From Pseudoxanthomonas sp. PXM01 (GTDB taxonomy: Bacteria; Pseudomonadota; Gammaproteobacteria; Xanthomonadales; Xanthomonadaceae), in contig NZ_JACVAJ010000002.1 in NCBI RefSeq assembly GCF_014851815.1, positions 1,364,001 through 1,428,000 on the forward strand: a stretch of 64,000 nt of DNA. The letters are read 5' to 3'. Position numbers and translations under genes: made by a program. Below, in pieces: positions 1 to 64,000 of this stretch (positions within the stretch are counted from its first letter, which is position 1; each line of letters begins with the position of its first letter). The notes under the pieces were generated by a model. That model saw nothing but the letters and a program-made list of their open reading frames with translations. It ran no database searches and was not told the origin of the DNA.

Positions 1-1539
1 GCGGCCCACGGCGACCAGTACGCGATCCCACGTGCCCGACTCGAGCTCCGGCTTCTGGCCTTCGGTCGCGCTTTCGAAGCCGACGGTGATGCCCTTCTTC
101 GAGGCCTCCACCTTGGCGGCCTTGGTCTTCAGGTGCACGGCCACGCCCTGCTTCTTCAGGCGGTCGGCGAGCGGCTTCACCAGGTCCTTGTCGGCGCCCG
201 GCATCAGCTGGTCCATGAACTCGACCACGGTGACCTCAGCGCCCAGCGCGCGATACACCGTCGCCATCTCCAGGCCGATGATGCCGCCACCGACGACGAG
301 CAGCTTCTTCGGCACGTCGGCCAGCTGCAGCGCGTCGGTGGAATCCATCACGCGCGGGTCGTCCCACGGGAAATTCGGCAGCTTCACCGCCTGCGAACCG
401 GCGGCGATGATGCACTGCTCGAAGCGCAGCAGCTGCGTCTTGCCGTCGCTGCCGACGATCTCCAGCTCGTTCGGCGAGACGAACTTCGCCACACCGGTGA
501 CCGTGCGCACCTTGCGCTGCTTGGCCATGCCGGCCAGACCCTTGGTGAACTGGCCGACCACCTTGTCCTGCTTGAAGCCGCGCAGCTTGTCGATGTCGAT
601 CTTCGGCTTGCCGAAGCTGATGCCGATGTCCTCGGAGTGCGAGGCTTCCTCGATCAGCGCCGCCGCGTGCAGCAGCGCCTTCGACGGAATGCAGCCGACA
701 TTGAGGCAGACGCCGCCGAGCGTTTCGTAACGCTCGATCAGCACGGTATCCAGGCCGAGGTCGGCGGCGCGGAACGCGGCGGTGTAACCACCGGGACCGG
801 AACCGATGACGACGATGCGGCACTCGATGTCGGCGGGCTTGCCGGTACCCAGCGCCGGCTTCGGTGCCGAGGTCGCCGGTGCGGCAGGCGCCGGGGACGG
901 GGCCACCGGCGCAGCCTTGGCCGGCGCCGCCGCAGCGCCCTCACCTTCCAGGATCGCGACCAGGCTGCCTTCGGCCAACTCGTCGCCGAGCTTGACCTTG
1001 ATTTCCTTCACCACGCCGGCGGCGGGCGACGGCACTTCCATCGTCGCCTTGTCGGACTCCAGCGTCACCAGGCCCTGGTCCTTCTTCACCGTGTCGCCCA
1101 CGGCGACCAGGATCTCGATGACCGGCACGCCGTCGTAGTCGCCGATGTCGGGGACCTTGGCTTCGATCAGGCCACCGCCACCGGCCGCCGCAGGTGCAGC
1201 CGGCGCTGCCGCGACAGGCGCGGGAGCAGCAGCAGGTGTCGGCGCGGGCGCGGCGGGAGCCGCCGGCGCGGCCGATGCCGGTGCGGACGCCGCAGCGCCT
1301 TCGGCTTCCAGCACGGCCACCACGCTGCCCTCGGACAGCGCGTCGCCCAGCTTGACCTTGAGTTCCTTCACCACGCCGGCGGCCGAGGACGGCACTTCCA
1401 GCGTGGCCTTGTCGGATTCCAGCGTCACCAGGCCCTGGTCCTTCTTCACCGTGTCGCCGACAGCGACCAGGATTTCGATGACCGGCACATCGCTGTAATC
1501 GCCGATGTCGGGGACTTTGACTTCGATCGTGTTCGCCAT
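1..1539 (-). CDS. lpdA: Dihydrolipoyl dehydrogenase (E3) with two N-terminal lipoyl domains, C-terminus outside window
   Basis: This is the FAD-dependent E3 that reoxidises dihydrolipoyl groups of the pyruvate dehydrogenase complex with NAD+. 513 codons are visible and the 3' end is cut by the window edge. Two lipoyl domains lie at about residues 1-80 and 123-205, each with the ESDKAT lipoylation motif (Lys44 and Lys164), joined by Ala/Pro-rich linkers. The E3 body starts near residue 236 with the FAD motif GSGPGGY, then the redox pair in GGVCLNVGCIPSK (Cys278, Cys283) and an NAD-binding GGGIIGLE. The ATG at 1539 follows a GGAG Shine-Dalgarno and lies 13 bases after aceF, so the two are surely co-transcribed. 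Many E3s have no lipoyl domain or one; two is the odd point. Confidence 0.95.
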   Translation of the reverse strand, partial: MANTIEVKVPDIGDYSDVPVIEILVAVGDTVKKDQGLVTLESDKATLEVPSSAAGVVKELKVKLGDALSEGSVVAVLEAEGAAASAPASAAPAAPAAPAPTPAAAPAPVAAAPAAPAAAGGGGLIEAKVPDIGDYDGVPVIEILVAVGDTVKKDQGLVTLESDKATMEVPSPAAGVVKEIKVKLGDELAEGSLVAILEGEGAAAAPAKAAPVAPSPAPAAPATSAPKPALGTGKPADIECRIVVIGSGPGGYTAAFRAADLGLDTVLIERYETLGGVCLNVGCIPSKALLHAAALIEEASHSEDIGISFGKPKIDIDKLRGFKQDKVVGQFTKGLAGMAKQRKVRTVTGVAKFVSPNELEIVGSDGKTQLLRFEQCIIAAGSQAVKLPNFPWDDPRVMDSTDALQLADVPKKLLVVGGGIIGLEMATVYRALGAEVTVVEFMDQLMPGADKDLVKPLADRLKKQGVAVHLKTKAAKVEASKKGITVGFESATEGQKPELESGTWDRVLVAVGR

Positions 1540-1552
1540 GGTCTCGGTCTCC

Positions 1553-2983
1553 TTACAGCAGCACGCGGCGCATGTCGCCGAGCAGCTGGGCGAGATAGGC
1601 GGTGAAGCGCGCGGCGGCGGCGCCGTCGATCACGCGGTGGTCGTAGCTCAGCGACAGCGGCAGCATCAGGCGCGGCTGGAACTGCTTGCCGTCCCAGACC
1701 GGCTGGATCGACGACTTGGACACGCCGAGGATGGCGACTTCCGGTGCATTGACGATGGGCGTGAACGCCACGCCACCGATGCCGCCCAGCGAGGAAATCG
1801 AGAAGCAGCCGCCCGACATCTCGGCCGGACCCAGCTTGCCTTCGCGCGCCTTCTTCGCCAGTTCGCCGCTTTCCTGTGCGATCTCGTTGACGCCCTTCTT
1901 GTCGACGTCGCGGATCACCGGCACGACCAGGCCGTTCGGCGTGTCGGCGGCGAAGCCGACGTGGAAATACTTCTTCAGCGTGAGGTTCTCGCCGCTGGCG
2001 TCGAGCGACGCATTGAAATCGGGGAACTTCTTCAGCGCCGAGACGCTGGCCTTCATCAGGAAGGCGAGCATGGTCAGCTTGATGCCGGCCTTCTCGTTTT
2101 CCTTGTTCAACGCCACGCGCAGCGCTTCCAGGTCGGTGATGTCGGCGTGGTCGTGCTGGGTGACGTGCGGGATCATCGCCCAGTTGCGCGCGAGGTTGGC
2201 GCCGGAAATCTTCTTGATGCGCGACAGCTGGACGACTTCGGTCTCGCCGAACTTGCTGAAGTCCACCTTCGGCCACGGCAGCAGGTTCAGGCCGCCACCG
2301 GCGGCTGCCGGTGCGCCCGCTGCGGCAGGCGCGGCCACGCCGCCCGCCAGCGCGCCCTTGACGTACTTCTGCACGTCTTCCTTGCTGATGCGGCCACCGC
2401 GCTCGGTGCCCGTCACCTGATGGAGGTCCACACCCAGTTCGCGCGCGAACAGGCGCACCGCGGGGCTGGCGTAGGCGACCTTCTCCGGCAGCACGCGGTC
2501 CGCATTGAACTCGACCGGCGGGGTACGCGGCGGCGACGCTTCGGGATCGATACCCGGCTTGTCGTCCAGCACGCGCGAGGCGGCGGGTGCGACGGCCGGG
2601 GCGGCGCGCTCTTGCGCGATCTCGCGCTGGGCGATCTTGTCCGGCGTCGGCGCCACGGCGACCGGTTCGACCTTCGCGCCGGTCTCGGCGGCGGGCGTCG
2701 GGGCCGGCGCGGCGGCGGCCGGCTTGGTCTCGGCGGCGCCCTCGCTGGCTTCGATCAGCGCGACGACGGCGCCTTCGGCGATCTCGTCGCCCAGCTTGAC
2801 CTTGATCTCCTTCACCACGCCGGCGAACGGCGACGGCACTTCCATCGTCGCCTTGTCCGACTCCAGCGTCACCAGGCCCTGGTCCTTCTTCACCGTGTCG
2901 CCCACGGCCACCAGGATCTCGATCACCGGTACGCCGTCGTAGTCACCGATGTCGGGGACTTTGGCTTCCTTGATGTCGGACAT
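1553..2983 (-). CDS. aceF: Pyruvate dehydrogenase E2, dihydrolipoyl acetyltransferase
   Basis: This 476-residue E2 transfers acetyl groups from lipoyl-lysine to CoA and forms the core of the pyruvate dehydrogenase complex. One lipoyl domain (residues 1-80, Lys44 in ESDKAT) is followed by an Ala/Pro-rich linker, a peripheral-subunit-binding domain at about 172-208 (PAVRLFARELGV...GRISKEDV) and a catalytic domain to the end with the active-site motif DHRVIDG (His449, Asp453). Its lipoyl domain is nearly identical to both lipoyl domains of the E3 immediately downstream. No E1 gene (aceE) lies on either side within the window. The ATG at 2983 opens the lipoyl domain directly. Confidence 0.97.
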   Translation of the reverse strand: MSDIKEAKVPDIGDYDGVPVIEILVAVGDTVKKDQGLVTLESDKATMEVPSPFAGVVKEIKVKLGDEIAEGAVVALIEASEGAAETKPAAAAPAPTPAAETGAKVEPVAVAPTPDKIAQREIAQERAAPAVAPAASRVLDDKPGIDPEASPPRTPPVEFNADRVLPEKVAYASPAVRLFARELGVDLHQVTGTERGGRISKEDVQKYVKGALAGGVAAPAAAGAPAAAGGGLNLLPWPKVDFSKFGETEVVQLSRIKKISGANLARNWAMIPHVTQHDHADITDLEALRVALNKENEKAGIKLTMLAFLMKASVSALKKFPDFNASLDASGENLTLKKYFHVGFAADTPNGLVVPVIRDVDKKGVNEIAQESGELAKKAREGKLGPAEMSGGCFSISSLGGIGGVAFTPIVNAPEVAILGVSKSSIQPVWDGKQFQPRLMLPLSLSYDHRVIDGAAAARFTAYLAQLLGDMRRVLL

Positions 2984-3159
2984 GGCGTTACTCCGGTGGG
3001 GGCGTGAAGAGGGGAACCCCTATTGTGGCCGCCACGGCGCGATGCGCCAACCATTCCTTGGTGTTATTTGCTGTCCATGGCGGGACATTGCGGGCCGCGA
3101 CCGACACAGTGGTATCGCTTTGGTTCGACACTCGCGCGGCACGATACGCCGCCGCATTG

Positions 3160-3681
3160 TCAGCCGCGGGTACGCAGGAATGGCGCAATCGCGTCCCAAG
3201 CTGCGCTCAGTCGCGCGTGCTGGAAGGCGGCATTGGCGGGACTGGTGGAGGGCAGTGCCAACAGGGTCGGCCGATGCGCCTGCGGCAACTGTGGCTCGAC
3301 ATGGCGACGGAACGACTCCGCAGCCTTGCTGCCGTTCAATGCGATCGCCACGATGCTGCGATGCGCCACCAGCAGGTCGGCCACCGGATTGGCGACCTCG
3401 CTGCCGCGCACGATGCGGGCATCCAGGCTGCCACGACGTTCGCACTGGCCGAGGACATCCCACAAGCCGACACCGGCGTCATGCAACGCCTGCATGCGAA
3501 CCTCGTACGGAAGGTCCGCGGAAAATCCGCCCAATGCCGCCATCAGCGGCCAGAACCGGTTGCGGGGATGCGCGTAGTAGTGGGCCGCCTGCAAAGAGGC
3601 ATCGCCCGGCATCGAGCCCAGCACCAGCACGCGGCATTCCGCGCCGACGCTCGGCGGCAGGCCGGTCAGCAGATCACCCAT
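3160..3681 (-). CDS. DNA-deoxyinosine glycosylase, uracil-DNA glycosylase superfamily
   Basis: A 173-residue protein of the uracil-DNA glycosylase fold. The N-terminal block VLVLGSMPGDASL followed by YYAHPRNRFWP matches the family-6 hypoxanthine-DNA glycosylases, which remove deaminated bases (deoxyinosine) from DNA and leave an abasic site. The family is known to replace the usual catalytic water-activating residue with Asn, but I could not confirm individual active-site residues here. It ends upstream of aceF with about 175 bases between, and starts 3 bases after the transporter gene, so those two probably share a transcript. A Mug-type G/U mismatch glycosylase is the main alternative. Confidence 0.8.
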   Translation of the reverse strand: MGDLLTGLPPSVGAECRVLVLGSMPGDASLQAAHYYAHPRNRFWPLMAALGGFSADLPYEVRMQALHDAGVGLWDVLGQCERRGSLDARIVRGSEVANPVADLLVAHRSIVAIALNGSKAAESFRRHVEPQLPQAHRPTLLALPSTSPANAAFQHARLSAAWDAIAPFLRTRG

Positions 3682-3684
3682 GCC

Positions 3685-4140
3685 TCAGCCGCCCGCGGAC
3701 TGCCAGGGCTTCACCACCAGCAGCGCACCGGCGACCACCAGCAACAGGCCGACGACGCGCACGGCGTCCACCGGCTGCCGTGCATGCAACACGCCGTAGT
3801 GGTCCAGCACCACCGAACCCACCAGCTGCCCGGCGACCACCAGGCAGATCAGCGATGCCGCGCCCAATCGCGGCACCAGCAATGTCGCGGAAGCGACGAA
3901 CACCGCACCGATCACCCCGCCCGTCCAGGCCCACCACGGCACTTTGGCCAGTGCGGCAGGCACGAACACCGGCCGTGTCAGCAGCCACCACGCCAGCAGC
4001 ACGCCGGTACCGACCAGGAAGGACGACAGCGAGGCGAACAGCGGCCCGAAGCTCTGCCGACCGAGCGACGCGTTGATCAGTGCCTGCAGCGGCAACAGCA
4101 TGCCGATGAAGAGGGCCAGGGCCACGCCGGTCGCGTTCAT
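3685..4140 (-). CDS. DMT-superfamily small membrane transporter, YdcZ/DUF606 type
   Basis: A 151-residue, very hydrophobic protein with about five membrane segments, beginning MNATGVALALFIGMLLPLQ and ending in GALLVVKPW. The pattern of short helices and the LINASLG and GGVIGAVFVA segments fit the YdcZ (DUF606) branch of the drug/metabolite transporter superfamily, which are half-size relatives of EamA transporters. Substrate is unknown. The ATG at 4140 was chosen because the frame upstream is Arg/Cys-rich and clearly not coding. Its stop lies 3 bases before the glycosylase start, which indicates coupled expression. Confidence 0.8.
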   Translation of the reverse strand: MNATGVALALFIGMLLPLQALINASLGRQSFGPLFASLSSFLVGTGVLLAWWLLTRPVFVPAALAKVPWWAWTGGVIGAVFVASATLLVPRLGAASLICLVVAGQLVGSVVLDHYGVLHARQPVDAVRVVGLLLVVAGALLVVKPWQSAGG

Positions 4141-4210
4141 GCGTCGTCTCGTGTTCGGGGGCCGACACGATACGCCACCCCACCGGCGAGGCGGCGTCAA
4201 CGCGCGTGCA

Positions 4211-5452
4211 TCACGCCGCCTGCGGAACCCCCGGACGCCTCGACACCGCGCGCTGCAGCAGCGCCATCGACACCAGCAGCATCGCCATCGGCGCCAGCAG
4301 CAGGTAGAACGCCCGCGACCCGTCGAAATGCGCGAACAGCTGGCCGGTGACATACGAACCGGTGGTGCCGCCCAGCGCGGAGAACACCACGATCAGGCCC
4401 GTCATCGCCGCATGCCGCGACTTCGGCAGCGCACTGAGCACCACCGAGTTGATCGCCGGATAGATCGGCGCCATCAGCAGGCCGATCATCGGGAACACGT
4501 ACGCGGCGGCCGGTGCATTCCACCACGTCATGCCCTCACGCGCCTGCACGTTCGCCGCCAGCGGCAGGGCCAGCAGCACCAGCACCGCCATCGCCACCAC
4601 GCAGCCCGACAGCAGCCAGAACCAGGGAACGCGCCGCAGCAGCACGCCGCCGCCCAGCCGTCCCAGCGCCAGCGAACCGGCGAAGATGCTGGCCGCCTGC
4701 ACGCTGAGCGTGGTGGGCAGGTGCAGGATTTCGCGGTTGAAGGTGGGCAGCCAGGTGTTGATCGCCTGCTCCATCAACACATAGAGGAAGGCCGACACCA
4801 GGAACACCACCACCAGCGGCAACGCCAGCAGGCGGAACATGTCGATGAACGACTCACTGGCGGCATGACCATCCTGCGCCGCCCGCTCGTCCAGCGTGCA
4901 GGTGGCCAGCAGCACGACGACAGCGACGCACATCGCCGCCAGCACCCAGTAGACGTCGAGCCAGACCGGATCGCCCGGCATGTCGGGATTGATGAAGGCC
5001 GCGAACAGCCAGGCGCTGCCGAGGATGCCGACCATGAACCAGCCTTCCACCGTGCTGGTCAGCGCGGCGTGCGCTTTGGGCCCGTCGGTCAGCAGCCCGA
5101 TGCTGGAGTAGACCGACACCTTCACCAGCGCGAACGCGATGCCCACCGTGGTGAACAGCAGCTTGGTCGCCCAGAACGCCTGCAGCAGCGGCATCGCCGC
5201 GCAGGCGGCGGCGACCAGCAGCAGGCCGAGCATCATCGCGCGGCGGTAGCCGAGCCGCGGCAGGAACGAGGCGATCAGGAACGAGGTGATCGCGATCGGC
5301 AGATCCTTGAACGCCTCCAGCAGGCTGGCGTCGGTCTTGCTGATGCCGAAGCCTTGGATGGACTGCAGGATCACCGTGCCCACGGAGTTCAACAGCATGG
5401 CGAAGATCATGTAGGTCAGGATCATCGCCAGGATCATGCGGGTGCGCGTCAT
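4211..5452 (-). CDS. MFS transporter, probable sugar permease of the GH65 locus
   Basis: A 413-residue major facilitator with about 12 predicted membrane helices, beginning MTRTRMILAMILTYMIF. The MFS loop motif appears as LPRLGYRRAM between helices 2 and 3. It lies downstream of a TonB receptor and a GH65 phosphorylase fusion on the same strand, so it most likely carries the same alpha-glucoside across the inner membrane after TonB-dependent outer-membrane uptake. Substrate specificity cannot be read from the sequence. The ATG at 5452 is preferred over longer Arg-rich extensions because the first helix starts right after it. Confidence 0.88.
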   Translation of the reverse strand: MTRTRMILAMILTYMIFAMLLNSVGTVILQSIQGFGISKTDASLLEAFKDLPIAITSFLIASFLPRLGYRRAMMLGLLLVAAACAAMPLLQAFWATKLLFTTVGIAFALVKVSVYSSIGLLTDGPKAHAALTSTVEGWFMVGILGSAWLFAAFINPDMPGDPVWLDVYWVLAAMCVAVVVLLATCTLDERAAQDGHAASESFIDMFRLLALPLVVVFLVSAFLYVLMEQAINTWLPTFNREILHLPTTLSVQAASIFAGSLALGRLGGGVLLRRVPWFWLLSGCVVAMAVLVLLALPLAANVQAREGMTWWNAPAAAYVFPMIGLLMAPIYPAINSVVLSALPKSRHAAMTGLIVVFSALGGTTGSYVTGQLFAHFDGSRAFYLLLAPMAMLLVSMALLQRAVSRRPGVPQAA

Positions 5453-5565
5453 GGGCGGTACCGGTCGGCTCGCGGGAGATGGAGTCGCCGTCCCGCGGCG
5501 CCTCCATCCATATCGGAAAGAGTATCCGCCACCGCGCCGGGAGAGACGGCGCGACGGCGGACGAC

Positions 5566-5585
5566 GGCCCACGCAGGCGTGGGCC
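5566..5585. repeat. Perfect 8-bp hairpin between TonB receptor and MFS genes
   Basis: GGCCCACG and CGTGGGCC form a perfect stem around a CAGG loop just after the TonB receptor stop, in the 141-base gap before the MFS gene. There is no T-run on the minus strand, so it is not a classical terminator. It may act as an mRNA 3'-end stabiliser or partial attenuator, setting receptor over permease expression (inference). Confidence 0.55.
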
Positions 5586-5593
5586 GCGGTACC

Positions 5594-7996
5594 TCACCAG
5601 CGGTAGGCGACGGACGCCTGGTACGACGTACCTTCCAGCGGACGGCCCATGAACACACCGCCGCTGGTCGCGTTGCCCAGCACGCGCGCATTGCCCTCGG
5701 TCAGCGCGATCTCGTCGGTCACGTTGCGGCCGGAGAAGGTGAACTCCCAGTGGTCGCCCACGTGCGCGCTGGCACCGATGTCCCAGGTGTCGTACGACGG
5801 CAGCACCTGGCCGTTCGCGGGATCGGAGTACCGGTCGCCGACGTGCGTGTAGGTGGCGAACGCCTTCAGATCACCCCACGGCAGCGACCAGTAGTAGCTG
5901 GGCGTCAGCCGCGCGCGGAACTTCGGCTGGCGCACCACCTGGTTGCCGTCGTAGGTGGCGAAATCTCCGTACTTGGCGCGCAGCCAGGTCGCGTTCCACG
6001 CCAGTTCGAAGCCGCCGGCGGGACGCCACGCACCCTCGAACTCCAGGCCGCGCGCCTTCGAGTCGCCGATGATCACGACGTTGTTGCCGTTATTGTCGAA
6101 CGCCTGGTAGCGCAGGCCGGTGAAATCGTTGAAGAACGCGGTCAGGTACATCTCGTACGTCTCGCCGCCGGCCTTCAGGCCCAGCTCGTACTGGTCGATC
6201 TCCGTCTTGTTGTTGGCGCCGTCGCGCAGGTTGTCGAACTGCGGGAAGGTGAAGCCCGAGTTGACCCGGCCAAACAGGCTGACGTTGTCGTTGAGCGTGT
6301 AGTTCAGGCCCGCCGTCCACGACACGTCGCTGTCGTTCTGGTCGATGCTGCGCGGCGTGGTCGAAACCGACGTGGCGTTGTCATACAGCGTGTTCGGATT
6401 GCCGTCCAGGTCGACCGTGATCGGATCCCACACCGTGCCGTTCACTTCCTGCCGCTCGTAGCGCACGCCCGCATCCAGACGGATGCGATCGTTGACCGTC
6501 CACTCGTCCGCGACGAAGAAGGCGGTGTTCTGGCCGTCATAGTCGCCACGGATGTTGTAGAACGCGTTGCCGACAAAACCATCGCGCGTCGCCACGCGAC
6601 CGTCCGACAGCGCCAGGTTCACCCGGCGGGCGTTGTCCTGTGCCGTCAGCAGCATGTTGTTGCCCAGCCACCAGCGGTCTTTGGACGAGTAGTCGGCGTA
6701 GTACACGCCGAAGGTCAGGGAGTTGCTGTCGGTCAGATCGACGCTGAAGCGCAGGTCGTTGGTGAACGAGCTGATCTCCTTCTCCACCACCCAGAAGCCT
6801 GCCGTCAGCACCTGCTGGTTCGGATCGACCGCGCCGCCGCCATTGACGAACGTACCGGTGCCGGTCACACCCGCGCCGTACGTGTCGGTGATGTAGGACG
6901 ATAGCGTCTGCGGATTGGCGCCGGTGAACAGCGCATAGGTCGGCGCGTCGCCCTTGATGTAATTGAACTTGTCGCTGATGGTCCAGTTGCCCACGTACCA
7001 GTCCAGCGAACCGCCGAACACGTCGATGTCCACGCCGCGACCATCGGCCAGGTCGCGCGTCATCGTCTGGTTGCCCACACCGGTCGGCAGCGTCACGCGA
7101 CGGAAATCGTCGCCGACCAGCGTGCCGGTGGTGGCGTCCAGGCCGGGGAAGCTGGAAATGTCCTCACCGTTGTTGCGCGAGACCAGCGGCACCGCGGTGT
7201 AGAAGGTGTTCTTGTCGTCGGTGTGGCGCGCGTAGAAATTGAACTCGCCCTCGGCCCAGCGCTTGGTCAGCGTCGCGCTCAGCTGGCCGCCCTTCTCCAC
7301 CGGGAAGCCGGTCTGGCGCACGCCGTCGGTCTCGCGGTAGAAGCCACCGACGCTGTAGTACCAGCCGCTGTCGGCGCTCAGCGGGCCGCCGCTGTAGAAG
7401 TCGACGCGGCGCAGGCTGTCGGTGCCCAGCGTCATGCGTACCAGGCCCTCCGGCGTGTCCTCGCCCTTCTTCTGGATGAAATTGACGGTGACGCCCGGCT
7501 GGCCGTTCGAGTAGATCGGGCTGGGGCCGCCACGCAGGCCTTCGACGCGCGCGATGGTGTCGTCGATGCGGAACAGCGTGGTGTTCTCGAGGAACGACAG
7601 CGTCGGCGGCGGGAAGATCGGCGAGCCGTCCAGTTGCAGGGTGAAGAACGGCGCATCGCCTTCGGACGGCATGCCGCGCACGAAGACGTTGGCGCCGGTG
7701 CCGCCGCCGCTGGCCTCGGCCCAGACGCCGGGCACGATCTTCAGCAGGTCGGCGGTGCTGGTGGGCGCGGTTTCCTGGATCTGTTCGGGCGTCGCGGTGC
7801 TGATCGAGAAGCTGGCGTCACGCTTGCGCAGGCCCTTGAACTTGGCCGTGCCGCTGACGACGACGGCGTCCAGCGTGGTCGCGTCGTCCTTCGCCGCCGC
7901 CGGAGCGGCGTCCTGGGCGGCGGCCAGCGTCGGCGCGAGCGCCATCGCGATGGCGGCCGACAGGGCGTAGCGCATCGGGTGCTTGCTGTGTTTCAT
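5594..7996 (-). CDS. TonB-dependent outer-membrane receptor of the alpha-glucoside locus
   Basis: An 800-residue TonB-dependent receptor. It has a signal peptide (residues 1-27, ending in LAAAQ), an N-terminal plug domain (SISTATPEQIQETAPTSTAD, then LLKIVPG) and a large beta-barrel that ends in the aromatic VAYRW needed for BAM-dependent assembly. A strong Shine-Dalgarno (GGAGGGAG) precedes the ATG at 7996. It lies 74 bases downstream of the GH65 fusion and upstream of the MFS gene, so it probably imports an alpha-linked disaccharide or oligosaccharide across the outer membrane using TonB energy. It could in principle be a siderophore receptor, but the sugar context argues against that. Confidence 0.92.
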   Translation of the reverse strand: MKHSKHPMRYALSAAIAMALAPTLAAAQDAAPAAAKDDATTLDAVVVSGTAKFKGLRKRDASFSISTATPEQIQETAPTSTADLLKIVPGVWAEASGGGTGANVFVRGMPSEGDAPFFTLQLDGSPIFPPPTLSFLENTTLFRIDDTIARVEGLRGGPSPIYSNGQPGVTVNFIQKKGEDTPEGLVRMTLGTDSLRRVDFYSGGPLSADSGWYYSVGGFYRETDGVRQTGFPVEKGGQLSATLTKRWAEGEFNFYARHTDDKNTFYTAVPLVSRNNGEDISSFPGLDATTGTLVGDDFRRVTLPTGVGNQTMTRDLADGRGVDIDVFGGSLDWYVGNWTISDKFNYIKGDAPTYALFTGANPQTLSSYITDTYGAGVTGTGTFVNGGGAVDPNQQVLTAGFWVVEKEISSFTNDLRFSVDLTDSNSLTFGVYYADYSSKDRWWLGNNMLLTAQDNARRVNLALSDGRVATRDGFVGNAFYNIRGDYDGQNTAFFVADEWTVNDRIRLDAGVRYERQEVNGTVWDPITVDLDGNPNTLYDNATSVSTTPRSIDQNDSDVSWTAGLNYTLNDNVSLFGRVNSGFTFPQFDNLRDGANNKTEIDQYELGLKAGGETYEMYLTAFFNDFTGLRYQAFDNNGNNVVIIGDSKARGLEFEGAWRPAGGFELAWNATWLRAKYGDFATYDGNQVVRQPKFRARLTPSYYWSLPWGDLKAFATYTHVGDRYSDPANGQVLPSYDTWDIGASAHVGDHWEFTFSGRNVTDEIALTEGNARVLGNATSGGVFMGRPLEGTSYQASVAYRW

Positions 7997-8070
7997 GGTC
8001 TCTCCCTCCACGTAATGCGTTTGTTGTTGTAGTGACAGGCTGACGCCGCGGCTTCTGTGGCCTCGTGCGG

Positions 8071-11000
8071 TCAAGGCGAAACGAACGTCCTCAGATCGAA
8101 ATCGGCGATGCGGGGAATCACGGCATCCGCGTGGCGCAGTACGCGCGCATCGCCGATGCCGATGGCCGCCATGCCGGCGGCATGGATGGCTTCGATGCCG
8201 GCGGCTGCATCTTCCACGCCGATGCAGCGGTGCGGCGGCACGCCCAGTGCGGCGGCGACATCCAAGAAGATCGCCGGATCAGGCTTGGCGCGGACGATGC
8301 GGCCGGCGTCGGCGATGTAGTCGAAGCAGTCGGCGATGCCCAGCTTGTCGAGCAATGCCGGCGCGTTGCGGCTGGCCGAGGCGAGCCCCAGCTTCAGGCC
8401 GGCTGCGCGGGCGGCGTCGAGCACCTCGCGCACGCCGTCGAACAGGTCCTGCGGACCGACGCTGGCGATTTCCTGCACGTAGTAGCCGTTCTTGGTATCG
8501 GCCAGCGCGCGCTTCTCGTCGGCGGAATACGTACGCGATGCACGCTCGAGGATGATCTCCAGCGACGCCATGCGGTCCACGCCCTTCAACCGCTCGTTGA
8601 CCTGCAGGTCGAACGGCACGCCGATCTCGTCGGCCAGCCGCTTCCACGCGCGGTAATGCGTGTGCGCGGTATCGGTCAGCACGCCGTCCAAGTCGAAGAC
8701 CAGCGCATCGCAGGCCCGCGGGAACGTCGCCTTCGGCGGCGCGGGTACGGCCAGCGGCAGCACGGTTTCGCGCTCGCGCGTCAGCATCACGTCGCTGCCG
8801 CCGTGACGGAAGGTAAGCACGTCGCCCTCGTCCAGCCGGTAGCGCACGCCTCGCGCCTCTACGTCCACCCGCAGCGCGCAGCCGCGCCAGCGCAGGTTGA
8901 AACCGTAACCGGTCCATGCGGCCGGCAGCGTGGGCGCGAAGTGCAGCCGACCCGCCGCCACGCGCAGGCCACCAAAGCCTTGCACCAGACCCAGCCAGCT
9001 ACCTGCCATTGCGGCCATGTGCACGCCGTGGTCGGTGTTGCCATGCAGATCATCGAGGTCCACGCGCAGGCTGGCGTCGAAGTAGCGCCATGCCTTTTCG
9101 TCCTGGCCCACTTCGCTGGCGAGAATCCCGAACACCGGCGCCGACAGCGTGGAATCGTGCGTCGTCACCGCTTCGTAGTAGTCGAAGTCGCGTCGCTTGG
9201 TACCCGCGTCGATGCCGTCGCCGGCCAGCACCAGCGCCATCGCCACGTCGGCCTGCTTGCAGACCTGATGCCGGTACAGCGTGAGCGGGTGGTAGTCGAG
9301 CAGCAGCGGACGGTGCGGCCCTTCGCGTTTGGCGAACGGCCAGCGCGGCTTCCCCAGGAAATCGTCGTCCTGCGGATGGATGCCCAGCACCGCGTCGACC
9401 GGCAGGTACATGGCGTCGGCGGCGCGCTGCCATAGCGCGACTTCGTCCGCGTCCAGCCCGATGCGCGACGCCAGCGCGTCCAGCGCCTGCGGCCGCTCGG
9501 CGGACAGCCTCGACCACGCGTCCACGGCGCGCTGCAGATGCCGCTGCGCCATGCGGTTGGTGTACCAGTTGTTGTTGACCAGGGTGGTGTATTCGTCCGG
9601 CCCGGTGACTTCATGGATGCAGAACGCACCGCCGAGCCGCGGATTGAAATGCCCGGCCTGCGGCCAGATGCGCGCGGTCTCGAAAAGAATCTCGGCGCCA
9701 GCCTCGCTGAGGAAGTCGAGATCATCGCTGGCGTCGAGATAAAGCCCGATCCCGTACGCGATGGCGGCGTTGATGTGGTACGCCGCCGAGCCGCTGGGAT
9801 AGTGCGCGGAACACTCGCGACCGGCGATGGTGCGCCACGGATACAGCGCACCACGCGGATGGTTCATCGCACGCGCAGTGTCGCGCGCGCCGTCCAGCGT
9901 GCGGTAGCGGTACATCAGCATCGCGCGGGCCACGTCCGGCGCGGTGAACGCCATCACCGGCAGCACAAACGCCTCGGTATCCCAGAAGCAGTGGCCTTCG
10001 TAGCCTTCGCCGGTGATGCCCTTGGCGGCGGTGCCGGTGATGCCGTCGCGACCCGCAGACTGCAGCAGGTGGAACAGGTTGAAGCGCAGCGCGAGTTCCG
10101 CCGCGGGATCGCCGTCCACCGATAGGCCGGCACGTTGCCAGAAGGCCTGCATCGTCTCGGCCTGGGCCGCGGCGATGGCTTCGAAACCAGCCGATGTTGC
10201 GCGCGTCAGGACCACATCCACGCCATCGGCGGCGGTGCCGTTGCCATCGTCGTACGCAACGAATTTCTCGATCACCACCGACGCGCCCGGTTGCAGCGTG
10301 GCGACGAAGCGCTGCTCGACGCGGCCTGCTCCGGTTGCCGCACCTTCGAAGACGAGGCCGTCGGACAGAGAATGATGCTGCGCGCAGACCAGCGTCATGG
10401 CGCTGTGGTGCGTGCGCTGCGCGAGCCGCGCGCCGTCGGCATCGGCGTGTTCGTCCGACGCCAGCAGGTCCTGGCCACCGTGCACGCCGATACGCGGATC
10501 GTCGCCCTGCTCAACCGCTTGGCGCCCGGTCTCGATGGACGAAGCCAGCGTCAGCGGACCTGCGTAGTCGATGGAGGCCACTTCGAAACGGATCGCCAGC
10601 AGTGCGCGTTCCGCCAAGGGCACCACGCGCTGCGCGGTGATCTCCAGCGTGTGGCCTTGCGGCGTCTTCAGGCGCAGGCGGCGATGCAGGGCGCCGGCCT
10701 CGAGATCCAGCGTGCGCTCGAAGTCGAGCCATTCGGCTTCGGACAGGCGAAGCGGCCGGTCGCCGAGCTGCAGCCGGATGTGCTTGCCCTCGGCCACCGG
10801 CACGCGGGTGTCGGTGCTGCGGGTGAACCCCGGGAAGCGCTCGTGGTAATGGATCGGGTTCCGTTCGTACACGCTCGACAGGAACGTGCCGTCGCTGGCG
10901 CTGTCGCCCTCCTCCAGCGCACCGCGCACGCCCAGGGTGCCGTTCGCCAGCGCGAACAGGGTCTCGTCATGCGCGGCGCGTGCCGCGTCGAAGCCCCGCT

Positions 11001-11085
11001 GCGTGAGCCGCCACGGGTCCATCGGACCCTGACGCTCCTGCGCAGCCATTGCTCCTGCCTTTTCCGAACGATCTTCCACCGACAT
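8071..11085 (-). CDS. GH65 glycoside phosphorylase fused to beta-phosphoglucomutase
   Basis: A 1004-residue two-enzyme fusion. The first ~750 residues are glycoside hydrolase family 65 (ETLFALANGTLGVRG near the N-terminus; the catalytic general-acid Glu in the GPDEY motif at about residue 498). GH65 members mostly phosphorolyse alpha-glucosides such as maltose, trehalose or kojibiose to beta-glucose-1-phosphate and glucose. The C-terminal ~220 residues are a HAD beta-phosphoglucomutase with the nucleophile pair in VFDLDGVLTDT (Asp798, Asp800), which would convert that product to glucose-6-phosphate. Which disaccharide is used cannot be told. The start is uncertain: in-frame ATGs also exist at 11049 and 11022, and homologous sequence begins near the latter. 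Confidence 0.93.
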   Translation of the reverse strand: MSVEDRSEKAGAMAAQERQGPMDPWRLTQRGFDAARAAHDETLFALANGTLGVRGALEEGDSASDGTFLSSVYERNPIHYHERFPGFTRSTDTRVPVAEGKHIRLQLGDRPLRLSEAEWLDFERTLDLEAGALHRRLRLKTPQGHTLEITAQRVVPLAERALLAIRFEVASIDYAGPLTLASSIETGRQAVEQGDDPRIGVHGGQDLLASDEHADADGARLAQRTHHSAMTLVCAQHHSLSDGLVFEGAATGAGRVEQRFVATLQPGASVVIEKFVAYDDGNGTAADGVDVVLTRATSAGFEAIAAAQAETMQAFWQRAGLSVDGDPAAELALRFNLFHLLQSAGRDGITGTAAKGITGEGYEGHCFWDTEAFVLPVMAFTAPDVARAMLMYRYRTLDGARDTARAMNHPRGALYPWRTIAGRECSAHYPSGSAAYHINAAIAYGIGLYLDASDDLDFLSEAGAEILFETARIWPQAGHFNPRLGGAFCIHEVTGPDEYTTLVNNNWYTNRMAQRHLQRAVDAWSRLSAERPQALDALASRIGLDADEVALWQRAADAMYLPVDAVLGIHPQDDDFLGKPRWPFAKREGPHRPLLLDYHPLTLYRHQVCKQADVAMALVLAGDGIDAGTKRRDFDYYEAVTTHDSTLSAPVFGILASEVGQDEKAWRYFDASLRVDLDDLHGNTDHGVHMAAMAGSWLGLVQGFGGLRVAAGRLHFAPTLPAAWTGYGFNLRWRGCALRVDVEARGVRYRLDEGDVLTFRHGGSDVMLTRERETVLPLAVPAPPKATFPRACDALVFDLDGVLTDTAHTHYRAWKRLADEIGVPFDLQVNERLKGVDRMASLEIILERASRTYSADEKRALADTKNGYYVQEIASVGPQDLFDGVREVLDAARAAGLKLGLASASRNAPALLDKLGIADCFDYIADAGRIVRAKPDPAIFLDVAAALGVPPHRCIGVEDAAAGIEAIHAAGMAAIGIGDARVLRHADAVIPRIADFDLRTFVSP

Positions 11086-11148
11086 CCCCGTGCTGGCCCA
11101 ATCCTTCCCGGGCGGGCAGCCCGGGGCGGAGGCAAGCTAGAAGTCGTT

Positions 11149-11175
11149 GTTATCGATGTCAAGTTATCGATGTCA
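11149..11175 (-). promoter_or_regulatory. Promoter of the GH65 operon overlapped by a tandem 13-bp operator-like repeat
   Basis: Read on the minus strand, TGACATCGATAAC occurs twice exactly, with a 14-bp period; each copy has the CG-centred core ATCGAT typical of LacI-family operators. The promoter-distal copy junction supplies a perfect -35 TTGACA (11162-11157), and 17 bases on lies TAGCTT as a plausible -10. A repressor bound here would block the promoter. The LacI-family gene just upstream is the natural candidate. Operator assignment is inference. Confidence 0.65.
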
Positions 11176-11326
11176 GGTCACGCTCGGACTCAGCGAATGC
11201 ACGGTCGGACGCCTTTCCGTCCGCGCGGAAAGATCATGCTGTTCAATGACTTGCTTCGGAATCGCCGGCACGCGGTGGCCACGACTGTCCACCGGGTGGA
11301 CGCTGCGATGCAGCACCCTCCAGCGC

Positions 11327-12361
11327 TCAGGTCGCGCGGACCACCAGGTGGGTCGGCAGGGTCTCAGAGGCGGCCGCCTCGCCCTCGATCAGGGCCCGGA
11401 CCTTGCGTGCCAGCAGCACGCCCGCATCGATGAAGTTCTGGTGCACCGAGGTCAGCGGCGGTACGTAGGTGGCCCCCAGCGGGGTGTCGTCGTAGCCGAT
11501 CACCGAGACGTCTTCCGGCACGCGACGGCCGCGCTCGATCAGCGCACGGATCGCGCCGATGGCCAGCAGGTCGCTGGCGGCGAACAGGGCATCGACCTGC
11601 GGATGTGCTTCCAGCAGTGCGTGCACGGCTTCCGCACCGGCGCCGACGGTGAAGCTGCCGACGGTCGGCGTCAGCGGGGTGATGCCATGCCGCGCCAATG
11701 CGCCCGCGAAGCCTTCCAGCCGCTCGGCAAACTCGCCGTGCGCCGGATCACCGAGGAAGGCGGGACGCCGCCGGCCGAGCGCAATGAAACGCTCCGCCGC
11801 CAGGGCGCCACCGCGCTGGTTGTCGCTGCCCACCACAACCTGCGATTCGTGCCGGCTCACCGCGCCCCAGACCACCATCGGCCGCCCCCAGCGCTGCACG
11901 GCGTGCATGGCGTCCTCGTGCGCGCCCTGGCCGAGCAGGATGACGCCGTCGGCCGCCTGCACGTTCGGCAACGAGCCGCCCTGCAGCGACGTCAGCAGCA
12001 CGCTGTAGCCGGTGGAGGTGAGCTCCTGGGTGATGCCGCCCAGCAGGTCGAGCGGATACGGGCCGGACATCTGCCGCTCCACGGTCGGCTTCATTTCCAC
12101 CACCACCGCCACCGTCATGCTGCGGCGGAGCTTGAGGTTGCGTGCGCTCACGTTGAACGCATAGCCGTATTGCTGCGCCACCTGCCGCACCCGCTCTCGG
12201 GTCTCGGCATTGACCAGCGGACTGTCGCGCAGCGCGCGCGAGACGGTGATCGCGGAGACGCCGGCCACCTTCGCCAGGTCCGCCATCGTCAGATGGCTGC
12301 CGGGGACAGGCAGCTCCGTCTGGGCGCGTCCGGTGCGCGGCTTGCGTTTGGCAGGGGGCAT
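11327..12361 (-). CDS. LacI-family transcriptional repressor of the sugar locus
   Basis: A 344-residue regulator. The N-terminal helix-turn-helix (MADLAKVAGVSAITVSRALR) and hinge are followed by a periplasmic-binding-protein-like effector domain. A basic/Pro tail (MPPAKRKPRTG) precedes the DNA-binding helix, so the ATG at 12361 is preferred over a long Arg-rich upstream extension. It lies 241 bases upstream of the GH65 gene on the same strand but separated from it by a promoter region. The most likely target is the tandem repeat over the GH65 promoter and the most likely inducer is the transported sugar or a breakdown product; both are inference. Confidence 0.92.
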   Translation of the reverse strand: MPPAKRKPRTGRAQTELPVPGSHLTMADLAKVAGVSAITVSRALRDSPLVNAETRERVRQVAQQYGYAFNVSARNLKLRRSMTVAVVVEMKPTVERQMSGPYPLDLLGGITQELTSTGYSVLLTSLQGGSLPNVQAADGVILLGQGAHEDAMHAVQRWGRPMVVWGAVSRHESQVVVGSDNQRGGALAAERFIALGRRRPAFLGDPAHGEFAERLEGFAGALARHGITPLTPTVGSFTVGAGAEAVHALLEAHPQVDALFAASDLLAIGAIRALIERGRRVPEDVSVIGYDDTPLGATYVPPLTSVHQNFIDAGVLLARKVRALIEGEAAASETLPTHLVVRAT

Positions 12362-12366
12362 GCGGG

Positions 12367-12816
12367 TCACGTCCGTGCGCGGCTGGCTTCGTAGTGTGCA
12401 ATATGCGCGTCCACCGGCGTCGATGCGATCACGCTGCCGATCACGTCGGGCAGCAGGTCGTCCAGCGCCTTGAACCGCAGGCAGCTCTTGCCGATGTCCA
12501 GCCTTTTCCCGGCATCCGCGTAGGCGTTGCGCAATACCACGTCCTGCACGGAGTTCGCGTAGCACGTCGTCAGGTACAACGCGTAGTACTGCTTCTGCGC
12601 CGCAAGCGCGACGTACGACAGCGGCTGCTTGTTATAGGTGGTCGGGTAGCGCGTCAGCGGGATCTCCCAGCTGACCATGCCCCAGCTCATCGTTTCGACA
12701 TACCCCTCGGGCATGTGCCGGTTGACCAGGTCGCGAACGGCCGACACGACCGCGCGCCGGTCGTCCGGCAGCTCCGCCAGGTACTCGTCGACCGTCTTCG
12801 CCTTGCTGCTCGCCAT
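12367..12816 (-). CDS. DUF1801 domain protein
   Basis: A 149-residue soluble protein of the DUF1801 type (phage-histidine-like/YdhG fold), with TVDEYLAELPDDRR at the start, the MSWGMVSWEIP block and the conserved PLSYVALAAQKQYYALYL strand. The molecular role of this family is not established; related proteins are found across soil and plant bacteria. The ATG at 12816 is chosen over a GTG three codons upstream because a GGGGTGG Shine-Dalgarno fits it. It ends 6 bases before the lacI-type gene begins, so the two could be co-transcribed, although no functional link is apparent. Confidence 0.8.
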   Translation of the reverse strand: MASSKAKTVDEYLAELPDDRRAVVSAVRDLVNRHMPEGYVETMSWGMVSWEIPLTRYPTTYNKQPLSYVALAAQKQYYALYLTTCYANSVQDVVLRNAYADAGKRLDIGKSCLRFKALDDLLPDVIGSVIASTPVDAHIAHYEASRART

Positions 12817-13118
12817 GGTCACCACCCCGTGTTACGCGAACAGTAGCGCAGCCGCGTGGCCGCGTCATGCATTGCGATGCCCGCGCACGGGGTACACGCC
12901 GCTGAACGATTGCGGCCATCGCGCTCAGCGTCATGCAGACACCGTGAAATGCGCACCTGCTGACCCATCGATTCCGCTGCATTGTCGATCGGTTCACGTC
13001 GCGGCGTAGTGGGCATTCATGCGCGGCTGGTTACGGTGCGCTCGCCCTGACGGCCACGACGCATCACGCATCGCATCATCCGTCAGGGATATAAGAAAAC
13101 AGAACAGGAGATTCCTGC
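12817..13118. other. 302-base divergent intergenic region (DUF1801 / ompW)
   Basis: No reading frame is convincing here. On the plus strand a -10-like TATAAG lies at 13090-13095, followed by an AGGAG Shine-Dalgarno for ompW; no good -35 is seen at the right spacing. Minus-strand signals for the DUF1801 gene are not obvious. Confidence 0.5.
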
Positions 13119-13751
13119 ATGACGTCCATTCGAACCCTCACGATTGCCCTGGCTTCCCTCATCGCCGTTCCGGCCTTTGCGCAGGACGCGAGCGCGGATA
13201 CGGCATCCGATGCTTCCGGCAAGCGTTTCGCCGTCGTCGGCGGCGCCGCCATCCTCAAGCCCGATCGCGATCCGGCGCCTGGCCTGAAGATCGATGGCGA
13301 TGTCGCCCCCGTGATCAGCGCCAGCTGGTACGCCACCGACAACGTGGCGGTGGAACTGTGGGGTGCCGCCGACAAGTTCAACCACCGCGTCAAGGCCGAT
13401 GGTCCGGGCAAGATCGGCACCGTCGACCAGCAGCCGATCGCGCTGAGCGGCCAGTACCACTTCGGCACGCCCGACAGGGTGATGCGCCCGTTCGTGGGCC
13501 TGGGCTATTACGAATCCAACTTCAGCAACGAGAGCATCGGCGGTGATGGTGCCCACGTGGGTCTGGAGACCGCCAAGGGCGCCATGGCCACGGCAGGCAT
13601 GGACTTCAACATCAACCCGACGTGGTTTGCCCGTGCCGATGCGCGCTACATGAAGGGTGACGCCGGCGTGCGCGTCGGCGGCCAGGGCACTGGCGAAGAA
13701 CTGACGATCGACCCGTGGGTCGTGGGTGTGGGTATCGGCGCGCGCTTCTGA
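13119..13751 (+). CDS. ompW: OmpW-family outer-membrane beta-barrel protein
   Basis: A 210-residue small porin-like protein. A signal peptide (residues 1-21, ending AFAQ) is followed by an eight-stranded barrel pattern with the family blocks ISASWYATDNVAVELWG, GQYHFG, RPFVGLGYYESNF and a C-terminal aromatic VGVGIGARF. OmpW proteins form narrow hydrophobic channels and are often induced by redox or osmotic stress; no specific operator is visible here. An AGGAG Shine-Dalgarno sits at the right distance from the ATG and a GC-rich terminator follows 25 bases after the stop, so it is probably monocistronic. Confidence 0.9.
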   Translation: MTSIRTLTIALASLIAVPAFAQDASADTASDASGKRFAVVGGAAILKPDRDPAPGLKIDGDVAPVISASWYATDNVAVELWGAADKFNHRVKADGPGKIGTVDQQPIALSGQYHFGTPDRVMRPFVGLGYYESNFSNESIGGDGAHVGLETAKGAMATAGMDFNINPTWFARADARYMKGDAGVRVGGQGTGEELTIDPWVVGVGIGARF

Positions 13752-13775
13752 TCCATCGCGTCAGCGCGTCGATAC

Positions 13776-13808
13776 GGCGGCGGGCCTCCGGGTCCGCCGC
13801 CTCTTTGT
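13776..13808 (+). terminator. Rho-independent terminator after ompW
   Basis: GGCGGCGG (13776-13783) pairs with CCGCCGCC (13794-13801) around a 10-base loop, followed by TCTTTGT. The stem is strong and the T-run short. Confidence 0.75.
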
Positions 13809-13822
13809 CCGGTCGCAGGCGA

Positions 13823-14380
13823 TCAGCGCGCGCTGTAGCCGCGCAGCCGCCCAAGACGGGCGACGCGCCATTTCACGCACCACGCATAGACCAGGTAGTA
13901 GCCCAGCAACAGGCCACCCACCGCCAGCAGGCTGCCATGTCCGCTCAGCAGCGCATGCGTCGCCGGCACACGCTCCGACTGCCAGTACTGCACCATCTGC
14001 ACCGTCCCCCACACGATGCGGCCGGCGACGATGGCCACCAGCAGCAGCGCCAGCCAGGCATTGGGCTGGTAGAACACGCCCTGCGGCGCCACCTCCCAGC
14101 GCGTCAGCCACACGCCGAGCAGACCGAGCACGCTGCCCGCCAGCAGACCCGCACCCGCACCGACCAGGCTGTCCGGCCACCAGAACAGGCCGAACGCGCT
14201 GACCGCGACGAAGATCGCCACCGAGACCAGCAGACTCCAGGCGTTGAACGTCAGCAGCCAGGGCCGTGCCATGCGTCGTGCGCGGCCGTAGCGATACCGC
14301 TGCCACAACGAGAGCGGCAGCAGCAGTGCCCACAGGGCGAGCAACAGGAAGACGAACAGCAGGACAAGGACGATGGGCAT
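13823..14380 (-). CDS. Multi-pass membrane protein of unknown function
   Basis: A 185-residue integral membrane protein that I do not recognise with confidence; it has a resemblance to CcdC/DUF1453-type proteins. About five hydrophobic segments are visible (near residues 1-23, 47-67, 75-93, 107-127 and 147-168), separated by basic loops such as RYRYGRARRMAR and KWRVARLGR that mark cytoplasmic sides. It starts with MPIVLVLLFVFLLLALW. It is convergent with ompW and lies 24 bases from the EamA transporter gene on the same strand, which suggests possible co-transcription. Confidence 0.7.
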   Translation of the reverse strand: MPIVLVLLFVFLLLALWALLLPLSLWQRYRYGRARRMARPWLLTFNAWSLLVSVAIFVAVSAFGLFWWPDSLVGAGAGLLAGSVLGLLGVWLTRWEVAPQGVFYQPNAWLALLLVAIVAGRIVWGTVQMVQYWQSERVPATHALLSGHGSLLAVGGLLLGYYLVYAWCVKWRVARLGRLRGYSAR

Positions 14381-14404
14381 ACCTGCATCATGCCGTAACG
14401 CGCG

Positions 14405-15289
14405 TCAGGGATGCTCGGCTTCGACGTGGACCTTTTCGCGCCGCAACAGGTACAGGCCGCTCGCCACGATGATGCCGGCGCCGATCCAGGTGACGCCGTC
14501 CGGCAGTACCGACCACAACGCCACGTCCAGCAGCACGCCCCACAGCAACGCGGTGTACTCCAGCGGCGCGATCAGCGAGGCCTCGCCACGGCGGAAGGCT
14601 TCGGTCAGCGCCACCTGCGCCAGCGAACCGGAGATGCCGACGCCGGCGATGATCCAGACATGCGCGGCCTGCAACGACTTCCACGTCGGCAGCGCCAGCA
14701 GCCATGCCCCCAGCGACAGGAGCACGACGAACCAGAACACCATCGCCTGGGTACTGTCGCGCTGCGCCAGCATGCGCACGGTGACCGCGCCCATCGCATA
14801 GCAGACGGCGGCGATCAGGATCGCCAGGCCGCCGCCCGTCAGCATGCCTTCGCCGGTCGGCCGAAGGATCACCAGCACCCCGACCAGGCCGATGCCGATG
14901 GCGATCCAGCGCGCCGCACCCACCTTTTCCTTCAGCAGCGGCCCGGCCATCGCGGTGACCAGCAGCGGCGCGACGAAGGTGATCGCGTACGCCGTGGACA
15001 GCGGCATGGTGCGCAGGCCATAGACGAAGCCGGCCATCATGGCCACGCCCAGCGCGCCGCGGAACAGATGCAACGGCCAGTGCACCTGCAGCAGCGTGCG
15101 CGCCGGTACCGTCGCCAGCACCCACAGCGTCACCAGCGGCAGCGAGGACAGGCCGCGCAGGGCCGCCACCTGCAGCGGCGGATAGTGCGCGGACAGCAGC
15201 TTCAGGCCTGCATCCATCAGCGCGAACATGAGCACGGCAGCCAGCATCAGCAGGACGGCGGAGGCGAGCGAGGGACGGGCAGTGGGCAT
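14405..15289 (-). CDS. EamA-type DMT-superfamily transporter
   Basis: A 294-residue inner-membrane transporter with two EamA repeats and about ten helices. The first repeat includes FALMDAGLKLLSAHYPPLQ and the second includes VGISGSLAQVALTEAFRRGEAS. EamA exporters handle amino acids, nucleotides or drugs; the closest pattern is of the RhaT/YdcZ-like permease group, and substrate cannot be inferred. It lies just upstream of the multi-pass membrane protein on the same strand and is divergent from the DUF2306 gene with about 60 bases between starts. Confidence 0.88.
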   Translation of the reverse strand: MPTARPSLASAVLLMLAAVLMFALMDAGLKLLSAHYPPLQVAALRGLSSLPLVTLWVLATVPARTLLQVHWPLHLFRGALGVAMMAGFVYGLRTMPLSTAYAITFVAPLLVTAMAGPLLKEKVGAARWIAIGIGLVGVLVILRPTGEGMLTGGGLAILIAAVCYAMGAVTVRMLAQRDSTQAMVFWFVVLLSLGAWLLALPTWKSLQAAHVWIIAGVGISGSLAQVALTEAFRRGEASLIAPLEYTALLWGVLLDVALWSVLPDGVTWIGAGIIVASGLYLLRREKVHVEAEHP

Positions 15290-15350
15290 GCGCCATTATC
15301 GCCTCCGCCGGCGTGCGTTACGCTGCACGCACCCACCCTCAGGCAGGCCG

Positions 15351-16046
15351 ATGACCGGAATCGCTCCTCGCAGTGCGTCGCCGCGCGCGCGCCTCGCCGT
15401 CCGCCTGGCCTGGGCCGTGCTGTGGCTGCTGCTCGCGATCGCCAGTCTCGAGTTCCTGCTCGCCGCCTACGGCAAGTACCGGCATCTCGATTCGGACGCC
15501 TACGGCATGTTCATGACACGCCGAGGCTGGTTGTGGATGCATCTCGCCGGGGGCCTCACCACCGTGCTGCTTGGGCCGGTGCAGTTCCTGACCCAATGGC
15601 GCAGGCGCCATCCGCGCCTGCATCGCCTGACCGGCCGCGCCTACCTGGTTGGCATGCTGGTGGCCGCGGCCGGTGCCACAGGACTGATCGCCACCTCGCC
15701 GGCGCCGTTCGCGATCCGCCTGGCCTTCGCCGCTACCGCACTGGCCTGGCTCACCACCGGATTGACCGGCCTCATCGCGATCCGCCGTGGCGCGGTGGAC
15801 CGGCACCAGCGCTGGATGACGCGCAACTACGCGGTGACGCTGGCCCCGGTCATCTTCCGCCTGTCGCTGCCCGTCGCCATTGCGGGCGGCCTGGCGCCGT
15901 CGCCCACCCTGATCGCGACCCTGCTGTGGTGCAGCTGGATCGTCCCGCTGCTGATCTGCGAGAGCGTCCGTCGCCTCGCCCAGGTGGCGCGCTCCTCGCG
16001 CCGGCAGATCTCGCCAGACGGGATGCCGCTTCCCGACACACGGTAG
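15351..16046 (+). CDS. DUF2306 membrane protein
   Basis: A 231-residue protein with about six membrane segments. The arrangement of MHLAGGLTTVLLGPVQF, LHRLTGRAYLVGM and DRHQRWMTRNYAVTLAPVIFR matches DUF2306, in which conserved His residues sit at helix ends and resemble a haem-binding four-helix-bundle pattern. Function is not established. The ATG at 15351 follows the short Shine-Dalgarno-like AGG and gives the N-terminal basic stretch expected before the first helix. It is 30 bases upstream of the yajQ-type gene on the same strand. Confidence 0.8.
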   Translation: MTGIAPRSASPRARLAVRLAWAVLWLLLAIASLEFLLAAYGKYRHLDSDAYGMFMTRRGWLWMHLAGGLTTVLLGPVQFLTQWRRRHPRLHRLTGRAYLVGMLVAAAGATGLIATSPAPFAIRLAFAATALAWLTTGLTGLIAIRRGAVDRHQRWMTRNYAVTLAPVIFRLSLPVAIAGGLAPSPTLIATLLWCSWIVPLLICESVRRLAQVARSSRRQISPDGMPLPDTR

Positions 16047-16076
16047 AATTCCGCGCCCCGCTACAGGATCTCCCCC

Positions 16077-16559
16077 ATGCCCTCATTCGACGTCGTGTCC
16101 GAAGTCAACGTCCACGAACTGACCAACGCCGTGGACCAGGCCAACCGCGAACTGTCTACCCGCTTCGACTTCAAGGGCGTGGACGCCAAGTTCGTGCTGG
16201 AAGAGAAACTGATCACCCAGTCCGCGCCCAGCGATTTCCAGCTCAAGCAGATGACCGACATCCTGCGCGCGCGCCTGATCGCGCGGCAGATCGACGCCCG
16301 CTGCCTGGACTTCGGCGACGTGGAGACCAATCTCGCCGGCGCCCGCCAGAAGATCACCGTCCAGCAGGGCATCGAGCAGAAGCTGGCCAAGAAGATCGTC
16401 GGCACCATCAAGGACGCCAAGCTGAAGGTCGAAGCGCAGATCAACGGCGACAAGCTGCGCGTCACCGGCAAGAAGCGCGACGACCTGCAGGACGTCATCG
16501 CACTGCTGAAGAAGACCGAATTCGAGCTGCCGCTGCAGTTCGACAACTTCCGCGACTGA
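16077..16559 (+). CDS. yajQ: YajQ-family cyclic-di-GMP-binding protein
   Basis: A 160-residue protein that is full length for the YajQ family (starts MPSFDVVSEV, ends FELPLQFDNFRD). It has two ferredoxin-like halves: residues ~1-85 with STRFDFKGVDAKF and ~95-160 with QQGIEQKLAKKIVGTIKD. In Xanthomonas a member of this family binds c-di-GMP and acts with a transcription factor to control virulence genes, so a signalling role is likely here (established for the family, inferred for this gene). It probably shares a transcript with the DUF2306 gene upstream. Confidence 0.95.
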   Translation: MPSFDVVSEVNVHELTNAVDQANRELSTRFDFKGVDAKFVLEEKLITQSAPSDFQLKQMTDILRARLIARQIDARCLDFGDVETNLAGARQKITVQQGIEQKLAKKIVGTIKDAKLKVEAQINGDKLRVTGKKRDDLQDVIALLKKTEFELPLQFDNFRD

Positions 16560-16574
16560 CGGCAGGCCGTCGGC

Positions 16575-17732
16575 TCAGAGATAGCGCAGCCACGCCAGGT
16601 CGCGGCGACGGGCCTTCAATCGGGCGAAGGCGCGGGTCGCCGGATACAGCGCCAAGGCCAGGGCGACGGCCACCGGCAACAGCCAGCCGGCGTGGCCGAA
16701 GCCGAAATGCTCGCCCTGGTTCGCACCCCACGTCGCAACCGCCGCCACGTACAGCAGCTTGAGCACGTACAGGTGCAGCAGGTAGAAGAACATCGGCGCA
16801 CCGCCGAGTGTCGCCAAGGGCACCAGCCTCGCCGCCCACTGCCGCTGCTCGAACAACCTCAGCAGCAACAACGACGTGCCCAGCGTCAACGCCAGGAACA
16901 GCAGCGACGGCGGATACTTGGTGACATTGAAGTACGCCATCAGCGTGCGGACACGATCGGCAGCCACGTGCCACGGCGCATCGCCGTAGACATCGAGCGC
17001 CCGCAGCACGAAGAAGACCGCCAGCGACGCGGCACCCCAGGCAAGCAGGCGGCGATGGCGCAATGACGGCGCCATCGTCGTCCCGAACCAGGGCCCGGCG
17101 GCATAGCCCAGCGCGATCACGCCAATCCACGGCAGCACCGGGTACGACGTGCGCAGCCTGAGCGCGCCGTCGGAAATCACGATCCAGTCGCGCTGATGCA
17201 GGATCGACCACAGCGCGTGCCCGAAGGGACCCTCAAGACGGACGTCGTCGAGCAGGTTGTGGCCCGCGATCACCCCCAATCCGGCCGCCACCAGCACGCC
17301 CCGGGGCAACCAGAGCAGTGCGGCCAGCGCCAGCATCGACAGCCCGATGGCCCAGATCACCTGCAGATACACCGTCTGCGGCGGCAACTCGAACGTCCAC
17401 GCGAAATTGACCAGTGTCAGTTCCAGCACGAGCAGGAACACGCCGCGCTTGGCCAGGAAGGCGGCCGTCGCCACGCGTGGCCGTGGCTGCCGCTGGCCAT
17501 ACAGCCACGCGGACAGGCCGGTGAGGAAGACGAACGCCGGCGCACAGAGATGGGCGCCCAGGCGGAAGACGAACAACAGGGGCGAGACACTGTCGACGTC
17601 GACCGGATCGGAGACCTGCATGTGCAGGAAGAAGGTCTCGCGCACGTGATCGAGCAGCATCAACAGCATGACCAGCCCGCGCAATTGATCGATCGAGGTG
17701 AGGCGCGCGGATGGCGCTGGCGGGGCAGTCAT
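16575..17732 (-). CDS. DUF1624 / heparan-alpha-glucosaminide N-acetyltransferase-like membrane protein
   Basis: A 385-residue membrane protein with roughly ten helices. The N-terminal block SIDQLRGLVMLLMLLDHVRETF carries the Asp and His that define the DUF1624 acyltransferase-like family, related to YeiB and to human HGSNAT. Such proteins are thought to move acyl groups across the membrane to sugars, but no substrate is known for bacterial members. It is convergent with yajQ and divergent from the DUF1415 gene across a 118-base AT-rich gap that probably contains both promoters. Confidence 0.83.
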   Translation of the reverse strand: MTAPPAPSARLTSIDQLRGLVMLLMLLDHVRETFFLHMQVSDPVDVDSVSPLLFVFRLGAHLCAPAFVFLTGLSAWLYGQRQPRPRVATAAFLAKRGVFLLVLELTLVNFAWTFELPPQTVYLQVIWAIGLSMLALAALLWLPRGVLVAAGLGVIAGHNLLDDVRLEGPFGHALWSILHQRDWIVISDGALRLRTSYPVLPWIGVIALGYAAGPWFGTTMAPSLRHRRLLAWGAASLAVFFVLRALDVYGDAPWHVAADRVRTLMAYFNVTKYPPSLLFLALTLGTSLLLLRLFEQRQWAARLVPLATLGGAPMFFYLLHLYVLKLLYVAAVATWGANQGEHFGFGHAGWLLPVAVALALALYPATRAFARLKARRRDLAWLRYL

Positions 17733-17850
17733 GAAACAACGATGCTCATATCGACTGTTATTCTATAACAAAACTATCCGGTGCAGGCATTTCAGAAGCA
17801 CGCCAGCCTCCCGACCTTTAGACTTCCCGCCCCGCTCTTCATGCATCTCC

Positions 17851-18405
17851 ATGGCTGACCCTATCCCACCGACCGAAGACCCGATCGACGCGACACGCCG
17901 CTGGGTGGAGCGCGCCGTGATCGGCCTGAACCTGTGCCCGTTCGCCAAGGCGGTGTACGTGAAGCAGCAGGTCCGCTTCGTGCTGAGCGATGCCAGCACT
18001 CCGGAAGCGCTGCTGGAGGAACTGGCGGAAGAACTCGTGCTGTTGCGCGACACCGATCCCGAGCAGATCGACACCACGCTGATCGTGCATCCGGACGTGC
18101 TGGCCGACTTCCTGGACTACAACGATTTCCTCGAGAACGCCGACGCGGCCGTCGAGGCGCTCGACCTGCAGGGCGAGATCCAGGTCGCCAGCTTCCACCC
18201 GAACTACCAGTTCGCCGGCACCATGCCGGACGACATCAGCAACTACACCAACCGCTCGCCCTACCCCACCCTGCACCTGCTGCGCGAAGCCAGCATCGAC
18301 CGCGCAGTGGAGGCCTTCCCGGACCCCGACGTGATCGTCGAGCGCAACGTGAAAACACTGGATGCGCTGGGGCATGCGGGGTGGGAGAAGCTGTTCGCCG
18401 AGTAG
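17851..18405 (+). CDS. DUF1415 protein
   Basis: A 184-residue soluble protein. It contains the diagnostic WVERAVIGLNLCPFAKAV motif of DUF1415 near residues 18-35, then LIVHPDVLADFLDYNDFL and ASFHPNYQFAGTMPDD. The role of the family is unknown; the conserved Cys in NLCPFA could bind metal or act in redox chemistry, which is speculation. The ATG at 17851 is preferred because the upstream frame is not protein-like. A REP element follows 39 bases after the stop. Confidence 0.88.
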   Translation: MADPIPPTEDPIDATRRWVERAVIGLNLCPFAKAVYVKQQVRFVLSDASTPEALLEELAEELVLLRDTDPEQIDTTLIVHPDVLADFLDYNDFLENADAAVEALDLQGEIQVASFHPNYQFAGTMPDDISNYTNRSPYPTLHLLREASIDRAVEAFPDPDVIVERNVKTLDALGHAGWEKLFAE

Positions 18406-18443
18406 CGAAGCAGCCCGTGATGTCGGGTGTGGGGATGTCGGGC

Positions 18444-18467
18444 GTGGGAGCGACGTGAGTCGCGATG
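18444..18467 (+). repeat. REP element, left flank of RAYT
   Basis: GTGGGAGCGACGTGAGTCGC begins at 18444-18445 and folds as GCGAC/GTCGC around GTGA. An inverted near-copy lies at 19041-19064, on the other side of the transposase gene. Confidence 0.85.
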
Positions 18468-18493
18468 CTTTTGCTTCTCCATCGCGGGAAGAA

Positions 18494-18946
18494 TCAAAGC
18501 CAGACCGCATCCCACCACGGATATTGCCCCACGCTTCGCGCAAGACCGGCACGCAACGGATTGGCCACGATGTAACGTGCCGCCGCCAACACCGCAGGCC
18601 CGTTCCGCAACGAGCGATCATGAAATCCCTTCTCCCATATGCTCCCGGCATCGGGATGGTGCCGACGGATCATCCTGGCGCTATTGGATTTCAACCGCTG
18701 CACGGTGGTCGATAGGTCGTCCATCGTCCCAAGCTCGATCACGCCATGCCAATGGTCCGGCATCAACACCCAGCACAACAGCCGAGACCGGTACCAGAGC
18801 CGAGCTGCCGTGATGGCGCGACAAGCGTCGCTTGCCCTATCCGATTGATCGAACAGCCGACGGCGATCCACCGTGGTGAATGTCACCAGGTAGGCCTGAC
18901 CCGGCATCGAGAAGCGGCCTTTCCCAAGCTCCGAGTATCCCGACAT
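18494..18946 (-). CDS. REP-associated tyrosine transposase (RAYT), IS200/IS605-like
   Basis: A 150-residue single-domain HUH transposase. The metal-binding HxH pair is in MPDHWHGVI (His65, His67), the catalytic Tyr is Tyr125 in AARYIVANPLRAGL, and WEKGFHDR is the usual RAYT block. RAYTs cut single-stranded REP hairpins and are thought to spread them without being mobile themselves. All key residues are present, so it looks active. It lies between two REP copies in opposite orientation, the classic arrangement. Its Shine-Dalgarno GGGAGC resembles the GTGGGAGC head of the flanking REPs, so it may have come from a degenerate copy. Confidence 0.93.
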   Translation of the reverse strand: MSGYSELGKGRFSMPGQAYLVTFTTVDRRRLFDQSDRASDACRAITAARLWYRSRLLCWVLMPDHWHGVIELGTMDDLSTTVQRLKSNSARMIRRHHPDAGSIWEKGFHDRSLRNGPAVLAAARYIVANPLRAGLARSVGQYPWWDAVWL

Positions 18947-19040
18947 GCCGACGCTCCCGTGAGAGAGGTAAGCATGGCAAGCGCTAGAGCGATCGCCATC
19001 AGCGATTTACCCGGAGACACCTCGGAGTTCTGGCCAAAGG

Positions 19041-19064
19041 CTTCGCGACTTACGTCGCTACCAC
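19041..19064 (-). repeat. REP element, right flank of RAYT (inverted)
   Basis: On the minus strand it reads GTGGTAGCGACGTAAGTCGC then GAAG, differing from the left copy at only a few positions and keeping the GCGAC/GTCGC stem. It ends 2 bases before the HAD gene stop. Confidence 0.85.
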
Positions 19065-19065
19065 A

Positions 19066-19758
19066 TCAGATATCCGCGTGCGCTGCCAGCCGCTGCTCCA
19101 GCAGCAAACGTGCATCGTCCAGCGATGGCAGGATCAGATGACCCAACGCGCGCACGGCGTCATCGGGCTCGAGCAGGTCGGGGATCTGGATCGGGTACAT
19201 GCCGGCGGCCAGCGCAGCGCGCACGCCGGTCGGTGAATCCTCCAGCACCAGGCATCGCGTCGGGTCGGCGCCGAGCGAACGGGCGGCCAGCAGATAGACA
19301 TCGGGCGCAGGCTTCGGGTGTTCGACATCGCTGCTGGTGCACACGGCATCGAAGCGAGACAGCAGGCCCGAAGCCTCCAGCTTCTTCAACGCCAGCGGTC
19401 GTCGCGTCGAGGTGGCGACGGCTCGCGGAATGCCGCGAGCCTGCAGGAAATCCAGCATCGCGAGGATACCCGGGCGATGCGGCACGCCGGCTGCGACTAC
19501 CGCGTCGTAGAGCACGTGCGAGCGCTGCAGGATGAGGTCGCGCTGCGTCTCGCCGACCGCTTCGTCCAGCAGATGCCGGCACACCGCTTCGCTGTGGCCA
19601 ACCATCGACAGCCACAGCACGTCGGGCAGGTCATGGCCGAGCTCGCGCGCCGCGTCCGCCAGGCAGCCGATGATGGCGCGCTCGCTGTCCAGCATCAGTC
19701 CGTCCATGTCGAAGATCACCGCCACCGGCGTGAACAGCAGCGACACGGGCGTCGTCAT
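19066..19758 (-). CDS. HAD-superfamily phosphatase, beta-PGM-like subfamily
   Basis: A 230-residue haloacid-dehalogenase-fold hydrolase. Motif I is VIFDMDGLMLDSE (nucleophile Asp and general-acid Asp), motif II ATSTRR, and motifs III/IV around KPAPDVYLLAA and VLEDSPTGVRAAL. A helical cap inserted after motif I makes it a subclass-IA enzyme, acting on a small phosphorylated metabolite such as a sugar phosphate. The ATG at 19758 overlaps the stop of the RsuA gene by 4 bases (ATGA), so the two are translationally coupled. Substrate is not predictable. Confidence 0.9.
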   Translation of the reverse strand: MTTPVSLLFTPVAVIFDMDGLMLDSERAIIGCLADAARELGHDLPDVLWLSMVGHSEAVCRHLLDEAVGETQRDLILQRSHVLYDAVVAAGVPHRPGILAMLDFLQARGIPRAVATSTRRPLALKKLEASGLLSRFDAVCTSSDVEHPKPAPDVYLLAARSLGADPTRCLVLEDSPTGVRAALAAGMYPIQIPDLLEPDDAVRALGHLILPSLDDARLLLEQRLAAHADI

Positions 19759-20462
19759 GCCGCCGTTCCGAACAGCCGCTGCAGATCGTCTTCGTCGAGG
19801 ATCCGCCACTCGCCCGGGGCCAGACCATCCAGCGTCAACCCGCCGACACGGCTGCGATGCAACGCCTCGACATGATTGCCGACCGCCGCGAACATGCGGC
19901 GTACCTGGTGGTAGCGACCTTCCGTCAGCGTCAGGTGGGCATGACGCGGATCCACCACCTCCAGACCGGCGGGTGCCAGCGGCGTCTGCTCGGATTCCAG
20001 CATCAGTGTGCCGCTGGCGAAGATCGCGCCCTCGTCGCCGCGCAGGTCCTGCGCCAGCGTGGCGTCGTATACCTTCGGCAGATTGGCCTTCGGCGAGATG
20101 ATCCGGTGCAGCAGCCCACCATCGTCGGTGAGCAACAGCAGACCGCTCGTCTCGCGATCGAGTCGCCCCACCGTGGACAGCACCGGCGAACGATCGCGGA
20201 AACGCGAAGGAAACAGGTCATAGACGATGCGGCCGGTGTCCTTGGTCGAACAGGTGTAGCCCACCGGCTTGTGCAACAGGATGGCCAGTCCAGGTGCGGG
20301 ATCGAGCGGCTCGCCATCGATGCGGATGGCGTCGTGGTCGACCGGATCGTCGGCATACAACACCTCGCCGTCGGCATCGGTGATGCGGCCCTCGCGGAAC
20401 ATCCACTGCACCTGCTTGCGGCTGCCGTAGCCGAGGTTGGCGATGTGCTTGACGATCTTCAT
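19755..20462 (-). CDS. rsuA: 16S rRNA pseudouridine(516) synthase, RsuA family
   Basis: A 235-residue enzyme with an N-terminal S4 RNA-binding domain (IANLGYGSRKQVQWMFREG) and a pseudouridine synthase domain with the catalytic Asp in GRLDRETSGLLLLT and the GRYHQVRRMFAAVGN block. RsuA isomerises uridine 516 of 16S rRNA; the length and motifs match RsuA better than RluB/E/F, although exact target assignment is by homology only. It follows the methyltransferase gene by 4 bases and overlaps the HAD gene, giving a three-gene unit. Confidence 0.9.
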   Translation of the reverse strand: MKIVKHIANLGYGSRKQVQWMFREGRITDADGEVLYADDPVDHDAIRIDGEPLDPAPGLAILLHKPVGYTCSTKDTGRIVYDLFPSRFRDRSPVLSTVGRLDRETSGLLLLTDDGGLLHRIISPKANLPKVYDATLAQDLRGDEGAIFASGTLMLESEQTPLAPAGLEVVDPRHAHLTLTEGRYHQVRRMFAAVGNHVEALHRSRVGGLTLDGLAPGEWRILDEDDLQRLFGTAA

Positions 20463-20466
20463 GCGC

Positions 20467-21528
20467 TCAGCGCCTCGCCTTGGTGGCTGCGATCACCTTG
20501 AAGCCATCGCGTTCGCCGGCCACCCGGATCTCGCCGAAACTGTCGTTCAAGGTCTGCTCGTACGGCAGGTGGCGGTTGGCGACCAGCCACAGCCGGCCAC
20601 CCGGCTTCAGTGCGGCCGCGGCGGCCGTGATGAAGCGCTGGCCGATGTCGGGACGGTCCGCGCGGCTTTGCGTGTGGAATGGCGGATTGCTGACGATGAA
20701 GTCGTAACGCTCCGGCAAACCCCCGGTCACGTCGTGCCAGCGGAAATCGATGCGTACGGAGGAGGCCGCCGCGCCCAGGTTCTCCTTCGCCAGGGACAAG
20801 GCACGTGCCTCTGCCTCGTAGAGATCGAGTGCGGTGATACCCGGGCAGCGTTCGAGCAGGGCCAGCGACAGGAAGCCCCAGCCGGCACCGAGATCGGCGC
20901 CATGGCCGGCGATATCGGCCGGCAGGCATTCGACTAGCAGCGCGGAGGCAGGATCGATGCGATTCCAGGCGAACACACCGGGCCGACTCAGGAAACGGCC
21001 GCCTTCGATGCGGCGTGGCGCATCGAGTGACGACCACTGCTTCAGCAGCGCTTCGCCCGTGCCCTCGCCCAACGGCCGCGTCCAGAACGTGCGACAGTGG
21101 AACTTGGTCAGCGTGCCGGCGATACCCGTGAGCTGCTTCAGGTCCGCCTCGCCCGACTTCGCGCCTTCGTTGTTGGTCATCGCCGCAACGACGATACCGC
21201 CGGGCGCAGCGAGCTGCACGGCGCGCGCCAGCAGTGCGCGCGCTTCCTCGCGCTGTCGCGGCGGCAGCACCAGTACGAGGGGATAACGCACACCGTCTTC
21301 CGCGGCATCCGCGACCACGCGCAAGCCCGCGCGCTCCAACAGTTCGGCATCGGGACGGAAACTCTGTTCGCACACAAGCGATGCAAGCGGAAACTGCCTC
21401 AGCGCCGCGCCATCGCGTGCGCGCAGGAACAGCACCGGCCCGGAAGGCCAAGCGAGCTGGCCCTGCGCGAAGGGCAGCATCAACGCATCAAGGGCGGGAT
21501 CGGAGAATCGGGAGGCCACGGCATGCAC
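20467..21528 (-). CDS. RsmC/RlmG-type class I methyltransferase
   Basis: A 353-residue SAM-dependent methyltransferase. It has an N-terminal degenerate methyltransferase-like half (residues ~1-160) and a catalytic C-terminal half with SAM motif I GHGADLGAGWGFLSLALL and the N6/N2-amino-methyltransferase motif IVSNPPFH. The two-half layout and NPPF motif are characteristic of RsmC and RlmG, which methylate guanines in ribosomal RNA. Neighbouring rsuA supports an rRNA-modification role. The start is taken as GTG at 21528, since the frame upstream is not family-like and no ATG fits; this choice is moderately sure. Confidence 0.85.
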   Translation of the reverse strand: MHAVASRFSDPALDALMLPFAQGQLAWPSGPVLFLRARDGAALRQFPLASLVCEQSFRPDAELLERAGLRVVADAAEDGVRYPLVLVLPPRQREEARALLARAVQLAAPGGIVVAAMTNNEGAKSGEADLKQLTGIAGTLTKFHCRTFWTRPLGEGTGEALLKQWSSLDAPRRIEGGRFLSRPGVFAWNRIDPASALLVECLPADIAGHGADLGAGWGFLSLALLERCPGITALDLYEAEARALSLAKENLGAAASSVRIDFRWHDVTGGLPERYDFIVSNPPFHTQSRADRPDIGQRFITAAAAALKPGGRLWLVANRHLPYEQTLNDSFGEIRVAGERDGFKVIAATKARR

Positions 21529-21621
21529 GCAACGAGAAAGAGGACGCCATTCTAGCGACACGCCCTTCGCTCCATTCGTTGATGCCGCCTGTCGGCCTTT
21601 CGAAAAAAAGTGAAAAAAGTG

Positions 21622-21680
21622 TTGCGCTCCACATTCAAGCGGCGTATCGTGCGCGCCCGTCGGCCCCGTGGCCGTTTTTT
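21622..21680 (+). promoter_or_regulatory. Promoter-like TTGCGC-17-TATCGT and early hairpin with T6
   Basis: A -35-like TTGCGC (21622-21627), a 17-base spacer and TATCGT (21645-21650) point rightward. Immediately after comes CGGCC-CCGT-GGCCG followed by six T (21661-21680), a small terminator-like hairpin at the very 5' end of the expected transcript. It lies 20 bases before the small reading frame at 21700. Confidence 0.5.
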
Positions 21681-21699
21681 CACCAGAAGATTTTTCATC

Positions 21700-21822
21700 A
21701 TGAAGCCCGCCTATTCCTTCGACAGCAAGCTTGCCCTGCAGCCATCGCGCTGCGGCATGGCGCTGCACGCGAATGGGTGCGACCTGCGCGATATAGAACG
21801 CGCGCGGCACCTGATCTTCTGA
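21700..21822 (+). CDS. Possible 40-residue peptide in front of the structured RNA region
   Basis: A 41-codon frame encoding a peptide that starts MKPAYSFDSKLALQPSRC and ends RHLIF. I do not recognise it. It contains two Cys, is mildly basic, has no signal peptide or membrane helix, and a weak purine-rich AGAAGA sits 9 bases before the ATG. A strong hairpin and a terminator follow the stop directly, which resembles either a stand-alone small gene or a leader-peptide/attenuator unit. The frame can be extended upstream to a GTG at 21610, but that would precede the predicted transcription start. It could also be a chance frame. Confidence 0.4.
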   Translation: MKPAYSFDSKLALQPSRCGMALHANGCDLRDIERARHLIF

Positions 21823-21839
21823 CATCCGGCTGACTCCCA

Positions 21840-21913
21840 GGGAGATCGGCCACCCCGATCTCCCGAGGAACGCGAACGCCCTCGGGTCGCACGTCCCGGG
21901 GGCGTTTTGTTTT
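21840..21913 (+). terminator. Hairpin / alternative hairpin / terminator series (attenuator-like)
   Basis: Three overlapping stems are visible. P1: GGGAGATCGG (21840-21849) with CCGATCTCCC (21855-21864). P2: CCCGAGG (21862-21868) with CCTCGGG (21880-21886). P3: AACGCCC..CGGG (21875-21886) with CCCG..GGGCGTT (21895-21906), then TTGTTTT. P3 is a good Rho-independent terminator. P2 shares bases with both P1 and P3, so it could serve as an anti-terminator. The terminator is clear; regulation by switching is inference. Confidence 0.65.
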
Positions 21914-22253
21914 CAGCGTTCGCGGAGGATGCGCATGCATCGACCAGGTTCCATCCATTCCACCACGGAAGTTTCTTTCCGCCCTGGAGCATCCGGGTAG
22001 CGCGTCCGCGCGCCCCGAGGCAGGGGCGCGGCTGCGACCGGCGCATGTGCGCTGCGTTGTGATGCTTCGACGCGAGCGGCGCGGGGAATGGACACCACAC
22101 ACGGGCGCTCTGCGCCTGCACGAATTGCCGGTTGGCGACAGCCGGCAATGCGGAGCATCGATCGAACACGCTACAGCGGTACGGGTTTGTATCCCGTCCG
22201 GTGCGCGCGGCGCTGCCGTGGCGTATGCCGAAGCGTGGGACATGGTGTTCCCC
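21914..22253 (+). other. Structured non-coding region upstream of the tRNA-like elements
   Basis: No convincing reading frame on either strand. Stable hairpins include GGCGC-TCT-GCGCC near 22104-22116, ATTGCCGG (22124-22131) with CCGGCAAT (22142-22149) around a 10-base loop, and CATGG/CCATG at about 22241-22255. A T-arm-like hairpin ACGGG-TTTGTAT-CCCGT lies at 22181-22197, with a seven-base loop of T-arm size but not the TTCRANY consensus. These suggest a folded RNA, possibly a degenerate third tRNA-like unit. Confidence 0.45.
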
Positions 22254-22320
22254 ATGACGATGGCCGAATGGTTAGGCACCAGCGAAAGCTGGGCAAGCCG
22301 GTTCGATTCCGGTACGTCAC
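22254..22320 (+). ncRNA. tRNA-like RNA with GAAA tetraloop in place of the anticodon loop
   Basis: The segment follows tRNA geometry position by position. Acceptor strands 22254-22260 and 22314-22320 form 5 of 7 pairs (TGACG/CGTCA). T8-G9 follow, then a D arm GCC-GAATGGTTA-GGC (22263-22277) with the invariant GG of the D loop, then stem CCAGC/GCTGG (22279-22292) closed by GAAA instead of a 7-base anticodon loop, a 4-base variable region, and a canonical T arm GCCGG-TTCGATT-CCGGT (22297-22313). No CCA is encoded. It cannot decode, so it is best seen as a tRNA mimic, reminiscent of the tRNA-like modules of bacterial Y RNAs that accompany RtcB operons. It abuts the next element without a gap. 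Confidence 0.6.
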
Positions 22321-22393
22321 CTCTGGATAGCTCAGACGGTTAGAGCATCGGTTTCAGATACCGAGTGTCGCGGGTTCGACTCCCGCTCCAACG
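22321..22393 (+). ncRNA. tRNA-like RNA, class I fold with CAG anticodon position
   Basis: A second cloverleaf starts at the next base. T8-A9, D arm GCTC-AGACGGTTA-GAGC (22330-22346), anticodon arm TCGGT-TTCAGAT-ACCGA (22348-22364) with CAG at positions 34-36, a 5-base variable loop and a perfect T arm GCGGG-TTCGACT-CCCGC (22370-22386). The acceptor stem has 5 of 7 pairs with two adjacent mismatches, and the 3' end reads CGCC rather than NCCA. CAG would be a leucine anticodon, yet tRNA-Leu needs a long variable arm, which is absent. It is therefore more likely a decayed tRNA or a dedicated tRNA mimic than a working tRNA-Leu. Confidence 0.65.
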
Positions 22394-22762
22394 CCTGCAA
22401 GGGCACTTGACCTGTCACGTCATGACACCGGGACGCAAGTCCCACCCAGGAAACGCCTCGTGCGGCGTGCCGGCTTCCCGCGATGGAGTGCAGGAAGACG
22501 GAACACCGCAGCGGGGACGGTGCCGGCACCGCGCCCTCGACGCGGATGCGCGAGACGTTCGATGCGATCCCAGGATCGCGTCGCCGCCACGAGGCTTCCG
22601 CCGACAGCGCCGGCTGTCCGCACCGCCTCCGTCCAGGGACGTTTCCACCTTCTTCCGCCAGCCGCATGTCGCGGCCGGCTTCCATCGTCGCGGGATTCGA
22701 TCCACCGCGGCGATGCCGACAAGCCGGATCGAACCACCAGAGCCAACAAGGAGAACAACGCC
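22394..22762 (+). other. Leader of the slipin-rtcB operon, non-coding
   Basis: This 369-base stretch shows no supportable gene. Right after the tRNA-like pair are a TGTCA/TGACA hairpin (22413-22427) and GGGAC-GCAA-GTCCC (22430-22443), another GNRA-capped stem. No sigma-54 -24/-12 element with correct spacing is seen, and no sigma-70 promoter is convincing. An AAGGAG Shine-Dalgarno at 22748-22753 serves the slipin gene. Confidence 0.5.
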
Positions 22763-23881
22763 ATGTTCTGGACCAAGAGGGTCGTGATCGGTGACGGCGA
22801 GCGCGGCCTGGTGTATCGCAACCGTCGGTTCGAGCGCGTGCTCGCACCCGGCGTGTACCGCTGGTTCGACCCGATGGGTCGCACCGAGGTACGCACCTTC
22901 AACATCGCCGCGCCGGAATACGCCGGCCACGACGTTGACGCACTGATCGTCGGCCTGGGCGAGCGCCTGGGCGAGACCTTCGTCTGCGCCGATATCGGGG
23001 TGGACCAGGTCGGCCTGGTGCTGAAGAACGGCAAGCTGGAAGACGTGCTGCCGCCCGGCACGCGGCGCCTGTACTGGATCGGCCTGGTGAAGGTCGAGGT
23101 GCAGGCGGTGACCCTCGCCTCGCTGGAGGTGGATGCCGCCGTCGCGCGTCGTCTGCGCCAGTTGGGCACGCTGTCGAAGCTGGCGGTCGTGGCCGAGGTG
23201 CCGGCGGAGTCCGCCGGTCTGGTGTTCATCGACGGCAAGCTCGAGCGCACGCTTGCGGCAGGCAGCTACGCCTTCTGGAACTTCCGGAAGAACGTGGTGG
23301 TGGATGTGGTCGACCTGCGCGTGCAGACGATCGAGGTATCGGGCCAGGAACTGTTGACCCGCGACAAGGTCAGCCTGCGCGTGAACCTGGCCGCGAGCAC
23401 CCGCGTCACCGACGTGGTGGCCTCGCGCACCAAGGTCGCCAAGGTCGGCGACTTCGTCTACCGCGAGCTGCAGTACGGCCTGCGCAGGGCGGTCTCCGCC
23501 AAGACGCTGGACGAGCTGCTGGGCGACAAGGCCTCGCTCGACGCCGACATCTTTGCGTACGTGCGCGGCCAGTTGAACGGCCTCGGCGTGGAGGTGCTGG
23601 GCGTGGGCGTGAAGGACGTGATCCTGCCGGGCGAGATGAAGGAGATCCTCAACGCGGTGGTGCAGGCGGAGAAGCAGGCGCAAGCCAACGTGATCCGTCG
23701 TCGCGAGGAGGCGAACGCCACGCGTTCCCTGCTCAACACCGCGAAGCTGATCGACGAGTCGCCGGTGCTGATGCGCCTGAAGGAGCTCGAGGCGCTGGAG
23801 AAGGTCACCGAGAAGATCGACAAGCTCACCGTGTTCGGCGGCCTGGATGGCGTGCTGAAGCAGCTGGTGACATTGAAGTAG
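22763..23881 (+). CDS. Slipin (SPFH/Band 7 protein) of the RtcB operon
   Basis: A 372-residue SPFH-domain protein. The C-terminal two thirds (about 145-345) hold the Band-7 core and the AEKQAQANVIRRREEANATR helix that drives oligomerisation. Typical slipins have an N-terminal membrane hairpin; here none is seen. Instead the short beta motif 'GLV..nGkler.L.pG.yrfw' occurs three times (residues 15-35, 84-105, 152-172). SPFH proteins build membrane-associated scaffolds. Slipin genes are known neighbours of rtcB in other bacteria, so a role in RNA repair or stress is likely but unproven. AAGGAG precedes the ATG at 9 bases. Confidence 0.9.
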   Translation: MFWTKRVVIGDGERGLVYRNRRFERVLAPGVYRWFDPMGRTEVRTFNIAAPEYAGHDVDALIVGLGERLGETFVCADIGVDQVGLVLKNGKLEDVLPPGTRRLYWIGLVKVEVQAVTLASLEVDAAVARRLRQLGTLSKLAVVAEVPAESAGLVFIDGKLERTLAAGSYAFWNFRKNVVVDVVDLRVQTIEVSGQELLTRDKVSLRVNLAASTRVTDVVASRTKVAKVGDFVYRELQYGLRRAVSAKTLDELLGDKASLDADIFAYVRGQLNGLGVEVLGVGVKDVILPGEMKEILNAVVQAEKQAQANVIRRREEANATRSLLNTAKLIDESPVLMRLKELEALEKVTEKIDKLTVFGGLDGVLKQLVTLK

Positions 23882-23940
23882 CAAGCCGGGGTGGCCGCAG
23901 GGACGCGGCTGCCACGGCCCCCAAGGACGAAGGACAACCC

Positions 23941-24696
23941 ATGCGGAACGACATGTTCAAGGTCATCGTGGAGCGCCCCCGGCGTGGCGGAAGCTACGCG
24001 CGTGAGCGGGCGCCACACGCACTCGACGAAGGCTCGCCGATGCAGGAAGGCTTGCGGTCGCGCCATCAGCACCGGAGGCATCTCAACGAGAACCTGCGGC
24101 CCCTGGAACGCTACCTGCACCGGCAGGTCGGCAGACCCTGGGACGCCGTGTACTCGGAGATCTGCGCCGGCATCGATCGGCGCAGCACGGTGCAGCAGCA
24201 CATCCATCAGCACCTCGTCGACTTCGTCGCGGTGCGCGTGTCCGTCATCGACGGACGGCTGCACTGGCAGAAGAGGTGGGGCGAGCCCACGCCACTCGCG
24301 GACCGGTGGGCGCCGGCGCTCTACGTGGATCCATCAACCGGGCTGCTGCGCACCAATCGCGAACGCGAGCAAGCGCGGCGGCAGGAGAAGGTGCTGCAGG
24401 CTGCGAAGGTGCTGACGCCGGACCGAGTCGAACTGACGCCGCTGCGGCAGCTGCATCGCCTGCACGGCATCTGGTACGACGTGGATCTCGCGGCGATCCC
24501 CGCGGCGGGCTTCGGCCCCGGAGTCGCCGACGTAGTCCGTCGCTGCATCGTGGTGGCCCATGGCCATCGGGGTGCCGGGCGCGTGGTCTACCACGGCGAT
24601 CATGTGCTCTATGGATGTCGCGATGTGTACGCCCGATCGAAACGACAGCTCGGCGCGCGTGAACTGCGCGCACACGGGCTGTGCAACACGGAATGA
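23941..24696 (+). CDS. Unrecognised protein between slipin and rtcB
   Basis: A 251-residue soluble protein, rich in Arg and His, for which I can name no function. It begins MRNDMFKVIVERPRRGG and contains the striking blocks LNENLRPLERYLHRQVGRPW, DAVYSEICAGI and STVQQHIHQHLVDFV, followed by HLYVDP-like ALYVDPSTG and a C-terminal HGIWYDVDL. The basic N-terminus would suit RNA binding. It lies 59 bases after the slipin gene and 51 bases before rtcB on the same strand, so it is part of the operon and probably belongs to a family tied to RtcB. It has no signal peptide, membrane helix or nuclease motif that I can see. Confidence 0.8.
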   Translation: MRNDMFKVIVERPRRGGSYARERAPHALDEGSPMQEGLRSRHQHRRHLNENLRPLERYLHRQVGRPWDAVYSEICAGIDRRSTVQQHIHQHLVDFVAVRVSVIDGRLHWQKRWGEPTPLADRWAPALYVDPSTGLLRTNREREQARRQEKVLQAAKVLTPDRVELTPLRQLHRLHGIWYDVDLAAIPAAGFGPGVADVVRRCIVVAHGHRGAGRVVYHGDHVLYGCRDVYARSKRQLGARELRAHGLCNTE

Positions 24697-24747
24697 AAGA
24701 ACGCAGCCCGCCGCGCAACGAAGCGCGGCGGGCATAAGGAGATTGAA

Positions 24748-25965
24748 ATGAGTAGTCAATTCGAACTGCTGCACGCCGAGGGCAGCACCACGCCGATCAA
24801 GGGCTGGGTGCGCGGTGTGCCGCTGGAACAGCAAGCCCACGAGCAGCTGCGCAACATCGCGTCCATCCCGTTCGTGGGGCCGTGGGTCGCAGTGATGCCC
24901 GACGTGCACCTGGGCAAGGGCGCGACCGTGGGTTCGGTCATCCCGACCCGTGGCGCGATCATCCCGGCCGCGGTCGGCGTGGACATCGGCTGCGGCATGG
25001 CCGCGGTGCGTACCACGCTGCGCGCGAAGGACCTGCCCGACAGTCTGGCGCAGCTGCGTTCCAGCATCGAGCGCAGCGTGCCGGTCGGCAACGGCCGCGG
25101 CGGCGAACACTGGAAGCTGCCCGACGGCATCGCAACCCGCATCGCGCAGTCGGGGCTCGAACAGCGCCTGGACACGATCAAGCAGAAGCACCGCAGGATC
25201 CGTACCGACAAGCTCGGCTGCCAGATCGGCACGCTGGGCGGTGGCAACCACTTCATCGAGCTCTGTCTCGACGAAAGCGACGCCGTCTGGGTGATGCTGC
25301 ACAGCGGTTCGCGCGGCACCGGCAACCTGATCGGCACCTACTTCATCGAGCAGGCGCGCAGGCAGCTCGAGCACCGCGTGCTCGGCTTCCACCTGCCGGA
25401 CAAGGACCTCGCGTTCTTCATGCAGGGCGAGCCGCTGTTCGATGACTACGTGGAGGCCGTGTCGTGGGCGCAGGACTACGCCCGGGAGAACCGCGAGGCG
25501 ATGATGTCGCGCGTGCTGGCCGAGATGCGTCACCGCCTGCCGAAGTTCCAGTTGGAGAAGATGGTGGTCAACTGCCACCACAACTACGTGCAGAAGGAAA
25601 AGCACGGCGGCGAGGAGCTGCTGGTCACCCGCAAGGGCGCGGTGAGCGCGCGTGCCGGCGAGCTGGGGATCATCCCCGGCAGCATGGGCGCGAAGAGCTT
25701 CATCGTGCGCGGCAAGGGCAATGGCGACAGCTTCCACAGCTGCAGCCACGGCGCAGGCCGCGTGATGAGCCGTACCGCCGCGCGCCAGCAGATCACGCTG
25801 TCGCAGCACCGCGAGGCCACGGCGCACGTCGAATGCCGCAAGGACGCCGGCGTGATCGACGAATCGCCGGCCGCCTACAAGGACATCGATGCGGTCATGG
25901 CCGCGCAGTCCGACCTGGTGGAGGTGGTCCATACGCTGCGCCAGGTGGTGTGCATCAAGGGGTGA
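24748..25965 (+). CDS. rtcB: RNA-splicing ligase RtcB
   Basis: A 405-residue GTP- and Mn2+-dependent RNA ligase that joins 2',3'-cyclic-phosphate or 3'-phosphate ends to 5'-OH ends. It matches the E. coli enzyme (408 residues) throughout. Metal ligands are visible in VDIGCGM (Asp79, Cys82), GGGNHFIE (His168), LHSGSRG (His185) and CHHNY (His277/278); the guanylylated His is His334 in SCSHGAGR. All catalytic residues are intact. Unlike E. coli there is no rtcA cyclase or sigma-54 regulator rtcR nearby; the partners here are a slipin, an unknown protein and upstream tRNA-like RNAs. A Shine-Dalgarno AAGGAG precedes the ATG and a terminator overlaps the stop. Confidence 0.98.
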   Translation: MSSQFELLHAEGSTTPIKGWVRGVPLEQQAHEQLRNIASIPFVGPWVAVMPDVHLGKGATVGSVIPTRGAIIPAAVGVDIGCGMAAVRTTLRAKDLPDSLAQLRSSIERSVPVGNGRGGEHWKLPDGIATRIAQSGLEQRLDTIKQKHRRIRTDKLGCQIGTLGGGNHFIELCLDESDAVWVMLHSGSRGTGNLIGTYFIEQARRQLEHRVLGFHLPDKDLAFFMQGEPLFDDYVEAVSWAQDYARENREAMMSRVLAEMRHRLPKFQLEKMVVNCHHNYVQKEKHGGEELLVTRKGAVSARAGELGIIPGSMGAKSFIVRGKGNGDSFHSCSHGAGRVMSRTAARQQITLSQHREATAHVECRKDAGVIDESPAAYKDIDAVMAAQSDLVEVVHTLRQVVCIKG

Positions 25966-25988
25966 GCTTCGGCTCGCCCCTTCTTTTT
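25957..25988 (+). terminator. Rho-independent terminator of the slipin-rtcB operon
   Basis: AAGGGGTGAGC (25957-25967) pairs with GCTCGCCCCTT (25972-25982) around a stable TTCG loop, with one G-T wobble, and is followed by CTTTTTG. It overlaps the rtcB stop codon, so the transcript ends right at rtcB. Confidence 0.92.
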
Positions 25989-26096
25989 GTTCAGCTTTGC
26001 CAAGCGTCTCGTTTGCGCCTGCACCATGTTTGCTTGACCTTGCGCGAACATCGCGACTGCCAGACTCGCGATCATCGTCCTGCAGGAGAGTGGAAG

Positions 26097-26396
26097 ATGA
26101 GAGCGTTGTTCGTGGGTGGCGTGGTGGACAACAGCGAGATGGACCTGGAAGGCGGACGTCCGCCGGTCCACTATCCCGAGAACAGCGGCGGCGGCCATGC
26201 GCGCTACCGCCTGCACCAGGTCGGCGAACGCGACGACGGCAGCATCGCTTACGCGGTGTACGGCGCACCCGACCTGCCGGAGGAAGAGGTCGAGCGCGTG
26301 ATCGAGGAGCGCGCCTACGGCCGCCGCTTTGACGCGACCCCGGTGCGGGCCGAGGATCTCACGCGCGAGGGGAGCGGCGACGGTCGTCGCCACTGA
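26097..26396 (+). CDS. Small conserved-looking protein of unknown function
   Basis: A 99-residue acidic protein beginning MRALFVGGVVDNSEMDLEGG and containing the block HYPENSGGGHARYRLHQVG. I do not recognise a family. There is no signal peptide or membrane segment. AGGAG lies 8 bases before the ATG, and the upstream terminator means it must have its own promoter in the 108-base gap, where TTGACC can be seen but no good -10. It is convergent with the ABC permease gene, whose stop is only 9 bases away. Confidence 0.7.
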   Translation: MRALFVGGVVDNSEMDLEGGRPPVHYPENSGGGHARYRLHQVGERDDGSIAYAVYGAPDLPEEEVERVIEERAYGRRFDATPVRAEDLTREGSGDGRRH

Positions 26397-26405
26397 TTCT
26401 TCGCA

Positions 26406-28907
26406 TCATCCCTGCAGTTCGCGCAGCGTCACCGACGGTGGCGCATCCAGTACCTTGCGCGTCGCGAACAGGCCCGCGCCGAGCGCGGCCAGCATGCCGA
26501 GGCCGCCGCCGATGGCGGCCAGCTGCCAGTTGGCCTTCCACGGCAGGTCGAACACCTGTGTGGCGACCACGCCGGACAGCACGGAGGCCGCGATCGCCGC
26601 GACCAGGCCCGCGAGCAGGCCGATGGCCGCGAACTCCGATGCCTGCGCCAGCCGCAGCTGGCGCCGGCTGCCGCCGAGCACGCGCATCACCCCGCCTTCC
26701 AGCAGCCGCTCGTCCTGGCTCGCGCTCACCGCCGCCATCAGCACCAGCAGACCGGCCGCCAGCGAGAACCAGAACACCACCTGCACGACCTGCGACACCT
26801 GCTCCGCCGTGCTGCGCACCTGGTTGAGCACCGCCTCCACGTCGATCACCGACAGGTTGGGGAACTGGTTGACCAGTTCGCGGGTGAACGCGGCATCGCC
26901 CGACGGCACGCTGACTGCGGTGATGTAGCTGGCCGAGTAGCCATCGAGCGCGCCCGGCGAGGCGACCACGAAGAAGTTCGGACGGAAGCTTTCCCAGTCC
27001 ACGCTGCGCAGGCTGGTGATGCGACCCTCGAAATGCTGGCCGGCGATGTCGAACGCAACTTGGTCGCCGAGTTTCCAGCCCAGCCCCTCGGCGAACTCCT
27101 CCTCCACCGACAGCTCCGGCGAAGACGGTGTACGCCCGGTCCAGAACTCGCCTGCGGTGACCTTGTTGTCGTCGCGTAGCGTCGCCGCCATCGACAGGTT
27201 GAACTCGCGGTCGGCGCGACGCTGGGTACGCTCGTCGGCCTCTTCGTAGTCGGCGCCGCTGGTGGGCTTGCCGTTGAGCTCCACCAGGCGGCCGCGGATC
27301 ATCGGGTAGAGATCCACTGTCGACAGGCCCCGCCCCTGCATGAAGGTCTTCACCGGATCCACCTGGTCCGGCTGCACGTTGATGATGAAGCGGTTCGGCG
27401 CGTTGGCGGACAGCGCCAGCTGCCAGCGGTCGAGCAGATCGGTGCGCACGAAGGTCAGCAACAGCAGCGCCATCAGGCCCAGGCCCAGCGCCGACACCTG
27501 CGCGATCGACGTGCCCGCGCGCCGACTGACATTGGCCAGCCCGTAACGCAGGCTGCCCCGCAGCCGCGAACGCAACCGGCGCACCAGCACGATCAGTGCC
27601 CACGCCAGCAGCGCGAGGACGGCGAGCGTGCCGACGATGCCGACCAGCATCGCGGTACCGAGCGTCGGCGAACCCGCCTTCCACCACAGCAGTGCACCCA
27701 GGCCGACGAAGCCGGTCAGCGCGACCAGCCAGGCACTCGGTTCGGTACGGTCGAGATCGCGCCGCAGCACGCGCAAGGCCGGTACGCGACGCAACGCCAG
27801 CACCGGCGGCGCGCCGAAGGCGAGCAGTACGATCATGCCGACGCCATAACCCTGCACCGCCGGCAGCACGCCCGCCGGTGGGATGTCGATCTTCAGCGAC
27901 TGCTGCAACCAGCTGCCGATGCCCCACTGCAGACCGAACGCGATCAAGACACCGACCGTGCAGGCCGCCAGCCCCAGCAGGACCAGTTCACCGACATGGA
28001 TGCCGACCAGCGTGCGCTGTTGCGCACCCAGGCAGCGCATCACCGCCGTGCCCGACAGATGGCGTTCGCTGTGCCGGCGCGCCGCCATCGCGACCGCGAC
28101 CGCCGCCAGCACGACGGACACGAGCGCAGCGAGGCCAAGGAAGCGGCTGGCACGATCCAGCGCGGAACGTACTTCCGGGCGTGCGTCCTGGATGGTCTCC
28201 ATCCGCTGGCCGCGCGCGAGCTGTGGCTTCACCGCCGCAGTGAAAGTCTCGACCGCTGCGGCATCACCGGCGACGACCAGCCGATAACGAAGGCGGCTGC
28301 CTTCCTGCACCAGTCCGGTCGACGGCAGGTCGGCCAGGTTGAGGAACACCTTCGGCGCGACATTGAAGTAGTCCAGCGCCGCATCCGGCTCCTGCGTCAC
28401 CAGCGCCGCGAGCTTCAGCGTGCGCGTGCCGATGCCGATCTCGTCGCCCGGCTTCGCGCCCAGCGTTTCCGCGCCGGCCTGGCTGATCCACAGCGTGCCC
28501 GGCACAGGAATGCCATCTGCATCGCGCTCGGTGCCCCCGGTGCGGTCGACCACGCGGAAGCTGCCGCGCAGCGGGAAGCCTTCGCCCAGCGCACGCAGAT
28601 CGCCCAGCGACAGCGACTCGCCCGCGCGGATCATGCTCTGCAGTTCCTGCGTCTCGGTCACGCGCAGGCCCGGCGCGGCGGCCAGCGCACGCAGGGCGTC
28701 GGTTGGCGGCGCATCGCCGCGCACAACGACGTCACCGCCCAGCAGGCGGTTCGCTTCGATCGCCAGCGCGCGCTCGGCACGATCGGTGACGAAGCCGACC
28801 GACGTGACCGCGACGACCGCGAGCACCAGCGCCGCGAACAGGATGCGGATATCGCCCGCGGCGAGATCACGCCGCAGCTGGCGCCATGCCAGCGCCAGCG
28901 TCCTCAT
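26406..28907 (-). CDS. ABC transporter permease, FtsX/MacB-like fold, YbbP type
   Basis: An 833-residue permease of the YbbP group. The N-terminal helix (residues ~20-42) is followed by a large periplasmic domain, then three helices, a central helix, a second periplasmic domain and a final FtsX core (VSQVVQVVFWFSLAAGLLVLMAAVSASQDERLLEG). YbbA/YbbP systems extract or move lipids or lipoprotein-like cargo and are usually found beside tesA; that association is kept here. It overlaps the ATPase gene by 4 bases (ATGA), so the two are made together. Substrate is unknown. Confidence 0.93.
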   Translation of the reverse strand: MRTLALAWRQLRRDLAAGDIRILFAALVLAVVAVTSVGFVTDRAERALAIEANRLLGGDVVVRGDAPPTDALRALAAAPGLRVTETQELQSMIRAGESLSLGDLRALGEGFPLRGSFRVVDRTGGTERDADGIPVPGTLWISQAGAETLGAKPGDEIGIGTRTLKLAALVTQEPDAALDYFNVAPKVFLNLADLPSTGLVQEGSRLRYRLVVAGDAAAVETFTAAVKPQLARGQRMETIQDARPEVRSALDRASRFLGLAALVSVVLAAVAVAMAARRHSERHLSGTAVMRCLGAQQRTLVGIHVGELVLLGLAACTVGVLIAFGLQWGIGSWLQQSLKIDIPPAGVLPAVQGYGVGMIVLLAFGAPPVLALRRVPALRVLRRDLDRTEPSAWLVALTGFVGLGALLWWKAGSPTLGTAMLVGIVGTLAVLALLAWALIVLVRRLRSRLRGSLRYGLANVSRRAGTSIAQVSALGLGLMALLLLTFVRTDLLDRWQLALSANAPNRFIINVQPDQVDPVKTFMQGRGLSTVDLYPMIRGRLVELNGKPTSGADYEEADERTQRRADREFNLSMAATLRDDNKVTAGEFWTGRTPSSPELSVEEEFAEGLGWKLGDQVAFDIAGQHFEGRITSLRSVDWESFRPNFFVVASPGALDGYSASYITAVSVPSGDAAFTRELVNQFPNLSVIDVEAVLNQVRSTAEQVSQVVQVVFWFSLAAGLLVLMAAVSASQDERLLEGGVMRVLGGSRRQLRLAQASEFAAIGLLAGLVAAIAASVLSGVVATQVFDLPWKANWQLAAIGGGLGMLAALGAGLFATRKVLDAPPSVTLRELQG

Positions 28908-29620
28908 GCAGCGGCACCTTGCAGGCGGCCGGCATCCAACCGGATGAGGCGATGGCAGCGCGCCGCGAGATGATCGTCGTGCGTGACCAGCACCAGGGTG
29001 GTGCCGGCATCGGCGTTCAGCGCGAACAGCAGCTCGATGATCGCCTGTCCGGTATGCGTATCGAGGTTGCCGGTCGGCTCGTCGGCGAACAGCAGCGACG
29101 GCCGCGTGACGAAGGCGCGCGCCAGCGCAACGCGTTGCTGCTCGCCCCCCGACAGCTGGCGCGGGTAATGGCCCAGGCGCTGGCCCAGGCCGACCTTTTC
29201 CAGGATCTGCCGGGCCGGCCCTTCGACGTCGCTGTCGCCGCGCAATTCCAGCGGCAGCATGACGTTCTCCAGTGCGGTCAGCGAGGGCAGCAGTTGGAAG
29301 CTCTGGAACACGAAGCCGACCTTGTCGCCACGCACGCGTGCCCGACCGTCCTCATCCATGTCGGACAGGCGCTCGCCATCCAGCGTCACCGCACCGGTAC
29401 TAGGCACATCGAGGCCGGCCAGCAGCGACAGCAGCGTGCTCTTGCCCGAGCCCGAGGCACCCACGATCGCGACCGTATCGCCGTGCTCGATGCGGAAGCC
29501 GATGTCGTCGAGTATCGTCAGCGCGCCGTCGGGCAGTGCGACATGCTTGCCCAGGCCCTGCACGTCCAGAACGGCGTGGCGGGTGGCGGCTTCAGTGTGG
29601 AGTCTGCTGGCGTCGGCCAT
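28904..29620 (-). CDS. ABC transporter ATP-binding protein, YbbA/LolD type
   Basis: A 238-residue ATPase with Walker A GASGSGKS, Q-loop FQSFQLLP, signature LSGGEQQRVALARA, Walker B LLFADEPTG and switch-region THDD. It is the partner of the overlapping FtsX-like permease. The ATG at 29620 (MADASRLH) is taken as start because a GAG Shine-Dalgarno fits it; ATGs at 29638, 29650 and 29659 are in frame but poorly placed. It is divergent from tesA with about 46 bases between starts, so the promoters are tightly packed. Confidence 0.92.
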   Translation of the reverse strand: MADASRLHTEAATRHAVLDVQGLGKHVALPDGALTILDDIGFRIEHGDTVAIVGASGSGKSTLLSLLAGLDVPSTGAVTLDGERLSDMDEDGRARVRGDKVGFVFQSFQLLPSLTALENVMLPLELRGDSDVEGPARQILEKVGLGQRLGHYPRQLSGGEQQRVALARAFVTRPSLLFADEPTGNLDTHTGQAIIELLFALNADAGTTLVLVTHDDHLAARCHRLIRLDAGRLQGAAA

Positions 29621-29666
29621 GATCGTCTCGTCGGTCATTTCGTGAATCATCGGGAGCACGGATTAA

Positions 29667-30353
29667 ATGTTTCTTAATTTGAACAGGTATGGGGCCCGCC
29701 GCGCACGCATGCAATGGGTGGCGAGCCTGTCGTTCCTGCTGCTCGTCGCATTATTCGCACGGCCCGTCGCAGCACAGAGCACGGCCGCCGCCCCGGCGAA
29801 GGGCGCACGCACCATCCTGGTGATGGGCGATTCGCTGTCCGCCGCCTACGGCCTGGCCCCGGCGCAGGGGTGGGTCGCGCTGACCGGAGACCGCATCGGC
29901 AAGACGAAGCCGGGCTGGCGCATCGTCAACGCCAGCATCAGCGGCGAGACCAGCGCCGGCGGTGCGGCGCGCATCGCGTCGGAACTGCAGCGCCACAAGC
30001 CTGCCGTCGTCGTCATCGCGCTCGGCGCCAACGATGGTCTGCGCGGCCTGCCGCTCGTGCAGACCCGCGCCAACCTCGAGAAGATGATCAAGGCGGCCCA
30101 GGCCTCGAAGGCGAAGGTGCTGCTGGTCGGCATGCGCATGCCGCCGAATTACGGCCCCGACTACACGCGCGGTTTCGAACAGAACTTCAGCGCGCTGTCC
30201 ACCCAGTACAAGACGGCCCTGCTGCCGTTCCTGCTCGAGCCCATCGCACTCGACCGCAGCGCCTACCAGGCGGACAACCTGCATCCTGTCGCCAGCGCGC
30301 AACCCAAGCTGCGTGATCACGTCTGGAAGGCGCTGGAGCCACTGCTGCGCTGA
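29667..30353 (+). CDS. tesA: Arylesterase / lysophospholipase, SGNH hydrolase TesA
   Basis: A 228-residue periplasmic esterase. The signal peptide is residues ~15-37 (LLLVALFARPVAAQ). SGNH blocks are all present: block I MGDSLSAAYG (nucleophile Ser), block II Gly in NASISGETSAGG, block III GANDGLRG and block V DNLHPV with catalytic Asp and His. TesA-type enzymes cleave acyl-CoA thioesters, lysophospholipids and aryl esters. It is divergent from the ybbAP-like ABC genes, an arrangement kept in many proteobacteria. Start at 29667 is favoured by an upstream GGGAG; 29709 is the alternative. Confidence 0.92.
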   Translation: MFLNLNRYGARRARMQWVASLSFLLLVALFARPVAAQSTAAAPAKGARTILVMGDSLSAAYGLAPAQGWVALTGDRIGKTKPGWRIVNASISGETSAGGAARIASELQRHKPAVVVIALGANDGLRGLPLVQTRANLEKMIKAAQASKAKVLLVGMRMPPNYGPDYTRGFEQNFSALSTQYKTALLPFLLEPIALDRSAYQADNLHPVASAQPKLRDHVWKALEPLLR

Positions 30354-30367
30354 AGCCACGGATCATC

Positions 30368-30419
30368 CCTACGTTCGTGTAGGAGTTTTCCTACGCGCAT
30401 TCGGGGCGTCCGCCGAATG
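30368..30419 (+). promoter_or_regulatory. CCTAC/GTAGG/CCTAC switchable hairpins and CATTCGG/CCGAATG hairpin
   Basis: CCTAC (30368-30372), GTAGG (30379-30383) and CCTAC (30390-30394) allow two mutually exclusive 5-bp stems. A second hairpin, CATTCGG (30398-30404) with CCGAATG (30413-30419), follows at once. They lie between tesA and a 70-residue gene, 70-120 bases before its start. The role is unknown; a regulator-binding dyad or a leader RNA fold are both possible. Confidence 0.5.
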
Positions 30420-30488
30420 TGATAACTGACACATTCGCGCACAGTTCGCACGCCGGTTCCCTGCCCGGCGTGTTGACTGGAGTCCGTC

Positions 30489-30701
30489 ATGCCCCGCCTG
30501 CTGTTCACCATTGCCGCCAACGACCAGGGCTGGCAACTCTACGAAGGCCAATACGGCCGCGACTGGTTCGACAACCTGGGTGATGCGCGCGAGAGCGCCA
30601 AGCTGCTTGCCGCCACCCTGCACCAGCACCATGGCATCCAGACCGCCGTGGTCGTCGAGATGCCGAGCAACGAAGCCATCCTGCTGGCCCGCCACGGCTG
30701 A
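30489..30701 (+). CDS. Small DUF2188-like protein
   Basis: A 70-residue protein whose strand-strand-helix order (MPRLLFTIAANDQGWQLYEG, then DWFDNLGDARESAKLLAATL, then TAVVVEMPSNEA) resembles DUF2188-type small proteins. These proteins have unknown function and are often found among stress-response genes. A GGAG Shine-Dalgarno lies 6 bases before the ATG. The upstream gap holds the paired hairpins described separately. It is convergent with the DsbA-family gene, whose stop is 6 bases away. Confidence 0.7.
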   Translation: MPRLLFTIAANDQGWQLYEGQYGRDWFDNLGDARESAKLLAATLHQHHGIQTAVVVEMPSNEAILLARHG

Positions 30702-30706
30702 GATCC

Positions 30707-31363
30707 TCAGGCAGCGAGACCCGACAGCTGCCGCAAGGCCTGTTCGAACACCTCGACTGGCTGGCCGCCCTGCACCAGGTGACGGTCGTTGAAGATCACC
30801 GAGGGCACGGCGCGGATGCCGTGCTGCTGGTAGAAGTGTTCGCGTTCGCGGACCTGCGCCGCGAACGTGTCCGACGCCAGGATGCGTCGCGCCTCGACGG
30901 CATCGAGCCCCGCCTCGTTGGCGATCGCCACCAGCGTGTCGCGCTCGGACACGTTGCGTCCTTCACCGTGGTAAGCCTGCAATAGCTCGCGCTTGAGCGC
31001 GTGCTGCTGCGTGGCACCGAGCTCGCCCGCCCAGTACAGCAGGCGGTGCGCGTCGAAGGTGTTGTAGATGTGGTCGCGCTTATGCAGGTCGATGCGCACG
31101 CCGAGCGTTTCGCCGCGCTGACGCAGCGCTTCGCCGTTCTGCGCCAGCTGTTCCGCGCTCATCCCGTACTTCTTGGCGAGATGCTCGGCGATGGACTCGC
31201 CCTGCGGCCCCATGTCGGGATTCAGTTCGAACGGCTGGAAGTGCAGCTCGACCTGCAGGTCGCCACCGACGTTCGCCATCGCGTGCTCCAGCGCGGCCAG
31301 GCCGATGGCGCACCACGGACAGGCGACGTCGGAAACGAAATCGATCTTCACGGGCTTGGACAT
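30707..31363 (-). CDS. DsbA-family oxidoreductase, FrnE-like
   Basis: A 218-residue thioredoxin-fold protein without a signal peptide. The N-terminal redox motif is DVACPWCAIG (CPWC), followed by a helical insertion and the cis-Pro region RAVPSVIFNDRHLVQGGQP. This matches the cytoplasmic FrnE/2-hydroxychromene-isomerase-like branch of DsbA proteins. FrnE homologues act as disulfide isomerases in oxidative-stress defence in some bacteria; the substrate here is not known. It lies 10 bases downstream of the amidohydrolase gene on the same strand. Confidence 0.9.
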   Translation of the reverse strand: MSKPVKIDFVSDVACPWCAIGLAALEHAMANVGGDLQVELHFQPFELNPDMGPQGESIAEHLAKKYGMSAEQLAQNGEALRQRGETLGVRIDLHKRDHIYNTFDAHRLLYWAGELGATQQHALKRELLQAYHGEGRNVSERDTLVAIANEAGLDAVEARRILASDTFAAQVREREHFYQQHGIRAVPSVIFNDRHLVQGGQPVEVFEQALRQLSGLAA

Positions 31364-31373
31364 GCGCTGGGCC

Positions 31374-32654
31374 TCACTCGCTCGCGGTGTTCTTGTAGAC
31401 GCGGCCCTGCTTCATCACGAAGCCGACGTTCTCCAGCACGGCCACGTCCTGCAGCGGATCGCCATCGACGGCGATCAGGTCGGCGTAGTACCCCGGCTTC
31501 AGCACACCGGCGTCCTTGTCGATGCCGAACAGGCGCGCATTGATCACCGTGGCGGAACGGATCGCCTGCAGCGGCGTCATGCCGAACTGCACCATGCGCG
31601 AGAACTGGCGCCCATTGAGCCCGTGCGGGTAGACACCACCGTCGGTACCGAAGCCCATGGTGACGCCGGCCTGGTGCGCCTTGCGGAAGTTCTCGCGCTG
31701 GGTGGCGCCGACGCGGCGCTCCTTCTCCAGCGATTCCGGCAGGAAGCCGGCCTTCTCGCCCTCACCGAGGATGTATTCGGTGTTGTAGATGTCCATCACC
31801 AGCACCGTGCCGTTCTTCTTCGCCAGCGCGATGCCGTCGTCGTCGATGAAGCTGGCGTGCTCGATGGAATCCACACCGGCCAGCAGCGCGTTGCGGATGC
31901 CGGTGGCGCCGTGCGCGTGCGAGGCGACCTTGCGACCCAGCGCGTGCGCTTCGTCCACCAGCGCCTTCAGTTCTTCCAGCGAATACTGCGGCGCGCCGAC
32001 CTCGGTGCCCTTGGACAGCACGCCGCCGGTGGAACAGGTCTTGATGAAGTCGGCACCGAACTTGACGTTCTGCCGCACCTTCTGGCGCGCGGCCCACGGA
32101 CCATCGGCGACGCCCTCGCCCACCGCCTTGTACTCGGCCGGCAGCAGGTTGTTGTCGCTGCAGTGCCCGCCGGTGATGCCGATGGAGACACCGCCGGCGA
32201 GGATGCGCGGGCCGTCGACCTCGCCCGCGGCGATCGCATCGCGCAGCGCCACGTCGGCATAACCAGGCGAACCGGGTACGCGCACGGTGGTGAAGCCGGC
32301 CAGCAGCGTGGTGCGCGCATTCTTCGCGCCCTTGATGGCGGCCGCCGGCAGCGAGATCGCCAGACGACGATAGCCCTGCAGGTCGGCATCGCCGTGCAGG
32401 TGCACGTGCGCGTCCATCAGGCCGGGCAGCACGGTCTTCGTCGACAGGTCGTGGACCGTCGCGCCCGCGGGTACCGGCGTGCTCGCCGCGGGACCGATGG
32501 CGGTGATGCGCGCGTCCTCGATGACGATGGCCTGGTCGGTCAGCACGCGACCGGATTCGACATCCAGCAATCGCCCCGCCTTGACATAGGTGGTCGCGGC
32601 GAACGCGGGCGCGCAGGCGACGGACAGGACGACAGCAAGCACACGCAGGCGCAT
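31374..32654 (-). CDS. Secreted amidohydrolase (imidazolonepropionase/prolidase-like)
   Basis: A 426-residue metal-dependent amidohydrolase. A signal peptide (residues 1-19, ending PAFAA) directs it to the periplasm. The TIM-barrel metal ligands are visible as DAHVHLH near residue 82, the Lys in GADFIKTCSTGG, His in VASHAHG and IEHAS, and the Asp in GFGTDGGVYPHG. It resembles the Xaa-Pro dipeptidase/organophosphate-acid-anhydrolase-like group of the superfamily, which hydrolyse peptide-like or cyclic amide bonds. It is probably co-transcribed with the DsbA-family gene 10 bases downstream. Exact substrate unknown. Confidence 0.88.
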   Translation of the reverse strand: MRLRVLAVVLSVACAPAFAATTYVKAGRLLDVESGRVLTDQAIVIEDARITAIGPAASTPVPAGATVHDLSTKTVLPGLMDAHVHLHGDADLQGYRRLAISLPAAAIKGAKNARTTLLAGFTTVRVPGSPGYADVALRDAIAAGEVDGPRILAGGVSIGITGGHCSDNNLLPAEYKAVGEGVADGPWAARQKVRQNVKFGADFIKTCSTGGVLSKGTEVGAPQYSLEELKALVDEAHALGRKVASHAHGATGIRNALLAGVDSIEHASFIDDDGIALAKKNGTVLVMDIYNTEYILGEGEKAGFLPESLEKERRVGATQRENFRKAHQAGVTMGFGTDGGVYPHGLNGRQFSRMVQFGMTPLQAIRSATVINARLFGIDKDAGVLKPGYYADLIAVDGDPLQDVAVLENVGFVMKQGRVYKNTASE

Positions 32655-32712
32655 CGGAACTCCAGGGGCGGGAACGGGGACCGCGCGACTCTAGCAGGCC
32701 GCAACCGGCGCT

Positions 32713-32803
32713 GTAGAGCCGAGCTTGCTCGGCTGCGTACGCCGACCGCGAGCACGACCATCGCAAGGCAACACAAAAGCAGCGGAGCAAGCTCCGCTCT
32801 ACA
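32713..32803. repeat. Inverted pair of GTAG-type REP hairpins
   Basis: Copy 1 (32713-32734, plus) reads GTAGAGCCGAGCTTGCTCGG and on, with stem AGCCGAGC/GCTCGGCT. Copy 2 (32781-32802, minus) reads GTAGAGCGGAGCTTGCTCCG and on, with stem AGCGGAGC/GCTCCGCT. The two differ by one compensating C-G swap. This is the Stenotrophomonas-type REP and differs from the REPs flanking the RAYT at 18494. Confidence 0.9.
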
Positions 32804-32809
32804 GGGCCA

Positions 32810-33844
32810 TCAGACCGGTGTCGGATTGCGGTAGGCGAAGCCGGCCTGGTGCCAGTACGGATACGGCTTCGGGCGCTGGCTGGCCGCATCGAGCTTCGCG
32901 ATCTGTTTGGCGGTGAGGTTCCAGCCCACGGCGCCGAGGTTCTGCTTCAACTGCTCCTCGTTGCGCGCGCCGATCACCACGGTGCTGACAGTGGGACGCT
33001 GCAGCAGCCAGTTCAGGGCGACCTGCGGGATCGTCTTGCCGGTTTCCTGTGCGACTTCGTCCAGGGCATCAACCACGTCGTACAGGTACTCGAGCTCGAC
33101 CTGCGGGCCGGCGTCCTGCGCGGTCTGCGACTGCAGGCGGCTGTTCTCCGGCAGTGGTTGCCCACGGCGGATCTTGCCGGTCAGGCGGCCCCAGCCCAGC
33201 GGGCTCCACACCACCGCGCCGACACCCTGGTCGGCGGCCAGCGGCATCAGCTCCCACTCGTAATCGCGGCCGACCAGCGAGTAGTACGCCTGGTGCGCGA
33301 CATAGCGCGACCAGCCATGACGGTCTGCGGCCGCAAGCGACTTCATCAGGTGCCAACCGGAGAAGTTGGACACGCCCAGGTAGCGGATCTTGCCGGCCTT
33401 CACCAGCGTGTCGAGCGTGGACAGCACTTCTTCCACCGGTGGACGCGCATCGAAGCCGTGCAACTGGAACAGGTCGATGTAGTCGGTACCGAGGCGCTTG
33501 AGCGCGGCATCGACGGCGTTGATCAGGTGGTGGCGCGAGGAACCGACCTGGTTCTCGCCTTCGCCGAAGCGGAACGTCGCCTTGGTGGAAATGATCAGCG
33601 CATCGCGCGGCTTGCCCTTGATGGCTTCGCCGAGGATTTCTTCCGCGGCGCCCTTCGAGTAGACATCGGCGCTGTCGAACATGTTCAGGCCGGCATCGAG
33701 GCAGACGTCGACCAGGCGCCGTGCTTCGGCGACATCGGTGCTGCCCCACGCACTGAACAGCGCGCCCTGCCCGCCGAACGTGCCGGTACCGAAGGACAGG
33801 ACGGGCACGCGGAAGCCGGACGCGCCGAGATAGCGGTATTCCAT
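32810..33844 (-). CDS. Aldo/keto reductase
   Basis: A 344-residue NADPH-dependent reductase with the AKR catalytic set: Asp and Tyr in FDSADVYSKGAAEE, Lys in IISTKATFR and His in IDLFQLHGFD. The length and the VGRDYEWELMP loop fit the yeast Gcy/YghZ-like AKR group acting on aldehydes and ketones. It is followed by an inverted REP pair and preceded, 17 bases before its start, by an 11-bp hairpin. It lies on the same strand as the SDR gene 104 bases upstream; an AraC regulator is divergent from that SDR, and could control both. Confidence 0.93.
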   Translation of the reverse strand: MEYRYLGASGFRVPVLSFGTGTFGGQGALFSAWGSTDVAEARRLVDVCLDAGLNMFDSADVYSKGAAEEILGEAIKGKPRDALIISTKATFRFGEGENQVGSSRHHLINAVDAALKRLGTDYIDLFQLHGFDARPPVEEVLSTLDTLVKAGKIRYLGVSNFSGWHLMKSLAAADRHGWSRYVAHQAYYSLVGRDYEWELMPLAADQGVGAVVWSPLGWGRLTGKIRRGQPLPENSRLQSQTAQDAGPQVELEYLYDVVDALDEVAQETGKTIPQVALNWLLQRPTVSTVVIGARNEEQLKQNLGAVGWNLTAKQIAKLDAASQRPKPYPYWHQAGFAYRNPTPV

Positions 33845-33860
33845 GGGGGAGATCCTGAAG

Positions 33861-33888
33861 CGGGGGAGTGCGTCATTGCACTCCCCCG
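33861..33888 (-). promoter_or_regulatory. 11-bp hairpin in the leader of the aldo/keto reductase gene
   Basis: CGGGGGAGTGC and GCACTCCCCCG form a perfect stem around GTCATT. It sits in the 104-base gap between the SDR stop and the reductase start. No T-run follows on the minus strand, so it is not a typical terminator; it could reduce or insulate expression of the downstream gene. Confidence 0.6.
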
Positions 33889-33948
33889 CCGCCGCGACGG
33901 CAACCCCGGCGATGGAAAACTTCGTTGCCGGTCGATGGAACGATCAGA

Positions 33949-34683
33949 TCAGTACGCGCTGGCGGTCGGGCGCACGATGATCTCGCTGACATCGACGTCG
34001 CCAGGCTGCTCGATCGCGTATGCCATCGCACGGGCGATGGCATCGGCCGGGATCGCGATCTGGCGGAACTGCTCCATGCCCGCCTTCGCATCGGGGTCGG
34101 TGATGGTGCTGGCCAGCTCGCTGGTGGTCACGCCGGGCGAGATGACGGTGACGCGGATGTCCTGGTGTTCCTGGCGCAGGCCTTCGGAAATCGCGACCAC
34201 CGCGTACTTGGTGGCGCAGTAGACCGCCGCCGTGGGATAGACCGCATGGCCGCCGATGGACGACACGTTGATGACCTGTCCGCCGCCCTGCGCCTGCATC
34301 ACCGGCAATGCGGCCGCGATACCGTGCAGCACGCCACGGATGTTGACGTCGATCATCGCGTTCCACTCGTCGATCTTCAGCGCGGCCAGCGGCGACAGCG
34401 GCATCACGCCGGCGTTGTTGACGATCACGTCGAGACGACCGAACTCGCTGCGGGCGAAGTCGACGAAGGCCTGCACGTCGTCGAGGCGGGTGACGTCGAG
34501 CGCGCGCTGGCGGGCGGCACCACCGGCGGCCCCGATCTCGGCGACCAGCTTCTCGAGCCGGTCGGTGCGGCGCGCGCCCAGCACGACCTTCGCGCCACGG
34601 CGGGCGAGTTCGCGTGCGGCGGCTTCGCCGATGCCGCTGCTGGCACCGGTGATGGCGATGACTTTTCCTTCGATTCCGGACAT
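33949..34683 (-). CDS. Short-chain dehydrogenase/reductase
   Basis: A 244-residue classical SDR with the cofactor motif [18 protein letters not shown], the catalytic Ser in [13 protein letters not shown] and the YCATKYA Tyr-Lys pair. Arg residues after the second strand (GARRTDR) suggest NADP(H) preference. It is similar to the YdfG/serine-dehydrogenase-like oxidoreductases regularly found next to an AraC regulator and an aldo/keto reductase. The ATG at 34683 gives the family N-terminus [13 protein letters not shown]. It is divergent from the AraC gene with 200 bases between. Confidence 0.93.
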
Positions 34684-34883
34684 GGGACACCTCGTTGGGG
34701 GAAGCGCGGCACGGGCTGTGCCGGGACGGTGCGCAGTCTGGGCGCCGCCGCGGGTGCGTCGATATCCGGTTCCTCTTCGATTCTTGCCCGATCCTGCGGG
34801 GGCCGCCCGCGAGCCATTCCATCCTGCGCCCCGCTGCGTAGACTCGTTTCCATCCTCTTCGCCCGCCCCACAGGCACTCCTCC

Positions 34884-35792
34884 ATGCCCGACACCCAACC
34901 TCAGCTCGACGAGCGCGTCCGCGAACTGGCACGGCTGATTGAACGATCCACCGGCAAGGACGGCTTCCACACCACGGCCATTCCGGCGCTGAATTTCTCG
35001 CGACTGAGCGCACCGATGGAACTGCCGATGCGCGGCGTGCAGGAAGCCGCGCTTTGCCTGATCGTGCAGGGGGCGAAGCGCGCGATCCTCGCCGACGAGG
35101 TCTACGAGTACGACGCCAGCCGCTTCGTGGTCGCCTCCGTGGACCTGCCGGTGACCGGCCAGGTCACCCAGGCCTCCGCCGAGGCGCCCTACCTGTGTCT
35201 GGTCCTGAAGCTCTCGGCCGCCACCATCGCCGAGATGGTCACCGAGGCCGAATCGGCGAAAGCACCGCTTCCGCCGCCTTCGCGCGGCCTGTTCCTGCAG
35301 CCGAGCAGCGTGGAGATGCTGGATGCCGCGATCCGGCTGGTGAAGCTGCTCGACACGCCGCGCGACATCCCGCTGCTGGCGCCGCTGGTGGAGCGCGAAA
35401 TCCTCTACCGCGTGCTGTGCAGCCCGCAGGGCGCGATGCTGCGCCACATCGGCATCGCCGACAGCCAGGGCCAGCGCGTGGCGAAGGCGATCCACTGGCT
35501 GCGCGAGCACTACGCCAAACCGCTGCGGATCGACCACATCGCCCGCGAGGTGCACATGAGCGCCTCGGCGCTGCACCACCACTTCAAGGCGGTGACGGCG
35601 ATGAGCCCGCTGCAGTACCAGAAGCAGCTGCGCCTGCAGGAAGCGCGCCGGCTGATGCTCAGCGAGGTGCTGGACGCCGCGAGCGCCGGCCACCGGGTGG
35701 GCTACGAAAGCCCGTCCCAGTTCAGCCGCGAATACAGCCGCATGTTCGGCGCGCCACCGGTACGCGACGTGGAGCGACTGCGCAGCCTCTGA
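34884..35792 (+). CDS. AraC-family transcriptional regulator
   Basis: A 302-residue regulator with an N-terminal AraC-type cupin domain (about 20-175, [21 protein letters not shown]) and a C-terminal double helix-turn-helix (about 200-300, [20 protein letters not shown] and [22 protein letters not shown]). It belongs to the group that activates neighbouring dehydrogenase genes in response to aldehydes, which fits the divergent SDR and the aldo/keto reductase. The 200-base divergent region must hold its target, but no clear direct repeats stand out. Confidence 0.92.
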
Positions 35793-35899
35793 ACCGGCGG
35801 GAAACCGCGACTGAATGCCTCACGACGGCGCACGCCCACGCGGTTGTCCGGCCCTGCCACCGGGCGCACACTCTATGTGACACCCACGGAGGATCCGCC

Positions 35900-36472
35900 A
35901 TGAAGGCGCCTGCCCTGTTGCTTACCGCCCTCGTCGCGCTCGCCACCGCCGCCCCCGGCATGGCGGCGCCCAAGAACGTCACCGATCCGGGCCTGCCGCG
36001 TAGCGTGCCGGCGGATGGCGGCGCCGTCAGCGTCAGCTGGACCGACCCGGCGCAGTTCAGCGAGATCAAGTACAGCGGCAACCGCTGGGAATCCGAGCGC
36101 GGCACATGGGTCACCCAGTTGGCCACCTATCTCCGTGATGAGGCAGGCCAGCGCCTTGCCCGCGGCCAGACCCTGGACGTCACCATCTCCGACATCGATC
36201 GCGCCGGCCGCTACGAGCCCACCGTGCGTTCGGGCATGAACGACATCCGCATCGTGAAGGATCTCTATCCGCCGCGGATGACGCTCACCTTCACCCTGAA
36301 GGGGGCGGACGGCCAGGTCGTGGCGGAGGGAGAACGCAAGCTGGTCGACCATGCGTTCCTGATGGGGACGCAGATCAACAACACCGACAACCTGCGCTAC
36401 GAGAAACGGCTGATCGACGACTGGCTGCGCAAGGAGTTCCGCAGCGGTGCGGCGCTGACCGCGACGCCCTGA
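35900..36472 (+). CDS. DUF3016 secreted protein
   Basis: A 190-residue exported protein with a signal peptide (residues 1-22, ending GMAA). The following sequence (VSVSWTDPAQFSEIK, TYLRDEAGQRLARGQTLDV, ISDIDRAGRYEP and the C-terminal LRYEKRLIDDWLRKEF) matches DUF3016, a family found mainly in Xanthomonadales and relatives with unknown function. GGAGG gives a good Shine-Dalgarno. It is convergent with the next gene and the two share a terminator hairpin. Confidence 0.85.
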   Translation: MKAPALLLTALVALATAAPGMAAPKNVTDPGLPRSVPADGGAVSVSWTDPAQFSEIKYSGNRWESERGTWVTQLATYLRDEAGQRLARGQTLDVTISDIDRAGRYEPTVRSGMNDIRIVKDLYPPRMTLTFTLKGADGQVVAEGERKLVDHAFLMGTQINNTDNLRYEKRLIDDWLRKEFRSGAALTATP

Positions 36473-36496
36473 TCGACGCCACGGTATCGACACCTG

Positions 36497-36521
36497 CAGG
36501 CCCCGCTCAACGCGGGGCCTG
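36497..36521. terminator. Bidirectional hairpin between convergent genes
   Basis: CAGGCCCCGC (36497-36506) pairs with GCGGGGCCTG (36512-36521) around TCAAC. It overlaps the stop codon of the minus-strand gene and lies 25 bases after the DUF3016 stop; only short T-runs follow. Confidence 0.7.
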
Positions 36522-37319
36522 TCCGTTTCCGTCTTCGGATTCGTGCGGGTAGACCGCCGACACCGTGCACTGGAAGCGCATGCCCGGACGGAATCGCGAC
36601 TGGCGGACGTCGTCGCTGATCGGCAAACGTTCGGCCACGTCGAACGACACGCCGTCGCCGGTCCCTTCCGCGACGACGCGGTCGCCGGGATTGCCACAGA
36701 TCAGACTGATGCCGACCCCGGAACGGAAACTGATGGCGGGCGCAGCATCCAGGTCGGGGCAGCTCTGCGGCAGCTCGACGCGATAGTAGCGATGGCCGCC
36801 GGAACGCTTCGGCGCCACTTCGACCAGCATGCCCTTGCCGTCTTCCGACCATGAACGCAGGTAGCGCGTGTCGAAACAGTAACTGGACGAACCGCCGAAG
36901 CCACGACGGCGTTCGCCACGCACTTCGACCGTCTCCAGCGTGGTGGCCGCCGCGTCGTTGGCGAGTGCAGCCGCCGCGCGCGCCAGTCCGGCGTACTCGC
37001 GGGCATCGACCAGGGCGACGGAGACGATCGGGCAGGTCGCGGCGCCGATACGCACCGCCTCACCGCCGGTACCGCAGACGCGACCGCCGCGCGCCAGCAA
37101 CTGCGCCTTGGCGCCCTGACTGCCGGGACAGTCCTCGCCCAAGTCGATGCGGAAACGCTGTCCGCTGCGGTCCAGTGCCGCCAGCTGCCGTGGCGAGGCC
37201 TGCTGCAGCTCGGCGACCTGCCGCGCATCGAGGCAGGCCGACGGAGAGACGTCCTGCGACTGCGCGGCCGCCATCGGCGTGGCGAGCATCAGGACGATGA
37301 ACGGTGGGATCAGGCGCAT
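36507..37319 (-). CDS. Secreted protein of unknown function
   Basis: A 270-residue protein with a signal peptide (residues 1-19, ending MAAAQ) and about eight Cys residues that could make disulfides in the periplasm. I do not recognise a family. The first half has short repeats around ACLDARQVAELQQASPRQL, the second a beta-rich part (GGHRYYRVELPQSCPDL, SGVGISLICGNPGDRVV). The ATG at 37319 starts the signal peptide directly. Its 3' end overlaps the shared terminator hairpin. Confidence 0.75.
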   Translation of the reverse strand: MRLIPPFIVLMLATPMAAAQSQDVSPSACLDARQVAELQQASPRQLAALDRSGQRFRIDLGEDCPGSQGAKAQLLARGGRVCGTGGEAVRIGAATCPIVSVALVDAREYAGLARAAAALANDAAATTLETVEVRGERRRGFGGSSSYCFDTRYLRSWSEDGKGMLVEVAPKRSGGHRYYRVELPQSCPDLDAAPAISFRSGVGISLICGNPGDRVVAEGTGDGVSFDVAERLPISDDVRQSRFRPGMRFQCTVSAVYPHESEDGNGQAPR

Positions 37320-37416
37320 CCGTGCCTCAGGGCTGGCGTGAGCGCGGATCATAGTCCAGCCTTGCAGGGCGATGCGCGCGGCACCATATCCCCTGCATTC
37401 CCCACGGAGTCCTGCC

Positions 37417-37884
37417 ATGACCGCCTTCGACCTGAGCCCGCCCACCGACGCGCAGCGCGATACCCTGGTCGCGGGACTGAGCGAAGAGGAACGCCGCGTG
37501 CTGCTGCACCACGGTACCGAGGCCCCGTTCTGCGGCGTGTTCCTCGACAACAAGCAGGACGGCGTCTACACCTGCCGCCTGTGCGGGCTGCCGCTGTTCC
37601 GCTCCAGCGCCAAATTCGATTCGGGTACCGGTTGGCCGAGCTTCTTCCAGCCCGTCGATGAAGCGCATGTCGGCCGCATCCGCGACAGCAGCTACGGCAT
37701 GGTCCGCACCGAGATCGTCTGCGCGCGCTGCCAGTCGCACTTGGGCCACGTGTTTCCCGATGGTCCGCCGCCGACCGGCGAGCGCCACTGCCTGAATTCG
37801 GTGTCGCTGGCGTTCACGCCCAACGACGAGCCGCTGCCGGATCCGCTGCAGCGCGGCGGCGCGGAAGCGCAGCCAGCCGGGTAG
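37417..37884 (+). CDS. msrB: Peptide-methionine (R)-S-oxide reductase
   Basis: A 155-residue MsrB that reduces methionine-R-sulfoxide in proteins. The zinc-binding Cys pairs are in YTCRLCG and [12 protein letters not shown], and the catalytic Cys in [19 protein letters not shown] is the conserved substrate loop. It is cytoplasmic (no signal peptide). The ATG at 37417 has a GGAG Shine-Dalgarno and gives the usual N-terminus. It ends with a family-typical short tail and is 91 bases upstream of the CorA-like gene. Confidence 0.95.
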
Positions 37885-37975
37885 GCATGCGTCCGTGCTG
37901 TCATAAGACCGGCACATGACGACGGTAGCCTGACCGTCACCCCACCGTCTTCCGGTTGCCGCGCGGCTGCAACAC

Positions 37976-39025
37976 ATGGCGATCCCCGTCGACTCCGAAC
38001 CGCACGCCTCGCCGTTCTCAGGCCTGCCCGGCGCCCTGTGGCTGTATCGCTTCGATGCAATGGGGCGCGCGCAGGTACTGGACGCCGGGCAGCACGGCGT
38101 CGATACGATGGACGCCGACCACTGGCATTGGCTGCACCTGGACCTGAGCGATGCCCGCAGCGCGCAGGTCGTGGCGAAGCTGCCCCTTCCCGAGGACGCG
38201 GGCGCCACGCTGCTGTCGCCGGACTCGCACGTCAATCTCCAACTGGAAGACGATGCCGTGCACGGTGTGTTCGTCGACTGGACCCACCAGCGTGGCGTCG
38301 ACCTCGCCGCGGAAGGCCAGCTGCATGGCGACGACGGCATCGGCTGGCTGCATTTCGCACTGACGCCCGGCCTCCTGGTCACTGCGCGGCGGCAAGCGTT
38401 GCGGTCCGTGGAAGCGGCGCGGCGCGCGGTCTGCAAGGGCGCTGTCGCGGATTCGCCGGTGCGGTTGCTGGAACTGATCGCCGGGCGCTTCGCCGATACC
38501 GTCGAGCGCAGCAGCGATGGGTTGTCGGTGCGGCTGGACCGCATCGAGGACCGCGTGCTGGCGGACAGCATCGGCGAAGAACGACGCGACCTCGCGCAGC
38601 TGCGCCACCAGACGGTGCGCCTGCATCGCCCGCTCACCGCGATGCGGCGTGTGCTGAAGCAGTTCGAACAGCGTCAACCGGGCGACAGCGAACACGACCT
38701 GCTGCCCGCGGTGTCGCGCCTCAACCAGCGCTTCGACGATCTCGATGGCGATGTCGCCACGCTGCAGGAACGCGCGCGCCTGTTGCAGGACGAGGTCGCG
38801 GCGAAGCTGGCCGAACGCACCAACCGGCACCTGTACGTGCTGTCGATGGTCACCGCGTTGCTGCTGCCGCCCAGCCTGGTGGCCGGCCTGTTCGGCATGA
38901 ACCTGCCCGGGCTGCCGTTCGCCCACAGCACGCACGGGCTGGCGTTCGCCCTTCTGCTCGGCGCGGCGTCGAGCGTGGTGGTCTTCCTGGTGCTGCGGCG
39001 CATGGGCGTATCGCGTTCCACCTGA
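37976..39025 (+). CDS. CorA-family metal transporter, ZntB-like
   Basis: A 349-residue protein with a long cytoplasmic domain containing coiled-coil helices (about 150-290, e.g. ERRDLAQLRHQTVRLHRPL) and two C-terminal membrane helices. The pore signature GMN appears in LFGMNLPGLPF. The overall length and the EEDAV-like acidic N-terminal part match ZntB zinc/proton symporters more than Mg2+ CorA, but selectivity cannot be told from sequence alone. It is followed after 33 bases by the HipA-like kinase gene. Confidence 0.9.
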   Translation: MAIPVDSEPHASPFSGLPGALWLYRFDAMGRAQVLDAGQHGVDTMDADHWHWLHLDLSDARSAQVVAKLPLPEDAGATLLSPDSHVNLQLEDDAVHGVFVDWTHQRGVDLAAEGQLHGDDGIGWLHFALTPGLLVTARRQALRSVEAARRAVCKGAVADSPVRLLELIAGRFADTVERSSDGLSVRLDRIEDRVLADSIGEERRDLAQLRHQTVRLHRPLTAMRRVLKQFEQRQPGDSEHDLLPAVSRLNQRFDDLDGDVATLQERARLLQDEVAAKLAERTNRHLYVLSMVTALLLPPSLVAGLFGMNLPGLPFAHSTHGLAFALLLGAASSVVVFLVLRRMGVSRST

Positions 39026-39058
39026 GCCATCGACCCGGTCGGGTATCCTGACGGCCTG

Positions 39059-39832
39059 ATGACGCTCCCTCTCCGCACCGCCACCCGTTACGTCACCCCG
39101 CTGCGCGAAGGCGGCTCGATGCCCGCCGTGGTCGAAGCCGACGACGACGGCCTGTATGTCCTCAAGTTCCGCGGCGCCGGCCAGGGCCCGAAAGCGCTGG
39201 TCGCCGAGCTGATCTGCGGCGGACTCGCAAAGGCATTGGACCTGCCGATGCCCGATCTGGCGGTGATGGAACTGGATGCCGACCTCGCGCGCACCGAAGG
39301 CGATCCCGAGATCCAGGACCTGATCAAGGCCAGCGCCGGGCTCAACCTGGCGATGGATTACCTGCCCGGCGCGGTGAACTTCGATCCCGTTGCAGAGCAG
39401 CCGGACGCCGACCTCGCTTCGCGCATCGTCTGGTTCGATGCCTTCATCAGCAACGTCGACCGCACCGCCCGCAATACGAATCTGCTGATGTGGCACCGCC
39501 GCCTGTACCTGATCGACCACGGTGCGGCGCTGTACTTCCATCATGGCTGGGACGGCGACACCTCCGGTGCAGGCAAGCCGTTCCCGCTGATCCGCGACCA
39601 CGTACTGCTGCGCTGGGCATCGCGTTTGGCCGAGGTCGATGCGGAACTGGCGTCGCGCCTGTCCGGCGACACGATCGCCGGCATTGTCGCCGACGTTCCC
39701 GATGCGTGGCTGCAGGGGCCGGATGCGTTCGGCGAACCGGTGGCGCAGCGCGCGGCGTACGTGGACTACCTGACGCAGCGCCTGGCGCAGCGCGACGCCT
39801 TCGTGCAGGAGGCGATCCGTGCGCGCGCATGA
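39059..39832 (+). CDS. HipA-like kinase
   Basis: A 257-residue protein of the HipA-like kinase group: the glycine-rich/substrate loop region includes KFRGAGQGPKALVAE, the catalytic Asp-Asn segment is WFDAFISNVDRTARNTNLLMW, and LIDHGAALYFHHG gives the metal-binding DHG. This group is distinct from the HipBA toxin kinase, which has a different N-terminal subdomain. It overlaps the DUF3037 gene by 14 bases, and that gene overlaps the DUF4031 gene by 4, so the three make one unit. HipA-like/DUF3037 gene pairs recur in bacteria. Its target is unknown. Confidence 0.88.
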   Translation: MTLPLRTATRYVTPLREGGSMPAVVEADDDGLYVLKFRGAGQGPKALVAELICGGLAKALDLPMPDLAVMELDADLARTEGDPEIQDLIKASAGLNLAMDYLPGAVNFDPVAEQPDADLASRIVWFDAFISNVDRTARNTNLLMWHRRLYLIDHGAALYFHHGWDGDTSGAGKPFPLIRDHVLLRWASRLAEVDAELASRLSGDTIAGIVADVPDAWLQGPDAFGEPVAQRAAYVDYLTQRLAQRDAFVQEAIRARA

Positions 39833-40226
39833 CACCTACGACTACGCGGTGATCCGCGTGGTGCCACGCGTAGAGCGCGAGGAATTCGTCAATGTCGGCA
39901 TCATCCTGTCATGCGAGCGCGCAGGTTTCCTCGAAGCCCGCATCGAAGTGGACGAAGCCCGCCTGCGCACGCTCGATCCCACGCTGGACATCGAATCGTT
40001 GCGTCGCCACCTGGACACCATTCCGGCGATCTGCCGCGGTGGCGAAGCCGCCGCGCCGATCGGCCTGCTGGCGCCGCGCGCGCGCTTCCACTGGCTCACC
40101 GCCAAGCGCAGCTCCATCATCCAGACCTCGCCGGTGCACATGGGCCGCTGCGGCGACCTGCCGGCGACGCTGGAGCACCTGATGGACCGCATGGTGCGGC
40201 CGCCGAAGGCTACCGCGCCGCGATGA
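39819..40226 (+). CDS. DUF3037 protein, partner of the HipA-like kinase
   Basis: A 135-residue protein. The N-terminal block DYAVIRVVPRVEREEFVNVG is the DUF3037 hallmark, followed by SSIIQTSPVHMGR near the end. The function of the family is not known. It overlaps the kinase gene by 14 bases at its start and the DUF4031 gene by 4 bases at its end, so translation is coupled and a physical complex with the kinase is plausible (inference). Confidence 0.88.
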   Translation: MRAHDTYDYAVIRVVPRVEREEFVNVGIILSCERAGFLEARIEVDEARLRTLDPTLDIESLRRHLDTIPAICRGGEAAAPIGLLAPRARFHWLTAKRSSIIQTSPVHMGRCGDLPATLEHLMDRMVRPPKATAPR

Positions 40227-40513
40227 GCGTCTACGTGGACGACCCGGTGACGCTCTGGCGCGGACAGCGCTGGGCGCACCTGATGGCCGACACGCTGGAG
40301 GAACTGCACGCGATGGCGGCCCGGCTGGGCATGCCGCGGCGCGCGTTCCAGGACAAGCGCAGCGGCGCGCATTACGACGTGAACGAAGCCTTGCGCGAAA
40401 ACGCACTGCGGTTGGGCGCCGTCGCCATCTCCCGCCACCGCGATCGCGAGCAGGTCCGCGCGATCATCCGCATCGCGCGATCGCAGTGGAGCGGACTGGC
40501 GAAGGGAATTTAG
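40223..40513 (+). CDS. DUF4031 protein
   Basis: A 96-residue protein starting MSVYVDDPVTLWRGQRWAHL, with LHAMAARLGMPRRAFQDK and HYDVNEALRENAL. It matches DUF4031, a short family of unknown function with conserved Trp, His and Asp that could form a catalytic or nucleic-acid-binding centre. Its ATG overlaps the DUF3037 stop as ATGA. It ends the three-gene HipA-like unit; beyond it GC content falls sharply. Confidence 0.85.
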   Translation: MSVYVDDPVTLWRGQRWAHLMADTLEELHAMAARLGMPRRAFQDKRSGAHYDVNEALRENALRLGAVAISRHRDREQVRAIIRIARSQWSGLAKGI

Positions 40514-40583
40514 CGCTCGCGCCGGCGAGCAATGAAGGACGGCACCAAGGGACTGCGCGACCCTCCCATTGATCCAGACGAGC

Positions 40584-41315
40584 CTAGCGACGCCAGATCA
40601 ATGCATCCATCCTGTAGTTGGATAGGGGGAGGGGTTGATCCTCGATGCTTACGAGCAAACCCCTTTTTTTGCATATCTCTTCGATCTCGGCAGCACTCCA
40701 CCATCGACCGATCCCCTCATTGGTGATGTCTCCATTTCTCACGTTTTCCAGATGGCTACGCCTGCGCTCATCCGTGTCGTAGAAATTCCACTTCAGAGCA
40801 GCGTTCGGAATTCCCGTCAGATAAAAGCTGAAAGGCTTCTTACCTCGCGCAACCAGTATGTTGCCTAGGATCGTATCCAGCGATTCCGGCTCAAAGTACG
40901 CGAGTGCGTCATTCATGAGAAACTTTTCAGGCTCTGGCAACCCGGAATCTGCTGTATCACCAATCAGCCGCGCTACTGGAAGAGTGACATCGCCGACTCG
41001 GTAGTCGATGTTCGGAGATGCCTTGAAGATCCTGGCAGCACCAATCAGGTGCTCGGCAAAATCGACGGCGGTCACGTATCCAGCGGTCATTGCGAGCTCG
41101 TAGCTGATGAGACCATTGCCGCAACACATATCAAGCACGTGGTCTGCGCTCCCTATCTCCAAGCGCTCAACAACTCGTTCCACCATGCGCGCGAACACAC
41201 CGATAGGGATCCGCTGACGCGCGACCGTCTTGCCCACCTGGACGAACAGATCACTCTCTGACCGAGCCTCTCCAGTCCGATATCCATCCCAGAAGGATTT
41301 CCACTGGTTACTCAT
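40584..41315 (-). CDS. Class I methyltransferase of low GC, probably acquired
   Basis: A 243-residue SAM-dependent methyltransferase. SAM motif I is HVLDMCCGNGLISYELA and motif II-like NDALAYFEPES; no NPPF motif is present, so it is more likely a small-molecule or sugar methyltransferase than an rRNA enzyme. The gene is at about 50% GC with AT-rich codons against the high GC of its neighbours on both sides, which suggests horizontal transfer. No mobile element or tRNA borders it. The start is taken as ATG 41315 (MSNQWKSFWDG); ATG 41336 and 41324 are in frame alternatives. Confidence 0.85.
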   Translation of the reverse strand: MSNQWKSFWDGYRTGEARSESDLFVQVGKTVARQRIPIGVFARMVERVVERLEIGSADHVLDMCCGNGLISYELAMTAGYVTAVDFAEHLIGAARIFKASPNIDYRVGDVTLPVARLIGDTADSGLPEPEKFLMNDALAYFEPESLDTILGNILVARGKKPFSFYLTGIPNAALKWNFYDTDERRRSHLENVRNGDITNEGIGRWWSAAEIEEICKKRGLLVSIEDQPLPLSNYRMDALIWRR

Positions 41316-41591
41316 CGGAGCCATTCCATACGCCAAGAATTCCGACTTGGGGCAGGCCCTGATTGAACATCAGAATGTAGGACATGGGTAGATTGGAAGC
41401 ACGTCGCCAGAAGTCGCCACCCTGATGCTAACCGGGCGGATGCAATCGGCGCGGCAATCGATGCACTAGACTACCGCGCAGACCCGCCGATAATCGCGGA
41501 GGCTTCCTATGCGACGCGATGGAGCGGGCCCGACGCGGGCGCGGCCTGATCGGCGCGTCGCGGGAACCACGGCTCGCGGCGCCCCCATCCT

Positions 41592-43424
41592 TTAGAGCTG
41601 CTGGGCCTTGCCGCTGCGGATGGCCTCGCCCAGCAGACGGTCGACGTCGCGCTGCATCTTGTCGGTCGCTGCCATCTGCTTGCGCGCCAGCGCTTCCTGC
41701 TGCCGCGCAAGCGGCTCCTGCTGGCGGGCCAGGACTTCCTGCTGGCGCGCAAGCTGCTCCTGTTCGTCCGCGAGCGCATCCATGCGGCGATCGATCTCCG
41801 CCTGGCGTGCGGCCTTGCCCTGCACGGCGGCGTTGGCCTGTTCGGCCGCGATGGCGGCCATTTTCCCGCCGAGCTCGCCCTGCTTCGCGCCCAGATTGCC
41901 CTGGCGTTCGCCCAGTGCACCCTGCTGCTCTCCCAGCTTGCCCTGCTGTTCGCCCAGTTGCTGGACCGGCAGATGCGCGGCTTTCACGCGCTGCAGGGTG
42001 GCCGCATCGCGCACGACGTACTGCTTGCCATCCTGGCGCACCCACATCACCGGCGCGCTGCCCTGCTTCAGGCGCTGGGCCGTGCGGATGTCGTCGCTGT
42101 GGCCGGCCATCGTCACGTCATCGCCGTCGATCAGCACATAGGCATCCCCGTTGCGCGAGTCACTGAGGCTCAGCATGCCGGTGACCCGGGGCGCCGCGGG
42201 CGGCGGCGGCGGTGCCGGCGGAGCGACGTTCGGCTTCGGTGGCGGCGCGGGCGGTGCGACCTTCGGCGGTGCGGGAGGCGCGGGCGGCGCAGGCATGTCA
42301 GCCGCGGCAGCGACGAGGACGGGCCGCGGTGCAGCCGACGGTATGGGCGCGATGACGGGGTCGGCGACGGGAGCAGGTGCGGGCACCGCTGCGGGCGCCA
42401 CCACCGGAGGGGCCACTGGCGCCGTGCGCGCGGTCACGCGGTAGGGAATGACGGCCAGCGCCATGATGCCGATGATCAGCACCAGCGCGCCTTCGCGAAC
42501 GGGGGAATCCGTGGACTGCAACATCATCAGTCTCCTCTTGAGGATGCGGAACGTGGGGGAGGCACCCGCCAGTGCGGGTGCGGAAGCGGAAGAGACGCCC
42601 AGCTTCACCAGCAAGCGCCCGTAATCGTGGGCGGCGTGGTGCTCGTCGGCGAGCACGATGGCGTCGCAGGCGACCTCACGGGCGAAGCCGTACTCGCGCG
42701 CAGCGAGGTGCGCGACGGGGTGGAAGAAGAACAGGTGCTGCGCCAGCGCCGGCATCCATGCCCACCACAGGTCGCGACGCTGCAGGTGCGCCAGTTCGTG
42801 GTGCAGCACCATGTGCAGGTCGTCGTCGCTCATGGCCGCGACATTGGCGGCCGGCAGCATCAGGACGGGGCGCCAAGGGCGCGCCAGCATCGGCGAATCG
42901 ATGTCGTCGCTGACCAGCAGCGCAGGCACGCGGGCGACGCCGATACGGTCCGCCAACGTCAGATACACCGCACGTGCACGGCGATCGCGGCACGGACGGG
43001 CGCGAGCGATCTGTCCCCGCAACCGCCAGGCGTGGCGCAACGTGTTCGCCAGCATCACCGCCACGCCCGCCAGCCAGGCGGCGAGCAGCAGGACGCCGGT
43101 GTCGATCCGCGATGCCTGCGTGGCCGCCAGCGGCGCGACCGTCATCGTGGCGGCGGCGGGCGCGGACGATTCTGCGGCCATCGCCACCACGACTGGCGCG
43201 ACGTCAGGCGTTGCCGGCAACAACGGCAACGCGACCGGCGCATGCCAGACCAGACCGACGACCATCTGCGTGGCCACCAGCCACCACAGCCAGGCACGCG
43301 TGCGCGCATCCAGGCGTGGCAGGTAGCGGCACAGGGCCCAGACCAGGGCGGCGAGGATCAGCGACTGCAGGCCGACCGCGAGTAGGCGGTCGATCACGGC
43401 GTCGGCGAGCGCGATGACATCCAT
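41592..43424 (-). CDS. BlaR1-type membrane metallopeptidase with Pro-rich and heptad-repeat tail
   Basis: A 610-residue M56-family protein. Three or four N-terminal helices surround the zinc protease loop VLHHELAHLQ (His209, Glu210, His213), with EVACDA as the third-ligand segment; a fourth helix follows near residue 320. In place of a penicillin-binding sensor domain it has a Pro/Ala-rich stretch (about 335-412), a short beta domain, and two seven-residue repeat blocks: LGEQQGK-like (490-520) and LARQQEx (558-585), strongly coiled-coil. BlaR1 relatives cleave their repressor on signal; here the signal is unlikely to be a beta-lactam. It is 1 base downstream of the repressor. Confidence 0.9.
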   Translation of the reverse strand: MDVIALADAVIDRLLAVGLQSLILAALVWALCRYLPRLDARTRAWLWWLVATQMVVGLVWHAPVALPLLPATPDVAPVVVAMAAESSAPAAATMTVAPLAATQASRIDTGVLLLAAWLAGVAVMLANTLRHAWRLRGQIARARPCRDRRARAVYLTLADRIGVARVPALLVSDDIDSPMLARPWRPVLMLPAANVAAMSDDDLHMVLHHELAHLQRRDLWWAWMPALAQHLFFFHPVAHLAAREYGFAREVACDAIVLADEHHAAHDYGRLLVKLGVSSASAPALAGASPTFRILKRRLMMLQSTDSPVREGALVLIIGIMALAVIPYRVTARTAPVAPPVVAPAAVPAPAPVADPVIAPIPSAAPRPVLVAAAADMPAPPAPPAPPKVAPPAPPPKPNVAPPAPPPPPAAPRVTGMLSLSDSRNGDAYVLIDGDDVTMAGHSDDIRTAQRLKQGSAPVMWVRQDGKQYVVRDAATLQRVKAAHLPVQQLGEQQGKLGEQQGALGERQGNLGAKQGELGGKMAAIAAEQANAAVQGKAARQAEIDRRMDALADEQEQLARQQEVLARQQEPLARQQEALARKQMAATDKMQRDVDRLLGEAIRSGKAQQL

Positions 43425-43425
43425 C

Positions 43426-43821
43426 TCAGCCCTCCTTGCGCTTGGACTGCAGGTTGGCGACCAGCGCTTCCAGTTCGGCTAGTTCGTCGTCGCTGACCTC
43501 GGTGCGCTGCGACATCCACGCCACGAACGGCGACAGCGAGCCCTGCAGCGTCTTCTCGACGAAGCTGCCGACCGCGCTGCGCATCACGTCGTCGTGCTGG
43601 GCGACCGGGGCGTAGCGGTACACCCCGTCCACCTGCCGGCGGCGCAGGAAGGCCTTGGCGCGCAGCCGTTCCATCATGGTGAGTACGGTGGAACGGGCCA
43701 GCCCTCGGGTCTCGCCGAAGGCGGCGGCGACTTCGCCGACGCTGGCTTCGCCGTGTTCGGACAGATGTTGGAGCAGCGCCAGTTCCTGGTCGCCAATGGA
43801 CTTGCGGGCCTTGCCGGACAT
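43426..43821 (-). CDS. BlaI/MecI/CopY-family transcriptional repressor
   Basis: A 131-residue winged-helix repressor. The DNA-binding domain (residues 1-80: GDQELALLQHLSEHGEASVG, TRGLARSTVLTMMERL) is followed by a C-terminal dimerisation helix. In the family, cleavage by the BlaR1-type partner frees the operators. The partner gene follows after 1 base, so the pair is one operon. Two BlaI-like dyads lie immediately upstream of the ATG at 43821, indicating self-repression. No beta-lactamase or PBP gene is near, so the regulon is probably cell-envelope or copper related (speculative). Confidence 0.93.
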   Translation of the reverse strand: MSGKARKSIGDQELALLQHLSEHGEASVGEVAAAFGETRGLARSTVLTMMERLRAKAFLRRRQVDGVYRYAPVAQHDDVMRSAVGSFVEKTLQGSLSPFVAWMSQRTEVSDDELAELEALVANLQSKRKEG

Positions 43822-43834
43822 GGGTTCGCCTGGT

Positions 43835-43877
43835 GACTACAGTTGTCGTCAACATGCCCGTGACGACAACTGTAGTC
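43835..43877. promoter_or_regulatory. Two BlaI-type operators over the blaI-blaR promoter
   Basis: GACTACAGTTGTCGTC (43835-43850) and GACGACAACTGTAGTC (43862-43877) each have the dyad GACnACAnnTGTnGTC, which resembles known BlaI/MecI boxes, and are inverted copies of each other, centres 27 bases apart. On the minus strand TTGACT (43879-43874) then CATGTT after 17 bases make a -35/-10 candidate lying in the operators. motA starts about 108 bases further on the other strand. Confidence 0.88.
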
Positions 43878-43984
43878 AACCCTGCCGAAGGTCACTCCGG
43901 ACCAGCGGCCGACGAACGGTCGCCGCTCAAGAAACCGCCGACCGGGCCGATCCTTGGGTGACCCCACCCTGCGGCTGCGTCACC

Positions 43985-44839
43985 ATGCTCATCATCGTCG
44001 GCTTCATCATCGTCACGCTCAGCGTAATCGGCGGCTACCTCGGCTCGCACGGCAAGCTGGGCGCGCTGTGGCAGCCGTTCGAGCTGGTCATCATCGGCGG
44101 CGCCGCACTGGGCGCGTTCATGGCCAGCAATCCGACCAAGGTGGTGAAGAGCACGATCGCGGCCACGCTGTCGGTGTTCAAGGGCGCCAAGTACAAGTCG
44201 TCCGACTACCTGGACGTACTGACGCTGATCCACGAGATGCTCAACAAGGCGCGCCGCGACGGCTTCATGTCGCTGGAAGAGCACATCGAGAACCCGGCCA
44301 ACAGCCCGCTGTTCCAGAAGTATCCCAAGATCCTCGCCGACCACCACCTGCTCGACTTCCTGACCGAGTGCCTGCGCCTGATGGTCGGCAGCAACATCGA
44401 ACCGCACGAGCTGGAACCGCTGCTCGAGCTGGAGCTGGAGAAGCACCACCACGAAGCGATGGCCCCGGCGCACGCGCTGCAGAAGGTGTCCGACGGCCTG
44501 CCCGGCTTCGGCATCGTGGCAGCCGTGCTCGGCATCATCGTGACGATGGGCTCGATCGGCGGCGACATCGCCGCGGTCGGCGCGCACGTCGCCGCCGCGC
44601 TGGTCGGTACCTTCCTGGGCATCCTGCTGGCGTACGGCTTCGTGTCGCCGCTGGCGGCCGCCATCGAGGCGCAGGTCGAACAGGACAGCCGCATGTACGA
44701 ATCGGTGAAGACCGCCCTGCTCGCCTGCCTGCGCGGCTACAACCCGGCCGTCGCGCTGGAGTTCGCCCGCAAGACGCTGCCCTCGGACGTGCGCCCGCCG
44801 TTCGCCGAGTTCGAAGCCCACCTCAAGGCCAACAAGTAA
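43985..44839 (+). CDS. motA: Flagellar motor stator protein MotA
   Basis: A 284-residue stator subunit with four membrane helices: two at the N-terminus (MLIIVGFIIVTLSVIGGYLG and the following VIIGGAALGAFMAS) and two after the large cytoplasmic loop (VAAVLGIIVTMGSIGGDIAA, ALVGTFLGILLAYGFVSPLA). The cytoplasmic loop that contacts FliG is rich in charged residues. With MotB it forms the proton channel that drives flagellar rotation. The ATG at 43985 starts the first helix. motB follows after 9 bases. No other flagellar genes are in the window. Confidence 0.97.
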   Translation: MLIIVGFIIVTLSVIGGYLGSHGKLGALWQPFELVIIGGAALGAFMASNPTKVVKSTIAATLSVFKGAKYKSSDYLDVLTLIHEMLNKARRDGFMSLEEHIENPANSPLFQKYPKILADHHLLDFLTECLRLMVGSNIEPHELEPLLELELEKHHHEAMAPAHALQKVSDGLPGFGIVAAVLGIIVTMGSIGGDIAAVGAHVAAALVGTFLGILLAYGFVSPLAAAIEAQVEQDSRMYESVKTALLACLRGYNPAVALEFARKTLPSDVRPPFAEFEAHLKANK

Positions 44840-44848
44840 GCCACGGCG

Positions 44849-45847
44849 ATGAGCGAGCAGCGTCCCACCATCATCGTCCGCCGGGTCAAGAAGGTCGCCG
44901 GCGGCGGCCATCACGGCGGCTCGTGGAAGGTCGCCTATGCGGACTTCGTCACCGCGATGATGGCGTTCTTCCTGGTGATGTGGCTGATGGGCGCCACCAC
45001 CAACAAGGAACGCGCAGCGATCTCGGAATACTTCCGCAATCCCAGCCCGCTGAGCGGCAAGAGCTTTTCGCCGGCGCCGGGCCCGAACGGACCGGGCGGC
45101 GCGAGCACGTCAATGATCAAGCTCGGCGGCACGATGGACCTGCCCAAGGGCGACAGCGACGACCCGTTCACCAAGCCACCGGGCCAGGGCCAGGAAGCCA
45201 GCGAGGAGCAGCAGAAGGCGCAGGAGAAGCAGCGTCTGGAGACGCTGATGCAGGCGCTGCAGGAAGCGATCGGCAAGAGCCAGGCGCTGGAGCCGTTCAA
45301 GGACCAGTTGCTGCTCGACCTGACGCCGGAAGGTCTGCGCATCCAGATCGTCGACCAGCAGAACCGGCCGATGTTCGACCTCGGCGGCACCGTACTGAAA
45401 CCCTACACGCAGGCGATCCTGGCCGAGCTGGCCGGCTTCGTGAACCAGGTGCCCAACCACATCAGCATCACCGGCCACACCGACACCACGCAGTACGCGA
45501 GCAACCGCGGCTACACCAACTGGGAACTCAGCGCCGAGCGCGCCAACGCCGCGCGCCGTGCCCTGGTGGCCGGCGGCATGCAGGAGGACAAGGTGTCGCG
45601 CGTGGTGGGCCTGTCGTCGGCGGTGCTGTTCGACAAGCAGAACCCGCAGAATCCGATCAACCGTCGGATCAGCATCGTCGTCATGACGAAGGCCGCGGAA
45701 GACGCGCTGCAGGGCGAAGGCAAATTGTTGGCCCCCGGCGCACCGTTGCCGGATGCGGATACGGCGATGCCCGAGATGGCCGTGGAGGCCGCTGCGCCTG
45801 CGTCGCTGTCCGCGCCCGTCGCCCCGCAGACCACCGCCGCGCCCTGA
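44849..45847 (+). CDS. motB: Flagellar motor stator protein MotB
   Basis: A 332-residue stator subunit. The N-terminus is cytoplasmic and basic, the single membrane helix is about 30-50 with the essential proton-carrying Asp in AYADFVTAMMAFFLVMWLM, and a C-terminal OmpA-like peptidoglycan-binding domain holds NHISITGHTDTTQYASNRG and NWELSAERANAARRAL. It pairs with MotA encoded 9 bases upstream. An Ala/Pro-rich tail follows the OmpA domain. Complete and without irregularities. Confidence 0.97.
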   Translation: MSEQRPTIIVRRVKKVAGGGHHGGSWKVAYADFVTAMMAFFLVMWLMGATTNKERAAISEYFRNPSPLSGKSFSPAPGPNGPGGASTSMIKLGGTMDLPKGDSDDPFTKPPGQGQEASEEQQKAQEKQRLETLMQALQEAIGKSQALEPFKDQLLLDLTPEGLRIQIVDQQNRPMFDLGGTVLKPYTQAILAELAGFVNQVPNHISITGHTDTTQYASNRGYTNWELSAERANAARRALVAGGMQEDKVSRVVGLSSAVLFDKQNPQNPINRRISIVVMTKAAEDALQGEGKLLAPGAPLPDADTAMPEMAVEAAAPASLSAPVAPQTTAAP

Positions 45848-45851
45848 CGCG

Positions 45852-46274
45852 TCAGGCGCCGTCGATCGGTCCTTTCAGTTCGACGGTATTGCCGTCCGGG
45901 TCGCGGAAGTAGAGCGACGGACCGTCGCCCTCCGCTCCGAAGTTCACGTCCGCCGGACCGTCCGGCACCACGCCGAAGGCGGCAAGGTGCGCGACCAGGG
46001 CGGACTCGTCGAACGGTTCGATGCGCAGGCACAGGTGATCGACGTTGCGACCTTCGGCGCCCGCTGGCGCACCGCCGCGCGCACCGAGTTTCCCGTCGAT
46101 GGCGACCAGGTCGATCATCGACGCACCGGCCCGCAGGTGCACGAGTCCGAGATGGTCGCGTCGCCGCTCGACGTGGCAACCGAGTACGTCGCCGTAGAAC
46201 GCGATGCTGCGCGCCAGGTCGCCGACGCGGAGGACGAGGTGGTCGATGCGCTGGACATCGAAGGGACGTGTCAT
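45852..46274 (-). CDS. VOC-family (glyoxalase-like) protein
   Basis: A 140-residue vicinal-oxygen-chelate protein with two beta-alpha-beta-beta-beta modules: DHLVLRVGDLARSIAFYGDV and VDHLCLRIEPFDESALV, ending with YFRDPDGNTVELKG. Metal-ligand positions (His in DHLVL, His in VDHLCL, Glu in NTVELK) are present. Such proteins include glyoxalase I, dioxygenases and antibiotic-binding proteins; which one is not clear. It is convergent with motB, whose stop is 4 bases away. Confidence 0.88.
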   Translation of the reverse strand: MTRPFDVQRIDHLVLRVGDLARSIAFYGDVLGCHVERRRDHLGLVHLRAGASMIDLVAIDGKLGARGGAPAGAEGRNVDHLCLRIEPFDESALVAHLAAFGVVPDGPADVNFGAEGDGPSLYFRDPDGNTVELKGPIDGA

Positions 46275-46337
46275 CGGAAAACTCCTGGCCTTTCCCTCAC
46301 GACGAACCGCCGTGCCGCGGATCGACAGGCCTCGCGT

Positions 46338-48809
46338 TCACGCCTGCGTCGCACTTCCCGGTGATGCCGGACGCGCCGCCAGCGAGCGCAGCACGTCGTC
46401 GGACACGGTGCGCAGGTGCACGTCCTGCTGCGGGTGCGGGATATCGATGCCCGCCTCCACCAGGGCGGCATGCAGGCGCTCCAGCAGCAGGCTGCGTATC
46501 GACGAGGCGTTGTCGCCATCCGGCGTCCACGCGCGGATGGCGAAATCCAGCGAACTCGCTCCGAAGCCGGTGAACAACACCGTCGGCGCCGGATCCTCGG
46601 CCACGCCCGGCGTAGCATGCGTGACCTCGGTCAGCAGTTGCATGACGCGGGTGACGTCCGAGCCGTAGGCCACGCCCAGGTCCACGTCGACGCGGCGCGC
46701 CTGGTCGTTCAAGGTCCAGTTGGTCACCTTGTCGGACAGCAGCATGCCGTTCGGCACCACCACGTCGGCGCCTTCGAACGTGCGCACGGTGGTCGCGCGC
46801 ATGCCGATGGCGCGCACGCGGCCACTGGTGCCGCTGATGTCCACCACGTCGCCGGGCTGCACCGGCCGCTCGAACATCAGGATCAGGCCGGACACGAAGT
46901 TCTTCACCACGTCCTGCAGGCCAAGGCCGATGCCGACGCCGAGCGCACCGAACAGGAAGGCCAGCTGCCCGAGCTTGAAGCCGGCCGCCGACAGCGCCGC
47001 GACCAGCCCCAGCATCAGCAGCGCGTAGTAACTGAGCGAGGCCACGCTGTTGCCGACGCCGCGCGGCAGCGACATGCGCGGCAGCACCTCCTCGCGCAGC
47101 AGCGCGCGCAGCGTCCTCGCAACCCACACGGCGAGCACCACGCCGATGCAGAACACCAGCACGTGGCCCAGGCTGATCGCGAGTTCGCCGTACTCGAACC
47201 GGTGCGTCACGATCGCCTTCGCGGTGTCGTACACCGGCCTGAAGATGCGGAAGCGGCTCATCGTGTAGGCGACCCAGCCGATCACTGCCGCGATCCTCGC
47301 CCAGCGCGCCACCGACTCCAGCAGGGTGCCGCCATGCCGGCGCATCAGCCACAGCCGGCGCACCGCGCTGCGCGCACCCAACCGGCGCAACAGGGCCTCG
47401 AACACGGTCACCGCCGCATACAGCACCAGCGCGAAGTACCCGCTCTCGATGATGCCGGAGGCCAGCATCTCGGCCAGCGAGACATTGCCCACGATGTTGG
47501 CGCCGATCGACACCAGCAGCACCGCGACGCCCACCCACGCCAGCGCATGCACCAGCTTGCCGGCGCGGCCCGCAAGGCCGGCGAAGCGCTGGCCGCGCGA
47601 GCGCCACAGCAGCCAGCCGGTGGCGGCCAGCGCCAGCACGGCCAGCAGCAGGTAGTACATCCGGTACAGGTAGTCGCTGGCCATCAACAGCACGGACAGC
47701 CGTTGCAGCAGGTAGAACGCGGTAGCCAGGTAGGGCCAAGGACCCAGCAGGCGGCGCCCCTGCTGCGGCATCAGCCGCAGCACCGGCACCAGGGCCACCA
47801 GCATGGCGACCTGGTGGACGAACAGCGGCGCGTTCGGCTCCAGCACCAGCACGCCGATCATCGACAGCAGCACCCAGGTCGAGAACGGTCGGCGGATGAC
47901 ACGCGATTCGGCATCGCTCGCCTGCGGCACCGTGGGATCCATGCCGCGGCGGCGATGGCGCCACGCCACCCACAGCAGCACCGGCAACAGCAGCACCTGC
48001 ACGGCCTGCAACAACCGCTGGTTGCCGCTGTCCGCCGCCGCGTACTGGGTGACGAAGTTGCCCTCCGACTGGATATCGCGCGCCAGCCTGCCCACCACGT
48101 CGTCGCGCACGGCGCCCGTGTTGCTCACGCGCCACAGCGGCGGCGCGTCCAGCCGCAGCAGGCGGCGGTCGGTGTAGGCGATGGCGCCCGCCACCGCGCG
48201 CTGTCCCGCCCGGATGCGCGCATCCAGCAGGTTGGCGCGCCGCCCCAGCCCGATCTGGCCGGCCAGCGGCGACGACAGCGCCTGTTCGGCCTGCTGCAGG
48301 CGCTCGGAGACCGTCTGCACCCGCGCCCGCAGCGCGGCCGGCGTGCTGTCGGCCGCCATCTCCTTCTGCGTCAGGTCCCAGTCCGCACGGCGCAACGCCA
48401 GTTCGGCGGCGTCCTCGGCATAGGGCGCCACCACCCCCTGCAGGTCGGCACGCCAGCGCGCGTACTGTCGCGCGTCGAACTTCCAGTGGCGTTCCATGCT
48501 CTCCAGCCGCACCACCGGCAACGTGCGCAGCTCGTCGTAGGCGAACAGGCCGTTCTTCTCCGCTACCGACCGCTCGATGGCGGCCAGCCGGGCCACCAGC
48601 CTTCCCGACGGATCGGCCTGCGCCGCACGCAGCGACACCTCTTCGGCATAGCGCTCGTCCGCATCCGCACGCGCGGGGATCCCCGCCAGCGGGATGGCTT
48701 CCGGCGCTTTCGGCTTCGTCGGCGACAGCAACGTGGTCGCATCCTGTGCTCGCACGGCGGATGCCACCAACATCATCAGGCAGGCAAGACAGGCCAGCAG
48801 CACGCGCAT
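46338..48809 (-). CDS. Large mechanosensitive ion channel, MscK/MscS superfamily
   Basis: An 823-residue channel. Signal peptide (about residues 1-21, ending SAVRAQ), a long periplasmic part rich in helices (AERYAEEVSLRAAQ to about 290), then about nine or ten membrane helices and the MscS core with the pore-lining helix near VASLSYYALLMLGLVAALSAAGFKLGQLAF and the Gly/Ala-rich GALGVGIGLGLQDV, followed by the MscS beta domain (VQPGDVVDISGTSGRV). MscK-like channels release solutes on osmotic downshock. The start at 48809 gives the signal peptide directly; 48818 and 48887 are alternatives. Confidence 0.9.
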   Translation of the reverse strand: MRVLLACLACLMMLVASAVRAQDATTLLSPTKPKAPEAIPLAGIPARADADERYAEEVSLRAAQADPSGRLVARLAAIERSVAEKNGLFAYDELRTLPVVRLESMERHWKFDARQYARWRADLQGVVAPYAEDAAELALRRADWDLTQKEMAADSTPAALRARVQTVSERLQQAEQALSSPLAGQIGLGRRANLLDARIRAGQRAVAGAIAYTDRRLLRLDAPPLWRVSNTGAVRDDVVGRLARDIQSEGNFVTQYAAADSGNQRLLQAVQVLLLPVLLWVAWRHRRRGMDPTVPQASDAESRVIRRPFSTWVLLSMIGVLVLEPNAPLFVHQVAMLVALVPVLRLMPQQGRRLLGPWPYLATAFYLLQRLSVLLMASDYLYRMYYLLLAVLALAATGWLLWRSRGQRFAGLAGRAGKLVHALAWVGVAVLLVSIGANIVGNVSLAEMLASGIIESGYFALVLYAAVTVFEALLRRLGARSAVRRLWLMRRHGGTLLESVARWARIAAVIGWVAYTMSRFRIFRPVYDTAKAIVTHRFEYGELAISLGHVLVFCIGVVLAVWVARTLRALLREEVLPRMSLPRGVGNSVASLSYYALLMLGLVAALSAAGFKLGQLAFLFGALGVGIGLGLQDVVKNFVSGLILMFERPVQPGDVVDISGTSGRVRAIGMRATTVRTFEGADVVVPNGMLLSDKVTNWTLNDQARRVDVDLGVAYGSDVTRVMQLLTEVTHATPGVAEDPAPTVLFTGFGASSLDFAIRAWTPDGDNASSIRSLLLERLHAALVEAGIDIPHPQQDVHLRTVSDDVLRSLAARPASPGSATQA

Positions 48810-48873
48810 GACAGGCATTCCCGACGCGATGGAAGACGCCGAGTCTATCGTGCGCCTCGTCAGGGCGACGTCG

Positions 48874-49425
48874 TCAGAACGCGTCACTGCCCGGCCGGAT
48901 CTCCACGCCCATCACCGCGGCCAGTTGCTGCATGCCGTCGTCGTCGCGGCGCAACGCCATCCAGCCGGCATACGCATCGCTGCCGGTGTTCCAGTTCCAC
49001 AGCGTGTAGCCGTGCTCGCGCAGGCGGTCGTAGGCGACCGCCATCAGCGCGGGCACGTCGGTGCCCTCGAGGAAATCCTCGTCGCTGGTGTCGCCACCCC
49101 AGTCGATCTCCAGGGCGTAGCGTGCAGCCAGCTGGTTGACGCAGTCGATGAACGACTCGGTATCCTTCCAGTCGACGTAGAAGCCCGACGTCCAGTCGAT
49201 CGCGTCCTTCAGCGTCCACAGCACCTGGTCCGGTTCGGCTCCCTCCTCGCCGCTGGCGTCGCGGTAGGCGGCGAACTGGCGCAGCGCGGTTTCCTCGTCG
49301 CCGGGGTTGATCAGCACCAGCAGGTTCCAGACCAGCGCCTCGGTGTCGTCCAGGTCCATGTCGTCTTCGTCGTCGAAGGCATGGCGGAAGTTGTCGTCGG
49401 GGTCGAACTCGTGGTCGGGGAGCAT
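48874..49425 (-). CDS. DUF6630-type acidic protein
   Basis: A 183-residue very acidic soluble protein. The N-terminus is rich in Asp/Glu (DPDDNFRHAFDDEDDMDLDD) and the C-terminal half contains EGTDVPALMAVAYDRLREHG, YTLWNWNTGSDAYAGW, the pattern of DUF6630 proteins. Function is unknown; family members are found near immunity-like or stress genes in some genomes. It lies just upstream of the MscK-like gene on the same strand with 64 bases between. Confidence 0.75.
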   Translation of the reverse strand: MLPDHEFDPDDNFRHAFDDEDDMDLDDTEALVWNLLVLINPGDEETALRQFAAYRDASGEEGAEPDQVLWTLKDAIDWTSGFYVDWKDTESFIDCVNQLAARYALEIDWGGDTSDEDFLEGTDVPALMAVAYDRLREHGYTLWNWNTGSDAYAGWMALRRDDDGMQQLAAVMGVEIRPGSDAF

Positions 49426-49574
49426 GGCGGATGCCGTGGGAGCGGAAAGGCGGCGCCATGGTACGCGCCGACCACGTCCGTGTCCGTCACGGCGTCCACC
49501 GGGTTTTGTATTGCGCCCCGGGCGGGTCTATCGTGGCGGCGCAGGCCCGCGCCGGCCTGCGGGGAGGCCGCGCC

Positions 49575-50285
49575 ATGTTCAACCCGCGTCCCGTGGTACA
49601 GCAGATGCCCATCGGCCACGGCCATGTCTGCGTCGTAATCGACGATGCGCTGCTGGCGCCGGAGCGGCTGCCGGCGTTCGCGGAAGCCTATCGCGAGGAC
49701 TTCCAGCCGGCGCCCGCCGCCGTGTTCCCTGGCCTGCACCTGCCCATGCCCGAGGACTTCACGGCGCTGCTGCACGACGTCCTCCGCGACCACGCACGCC
49801 ATGCTCTCGGCGTACGGCGCGTACTGCGCAGCGCCAGCCGCCTTTCGCTGATGATCGCGCCGCCGCCACCGCTCGCGCCGGCGCATTGGCTGCCGCGTCG
49901 ACAGCGCGCGTTCGAGCAGGATCAATGCCTGGTGCTGGCGGAACTGTTCCTCTTCCAGGACCCCAGCCTGGGCGGCACCCATTTCTTCCTGCCCCGGGTT
50001 TCGCCGCAGCAGGTCGAACAGCTCGAACATGACGCCGAGGCCTTGCCGGCGGAGGAGTTTTCCCTGCGCCATGCGATCGCCGCCGGGTTTCCGCAGGCAT
50101 CCAGTGCCAGCTTCACCCATGCGCTGACCGTGCCGGCGCGCTGGAATCGCCTGCTGGTCCACGATGGCGGCGCCTTCCGCGCACCCGCCATCGCCGACCC
50201 GGTCCGGCTCAGCGCCGATCCGCGTCGCGGAAGGCTGACGCTGCGAGCCACGCTCGCCTGCAGCCGCAACCGCGTGGCCTGGTGA
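49575..50285 (+). CDS. DUF6445 family protein
   Basis: A 236-residue soluble protein. It begins MFNPRPVVQQMPIGHGHVCV and contains DQCLVLAELFLFQDPSLGGTHFF; these are features of DUF6445, a 2-oxoglutarate/Fe(II)-dioxygenase-like family often found beside TonB receptors and tryptophan halogenase-like genes in Xanthomonadales and Caulobacterales. The catalytic His/Asp/His set is not obvious in this copy, so activity is open. GGGGAGG gives a strong Shine-Dalgarno. It is followed by the DUF3297 gene after 52 bases. Confidence 0.75.
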   Translation: MFNPRPVVQQMPIGHGHVCVVIDDALLAPERLPAFAEAYREDFQPAPAAVFPGLHLPMPEDFTALLHDVLRDHARHALGVRRVLRSASRLSLMIAPPPPLAPAHWLPRRQRAFEQDQCLVLAELFLFQDPSLGGTHFFLPRVSPQQVEQLEHDAEALPAEEFSLRHAIAAGFPQASSASFTHALTVPARWNRLLVHDGGAFRAPAIADPVRLSADPRRGRLTLRATLACSRNRVAW

Positions 50286-50337
50286 CCCGGTCGCTTCGGG
50301 TATCCTTGCGCACCCGTTCTCCGTACACCGCCCGCCC

Positions 50338-50586
50338 ATGTCCGATACGCCTCCCGACCGCCTGTCCTCCGATCCGCGCAGCCCGTTCCATGACGCCGAG
50401 GCGATGGATCGCGGCGTGGGCATCCGTTTCAACGGCGTGGAACGCGACAATGTGGAGGAGTACTGCATCAGCGAGGGTTGGGTGCGCGTGCCGGTCGGCA
50501 AGTCGAAGGACCGCCGCGGCAACCCGATGACCATGAAGGTCAAGGGCACCGTGGAAGCGTGGTACCGCTCGCCTGCGGCCGAGTAA
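50338..50586 (+). CDS. DUF3297 protein
   Basis: An 82-residue protein starting MSDTPPDRLSSDPRSPFHD, with IRFNGVERDNVEEYCISEGW and GKSKDRRGNPMTMKVKGTVE, the fingerprint of DUF3297, a short conserved family in proteobacteria with no known role. The single Cys in EEYCISEG is conserved within the family as I remember it. No membrane or signal features. Confidence 0.88.
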   Translation: MSDTPPDRLSSDPRSPFHDAEAMDRGVGIRFNGVERDNVEEYCISEGWVRVPVGKSKDRRGNPMTMKVKGTVEAWYRSPAAE

Positions 50587-50664
50587 GCGGCGGGATGCCG
50601 CGGCACGCGGCGTGAACACGACCGCGTGGCACAATCCCGGCCTGCACGTAGGCCGGGAGGGCGC

Positions 50665-51039
50665 ATGAAGTTCCTGTTGATGATCTATACGGACGATTCC
50701 CTGCTCGAAGCGCTGCCCGATGGCGCGTTCGACCGCATGATGCATGGCTGCATCACCCACGCCGACGAACTGAAGGCGCAGGGCACGCTGATCGAATCGC
50801 AGCAGCTCGAACACGGCAGCACCGCGCGCACCGTGCGCGTGCGCAACGGCAAGACCAGCATCGTCGACGGCCCCTTCGCCGAGACGAAGGAAATCCTCGG
50901 CGGCTACAACCTGATCGAAGCCGACAGCCTCGACGAGGCGGTGCGGATCGCGCAGGCGTTCCCGTGGATCGGCACCGGCAGCATCGAAGTGCGGCCGGTG
51001 CGCGACTTCGACGAAGTACGGCGCCGCGTCGGCGCCTGA
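50665..51039 (+). CDS. YciI/DGPF-domain protein
   Basis: A 124-residue protein of the YciI type: MKFLLMIYTDDSLLEALPDG, then VDGPFAETKEILGGYNLIEA with the DGPF hallmark and a Glu/Asp-rich C-terminus. YciI-like proteins share a ferredoxin fold with muconolactone isomerases; DGPF variants are often near ECF sigma factors and VOC proteins, but their reaction is unknown. GGGAGG precedes the ATG. Its stop abuts that of the convergent S9 peptidase with no gap. Confidence 0.9.
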   Translation: MKFLLMIYTDDSLLEALPDGAFDRMMHGCITHADELKAQGTLIESQQLEHGSTARTVRVRNGKTSIVDGPFAETKEILGGYNLIEADSLDEAVRIAQAFPWIGTGSIEVRPVRDFDEVRRRVGA

Positions 51040-52980
51040 CTACTTCGCCTTCGCGCCGCCGAGATGGCGCGACAGGAAGTCCAGCAACCGCGTGTAGTAG
51101 ATCCGGCGGTTCGCCTCGGCGTAGAAGCCATGGCCTTCGGTGCGCACGTACAGCGTCTCCACCGGCACGTTGGCCGCCTTCAGCGCCTTCTCCATGCGCT
51201 CGCTGTGCGCCTGCGGCGCGATCTCGTCCTTGCCGCCCGCGGCCAGGAACACCGGAACCCGGATGCGCGATGCGAGCGTGGTGGGCGACACCTCCGCCAG
51301 GTTCGCGCGATCGTCGCTGACCCAATCCTCCACCCAGGTCCGACTGGCCCTGCTGTCGCGCGAATCCTGCTTGTGCATCAGCGCCAGGTCGTACACGCCC
51401 ACGTAGCCCGCCGCGCAGCGGTAGAGATCGGGCTCCCTGGCCACCCCCATCAGCGAGGCGTAGGCGCCGTAGCTGGCGCCGTACAGGCAGATGCGCTGCG
51501 GATCGGCGATCTTCTGCGCGATCGCCCAGCGCGTCGCATCGGTGATGTCGTCCTGCATGGTGCGCCCCCACTGGCGGGCGCCCGCCTGCTGGAACGCGCG
51601 ACCGTAGTTGCCGGAGCCGCGGTAGTTGATGCGCAGCACGGCGTAGCCCGCACGCGCCAGCATCTGCGCCTCGTCGTTGACCTCCCATCCGTCCGAGACG
51701 CCGAAAGGTCCGCCATGCGGCATCACCACCAGGGGCAGCGCCTTGCCGCCATGGTCCAGCGGCCGGGTCAGGTAACCGTGCAGCGGCAAGCCGTCGCGCG
51801 CCTGCACGGTGACCGGCTCGCTGGGCGACAGCGTTGCCGGATCGAACCAGCGGCGCCGGCTGAAGATGAGCTCGGCGGCGTTGGTGGTGGTGTCGAACAG
51901 GAAGAAGTCGCCGGGGTTGGTATCGCTCCACGCATGCACGACCTTCAGGCGGCCATCGCGGGTGCCCGAGGTGATCGCGATCGACAGCCCACGGAACGAA
52001 CGCTCCAGCTTGCGGTACATCCGCGCCGTGTCCGACGTCTCGTCGAAGAAGGCGGTGCGCAGCCGGTCGTGCATGAAGAACGCGCCCTGCGGTGTGCGTC
52101 CTGCCTCGCCGCCGTGGATGACGAGGTACGGGTCCACCACCTTGTCGCGCAGCACGTCGCTGCGCTTTCCGCTCACGGTGTCGAGCGCGACGATCGTGTC
52201 CGGGCCCTGCGGTTGCTCGACGCGCAGGTAGGCGGTGGCGCCGTCTTCCGACAGGCCCAGGGGCCATTCGACGCGACGGCTCTTGGCCTCGTCGTTGACC
52301 AGTTGCCACGACTCGCCGCGGCTGGGACGGTGGTAGAGCTTGCTGACGTTGTCGTCGCCGGCGCCCACTGCGAATCGCACCTGTCCGGCGGGATCGGACA
52401 CGAAGCGCGCCCGCTTGACCGGGGCGGAGGCCAACGTGTCGCGGCGCCCGGTGAAGGTATCCAGCAGTTCCACCCGCGTATTGGGCACGCTGGTATCCAG
52501 CGCGAAGACGCTCACCAGCACCTTGCGCGGTTCGTCCGGCAGCGTGCCGATGACATAGGCCGCATAGGGTTGCAGCCCGCTGCCATCCAGGCCGTAGCGC
52601 GCGAAGATCTGCCGGCGCGCACTGCCATCGGCATTGACGGCATACAGTTCGCCGGTCGCATACGGCGCATCGCGCGAACCGTATTTCACCGCCTTCGACA
52701 CGACCACGCGATCGTCGCTGATCCACCAGAAATCGTCGATCACCGAATCGGCGCCGCCACCGATCCGGGTCATCGCCTTGCCGTCAGAGCGGCGGACGAT
52801 GCCCAGTACGGTCTCGTTTTCCATCGGCACGGTCATGGCGTAGTACGTGCCATCCGGCGAGATCTTCAGCGTCTCCAGCACGTCCTTCTTCAGGAACGGC
52901 TCCAGATCGACCTGTGCGTGCGCGCTCGCCGCCACCAGGCATCCCAGCAGGATGCCCGCACTCCGTGTTCCCCACCCCAT
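51040..52980 (-). CDS. Secreted S9-family (prolyl-oligopeptidase) serine peptidase
   Basis: A 646-residue periplasmic peptidase. Signal peptide (residues 1-22, LLGCLVAASAHAQ), then a beta-propeller domain to about residue 400, then an alpha/beta hydrolase domain with the nucleophile in CLYGASYGAYAS, the Asp in FLAAGGKDEIAP and His in TEGHGFYAE. S9 enzymes cleave short peptides, many after Pro or hydrophobic residues. The ATG at 52980 has GGGAGG at 7 bases and starts the signal peptide; the ATG at 52998 is less likely. Complete catalytic triad. Confidence 0.94.
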   Translation of the reverse strand: MGWGTRSAGILLGCLVAASAHAQVDLEPFLKKDVLETLKISPDGTYYAMTVPMENETVLGIVRRSDGKAMTRIGGGADSVIDDFWWISDDRVVVSKAVKYGSRDAPYATGELYAVNADGSARRQIFARYGLDGSGLQPYAAYVIGTLPDEPRKVLVSVFALDTSVPNTRVELLDTFTGRRDTLASAPVKRARFVSDPAGQVRFAVGAGDDNVSKLYHRPSRGESWQLVNDEAKSRRVEWPLGLSEDGATAYLRVEQPQGPDTIVALDTVSGKRSDVLRDKVVDPYLVIHGGEAGRTPQGAFFMHDRLRTAFFDETSDTARMYRKLERSFRGLSIAITSGTRDGRLKVVHAWSDTNPGDFFLFDTTTNAAELIFSRRRWFDPATLSPSEPVTVQARDGLPLHGYLTRPLDHGGKALPLVVMPHGGPFGVSDGWEVNDEAQMLARAGYAVLRINYRGSGNYGRAFQQAGARQWGRTMQDDITDATRWAIAQKIADPQRICLYGASYGAYASLMGVAREPDLYRCAAGYVGVYDLALMHKQDSRDSRASRTWVEDWVSDDRANLAEVSPTTLASRIRVPVFLAAGGKDEIAPQAHSERMEKALKAANVPVETLYVRTEGHGFYAEANRRIYYTRLLDFLSRHLGGAKAK

Positions 52981-53196
52981 GGACGCCTCCCGTGGCATCG
53001 CGTGTCCCCGGGCGGATTAGAGCGCAGGGCCATCGGGACCGGCAAGCACGGCGGTCCGAGGCATGGCGCGCACCGGCTCGGCGCGTGGGCGCGGCCGGTT
53101 CCTGCCGGCGTTCGACCGGCGGGGCCGCGCGCGACAGAGTGACCTGCCGCTTCCGCAGAGCCCCGTGCAGCGGCTCTCCCGGCCACAGCAGGTACA

Positions 53197-53604
53197 TCAG
53201 TCGGACGGCATCGCGCCCTCGTCCATGTGCACGACCTCCCACTGGTGGCCATCGAGGTCCTGGAAACTGCGCTGGTACATGAAGCCGTAGTCCTTCGCTT
53301 CCAGCGTCTCGCTGCCGCCCGCGGCGAGCGCCTTGTCCGCCAGCGCGTCGACGCCGGCGCGCGACTCGGCCGACAGGCAGATGATCGCTTCCGTGTGCGT
53401 GCGCGCATCGCAGATCGTCTTGCGCGTGAAGCCCTGGAAGAACGGCTCGACCAGCAGCATCACGTAGATGGTGTCGCTGATGACGATGCAGGCGGCGTTC
53501 TCGTCGGTGAACTGCGGATTGTTCGCATAGCCGAGGGCCGTGAAGAACGCCTTGGATTTCTCCAGGTCGCGGACCGGCAGGTTGACGAAGATCTGGGTGC
53601 TCAT
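53197..53604 (-). CDS. VOC-family protein, PhnB-like
   Basis: A 135-residue vicinal-oxygen-chelate protein: MSTQIFVNLPVRDLEKSKAF at the N-terminus, a second module SRAGVDALADKALAAGG, and the ending QDLDGHQWEVVHMDEGAMP. It fits the glyoxalase/extradiol-dioxygenase-like VOC proteins that recur near YciI-type proteins. It lies 10 bases downstream of the second YciI gene and is probably co-transcribed with it. Substrate unknown. Confidence 0.9.
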   Translation of the reverse strand: MSTQIFVNLPVRDLEKSKAFFTALGYANNPQFTDENAACIVISDTIYVMLLVEPFFQGFTRKTICDARTHTEAIICLSAESRAGVDALADKALAAGGSETLEAKDYGFMYQRSFQDLDGHQWEVVHMDEGAMPSD

Positions 53605-53614
53605 GGCGGGGGCC

Positions 53615-54040
53615 TCAACGTTGGGTCTGCGACTGGATCCGTTCGGCAAGACGCGCTTCCTGCTCGCGCAGTTCCGGCGTCAGTTCGTCGCCGAAGTCTT
53701 CGGCTTCGAACACCGGGCGCAGTTCGATCTCCTCGCCGCCATCGAAGGGTGCGCGCTTGATCCACTCGATCGCCTCGTCGAAGTTGCGCACCTGCCAGAG
53801 CCAGAAACCGGCGATCAGTTCCTTCGCCTCGCTGAAGGGACCGTCGATGACGGTGCGCTGCTTGCCATCGAAGCGGACACGCGCGCCGCGCGCGGTGGGG
53901 TGCAGGCCTTCGCCGGCCAGCATGATGCCGGCCTTGACCAGCGCCTCGTTGAACTTGCCCATCTCTTCCAGCTGGCCGGTGCTCGGCATCTTCCCGGCTT
54001 CCGAATCGGCACTGGCCTTCACGATGACCATGACGCGCAT
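53615..54040 (-). CDS. YciI/DGPF-domain protein, second copy
   Basis: A 141-residue YciI-type protein with MRVMVIVKASADSEAGKMP, VIDGPFSEAKELIAGFWLWQ and a longer acidic C-terminus than the copy at 50665. The two share the DGPF core but not the flanks, so they are not recent duplicates. GGAGA gives the Shine-Dalgarno for the ATG at 54040. The VOC gene follows after 10 bases, the pairing seen around ECF-sigma-associated loci in other genomes; no such sigma factor is adjacent. Confidence 0.9.
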   Translation of the reverse strand: MRVMVIVKASADSEAGKMPSTGQLEEMGKFNEALVKAGIMLAGEGLHPTARGARVRFDGKQRTVIDGPFSEAKELIAGFWLWQVRNFDEAIEWIKRAPFDGGEEIELRPVFEAEDFGDELTPELREQEARLAERIQSQTQR

Positions 54041-54145
54041 TGCGATCTCCTGTCGTGCGGACCGGTCGCTCCGGCCGCTTTCAGGATAGCGACGGACCGG
54101 TGAGGCCCGAATCGACATGCGCCCGCCAAAAAAAAGGGGGGCGCC

Positions 54146-56245
54146 CTATTGCAGCCGCAGCTTCAGGTCGCGGCGGCCCTGGGCGTCGTTGCCGCTGTAG
54201 TCGCGGGCGGTGATGCGCAGGGTGTAATCGCCGGGCGGCAGGTCGCCCACCTGCCACGTGCCCTCGGCCCACGTGCCGTCACGGACCGTGTTGGTCACGC
54301 TGTACTTGAAGCGGGTGACCGCACTGCCGTGCACGGTGATGCCGCTGCCGGGTGCATAGGCGACCTGCACCGCCTCATCGGACGGAAGGCGATGGAAGTC
54401 GATGGTCATGCGCGGGGTGTCGAAGCCGGCGACCGGCGTCCCGTCGTCGTGCAGCACCTGGTAGCCCAGCGCGTACAGGCCAAGACGGCGACGCGGCAGA
54501 TTGCGGTCCACCTGGTCCCACGCATCCACGACGATGCGCACGCCCTGCAGGTCGCGCGGTACCAGTACGCGGCCGTCCTGGCGCTGGTCGATCGGCTGGT
54601 CCAGCGTATCGAACAGGGCGACCTCGTCGATGCGCGGCGGGTACGCGTCGGTGAAGCCGGTGAAGCCCAGCGAGATGGCATTGCGTTCGTAGCCCGAGGG
54701 CCCGATCGACAGGTGCACGTGCGCCATGCGGTTGACCGTGCCCAGCGCGTCGCCCGCGGCGAAGCGGGTGCCACGGCGCACGCGGATGCGGCTGGGATCG
54801 CCGCTCAGGTCGCGCAACAGTTGGAAACGTGCAGGATCGAGCAGATCGCCGCGCGGTGTGCGGCCGACACGCATGTGGATGTAGTCCAGCGACCCTACGC
54901 CCAGCCCTTCGCTGAGGCCGTTGAAGTTCCATGCGGCGGAAGGACTGCTGACCTTGCCGTCGGCGATGGCGAGCACGGTGGCCCCGACATCGCCACGGAT
55001 GTCGAGCCCGCCATGCAGGTGATGGCGGCTCTCGCCCTGGTAGTCGCCGCGCACTTCGCCCAGCGTGCCGACCACCTCGTGCCAGCCCTCCTGCGGCTGC
55101 AATGGCCAGCGTCCCGCCGTCTGCGGCAGCGGATCGTCCTGCGACGGACCGACCACCGCAGGGACGGGCGCTGCTCCCGCCGCCAGCGGCGCGATGCGAT
55201 GCACCCGATGGCTGCCCGCGTCGGTGAAGTGCACATCCCCGGCGGCGTCGACAGCCAGGCCCGCCGTGCGCGACAGGCGCTGTCCCGACATGTGGCCCGC
55301 CAGGGCCTGCCAGCGACCATCGCGCATCACCTGCATCACCTGGCCGCTGAACAGCTCACCGACATACAGATGGCCGTCGTGCGTCAGTGCCAGCGACAGC
55401 GGCCGGCGCGGACCGGCCTGCGTCGGCAGGTCCGCCTGCACGGGCAGCGTGCTGACGCCCCCGTGGGAATCGATGCGACGGATCGCGTCATTGCGCAGGT
55501 CCGCAACCCACACCACGCCGGTGGCATCCACGGCGATGCCGGTGGGCGTGTCGAAGCGCGCTTCGCTACCGGTGCCGTCGAAGAAGCCCGGCGCATCGCC
55601 ACCCGCGAGGGTGGTGACCTGGCCATCGCGGTCGATCATGCGGATGCGGTCGTTGTAGGTGTCGGCCACATAGACGCGCCCCGTACCATCCACAGCGACG
55701 CCGATGGGCCCGTTGAACTGCGCCTGCGTCGCCGGACCATCGCGGAAACCGGCTTCACCCGTCCCGGCGACGGTGGTCACCACGCCGTCCGGCGTGATCC
55801 TGCGGATGGCATGGTTGCCGGTGTCGGCCACGTACAGGTTGTCGTGGACGTCCCGCGCGAGCGCGGACGGTGTATGGAACGCCGCCGCCGTGCCGATGCC
55901 GTCGGCAAAGCCCTCGTTGCCGCCGGCGAGCGTGGACACCGTGCCGTCCCGCGCGATGCGGCGGATGCGGTTGGCATCGCCGGCGTCGGCAACGTAGCGC
56001 GTGCCGTCCTCCATCACCACGATGCCCCACGGGTCGTCGAAGCGGGCCTGCACACCGGCCCCGTCGCGTACGCCGCGCACGCCATCGCCGGCGGCCAGCG
56101 ACAGCTGGCCCGTCCAGCCGAACGGCGTGACCGGCGGACCTGCTTCAGGGACGGGAACGGGGAAACGCGGCGTGACCAGGAAGGTCGCGGCCAGGGCGAT
56201 GGCGGTCAGGACCACCACCACCCACAGCCAGACAGTACGGCTCAT
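54146..56245 (-). CDS. NHL beta-propeller fused to an M23-type peptidase domain
   Basis: A 699-residue envelope protein. One N-terminal membrane anchor (residues ~5-25) leads into about six NHL repeats (e.g. GFADGIGTAAAFHTPSALA, GFRDGPATQAQFNGPIGVA), making a propeller to about residue 365. A LytM/M23-like domain follows with HHLHGGLDIRGD (about 406-417) and HVHLSIG (about 508-514), the first being the HxxxD and the second the HxH zinc motif. The C-terminal ~140 residues are beta-rich. M23 enzymes cut peptidoglycan cross-links; the combination suggests envelope remodelling with a sensing or docking domain. It lies downstream of the DUF11 gene by 77 bases. Confidence 0.88.
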   Translation of the reverse strand: MSRTVWLWVVVVLTAIALAATFLVTPRFPVPVPEAGPPVTPFGWTGQLSLAAGDGVRGVRDGAGVQARFDDPWGIVVMEDGTRYVADAGDANRIRRIARDGTVSTLAGGNEGFADGIGTAAAFHTPSALARDVHDNLYVADTGNHAIRRITPDGVVTTVAGTGEAGFRDGPATQAQFNGPIGVAVDGTGRVYVADTYNDRIRMIDRDGQVTTLAGGDAPGFFDGTGSEARFDTPTGIAVDATGVVWVADLRNDAIRRIDSHGGVSTLPVQADLPTQAGPRRPLSLALTHDGHLYVGELFSGQVMQVMRDGRWQALAGHMSGQRLSRTAGLAVDAAGDVHFTDAGSHRVHRIAPLAAGAAPVPAVVGPSQDDPLPQTAGRWPLQPQEGWHEVVGTLGEVRGDYQGESRHHLHGGLDIRGDVGATVLAIADGKVSSPSAAWNFNGLSEGLGVGSLDYIHMRVGRTPRGDLLDPARFQLLRDLSGDPSRIRVRRGTRFAAGDALGTVNRMAHVHLSIGPSGYERNAISLGFTGFTDAYPPRIDEVALFDTLDQPIDQRQDGRVLVPRDLQGVRIVVDAWDQVDRNLPRRRLGLYALGYQVLHDDGTPVAGFDTPRMTIDFHRLPSDEAVQVAYAPGSGITVHGSAVTRFKYSVTNTVRDGTWAEGTWQVGDLPPGDYTLRITARDYSGNDAQGRRDLKLRLQ

Positions 56246-56289
56246 TGCATCGATGCGGCGAAGAACGGAGCCGCATCATGGAGACTCGT

Positions 56290-56310
56290 GGCGCGCTTGG
56301 GAAGCGCGCC
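56290..56310. terminator. 9-bp hairpin between DUF11 gene and NHL/M23 gene
   Basis: GGCGCGCTT (56290-56298) pairs with AAGCGCGCC (56302-56310) around GGG, within the 77-base gap after the DUF11 stop. No T-run follows on the minus strand, so it is a weak terminator or an mRNA-end hairpin. Confidence 0.5.
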
Positions 56311-56322
56311 GCGGCGCCGGCC

Positions 56323-58050
56323 TCAGAAGCCGGTCGCCGTCACCTGGCAGGGCACGGTGAACGTCACCGCGCCGCCGGCCGGCAGCGTGGGTACGGCCAC
56401 GCCACCACTGACCAGGCTGGGCAATGCGCCCGCACCCGGGCACGCCGCGCCACCACTGGCGACGCAGCTGATCGGATTGCCCGACACCGGGCACGTCAGG
56501 CCCGCGCCCGGCGTGTCGGTGACCACCGCACCATCGGCCGCGGCGGGTCCCGCATTCGACACGACCACGCTGAAGTTCCTCACCTGCCCGCTGACGGCGG
56601 CACCCGGGGCCGTCGACTTCACCACCGACACGTCGGTGACGCGTGCGCTGTTGGTGATCGTGCAGACGATGGCCTGCCCCGCATGCGCACCGGTCAGCGT
56701 CAGCGTGTTGCCGCTCAGGCTGCCGCCACTGCACGACCATGCGCTCGCCGTGTAGGTCCGCGCGTTGCCCGCACCCAGCGTCTCGGCCAGCGTGATGACG
56801 TTGCCCGGCACGACCTGCACGGCGACGCCGGTATCGGTTTCCGACGCCGTGTTGGCGGTGGATGCCAGCGTGGCGTTGTTCGCGCCGCCGGTCGCCGACA
56901 GTGCCGCGGTGTCGTTGACGGCCGCGTTCACCCACGTCTTCGCCAGCGCCAGCGTCGCCGTCGCGCTGTTGGTGAACGTGCAGGTGATGGTCTGGCTGGT
57001 GCCGTAGTTGGCGGCGCCGATGGCGATCTGCCTCGTCGTGGTGTTGACCGTGGCCGGCACCGCCGTGCCGGTCTGGTCGACGCAGCTGCCGGCCGTCATC
57101 ACGTAGCCGGCCGGCGGCGTGGATTCGCTCAGCGTGATCGCCGCGGCGTGGTTGGTGATCGGATACGTCGTGGACGATACGGGCGTGTTCTGGGCCGTGG
57201 TCGTCAGGCTGAACGACGGTGTCACCGCGCCGCTGGTGGTGAACGGGAACGTGCCGGTGCCGCCCACGGACTGTTTGCGCACGATGAGGCTGGAACCAGG
57301 AAAGCTCCAGCGCAGCTCCAGTTCGTCGCCATCGCCGCGCGAGCCGATCATGTCGACCCGGAAGGTCAGGCTGGTGATGCCGGTGCCGTTGAACCGGACC
57401 GAACCGCAGCCGGTGCCGTTGGTGGTACCGAGGCACTCGGAACTGCCAGTGCCGCTGAAGGTGCCGGTGGAGGACCGGTAAAAACGATTCTGTGCCGCAT
57501 CGACGACGAACTGGGGGTTGCCGTTCAGGCGCTCCAGCGCCACCGCACCGCTCTGTGCGTTGAACGACGTCAGCTCCCAGCGCGTGCTGTTCGGCCGGTT
57601 GTTGTCATAGAAGCCGCCGATACGGTCGACATGCAACACGGGGTTGTCGACGGGCTTGCTGAAGGTGACCACGTAACTCCGCGCGCTGCCGCTGTCGAAG
57701 ACCATGGTCAACGACGTGCCACCGCTCACGGTGGCGCCGTACGGGTCGGTCCACCGGTTGGTGGTGTTGAAGGTGCCGCTCGAATAGGCCTCGTCCGCCG
57801 TCCCGGTGAACGTCACGGTGATGCCATTGACGTTGGCGCTGGCCCAGGCGTTCCCATTGAAGGTCCATCCATTGGTGATCAGCGCCAGCGCCGATCCGGC
57901 GAGCAGCAGGCCCGCGGACAGCAGCACCGCCTGCGAGATGCGGCGGCGCCAGCCAGCGGACGACGTGGCGGTGCGGGAGACGGAGGAAAGAGGCAGACGT
58001 GCGGAACGTGCGCCTCGCGGGCGCAAGGCATCAATAGCGCGGTACGACAT
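56323..58050 (-). CDS. Secreted DUF11-domain surface protein
   Basis: A 575-residue exported protein with a basic N-region and signal helix (about 37-57, AVLLSAGLLLAGSALA). The first ~200 residues are a beta-rich ligand-binding-like region. Two prealbumin-like-fold modules with paired Cys follow (about 255-360 and 360-460, ending ITCTFTNSA and IVCTITNSA), then one DUF11 module at the end (SVVKSTAPGAAVSGQVRNFS to VPCQVTATGF). Such proteins are secreted or surface adhesin-like. There is no anchoring motif after the last module, so it is released or held by an unknown route. Confidence 0.85.
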   Translation of the reverse strand: MSYRAIDALRPRGARSARLPLSSVSRTATSSAGWRRRISQAVLLSAGLLLAGSALALITNGWTFNGNAWASANVNGITVTFTGTADEAYSSGTFNTTNRWTDPYGATVSGGTSLTMVFDSGSARSYVVTFSKPVDNPVLHVDRIGGFYDNNRPNSTRWELTSFNAQSGAVALERLNGNPQFVVDAAQNRFYRSSTGTFSGTGSSECLGTTNGTGCGSVRFNGTGITSLTFRVDMIGSRGDGDELELRWSFPGSSLIVRKQSVGGTGTFPFTTSGAVTPSFSLTTTAQNTPVSSTTYPITNHAAAITLSESTPPAGYVMTAGSCVDQTGTAVPATVNTTTRQIAIGAANYGTSQTITCTFTNSATATLALAKTWVNAAVNDTAALSATGGANNATLASTANTASETDTGVAVQVVPGNVITLAETLGAGNARTYTASAWSCSGGSLSGNTLTLTGAHAGQAIVCTITNSARVTDVSVVKSTAPGAAVSGQVRNFSVVVSNAGPAAADGAVVTDTPGAGLTCPVSGNPISCVASGGAACPGAGALPSLVSGGVAVPTLPAGGAVTFTVPCQVTATGF

Positions 58051-58318
58051 CGACGAACGGATCCCCTGACGCTTCTGTGGAAGAGGCGCTCCCCAGGTCC
58101 ATCCGACAACGGACCCTTACCGCTTGCCCCCTGTGGCAAGCCGACCCAAGACGCCTTCCAGGCAAGGAGGGGTCGACCGAAAGTGTGACGCGTATCGTAA
58201 CTTACAGTCGTCACATTTGCGACCTGGGTCACAGTGGCAACTCGGGGCTACCGGATCGGGCCGCCTTCACTGCGATGGCGGAAGCCAAGGGGCCGGGCCG
58301 CGAGCGCGCAGTCCGCCA

Positions 58319-59047
58319 CTAGCCGGTCTCGCGTGGCCTGAACGGTGAGTCCAGCGCGACCGGATCCGTCGGGTTTTCCGGCTGCCCGGCGGCGGCCATG
58401 CATTCACGCGTCCGCGCCGCCGCGGTTTGACGCTCCCGTCGTGCGGAGCGTTCTTCGAACGAGAACGCGACCGGAATCCGCATCCGGGTCGCGATGCGCC
58501 GGCCATCCACCTCTTCGGGTACATACCGCATGACCGCCACCCAGGCTTCCAGGACCGCCTTGAAGTCCTTCACGGAGCCTCGCGTGGCCTTCATCGACTG
58601 CACCGTGGCCAGACCGTCCTCCCCGATCAGCACGTTGAGGTCGATCTCGGCCTGCGCGCCCGACCGCATCGCGGCCGGTGGGTACGGCAGCCTGGGTAAC
58701 CGCACGGCATCGTTCGCATAGCCGGGGCCGTTGCCCTGGTAATCCATCCCGACCCGCAGGCCGCCATCCGACTGCGGGATCGCACAGGCCTGCAGCCGGA
58801 CGTGAGTGATGCCCGGCCTGGCCACGCCATCGACCATCGCGGGCTCGAAGCGCCACTGCTTCACGCGCGCCTCGACCGCTTCACGTACCGGTACGGGCAG
58901 CCGGGCGCTGGCCTGCACCGCCTGCGGAACACCCTCGGCATCCAGTGTGATCCGGGCCGTAGCCGGGAAAAGCACCGGTTCCTTCGTGCCCTCCGCCTGC
59001 GTCGCACCCGCGCACAGCAGAAGTCCCCACACGCTCCATGTCTTCAT
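58319..59047 (-). CDS. TonB-like energy-transducer-type protein 1 of 3
   Basis: A 242-residue exported protein, signal peptide residues 1-18 (LLLCAGATQAEG). It shares a plan with the two next genes: a first beta domain (ARITLDAEGVPQAVQASARL, KQWRFEPAMVDG), a linker with GNGPGYANDAVRLPRLPYP, a TonB-C-like domain (IDLNVLIGEDGLATVQS, MRYVPEEVDGRRIATRM) and a short tail VALDSPFRP. The 'RYPEEVDG' block is where TonB C-terminal domains touch receptors. No N-terminal anchor helix is retained after processing, so it is not a normal TonB and may be a soluble periplasmic protein. Confidence 0.8.
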   Translation of the reverse strand: MKTWSVWGLLLCAGATQAEGTKEPVLFPATARITLDAEGVPQAVQASARLPVPVREAVEARVKQWRFEPAMVDGVARPGITHVRLQACAIPQSDGGLRVGMDYQGNGPGYANDAVRLPRLPYPPAAMRSGAQAEIDLNVLIGEDGLATVQSMKATRGSVKDFKAVLEAWVAVMRYVPEEVDGRRIATRMRIPVAFSFEERSARRERQTAAARTRECMAAAGQPENPTDPVALDSPFRPRETG

Positions 59048-59079
59048 GACCTTCCCCCAGGCAAGCGTTCGATCCGGAA

Positions 59080-59829
59080 TCAACTCGTCGTGATCGGTTT
59101 GAACGGCGAGTCCAGCACGACCGGACGAGGCGCTTCGTCCTGGTCTCCGCCCATCGCCGCCATGCACTCCGGCGAGCGACGCCCGGCTTCGCGCTCCTGG
59201 CGCGCCTGTTGCCGCCAGCTGAGTGCGCCCCCTTCCATCGAGAAATCCACGGGAATGGCGACACGGGTTGCGACAGGCGCACCGTCGACCTCCTCCGGGA
59301 TGTAGCGCAGCGAAGCGGCCCACGTGCGCAGCGCCGCGTCGAACAGCCGCAACTCGCCCTTCTGGACCTCGATCGTGTCCACGCTGGCGCGACCATCCGT
59401 GCCGATCTTCATCAAGACGCGGAACATGCCCACCTTGCCCCGCTTGGCCGCATCGATCGGGTAGCGGGGCGCCGGCGCGTAGTAACGCCCATCCGCGTAG
59501 CCCGGACCGTTCCAGCCGTAATCCACGGCCAGTCGCATGTTGCCGCCGGCTGCCGGCGCCGCGCATGCATCGACGAAGACGGTGGTCGCGCCGGCATGGG
59601 CCCGACCGCCGACCTGGGCAGGTTCGAATCGCCAGCGCATCACCTGTTCCTCGATCGCGGTCCGGACTACGCCCGGCAGCTTCTGGTCGACCTCGACCCG
59701 CTGCGGAACGCCCTGCGCATCCAGCGCGACGCGCGCATGCGCACGGAAATGGATCGGCTTCTGTACCGGCTCGGCCGACGACGCCCCCAGCGCCACCAGC
59801 AGCAGTGCCCATGCACACCAGGGTTTCAT
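59080..59829 (-). CDS. TonB-like energy-transducer-type protein 2 of 3
   Basis: A 249-residue paralogue with the same order of parts: signal peptide (1-19, LLLVALGASSAEP), beta domain (ARVALDAQGVPQRVEVDQKL, MRWRFEPAQVGG), linker (GWNGPGYADGRYYAPAPRYP), TonB-C-like part (FRVLMKIGTDGRASVDTIEV, LRYIPEEVDGAPVATRV) and the tail PVVLDSPFKPITTS. The tail is identical to that of the third copy. It lies 32 bases upstream of copy 1 and 26 bases after copy 3 on the same strand, indicating a tandem operon. Confidence 0.82.
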   Translation of the reverse strand: MKPWCAWALLLVALGASSAEPVQKPIHFRAHARVALDAQGVPQRVEVDQKLPGVVRTAIEEQVMRWRFEPAQVGGRAHAGATTVFVDACAAPAAGGNMRLAVDYGWNGPGYADGRYYAPAPRYPIDAAKRGKVGMFRVLMKIGTDGRASVDTIEVQKGELRLFDAALRTWAASLRYIPEEVDGAPVATRVAIPVDFSMEGGALSWRQQARQEREAGRRSPECMAAMGGDQDEAPRPVVLDSPFKPITTS

Positions 59830-59855
59830 CGTGGCTCTCCTGTATCGGTGGCGCG

Positions 59856-60596
59856 TCAGCTGGTCGTGATCGGCTTGAACGGCGAGTCCAGCACGACGGG
59901 GCGCTCTGGCTCCCCGCCCGCGCCCGCCGCGACGCATTCAGGAGAACGCCGCACCTCCTCCCGCATCTCCTCGCGCATGCGCTTGATGCCGACATCCGGC
60001 CCCAAGGAGAACGTCACCGCGAACGACACTTGGGTCGCCACCGGCGTCCCATCGACCTCTTCCGGTCTGTAGCGCATGTCCGCCACCCATTTCTTGATGT
60101 CGCGCTCGAACGGCCGTTTCGAACCCTTCAATGTTTCGAGGGACAGCAACTGGACCCGGCCATCGGTCGCAACCTGGAGGGTCAGCTTGAAGTCCCCCTG
60201 CTGGCCTGCGATCACCGCGCTTATCGGATAACGCGGCGGCATCGGATACGACGTGCCGTCGGCTGGCGCAGGGCCATGCGAACGGTAGTCCATCGCGATC
60301 CGCATCTTCCCCTCGGGTGCGGGGACGGCGCAGGCGTCCAGGAACACGTGCGTGACGCCGGCCTTGGCCTGTCCATCGACACGGGGAGGTTCGAAACGCC
60401 ACTGCATGACGCGCTCTTCCACCATGTCCTGGAGGAACGGCGGCAGCTGCGGGTTCGCCTGCACCTGTCGTGGTACGCCGGCGACGTCGAGCTCGACGCG
60501 CGCGCTGGCATGGAACCGGACCGGCTCCTCGGCCTTGTCTGTTGCGGATGCCGCGGCCGCCACCGCCAGCAGTCCTGCCCCCAGGATTCCCCTCAT
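59856..60596 (-). CDS. TonB-like energy-transducer-type protein 3 of 3
   Basis: A 246-residue paralogue, first in the tandem transcript. Signal peptide (1-18, LLAVAAAASATD), beta domain (ARVELDVAGVPRQVQANPQL, MQWRFEPPRVDG), linker (PMPPRYPISAVIAG), TonB-C-like part (KLTLQVATDGRVQLLSLETL, MRYRPEEVDGTPVATQV) and tail VVLDSPFKPITTS. GGAG at 5 bases supports the ATG at 60596 over an earlier in-frame ATG at 60632. It lies 51 bases downstream of the cyanophycinase fusion gene stop on the same strand. Confidence 0.82.
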   Translation of the reverse strand: MRGILGAGLLAVAAAASATDKAEEPVRFHASARVELDVAGVPRQVQANPQLPPFLQDMVEERVMQWRFEPPRVDGQAKAGVTHVFLDACAVPAPEGKMRIAMDYRSHGPAPADGTSYPMPPRYPISAVIAGQQGDFKLTLQVATDGRVQLLSLETLKGSKRPFERDIKKWVADMRYRPEEVDGTPVATQVSFAVTFSLGPDVGIKRMREEMREEVRRSPECVAAGAGGEPERPVVLDSPFKPITTS

Positions 60597-60647
60597 GCCC
60601 GCTCCGTCCGTTGATGCAGTCGGCCGAAGCATATCCCGCGCGTCGCC

Positions 60648-62588
60648 TCAGCGCGCGGGCAGCGGGTCTTCCTTGTAGATCGCCACGTGCGGGACGCCGT
60701 CGGCGCCGATCCAACCGCGGTACATGCCCTCGGTATTGAACGGGAACGCCATGCTGCCGTCGGCACCCAGCGCAATGGCGCCACCGTCGCCGCCGGCCTT
60801 GGGGATGTCGCGATTGATCACGCCCTCGGACGCACGCGCAATGCTGTGTCCGGCCAGGCGCACGCGGGCGCAGACCTCATGGGCGGCGGCGGCGCGGATG
60901 TAGTACTCGCCCCAGCCGGTGCCGGAGAACGCGCAGCGGTCGTCGGCCCAGGTGCCGGCGCCGATGATCGGCGAGTCGCCGACGCGGCCGTAGCGCTTGT
61001 TGGTCATGCCGCCGGTCGAGGTGCCCGCCGCCAGCTGACCCTTCGCGTCCAGCGCCAGCGCGCCGACCGTGCCGAAGTAGGCCTTGCCTGGCAGTTCCAG
61101 CGGCGTGTTGCTCGCCTGCGCCTGCTTCTCTTCCTTCAGCGCGTTCTGCAGCTGCTGCCAGCGCTTCTCGGTGCGGAAATACGAAGGATTGACCAGGGTG
61201 ATGCCCTGCTCCTTGGCGAAGGCTTCGGCACCGCCGCCGACCATCATCACGTGGCGCGACTTGTCCATCACCGCGCGCGCCAGCGTGATCGGGTTCTTGA
61301 CCCGGTGCACGCCGGCGACCGCGCCAGCCTTGCCGGTGGCGCCGTCCATGATCGAGGAGTCGAGTTCGTTCTTGCCGTCGTGGGTGAACACCGCACCGCG
61401 CCCCGCGTTGAACTGCGGCGCATCCTCCAGCACGGTGATCGCGGCGGTCACTGCGTCCAGCGCGGGCTTGCCGGCGGTGAGTTGCGCGTGGCCCGCGCGT
61501 AGCGCGGCTTCCAGCGCCTTGCGCGCGGCTTCTTCGTCGGCCGACGTCATGCCGGCGCGCTCGACACCGGCGCCGCCATGGATCACCAGCAGCGGCGAAT
61601 CCAGCGCCACCAGCACGCCGTTGCGCACCGCGTAGTGACGCTCGGCGGCCGGCTTCTCGACGCGGCCACTGGGCAGGTGCAGCACCGAATCGACGCCAGC
61701 GATGACGGTGTCCACGCGATCGAGGTTCATCGCCTCGTCTTCGACCTGCTTCTGCGCGAAGCCGCCCTTCACGACCGTCGCGCCGGCGCCCGGCGCAGTG
61801 GCGTACACGCGCGCATGGCCATCGCCTTCCACCGCGACCGCGGCGTCTTCATCCACGCCGAGGCCCAGGATCGGACGGCCCGCCATCGACTCGGCCTTGG
61901 CGACGAACGCGATCAGGCGACCGAGGCGGTTGCGCTCGCTGAAGTGCGTGTCGGTCAGCACGCCCTTCAGCAGGGCCAGTTGCAGGAAGCCGGTTTCGAT
62001 GGTGTTGTCCGCACCGAGCGGATCGGCCAGCGCGCGCGGGCTGATCTGGCTGCCGCCGTCCATCGCGCCGTACAGGTACTCGCCCTGCATCGCCAGGCCG
62101 GCGCTGGTGCCACCGAGCGGCTTGCCGGCGCGCACATGCGCGTCCAGCGCCGCGCCCACCGGCGTGCCGCGCCAGTAGCGCACATAACGCGACTGGTCGC
62201 CGCCCGCGAGGAAGATGCCGTCGGCGCGCTTCAGGCTGCGCAGCACGTCGGGATCGCTGGCGCTTTCGCGATCGCTGAACACATAGGTTTCGACCGAAAC
62301 GATGCCGCCGACTTCATTGAAGAACTCTTCGCCGATCTCGCCGGCCTGCGAGGCGCGCAGCACGACGATGTGGCCGTTGCCGGCCTTCTTCATGAACCAG
62401 TGCATCGCATCGAAGTTGCGATCGCCGCCGCCCATCAGCAGCAGACCCGGCTGTACCTGCCCCGGCGTCTTCGCCGTGGTGTCGCCGAGCACGTAGTGCG
62501 CCGGCTTGGCAGCCCATGCCGGCAGGGACAAGGCGAGCGCCACCACGCAGATCGCGCCGCGCTGCAACATGCCGAAGACAGACACCAT
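60648..62588 (-). CDS. Cyanophycinase-like / isoaspartyl peptidase fusion
   Basis: A 646-residue exported two-enzyme fusion. Signal peptide residues 1-27 (SLPAWAAK). The first domain (about 44-320) is peptidase family S51 with the nucleophile Ser162 in LGGTSAGLAM and GIFLAGGDQSRYV. The second (about 333-646) is a family T2 isoaspartyl peptidase/asparaginase of the Ntn-hydrolase type, with self-cleavage Thr507 in AYFGTVGALALD. Cyanophycinase cuts the beta-Asp-Arg polymer to dipeptides, and isoaspartyl peptidase splits those dipeptides, so the fusion could do both steps outside the cytoplasm. Alternatively it degrades damaged isoAsp peptides. Start ATG 62588 with GGGAG at 9 bases. Confidence 0.9.
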   Translation of the reverse strand: MVSVFGMLQRGAICVVALALSLPAWAAKPAHYVLGDTTAKTPGQVQPGLLLMGGGDRNFDAMHWFMKKAGNGHIVVLRASQAGEIGEEFFNEVGGIVSVETYVFSDRESASDPDVLRSLKRADGIFLAGGDQSRYVRYWRGTPVGAALDAHVRAGKPLGGTSAGLAMQGEYLYGAMDGGSQISPRALADPLGADNTIETGFLQLALLKGVLTDTHFSERNRLGRLIAFVAKAESMAGRPILGLGVDEDAAVAVEGDGHARVYATAPGAGATVVKGGFAQKQVEDEAMNLDRVDTVIAGVDSVLHLPSGRVEKPAAERHYAVRNGVLVALDSPLLVIHGGAGVERAGMTSADEEAARKALEAALRAGHAQLTAGKPALDAVTAAITVLEDAPQFNAGRGAVFTHDGKNELDSSIMDGATGKAGAVAGVHRVKNPITLARAVMDKSRHVMMVGGGAEAFAKEQGITLVNPSYFRTEKRWQQLQNALKEEKQAQASNTPLELPGKAYFGTVGALALDAKGQLAAGTSTGGMTNKRYGRVGDSPIIGAGTWADDRCAFSGTGWGEYYIRAAAAHEVCARVRLAGHSIARASEGVINRDIPKAGGDGGAIALGADGSMAFPFNTEGMYRGWIGADGVPHVAIYKEDPLPAR

Positions 62589-62708
62589 GCCGTAGTACTC
62601 CCAGATCGAAGGTCGCGGCAGGATGCCACGCACCGATGACGAAGTGAGACGAACCGGCGGCCGTGTTCCCCCATGCGGAAGCGCGCGTGCTTGGGCTAGA
62701 GTGCGGCC

Positions 62709-63302
62709 ATGCCCACCGAATTCGACGACTGGTTCGTTAGCGAAGTGCTCGTGCACGAACGGGCGCTGGCGCTGTTCCTGCAGCGCAGCTGGCCGCACCG
62801 CGACGAGTGGCACGACCTGCGCCAGGAGGTCTACGCGCGCGTCTACGAAGCCGCGGCGCGCGCGCGGCCGGACACGCCGAAGGCCTTCCTGTTCGCCACC
62901 GCGCGCCACCTGATGACCGACCGCCTGCGCCGCAGCCGGGTGGTGTCGATCGAGCCAGTGGGTGATTTCGAGTCCTCGAACGTCTACCTGATCGACGAGG
63001 TGTCGCCCGAGCGGTGGACCGGGACCCGGCAGGCGCTCAAGCGCGTGGTCGAGGCCCTGGACCGGCTCCCCGACCGTTGCCGCGAAGTGGTGTGGCTGCG
63101 GCGCGTGGAGGAACTGCCGCAGAAGGACGTCGCCTCCCGACTGGGCATCAGCGAGAAGACCGTGGAAAAGCATTTGGCCAAAGGGATGCGCCTGATCGCC
63201 GACCACCTGTACGGCGGCGACGCCGTGCCTGCGCTGGACGGGCGCCGTGCCCGGCCCATCATGGACGAGGACGACGCGCATGACCGACAGCAGGCAGATT
63301 GA
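62709..63302 (+). CDS. FecI-like ECF sigma factor
   Basis: A 197-residue extracytoplasmic-function sigma factor. Region 2 is around DEWHDLRQEVYARVYEAAAR with the FLFATARHLMTDRLRRSR stretch, and region 4 is LDRLPDRCREVVWLRRVEE, then ASRLGISEKTVEKHLAKGMR. It belongs to the FecI group controlled by a TonB receptor through a FecR anti-sigma/activator. The fecR gene starts 23 bases inside its 3' end, as in most such pairs. It is divergent from the cyanophycinase fusion with 120 bases between. Confidence 0.94.
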   Translation: MPTEFDDWFVSEVLVHERALALFLQRSWPHRDEWHDLRQEVYARVYEAAARARPDTPKAFLFATARHLMTDRLRRSRVVSIEPVGDFESSNVYLIDEVSPERWTGTRQALKRVVEALDRLPDRCREVVWLRRVEELPQKDVASRLGISEKTVEKHLAKGMRLIADHLYGGDAVPALDGRRARPIMDEDDAHDRQQAD

Positions 63303-64000
63303 GGCGCAGGCCGCCGACTGGCTGGCCCGACGCGATGCGGAAACCTGGACCGCAGGCGAGCAGCAGTCGCTCGATGCCTGGCTGTCCGCATCGCCGCGGC
63401 ACAAGGTCGCCTTCCTGCGCGTGCAGTCCGCCTGGACGGAGGCGGGCCGCCTGCAGGCGCTGGCCGCCGGCCTGCCCGCAGGCACGCTGCCGCCGCGTAC
63501 CGAGCCGACAGGGTTCGCCACCGCGCCGCGCAACGACGCCCGGCCCGACCTGAGCACGCTCCGCTTTGCGCCCCGGGATCGCACGAGCCACCGGCGTCGC
63601 GGTTGGCCGCACGGCATCGCCGCGGCCCTGGTGCTGCTGGTGGCCGGCTCCGCGGCCTGGGGCGGCTGGCAACTGACCGGGCGCGCGCAGGCGAGCTACG
63701 CCAGCACGGTCGGCCAGATCGAAACCGTCACCCTGCCCGACGGCTCCACCGCCACGTTGAGCAGCGACAGCCGGCTGGACGTGCGCATCAGCCGCGGCGA
63801 ACGGCACGTGGCGCTCACGCAGGGCGAGGCGTTCTTCGACGTGGCCCGCGACACCCGGCGCCCGTTCGTGGTCGAGACCGAAGGCCGGCGCGTCGCCGCC
63901 GTCGGCACGCGCTTCTCCGTGCGCCGCGATCCGGACGAAATCCGCGTGGTGGTGACCGAAGGCAAGGTGCGACTGGAAAGCCGCCCCGGTCCGGACGGCA
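63280..64000 (+). CDS. FecR-family regulator, C-terminus outside window
   Basis: 240 codons are visible and the gene runs off the right edge. The N-terminal cytoplasmic FecR_N (DUF4880) part holds QIEAQAADWLARRDAETWTA, a membrane helix lies near residues 110-128 (IAAALVLLVAGSAAWGG), and the periplasmic FecR domain starts with VGQIETVTLPDGSTATLSSD. It senses a loaded TonB receptor and controls the partner sigma factor. It overlaps the sigma gene by 23 bases. A TonB receptor gene is expected just beyond the window. Confidence 0.92.
   Translation, partial: MTDSRQIEAQAADWLARRDAETWTAGEQQSLDAWLSASPRHKVAFLRVQSAWTEAGRLQALAAGLPAGTLPPRTEPTGFATAPRNDARPDLSTLRFAPRDRTSHRRRGWPHGIAAALVLLVAGSAAWGGWQLTGRAQASYASTVGQIETVTLPDGSTATLSSDSRLDVRISRGERHVALTQGEAFFDVARDTRRPFVVETEGRRVAAVGTRFSVRRDPDEIRVVVTEGKVRLESRPGPDG

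Follow-up and report, generated by a model that had tools for sequence, protein, structure and literature searches.

Burroughs and Aravind reportedly proposed in 2016 a tRNA-like molecule as a partner of SPFH/Band-7 modules within RNA-repair systems, which is apparently the same Band-7/tRNA-like RNA association as the one analyzed here. To our knowledge, that proposal mentions no tandem units, large covarying RNA, free anticodon, 3′ domain, leader attenuator or reduced forms. We also know of no slipin that binds RNA. Large ornate RNAs such as GOLLD, ROOL and OLE are structured over several hundred nucleotides and some of them have tRNAs nearby. The present element differs from these in that Rfam 15 at gathering thresholds reports tRNA as the sole match in the window (the whole stretch of 64,000 nucleotides that was analyzed), weaker matches lying under the cut-offs.

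Related systems are described in those parts of the published reports that were accessible to us. RtcR systems respond to damaged tRNAs (PMC7790460, PMC11090510). The RtcR-type operon rsr-yrlBA-rtcBA resembles the present locus, since a non-coding RNA with a tRNA-like domain, YrlA, lies beside repair genes (PMC7790460); unlike YrlA, the RNA described here has two tandem units, a slipin partner, a length of ~670 nt and its own core. RlaP is predicted to restore nucleotides prior to ligation (PMC7824862), and the rtc locus of P. aeruginosa includes an SPFH gene (PMC13086221). In the TrcR regulon of Anabaena, one repressor acts on slipin, a neighbour gene, rtcB and a 26-tRNA array, and this regulon is linked to translational stress, as tRNA-array and rtcB reporters respond to translation inhibitors; the differences are a protein repressor, separate loci and annotated tRNA genes instead of mimics (PMC10272220). 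Finally, the leader peptide PA5471.1 is proposed to control armZ, the gene of an RtcB-like protein, by ribosome-responsive attenuation, but gene and leader are others than here and the accessible part of the report describes no tRNA-like RNA (PMC12057347). Among the matches listed from the open-licence literature, available to us in part, there was no description of tandem tRNA mimics, a large RNA or an attenuator before slipin-rtcB.

The window comes from Pseudoxanthomonas sp. PXM01, whose closest named relative is Pseudoxanthomonas sp. PXM02 with 97% slipin identity (among the best 80 of 95 loci, with very near records possibly left out). On the + strand, two tRNA-like units are followed in 3′ direction by slipin (SPFH/Band 7; 22763..23881; PF01145, 4.6e-31), an accessory ORF of 251 aa (23941..24696) and the RtcB RNA ligase gene (24748..25965; PF01139, 9.7e-126). 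A tRNA-like RNA thus adjoins a Band-7 gene in an RNA-repair operon, and the tie to such an operon, which had been predicted from the sequence, holds: rtcB lies 3′ of slipin in 75/80 loci (best 80 of 95). The accessory ORF between them has no match in Pfam or NCBIfam and is present at six of the 80 slipin loci (best 80 of 95). An rsmC-like gene is nearby at just 20/80 slipin loci (best 80 of 95), which is why the RNA is seen as travelling with slipin-rtcB. The best 80 of 95 loci, kept from a slipin profile search of named genomes, belong to Pseudoxanthomonas, Xanthomonas, Lysobacter, Luteimonas, Rhodanobacter, Dyella, Frateuria, Chiayiivirga and MAGs.

As judged by comparing these loci, both units are parts of one covarying RNA of ~670 nt (21983-22655) directly 5′ of slipin-rtcB. 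Together with the sequences in front of it, the whole feature covers about 21622-22655 and exceeds the segment first noted. The RNA begins with a 5′ structured domain (21983..22086, + strand; RNAalifold with covariation, 80 sequences, best 80 of 95), followed on the same strand by a hairpin ATTGCCGG...CCGGCAAT (22124..22149; two-sided changes at 7/7 modelled pairs in 77 sequences) and by a three-way-junction core with near-invariant CCGGTGCG...CGTATGCC (22151..22252), which is captured by covariance model R1. Behind the units, RNAalifold places two small hairpins (22407..22443, + strand) at 22407-22423 and 22430-22443, the latter with a GCAA loop. The 3′ domain (22449..22646, + strand) is closed by a helix of GGAAACGCC (22449-22457) and GACGTTTCC (22638-22646), and the 3′ end of the RNA is placed near 22655 because a pyrimidine-rich tract comes after this domain.

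Model R1 was built from the window and 33 named loci. It matches 77/80 slipin loci (best 80 of 95) at E<=0.001, with a single match per locus that lies on the slipin strand; among the non-seed loci, 44/47 are matched (33 of the 77 being seeds; best 80 of 95). Two of the three loci without a match (L078, L109) end too early, and the third has other sequence. This third one, L093 of Xanthomonas axonopodis DSM 3585, has unrelated sequence followed by the last part of unit 1 and by unit 2, either because part of the RNA was lost naturally or because of an assembly artefact. In the 77 matches, whose alignment had been fitted to the R1 model, 95.6% of the cells pair in the core versus 80.7% after shuffling, and 467 two-sided changes stand against 122 in shuffled alignments and 49-91 with slid partners. 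For the closing helix of the 3′ domain, each side was picked by likeness to its own consensus, pairing being unused. It forms 8/9 pairs in the window (consensus in relatives GGAAACGCC/GRCGTTTCC) and 9/9 in 67/86 loci (shuffled mean 47.8, max 55); of 42 deviating loci, 23 pair 9/9 (shuffled mean 12.0, max 18). Folded as one piece, 674 nt give a z of -3.42 over 20 shuffles, with a minimum-energy fold that differs from the comparative one.

Two tRNA-like segments with tRNA-type D and T arms had been predicted within this RNA, and both are found. Unit 1 (22255..22320, + strand) has a GAAA loop replacing the anticodon loop, and unit 2 (22324..22390, + strand) a 4-bp acceptor and a hypervariable anticodon. 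Their D and T arms carry tRNA sequence and agree with Rfam, the parse and the alignment. The predicted CCAGC-GAAA-GCTGG arm of unit 1 is confirmed; at this place, other short loops are frequent among relatives, and some relatives have a full loop (by eye). Unit 2 is recognized as ‘tRNA-Leu CAG’ by ARAGORN (22321-22395) and as tRNA by Rfam (22324-22390, 51.3 bits); unit 1 obtains no tRNA call from ARAGORN or the Rfam tRNA model. The acceptor strands, described at first as 7 bases long, had to be shortened: unit 1 pairs 5 bp in the window (TGACG/CGTCA) and unit 2 pairs 4 (TGGA/TCCA). In relatives, unit 1 is modelled with 6 pairs (92.7% of cells paired; two-sided changes at 6/6 pairs in 66 loci), and its acceptor looks 7 bp long in two loci of other lineages (L121 and L150, by eye). 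The unit 2 acceptor is kept in 66/66 aligned loci, with U-G in two, under a parse that itself demanded TGGA. The tRNA combination of a 7-bp acceptor and a 3′ CCA is absent from Xanthomonadales-type loci. That CCA is lacking is correct for the units of the window and incorrect for many relatives, in which ACCAC follows unit 1. A search for tmRNA yielded no gene call and a model fragment of 9.6 bits only.

Could such a pair arise by chance? In the 64-kb window, exactly two 5-bp T-arms exist on the + strand, both in the units, and none on the - strand. At the slipin loci (best 80 of 95), 141 T-arms were counted in 78,264 nt of leader on the slipin strand versus 4 in 1,766,470 nt outside the leaders on both strands. 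Because T-arms concentrate in slipin leaders and only two occur in the window, the unit pair is not a chance motif. A strict tandem pair is present in 63/77 long leaders, and tolerating one mismatch raises this to 73/77 (best 80 of 95 loci). Folded alone, the 171-nt stretch is unremarkable (z -1.01; 37/200 shuffles as good) and its minimum-energy fold lacks the unit 1 cloverleaf; the case for the units therefore rests on comparison. With the structure set beforehand, 98.0% of the cells pair in a MAFFT alignment of 66 loci (A4: the window and 65 of 74 parsed named loci) versus 88.6% after shuffling, and 204 two-sided changes compare with 54 in shuffled and 8-35 in slid controls. Compensating changes in orthologues, which the original prediction had set as its test, are thus found.

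Kinship with Y RNAs was also part of that prediction and did not hold up. The Rfam YrlA model gives 20.7 bits versus a cut-off of 69 (30.7 at best, in seven loci of another class), and Ro60/TROVE (PF05731) has no match in the own genome, the control Deinobacterium chartae being positive. On these grounds membership in the Y RNA/YrlA family was rejected.

The linkage to slipin was followed in several genome sets. Besides the own genome, 27/60 genomes of relatives match over both units (loci L004-L027 and L030-L032); remaining matches were set aside, judged by ARAGORN or covering only unit 2. Slipin stands beside the element in all 28 loci, own included. In 149 genomes of the family, the RNA is present in 45, slipin above 300 bits in 48 and both in 44; RNA and slipin are 341-817 nt apart on one contig in 43 of these 44 and on two contigs in the other (G467). 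Slipin without RNA was recorded in 4/149 genomes: G540 and G565 are contig-edge cases, and G455 and G559 have divergent slipins. By eye, G559 possesses a diverged core with units (L127), and no recognizable RNA was seen at the slipin of G455. The reverse case occurs in 1/149 (G475, 33.6 bits).

Outside the family, R1 matches 8/398 genomes in a phylum-wide search. In another family, of another class and probably alphaproteobacterial, it matches 7/120 genomes, with slipin within about 600 nt in 6/7. A slipin-only search of the 398 genomes gave 17 loci outside Xanthomonadales, among them L159 and L163, already known from the R1 search. Counting T-arms with at least 4 of 5 pairs, 14/17 have at least two T-arms 65-77 nt apart upstream and two have one; L159 lies at a contig start. 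Among 24 loci obtained independently of R1 (7 of 31 were left out as found with R1 or repeating such a place), R1 finds the core in 15, in 7 of them at E<0.001. No rtcB is listed for the regions in E. coli and Citrobacter (the PLSDB gene tables are incomplete), and L122, from another class, has none within its 13 kb; slipin is a steadier partner of the RNA than RtcB. A phage origin was rejected: slipin has no tblastn match in phages, the RNA query matches 28 phage records with a coverage of at most 21% among the matches listed (20), mostly at annotated tRNAs, and the exact core pattern occurs 0 times in viral contigs.

Distant lineages carry reduced forms, all described by eye. In Burkholderia stagnalis, unit 1 is shortened to its acceptor and T-arm, and unit 2 is fuller. 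A single T-arm remains in E. coli and in Citrobacter, and Subdoligranulum (Clostridia) shows two T-arms after a recognizable core. The anticodon arm is absent from unit 1 of Burkholderia and from E. coli, Citrobacter and Subdoligranulum. Because of these reduced forms, the shared part is taken to be the T-arms, usually with the core, and not the anticodon arm. The E. coli island of leader, slipin and RlaP lies between yjbD and lysC (L164, L136), and the leader-slipin query is covered to 80% or more in 1621/5426 complete E. coli genomes (~30%), so that laboratory tests become easier. In E. coli strain WAT, a zeta-toxin family gene lies beside this island. The slipin ORF of B. stagnalis (L113, 2559-4151) contains an internal tandem duplication; a B. 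cenocepacia slipin match has single-copy length, unlike this duplicated one.

In several of these lineages a sigma54-type site precedes the RNA, namely in E. coli, Citrobacter, Burkholderia and five further relatives. Such sites were found upstream of the T-arms in L148-L152, L136, L137 and L140, and by eye in L113, which the scan missed as its upstream stretch had been cut at the wrong slipin copy. They amount to 5/17 slipin-search loci and 3/6 plasmid-collection loci, with a background of 1 per 128 kb. In Citrobacter (L137), where rtcR is divergent to leader, slipin and RlaP, both RtcR and a -24/-12 promoter are present; neither E. coli stretch (L164, L136) has an annotated rtcR. The own genome has no RtcR match (PF06956), and a scan of 21231-24103 that tolerated 2 mismatches finds no sigma54 site at its locus. 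RtcR/sigma54 control of the own locus was rejected for the lack of both.

Upstream of the RNA, the Xanthomonadales-type loci have another arrangement. A promoter-like TTGCGC-N17-TATCGT lies at 21622..21650 (+ strand). Its agreement with the sigma70 consensus is poor and a consensus promoter scan finds none here, so the call rests on conservation: TTGCvN-N16..18-TANNNT is found upstream in 69/77 loci, with a spacer of 17 in 68/69, compared with 3/1505 background windows. Then follows a leader ORF of 40 codons (MKPAYSFDSKLALQPSRCGMALHANGCDLRDIERARHLIF and stop; 21700..21822, + strand), conserved in position. In 76/77 loci there is an ATG leader ORF of 28-50 codons, with its stop codon beginning 13-26 nt ahead of the hairpin motif; shuffled upstream DNA with the real stop region gives a mean of 14.6 and a maximum of 23 of 77. 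A further count puts the leader stop 13-24 nt ahead of the hairpin, a spacing that departs from the classical trp arrangement. A second terminator-like hairpin with T6 (21661-21674) lies 5′ of this ORF and 3′ of the promoter-like motif.

Four pairing segments come after the leader stop. Segments 1:2 (GGGAGATCGG / CCGATCTCCC) form the attenuator hairpin (21840..21864, + strand), whose motif recurs in 76/77 loci with at most 2 edits and has one match in the own genome. The alternative antiterminator pairing 2:3 (21862..21886, + strand) joins CCCGAGG (21862-21868) with CCTCGGG (21880-21886), and segments 3:4 with a T tract form an intrinsic terminator (21874..21911, + strand; terminator scan), which is also present where the upstream gene is not rsmC-like. 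The fold of 21836-21912 has a z of -5.58. Of the 77 loci, 72 could be parsed. Here the variable base of segment 3 finds a partner in segment 2 at 70 loci (37 G-C, 33 A-U) and in segment 4 at 57 (37 G-C, 20 A-U), the other 15 having no such pair with segment 4; the triples are C-G-C in 37, T-A-T in 20, T-A-G in 9 and others in 6. Pairing between the leader end and segment 1 reaches -11.3 kcal/mol, versus -7.7 kcal/mol for shuffled sequences, and lies below the shuffled mean in 66/75 loci (L088 and L112 left out). A leader ORF, alternative hairpins and an intrinsic terminator make up the anatomy of a ribosome-mediated attenuator, and the RNA stands behind such a leader and four-segment attenuator in 76/77 Xanthomonadales-type loci (best 80 of 95). 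The switch is probably a ribosome-controlled attenuation with upstream stalling as ‘on’ signal.

Selection at the amino-acid level, as expected for an attenuator leader, is absent. The leader ORF shows no codon-position bias (75/70/76 changes by position, p 0.87), on which ground a conserved leader protein was rejected; such selection would be dispensable for a sensor that responds to stalling at whichever codon. Leaders use 16.8 distinct residues versus 14.5 in slipin windows. Their excess over shuffling is 1.52 and slipin windows match it with 0.92-2.43, so that the near-complete amino-acid content of the leader is only suggestive.

Comparison shows a conserved structure, a same-strand position before slipin, a conserved promoter-like motif, a leader ORF and alternative pairings of the attenuator. 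On this basis we favor, tentatively but as a reading that may well be right, a large non-coding RNA that precedes slipin-rtcB and shares a transcription unit with these genes, with an attenuator opened by stalling and a role as tRNA-elbow scaffold or bait. Ribosomes that complete the leader ORF would cover its end, 1:2 would form and the 3:4 terminator would halt transcription. If ribosomes stall in the leader, e.g. as tRNAs are cut or uncharged, the free ORF end would pair with segment 1; 2:3 could then form and transcription would read through, yielding the RNA together with slipin and RtcB. The RNA would display tRNA elbows (T-arms, usually in tandem) that may gather proteins handling tRNA ends, RtcB or in other lineages RlaP, with the slipin assembly. 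We infer this mechanism, including by analogy the scaffold role of the RNA, because RtcR answers damaged tRNAs and because of the RlaP prediction, the P. aeruginosa SPFH gene and the Anabaena co-regulation. Several results speak against it: the leader peptide is not under selection, its stop is spaced otherwise than in trp, segment 3 fails to pair with segment 4 at its variable base in 15/72 loci, the promoter is weak by consensus, the units alone fold no better than shuffles, and G455 has a slipin for which no RNA was found. A wider version appears doubtful as a whole: a tRNA-damage response free of a protein sensor, in which stalling at any leader codon reports the loss of any tRNA and opens the terminator, the tandem tRNA-mimic RNA, a membrane slipin scaffold and RtcB form a repair particle, and RtcR/sigma54 and the attenuator are interchangeable triggers across bacteria.

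Alternatively, the tRNA mimic may be a cis operator to which free RtcB or slipin binds, lowering its own expression, until damaged tRNAs compete and relieve the repression. The same-strand position before slipin across classes would agree with this, as would the fact that 149 genomes include one weak RNA match without slipin (G475) and one case on different contigs (G467). We nevertheless consider an operator rather unlikely, since the 334 to 673 nt from unit 2 to the slipin start (74 loci) and a whole closed 3′ domain between them are odd for one, and several loci have no rtcB found nearby. Still less probable is a precursor from which RNase P and other enzymes free stable, trans-acting tRNA-like small RNAs: the acceptor of unit 2 measures only 4 bp, and core and closed 3′ domain are conserved together with the units, even if abutting units with T-arm and acceptor, the CCA after unit 1 in many relatives and three units in a row at one locus (L161) look like a precursor.

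The remaining two explanations depend on unit 2 and its anticodon. Unit 2 was parsed in 86/92 loci, leaving out L078 and L109, whose sequence ends early, and L086, L090, L097 and L098, which deviate in the T-loop or at positions 8-10. A locus was parsed only with TGGA, TCC/TCT and a matching T-loop, D-stem and T-stem sequences being left free; near-zero entropy at the required positions is therefore partly selection. Entropy is near 0 in the D and T stems and reaches 1.96 of 2 bits at position 34 and 1.80 bits at position 35. The anticodon loop has 7 nt in 78/86 loci, with 63 distinct loops among 86; in the 78 seven-nt loops, U33 occurs in 53, A37 in 68, and 29 different triplets are seen. The invariant U33 and conserved anticodon of a tRNA are hence missing, and decoding by unit 2 is very unlikely because position 34 is near-random and U33 is present in only 53/78.

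Decayed or ordinary tRNA genes are almost certainly the wrong explanation. ARAGORN and Rfam do call unit 2 a tRNA, and certain loci of other classes give tRNA scores for unit 1 as well as unit 2. Against this, the body is near-invariant with a free anticodon and is conserved widely ahead of slipin, and a canonical tRNA-Leu CAG exists at another place in the genome (L201). Ordinary tRNA was rejected on the loop statistics, the free anticodon and this separate tRNA, and with the short acceptors the units are mimics rather than normal tRNAs, as had been predicted. A variable loop of mostly constant length on near-constant stems is also what a sacrificial decoy or sentinel for anticodon nucleases would show, unit 2 offering a cleavable loop that RtcB mends. 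A decoy, raised at the outset for the repair system, has in this form become improbable. The loop of unit 1 is often short and the arm is missing in the reduced forms, so the anticodon arm cannot be the shared function; moreover, the YrlA mimic of Salmonella is reported as uncut in the accessible part of the source (PMC7790460).

With this element, the question of which role SPFH/slipin proteins play in RNA-repair operons gains a concrete RNA that can be tested. The element also links RtcR-sigma54 and a leader attenuator, two possible ways to sense translation damage, to one RNA. The element itself is easily mis-called, as Rfam 15 at gathering thresholds sees tRNA only and ARAGORN names tRNAs of many identities at the equivalent place in relatives.

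Some single loci depart from the common architecture. L161 (G067, same class) contains three tRNA-like units in tandem with T-arms 71 nt apart. In L128 (G582), an inverted-repeat insertion of ~155 nt sits in a hairpin of the core between otherwise recognizable halves and seems to be tolerated by the RNA. An inverted repeat in L131 (1221-1300) yields sub-cut-off hits to microRNA models on both strands, probably as an artefact of a long hairpin. Lastly, three loci of family f65 (L120, L132 and L135) share a GTTGC...GCAAC palindrome ~100 nt 5′ of the core, possibly the operator of another regulator.
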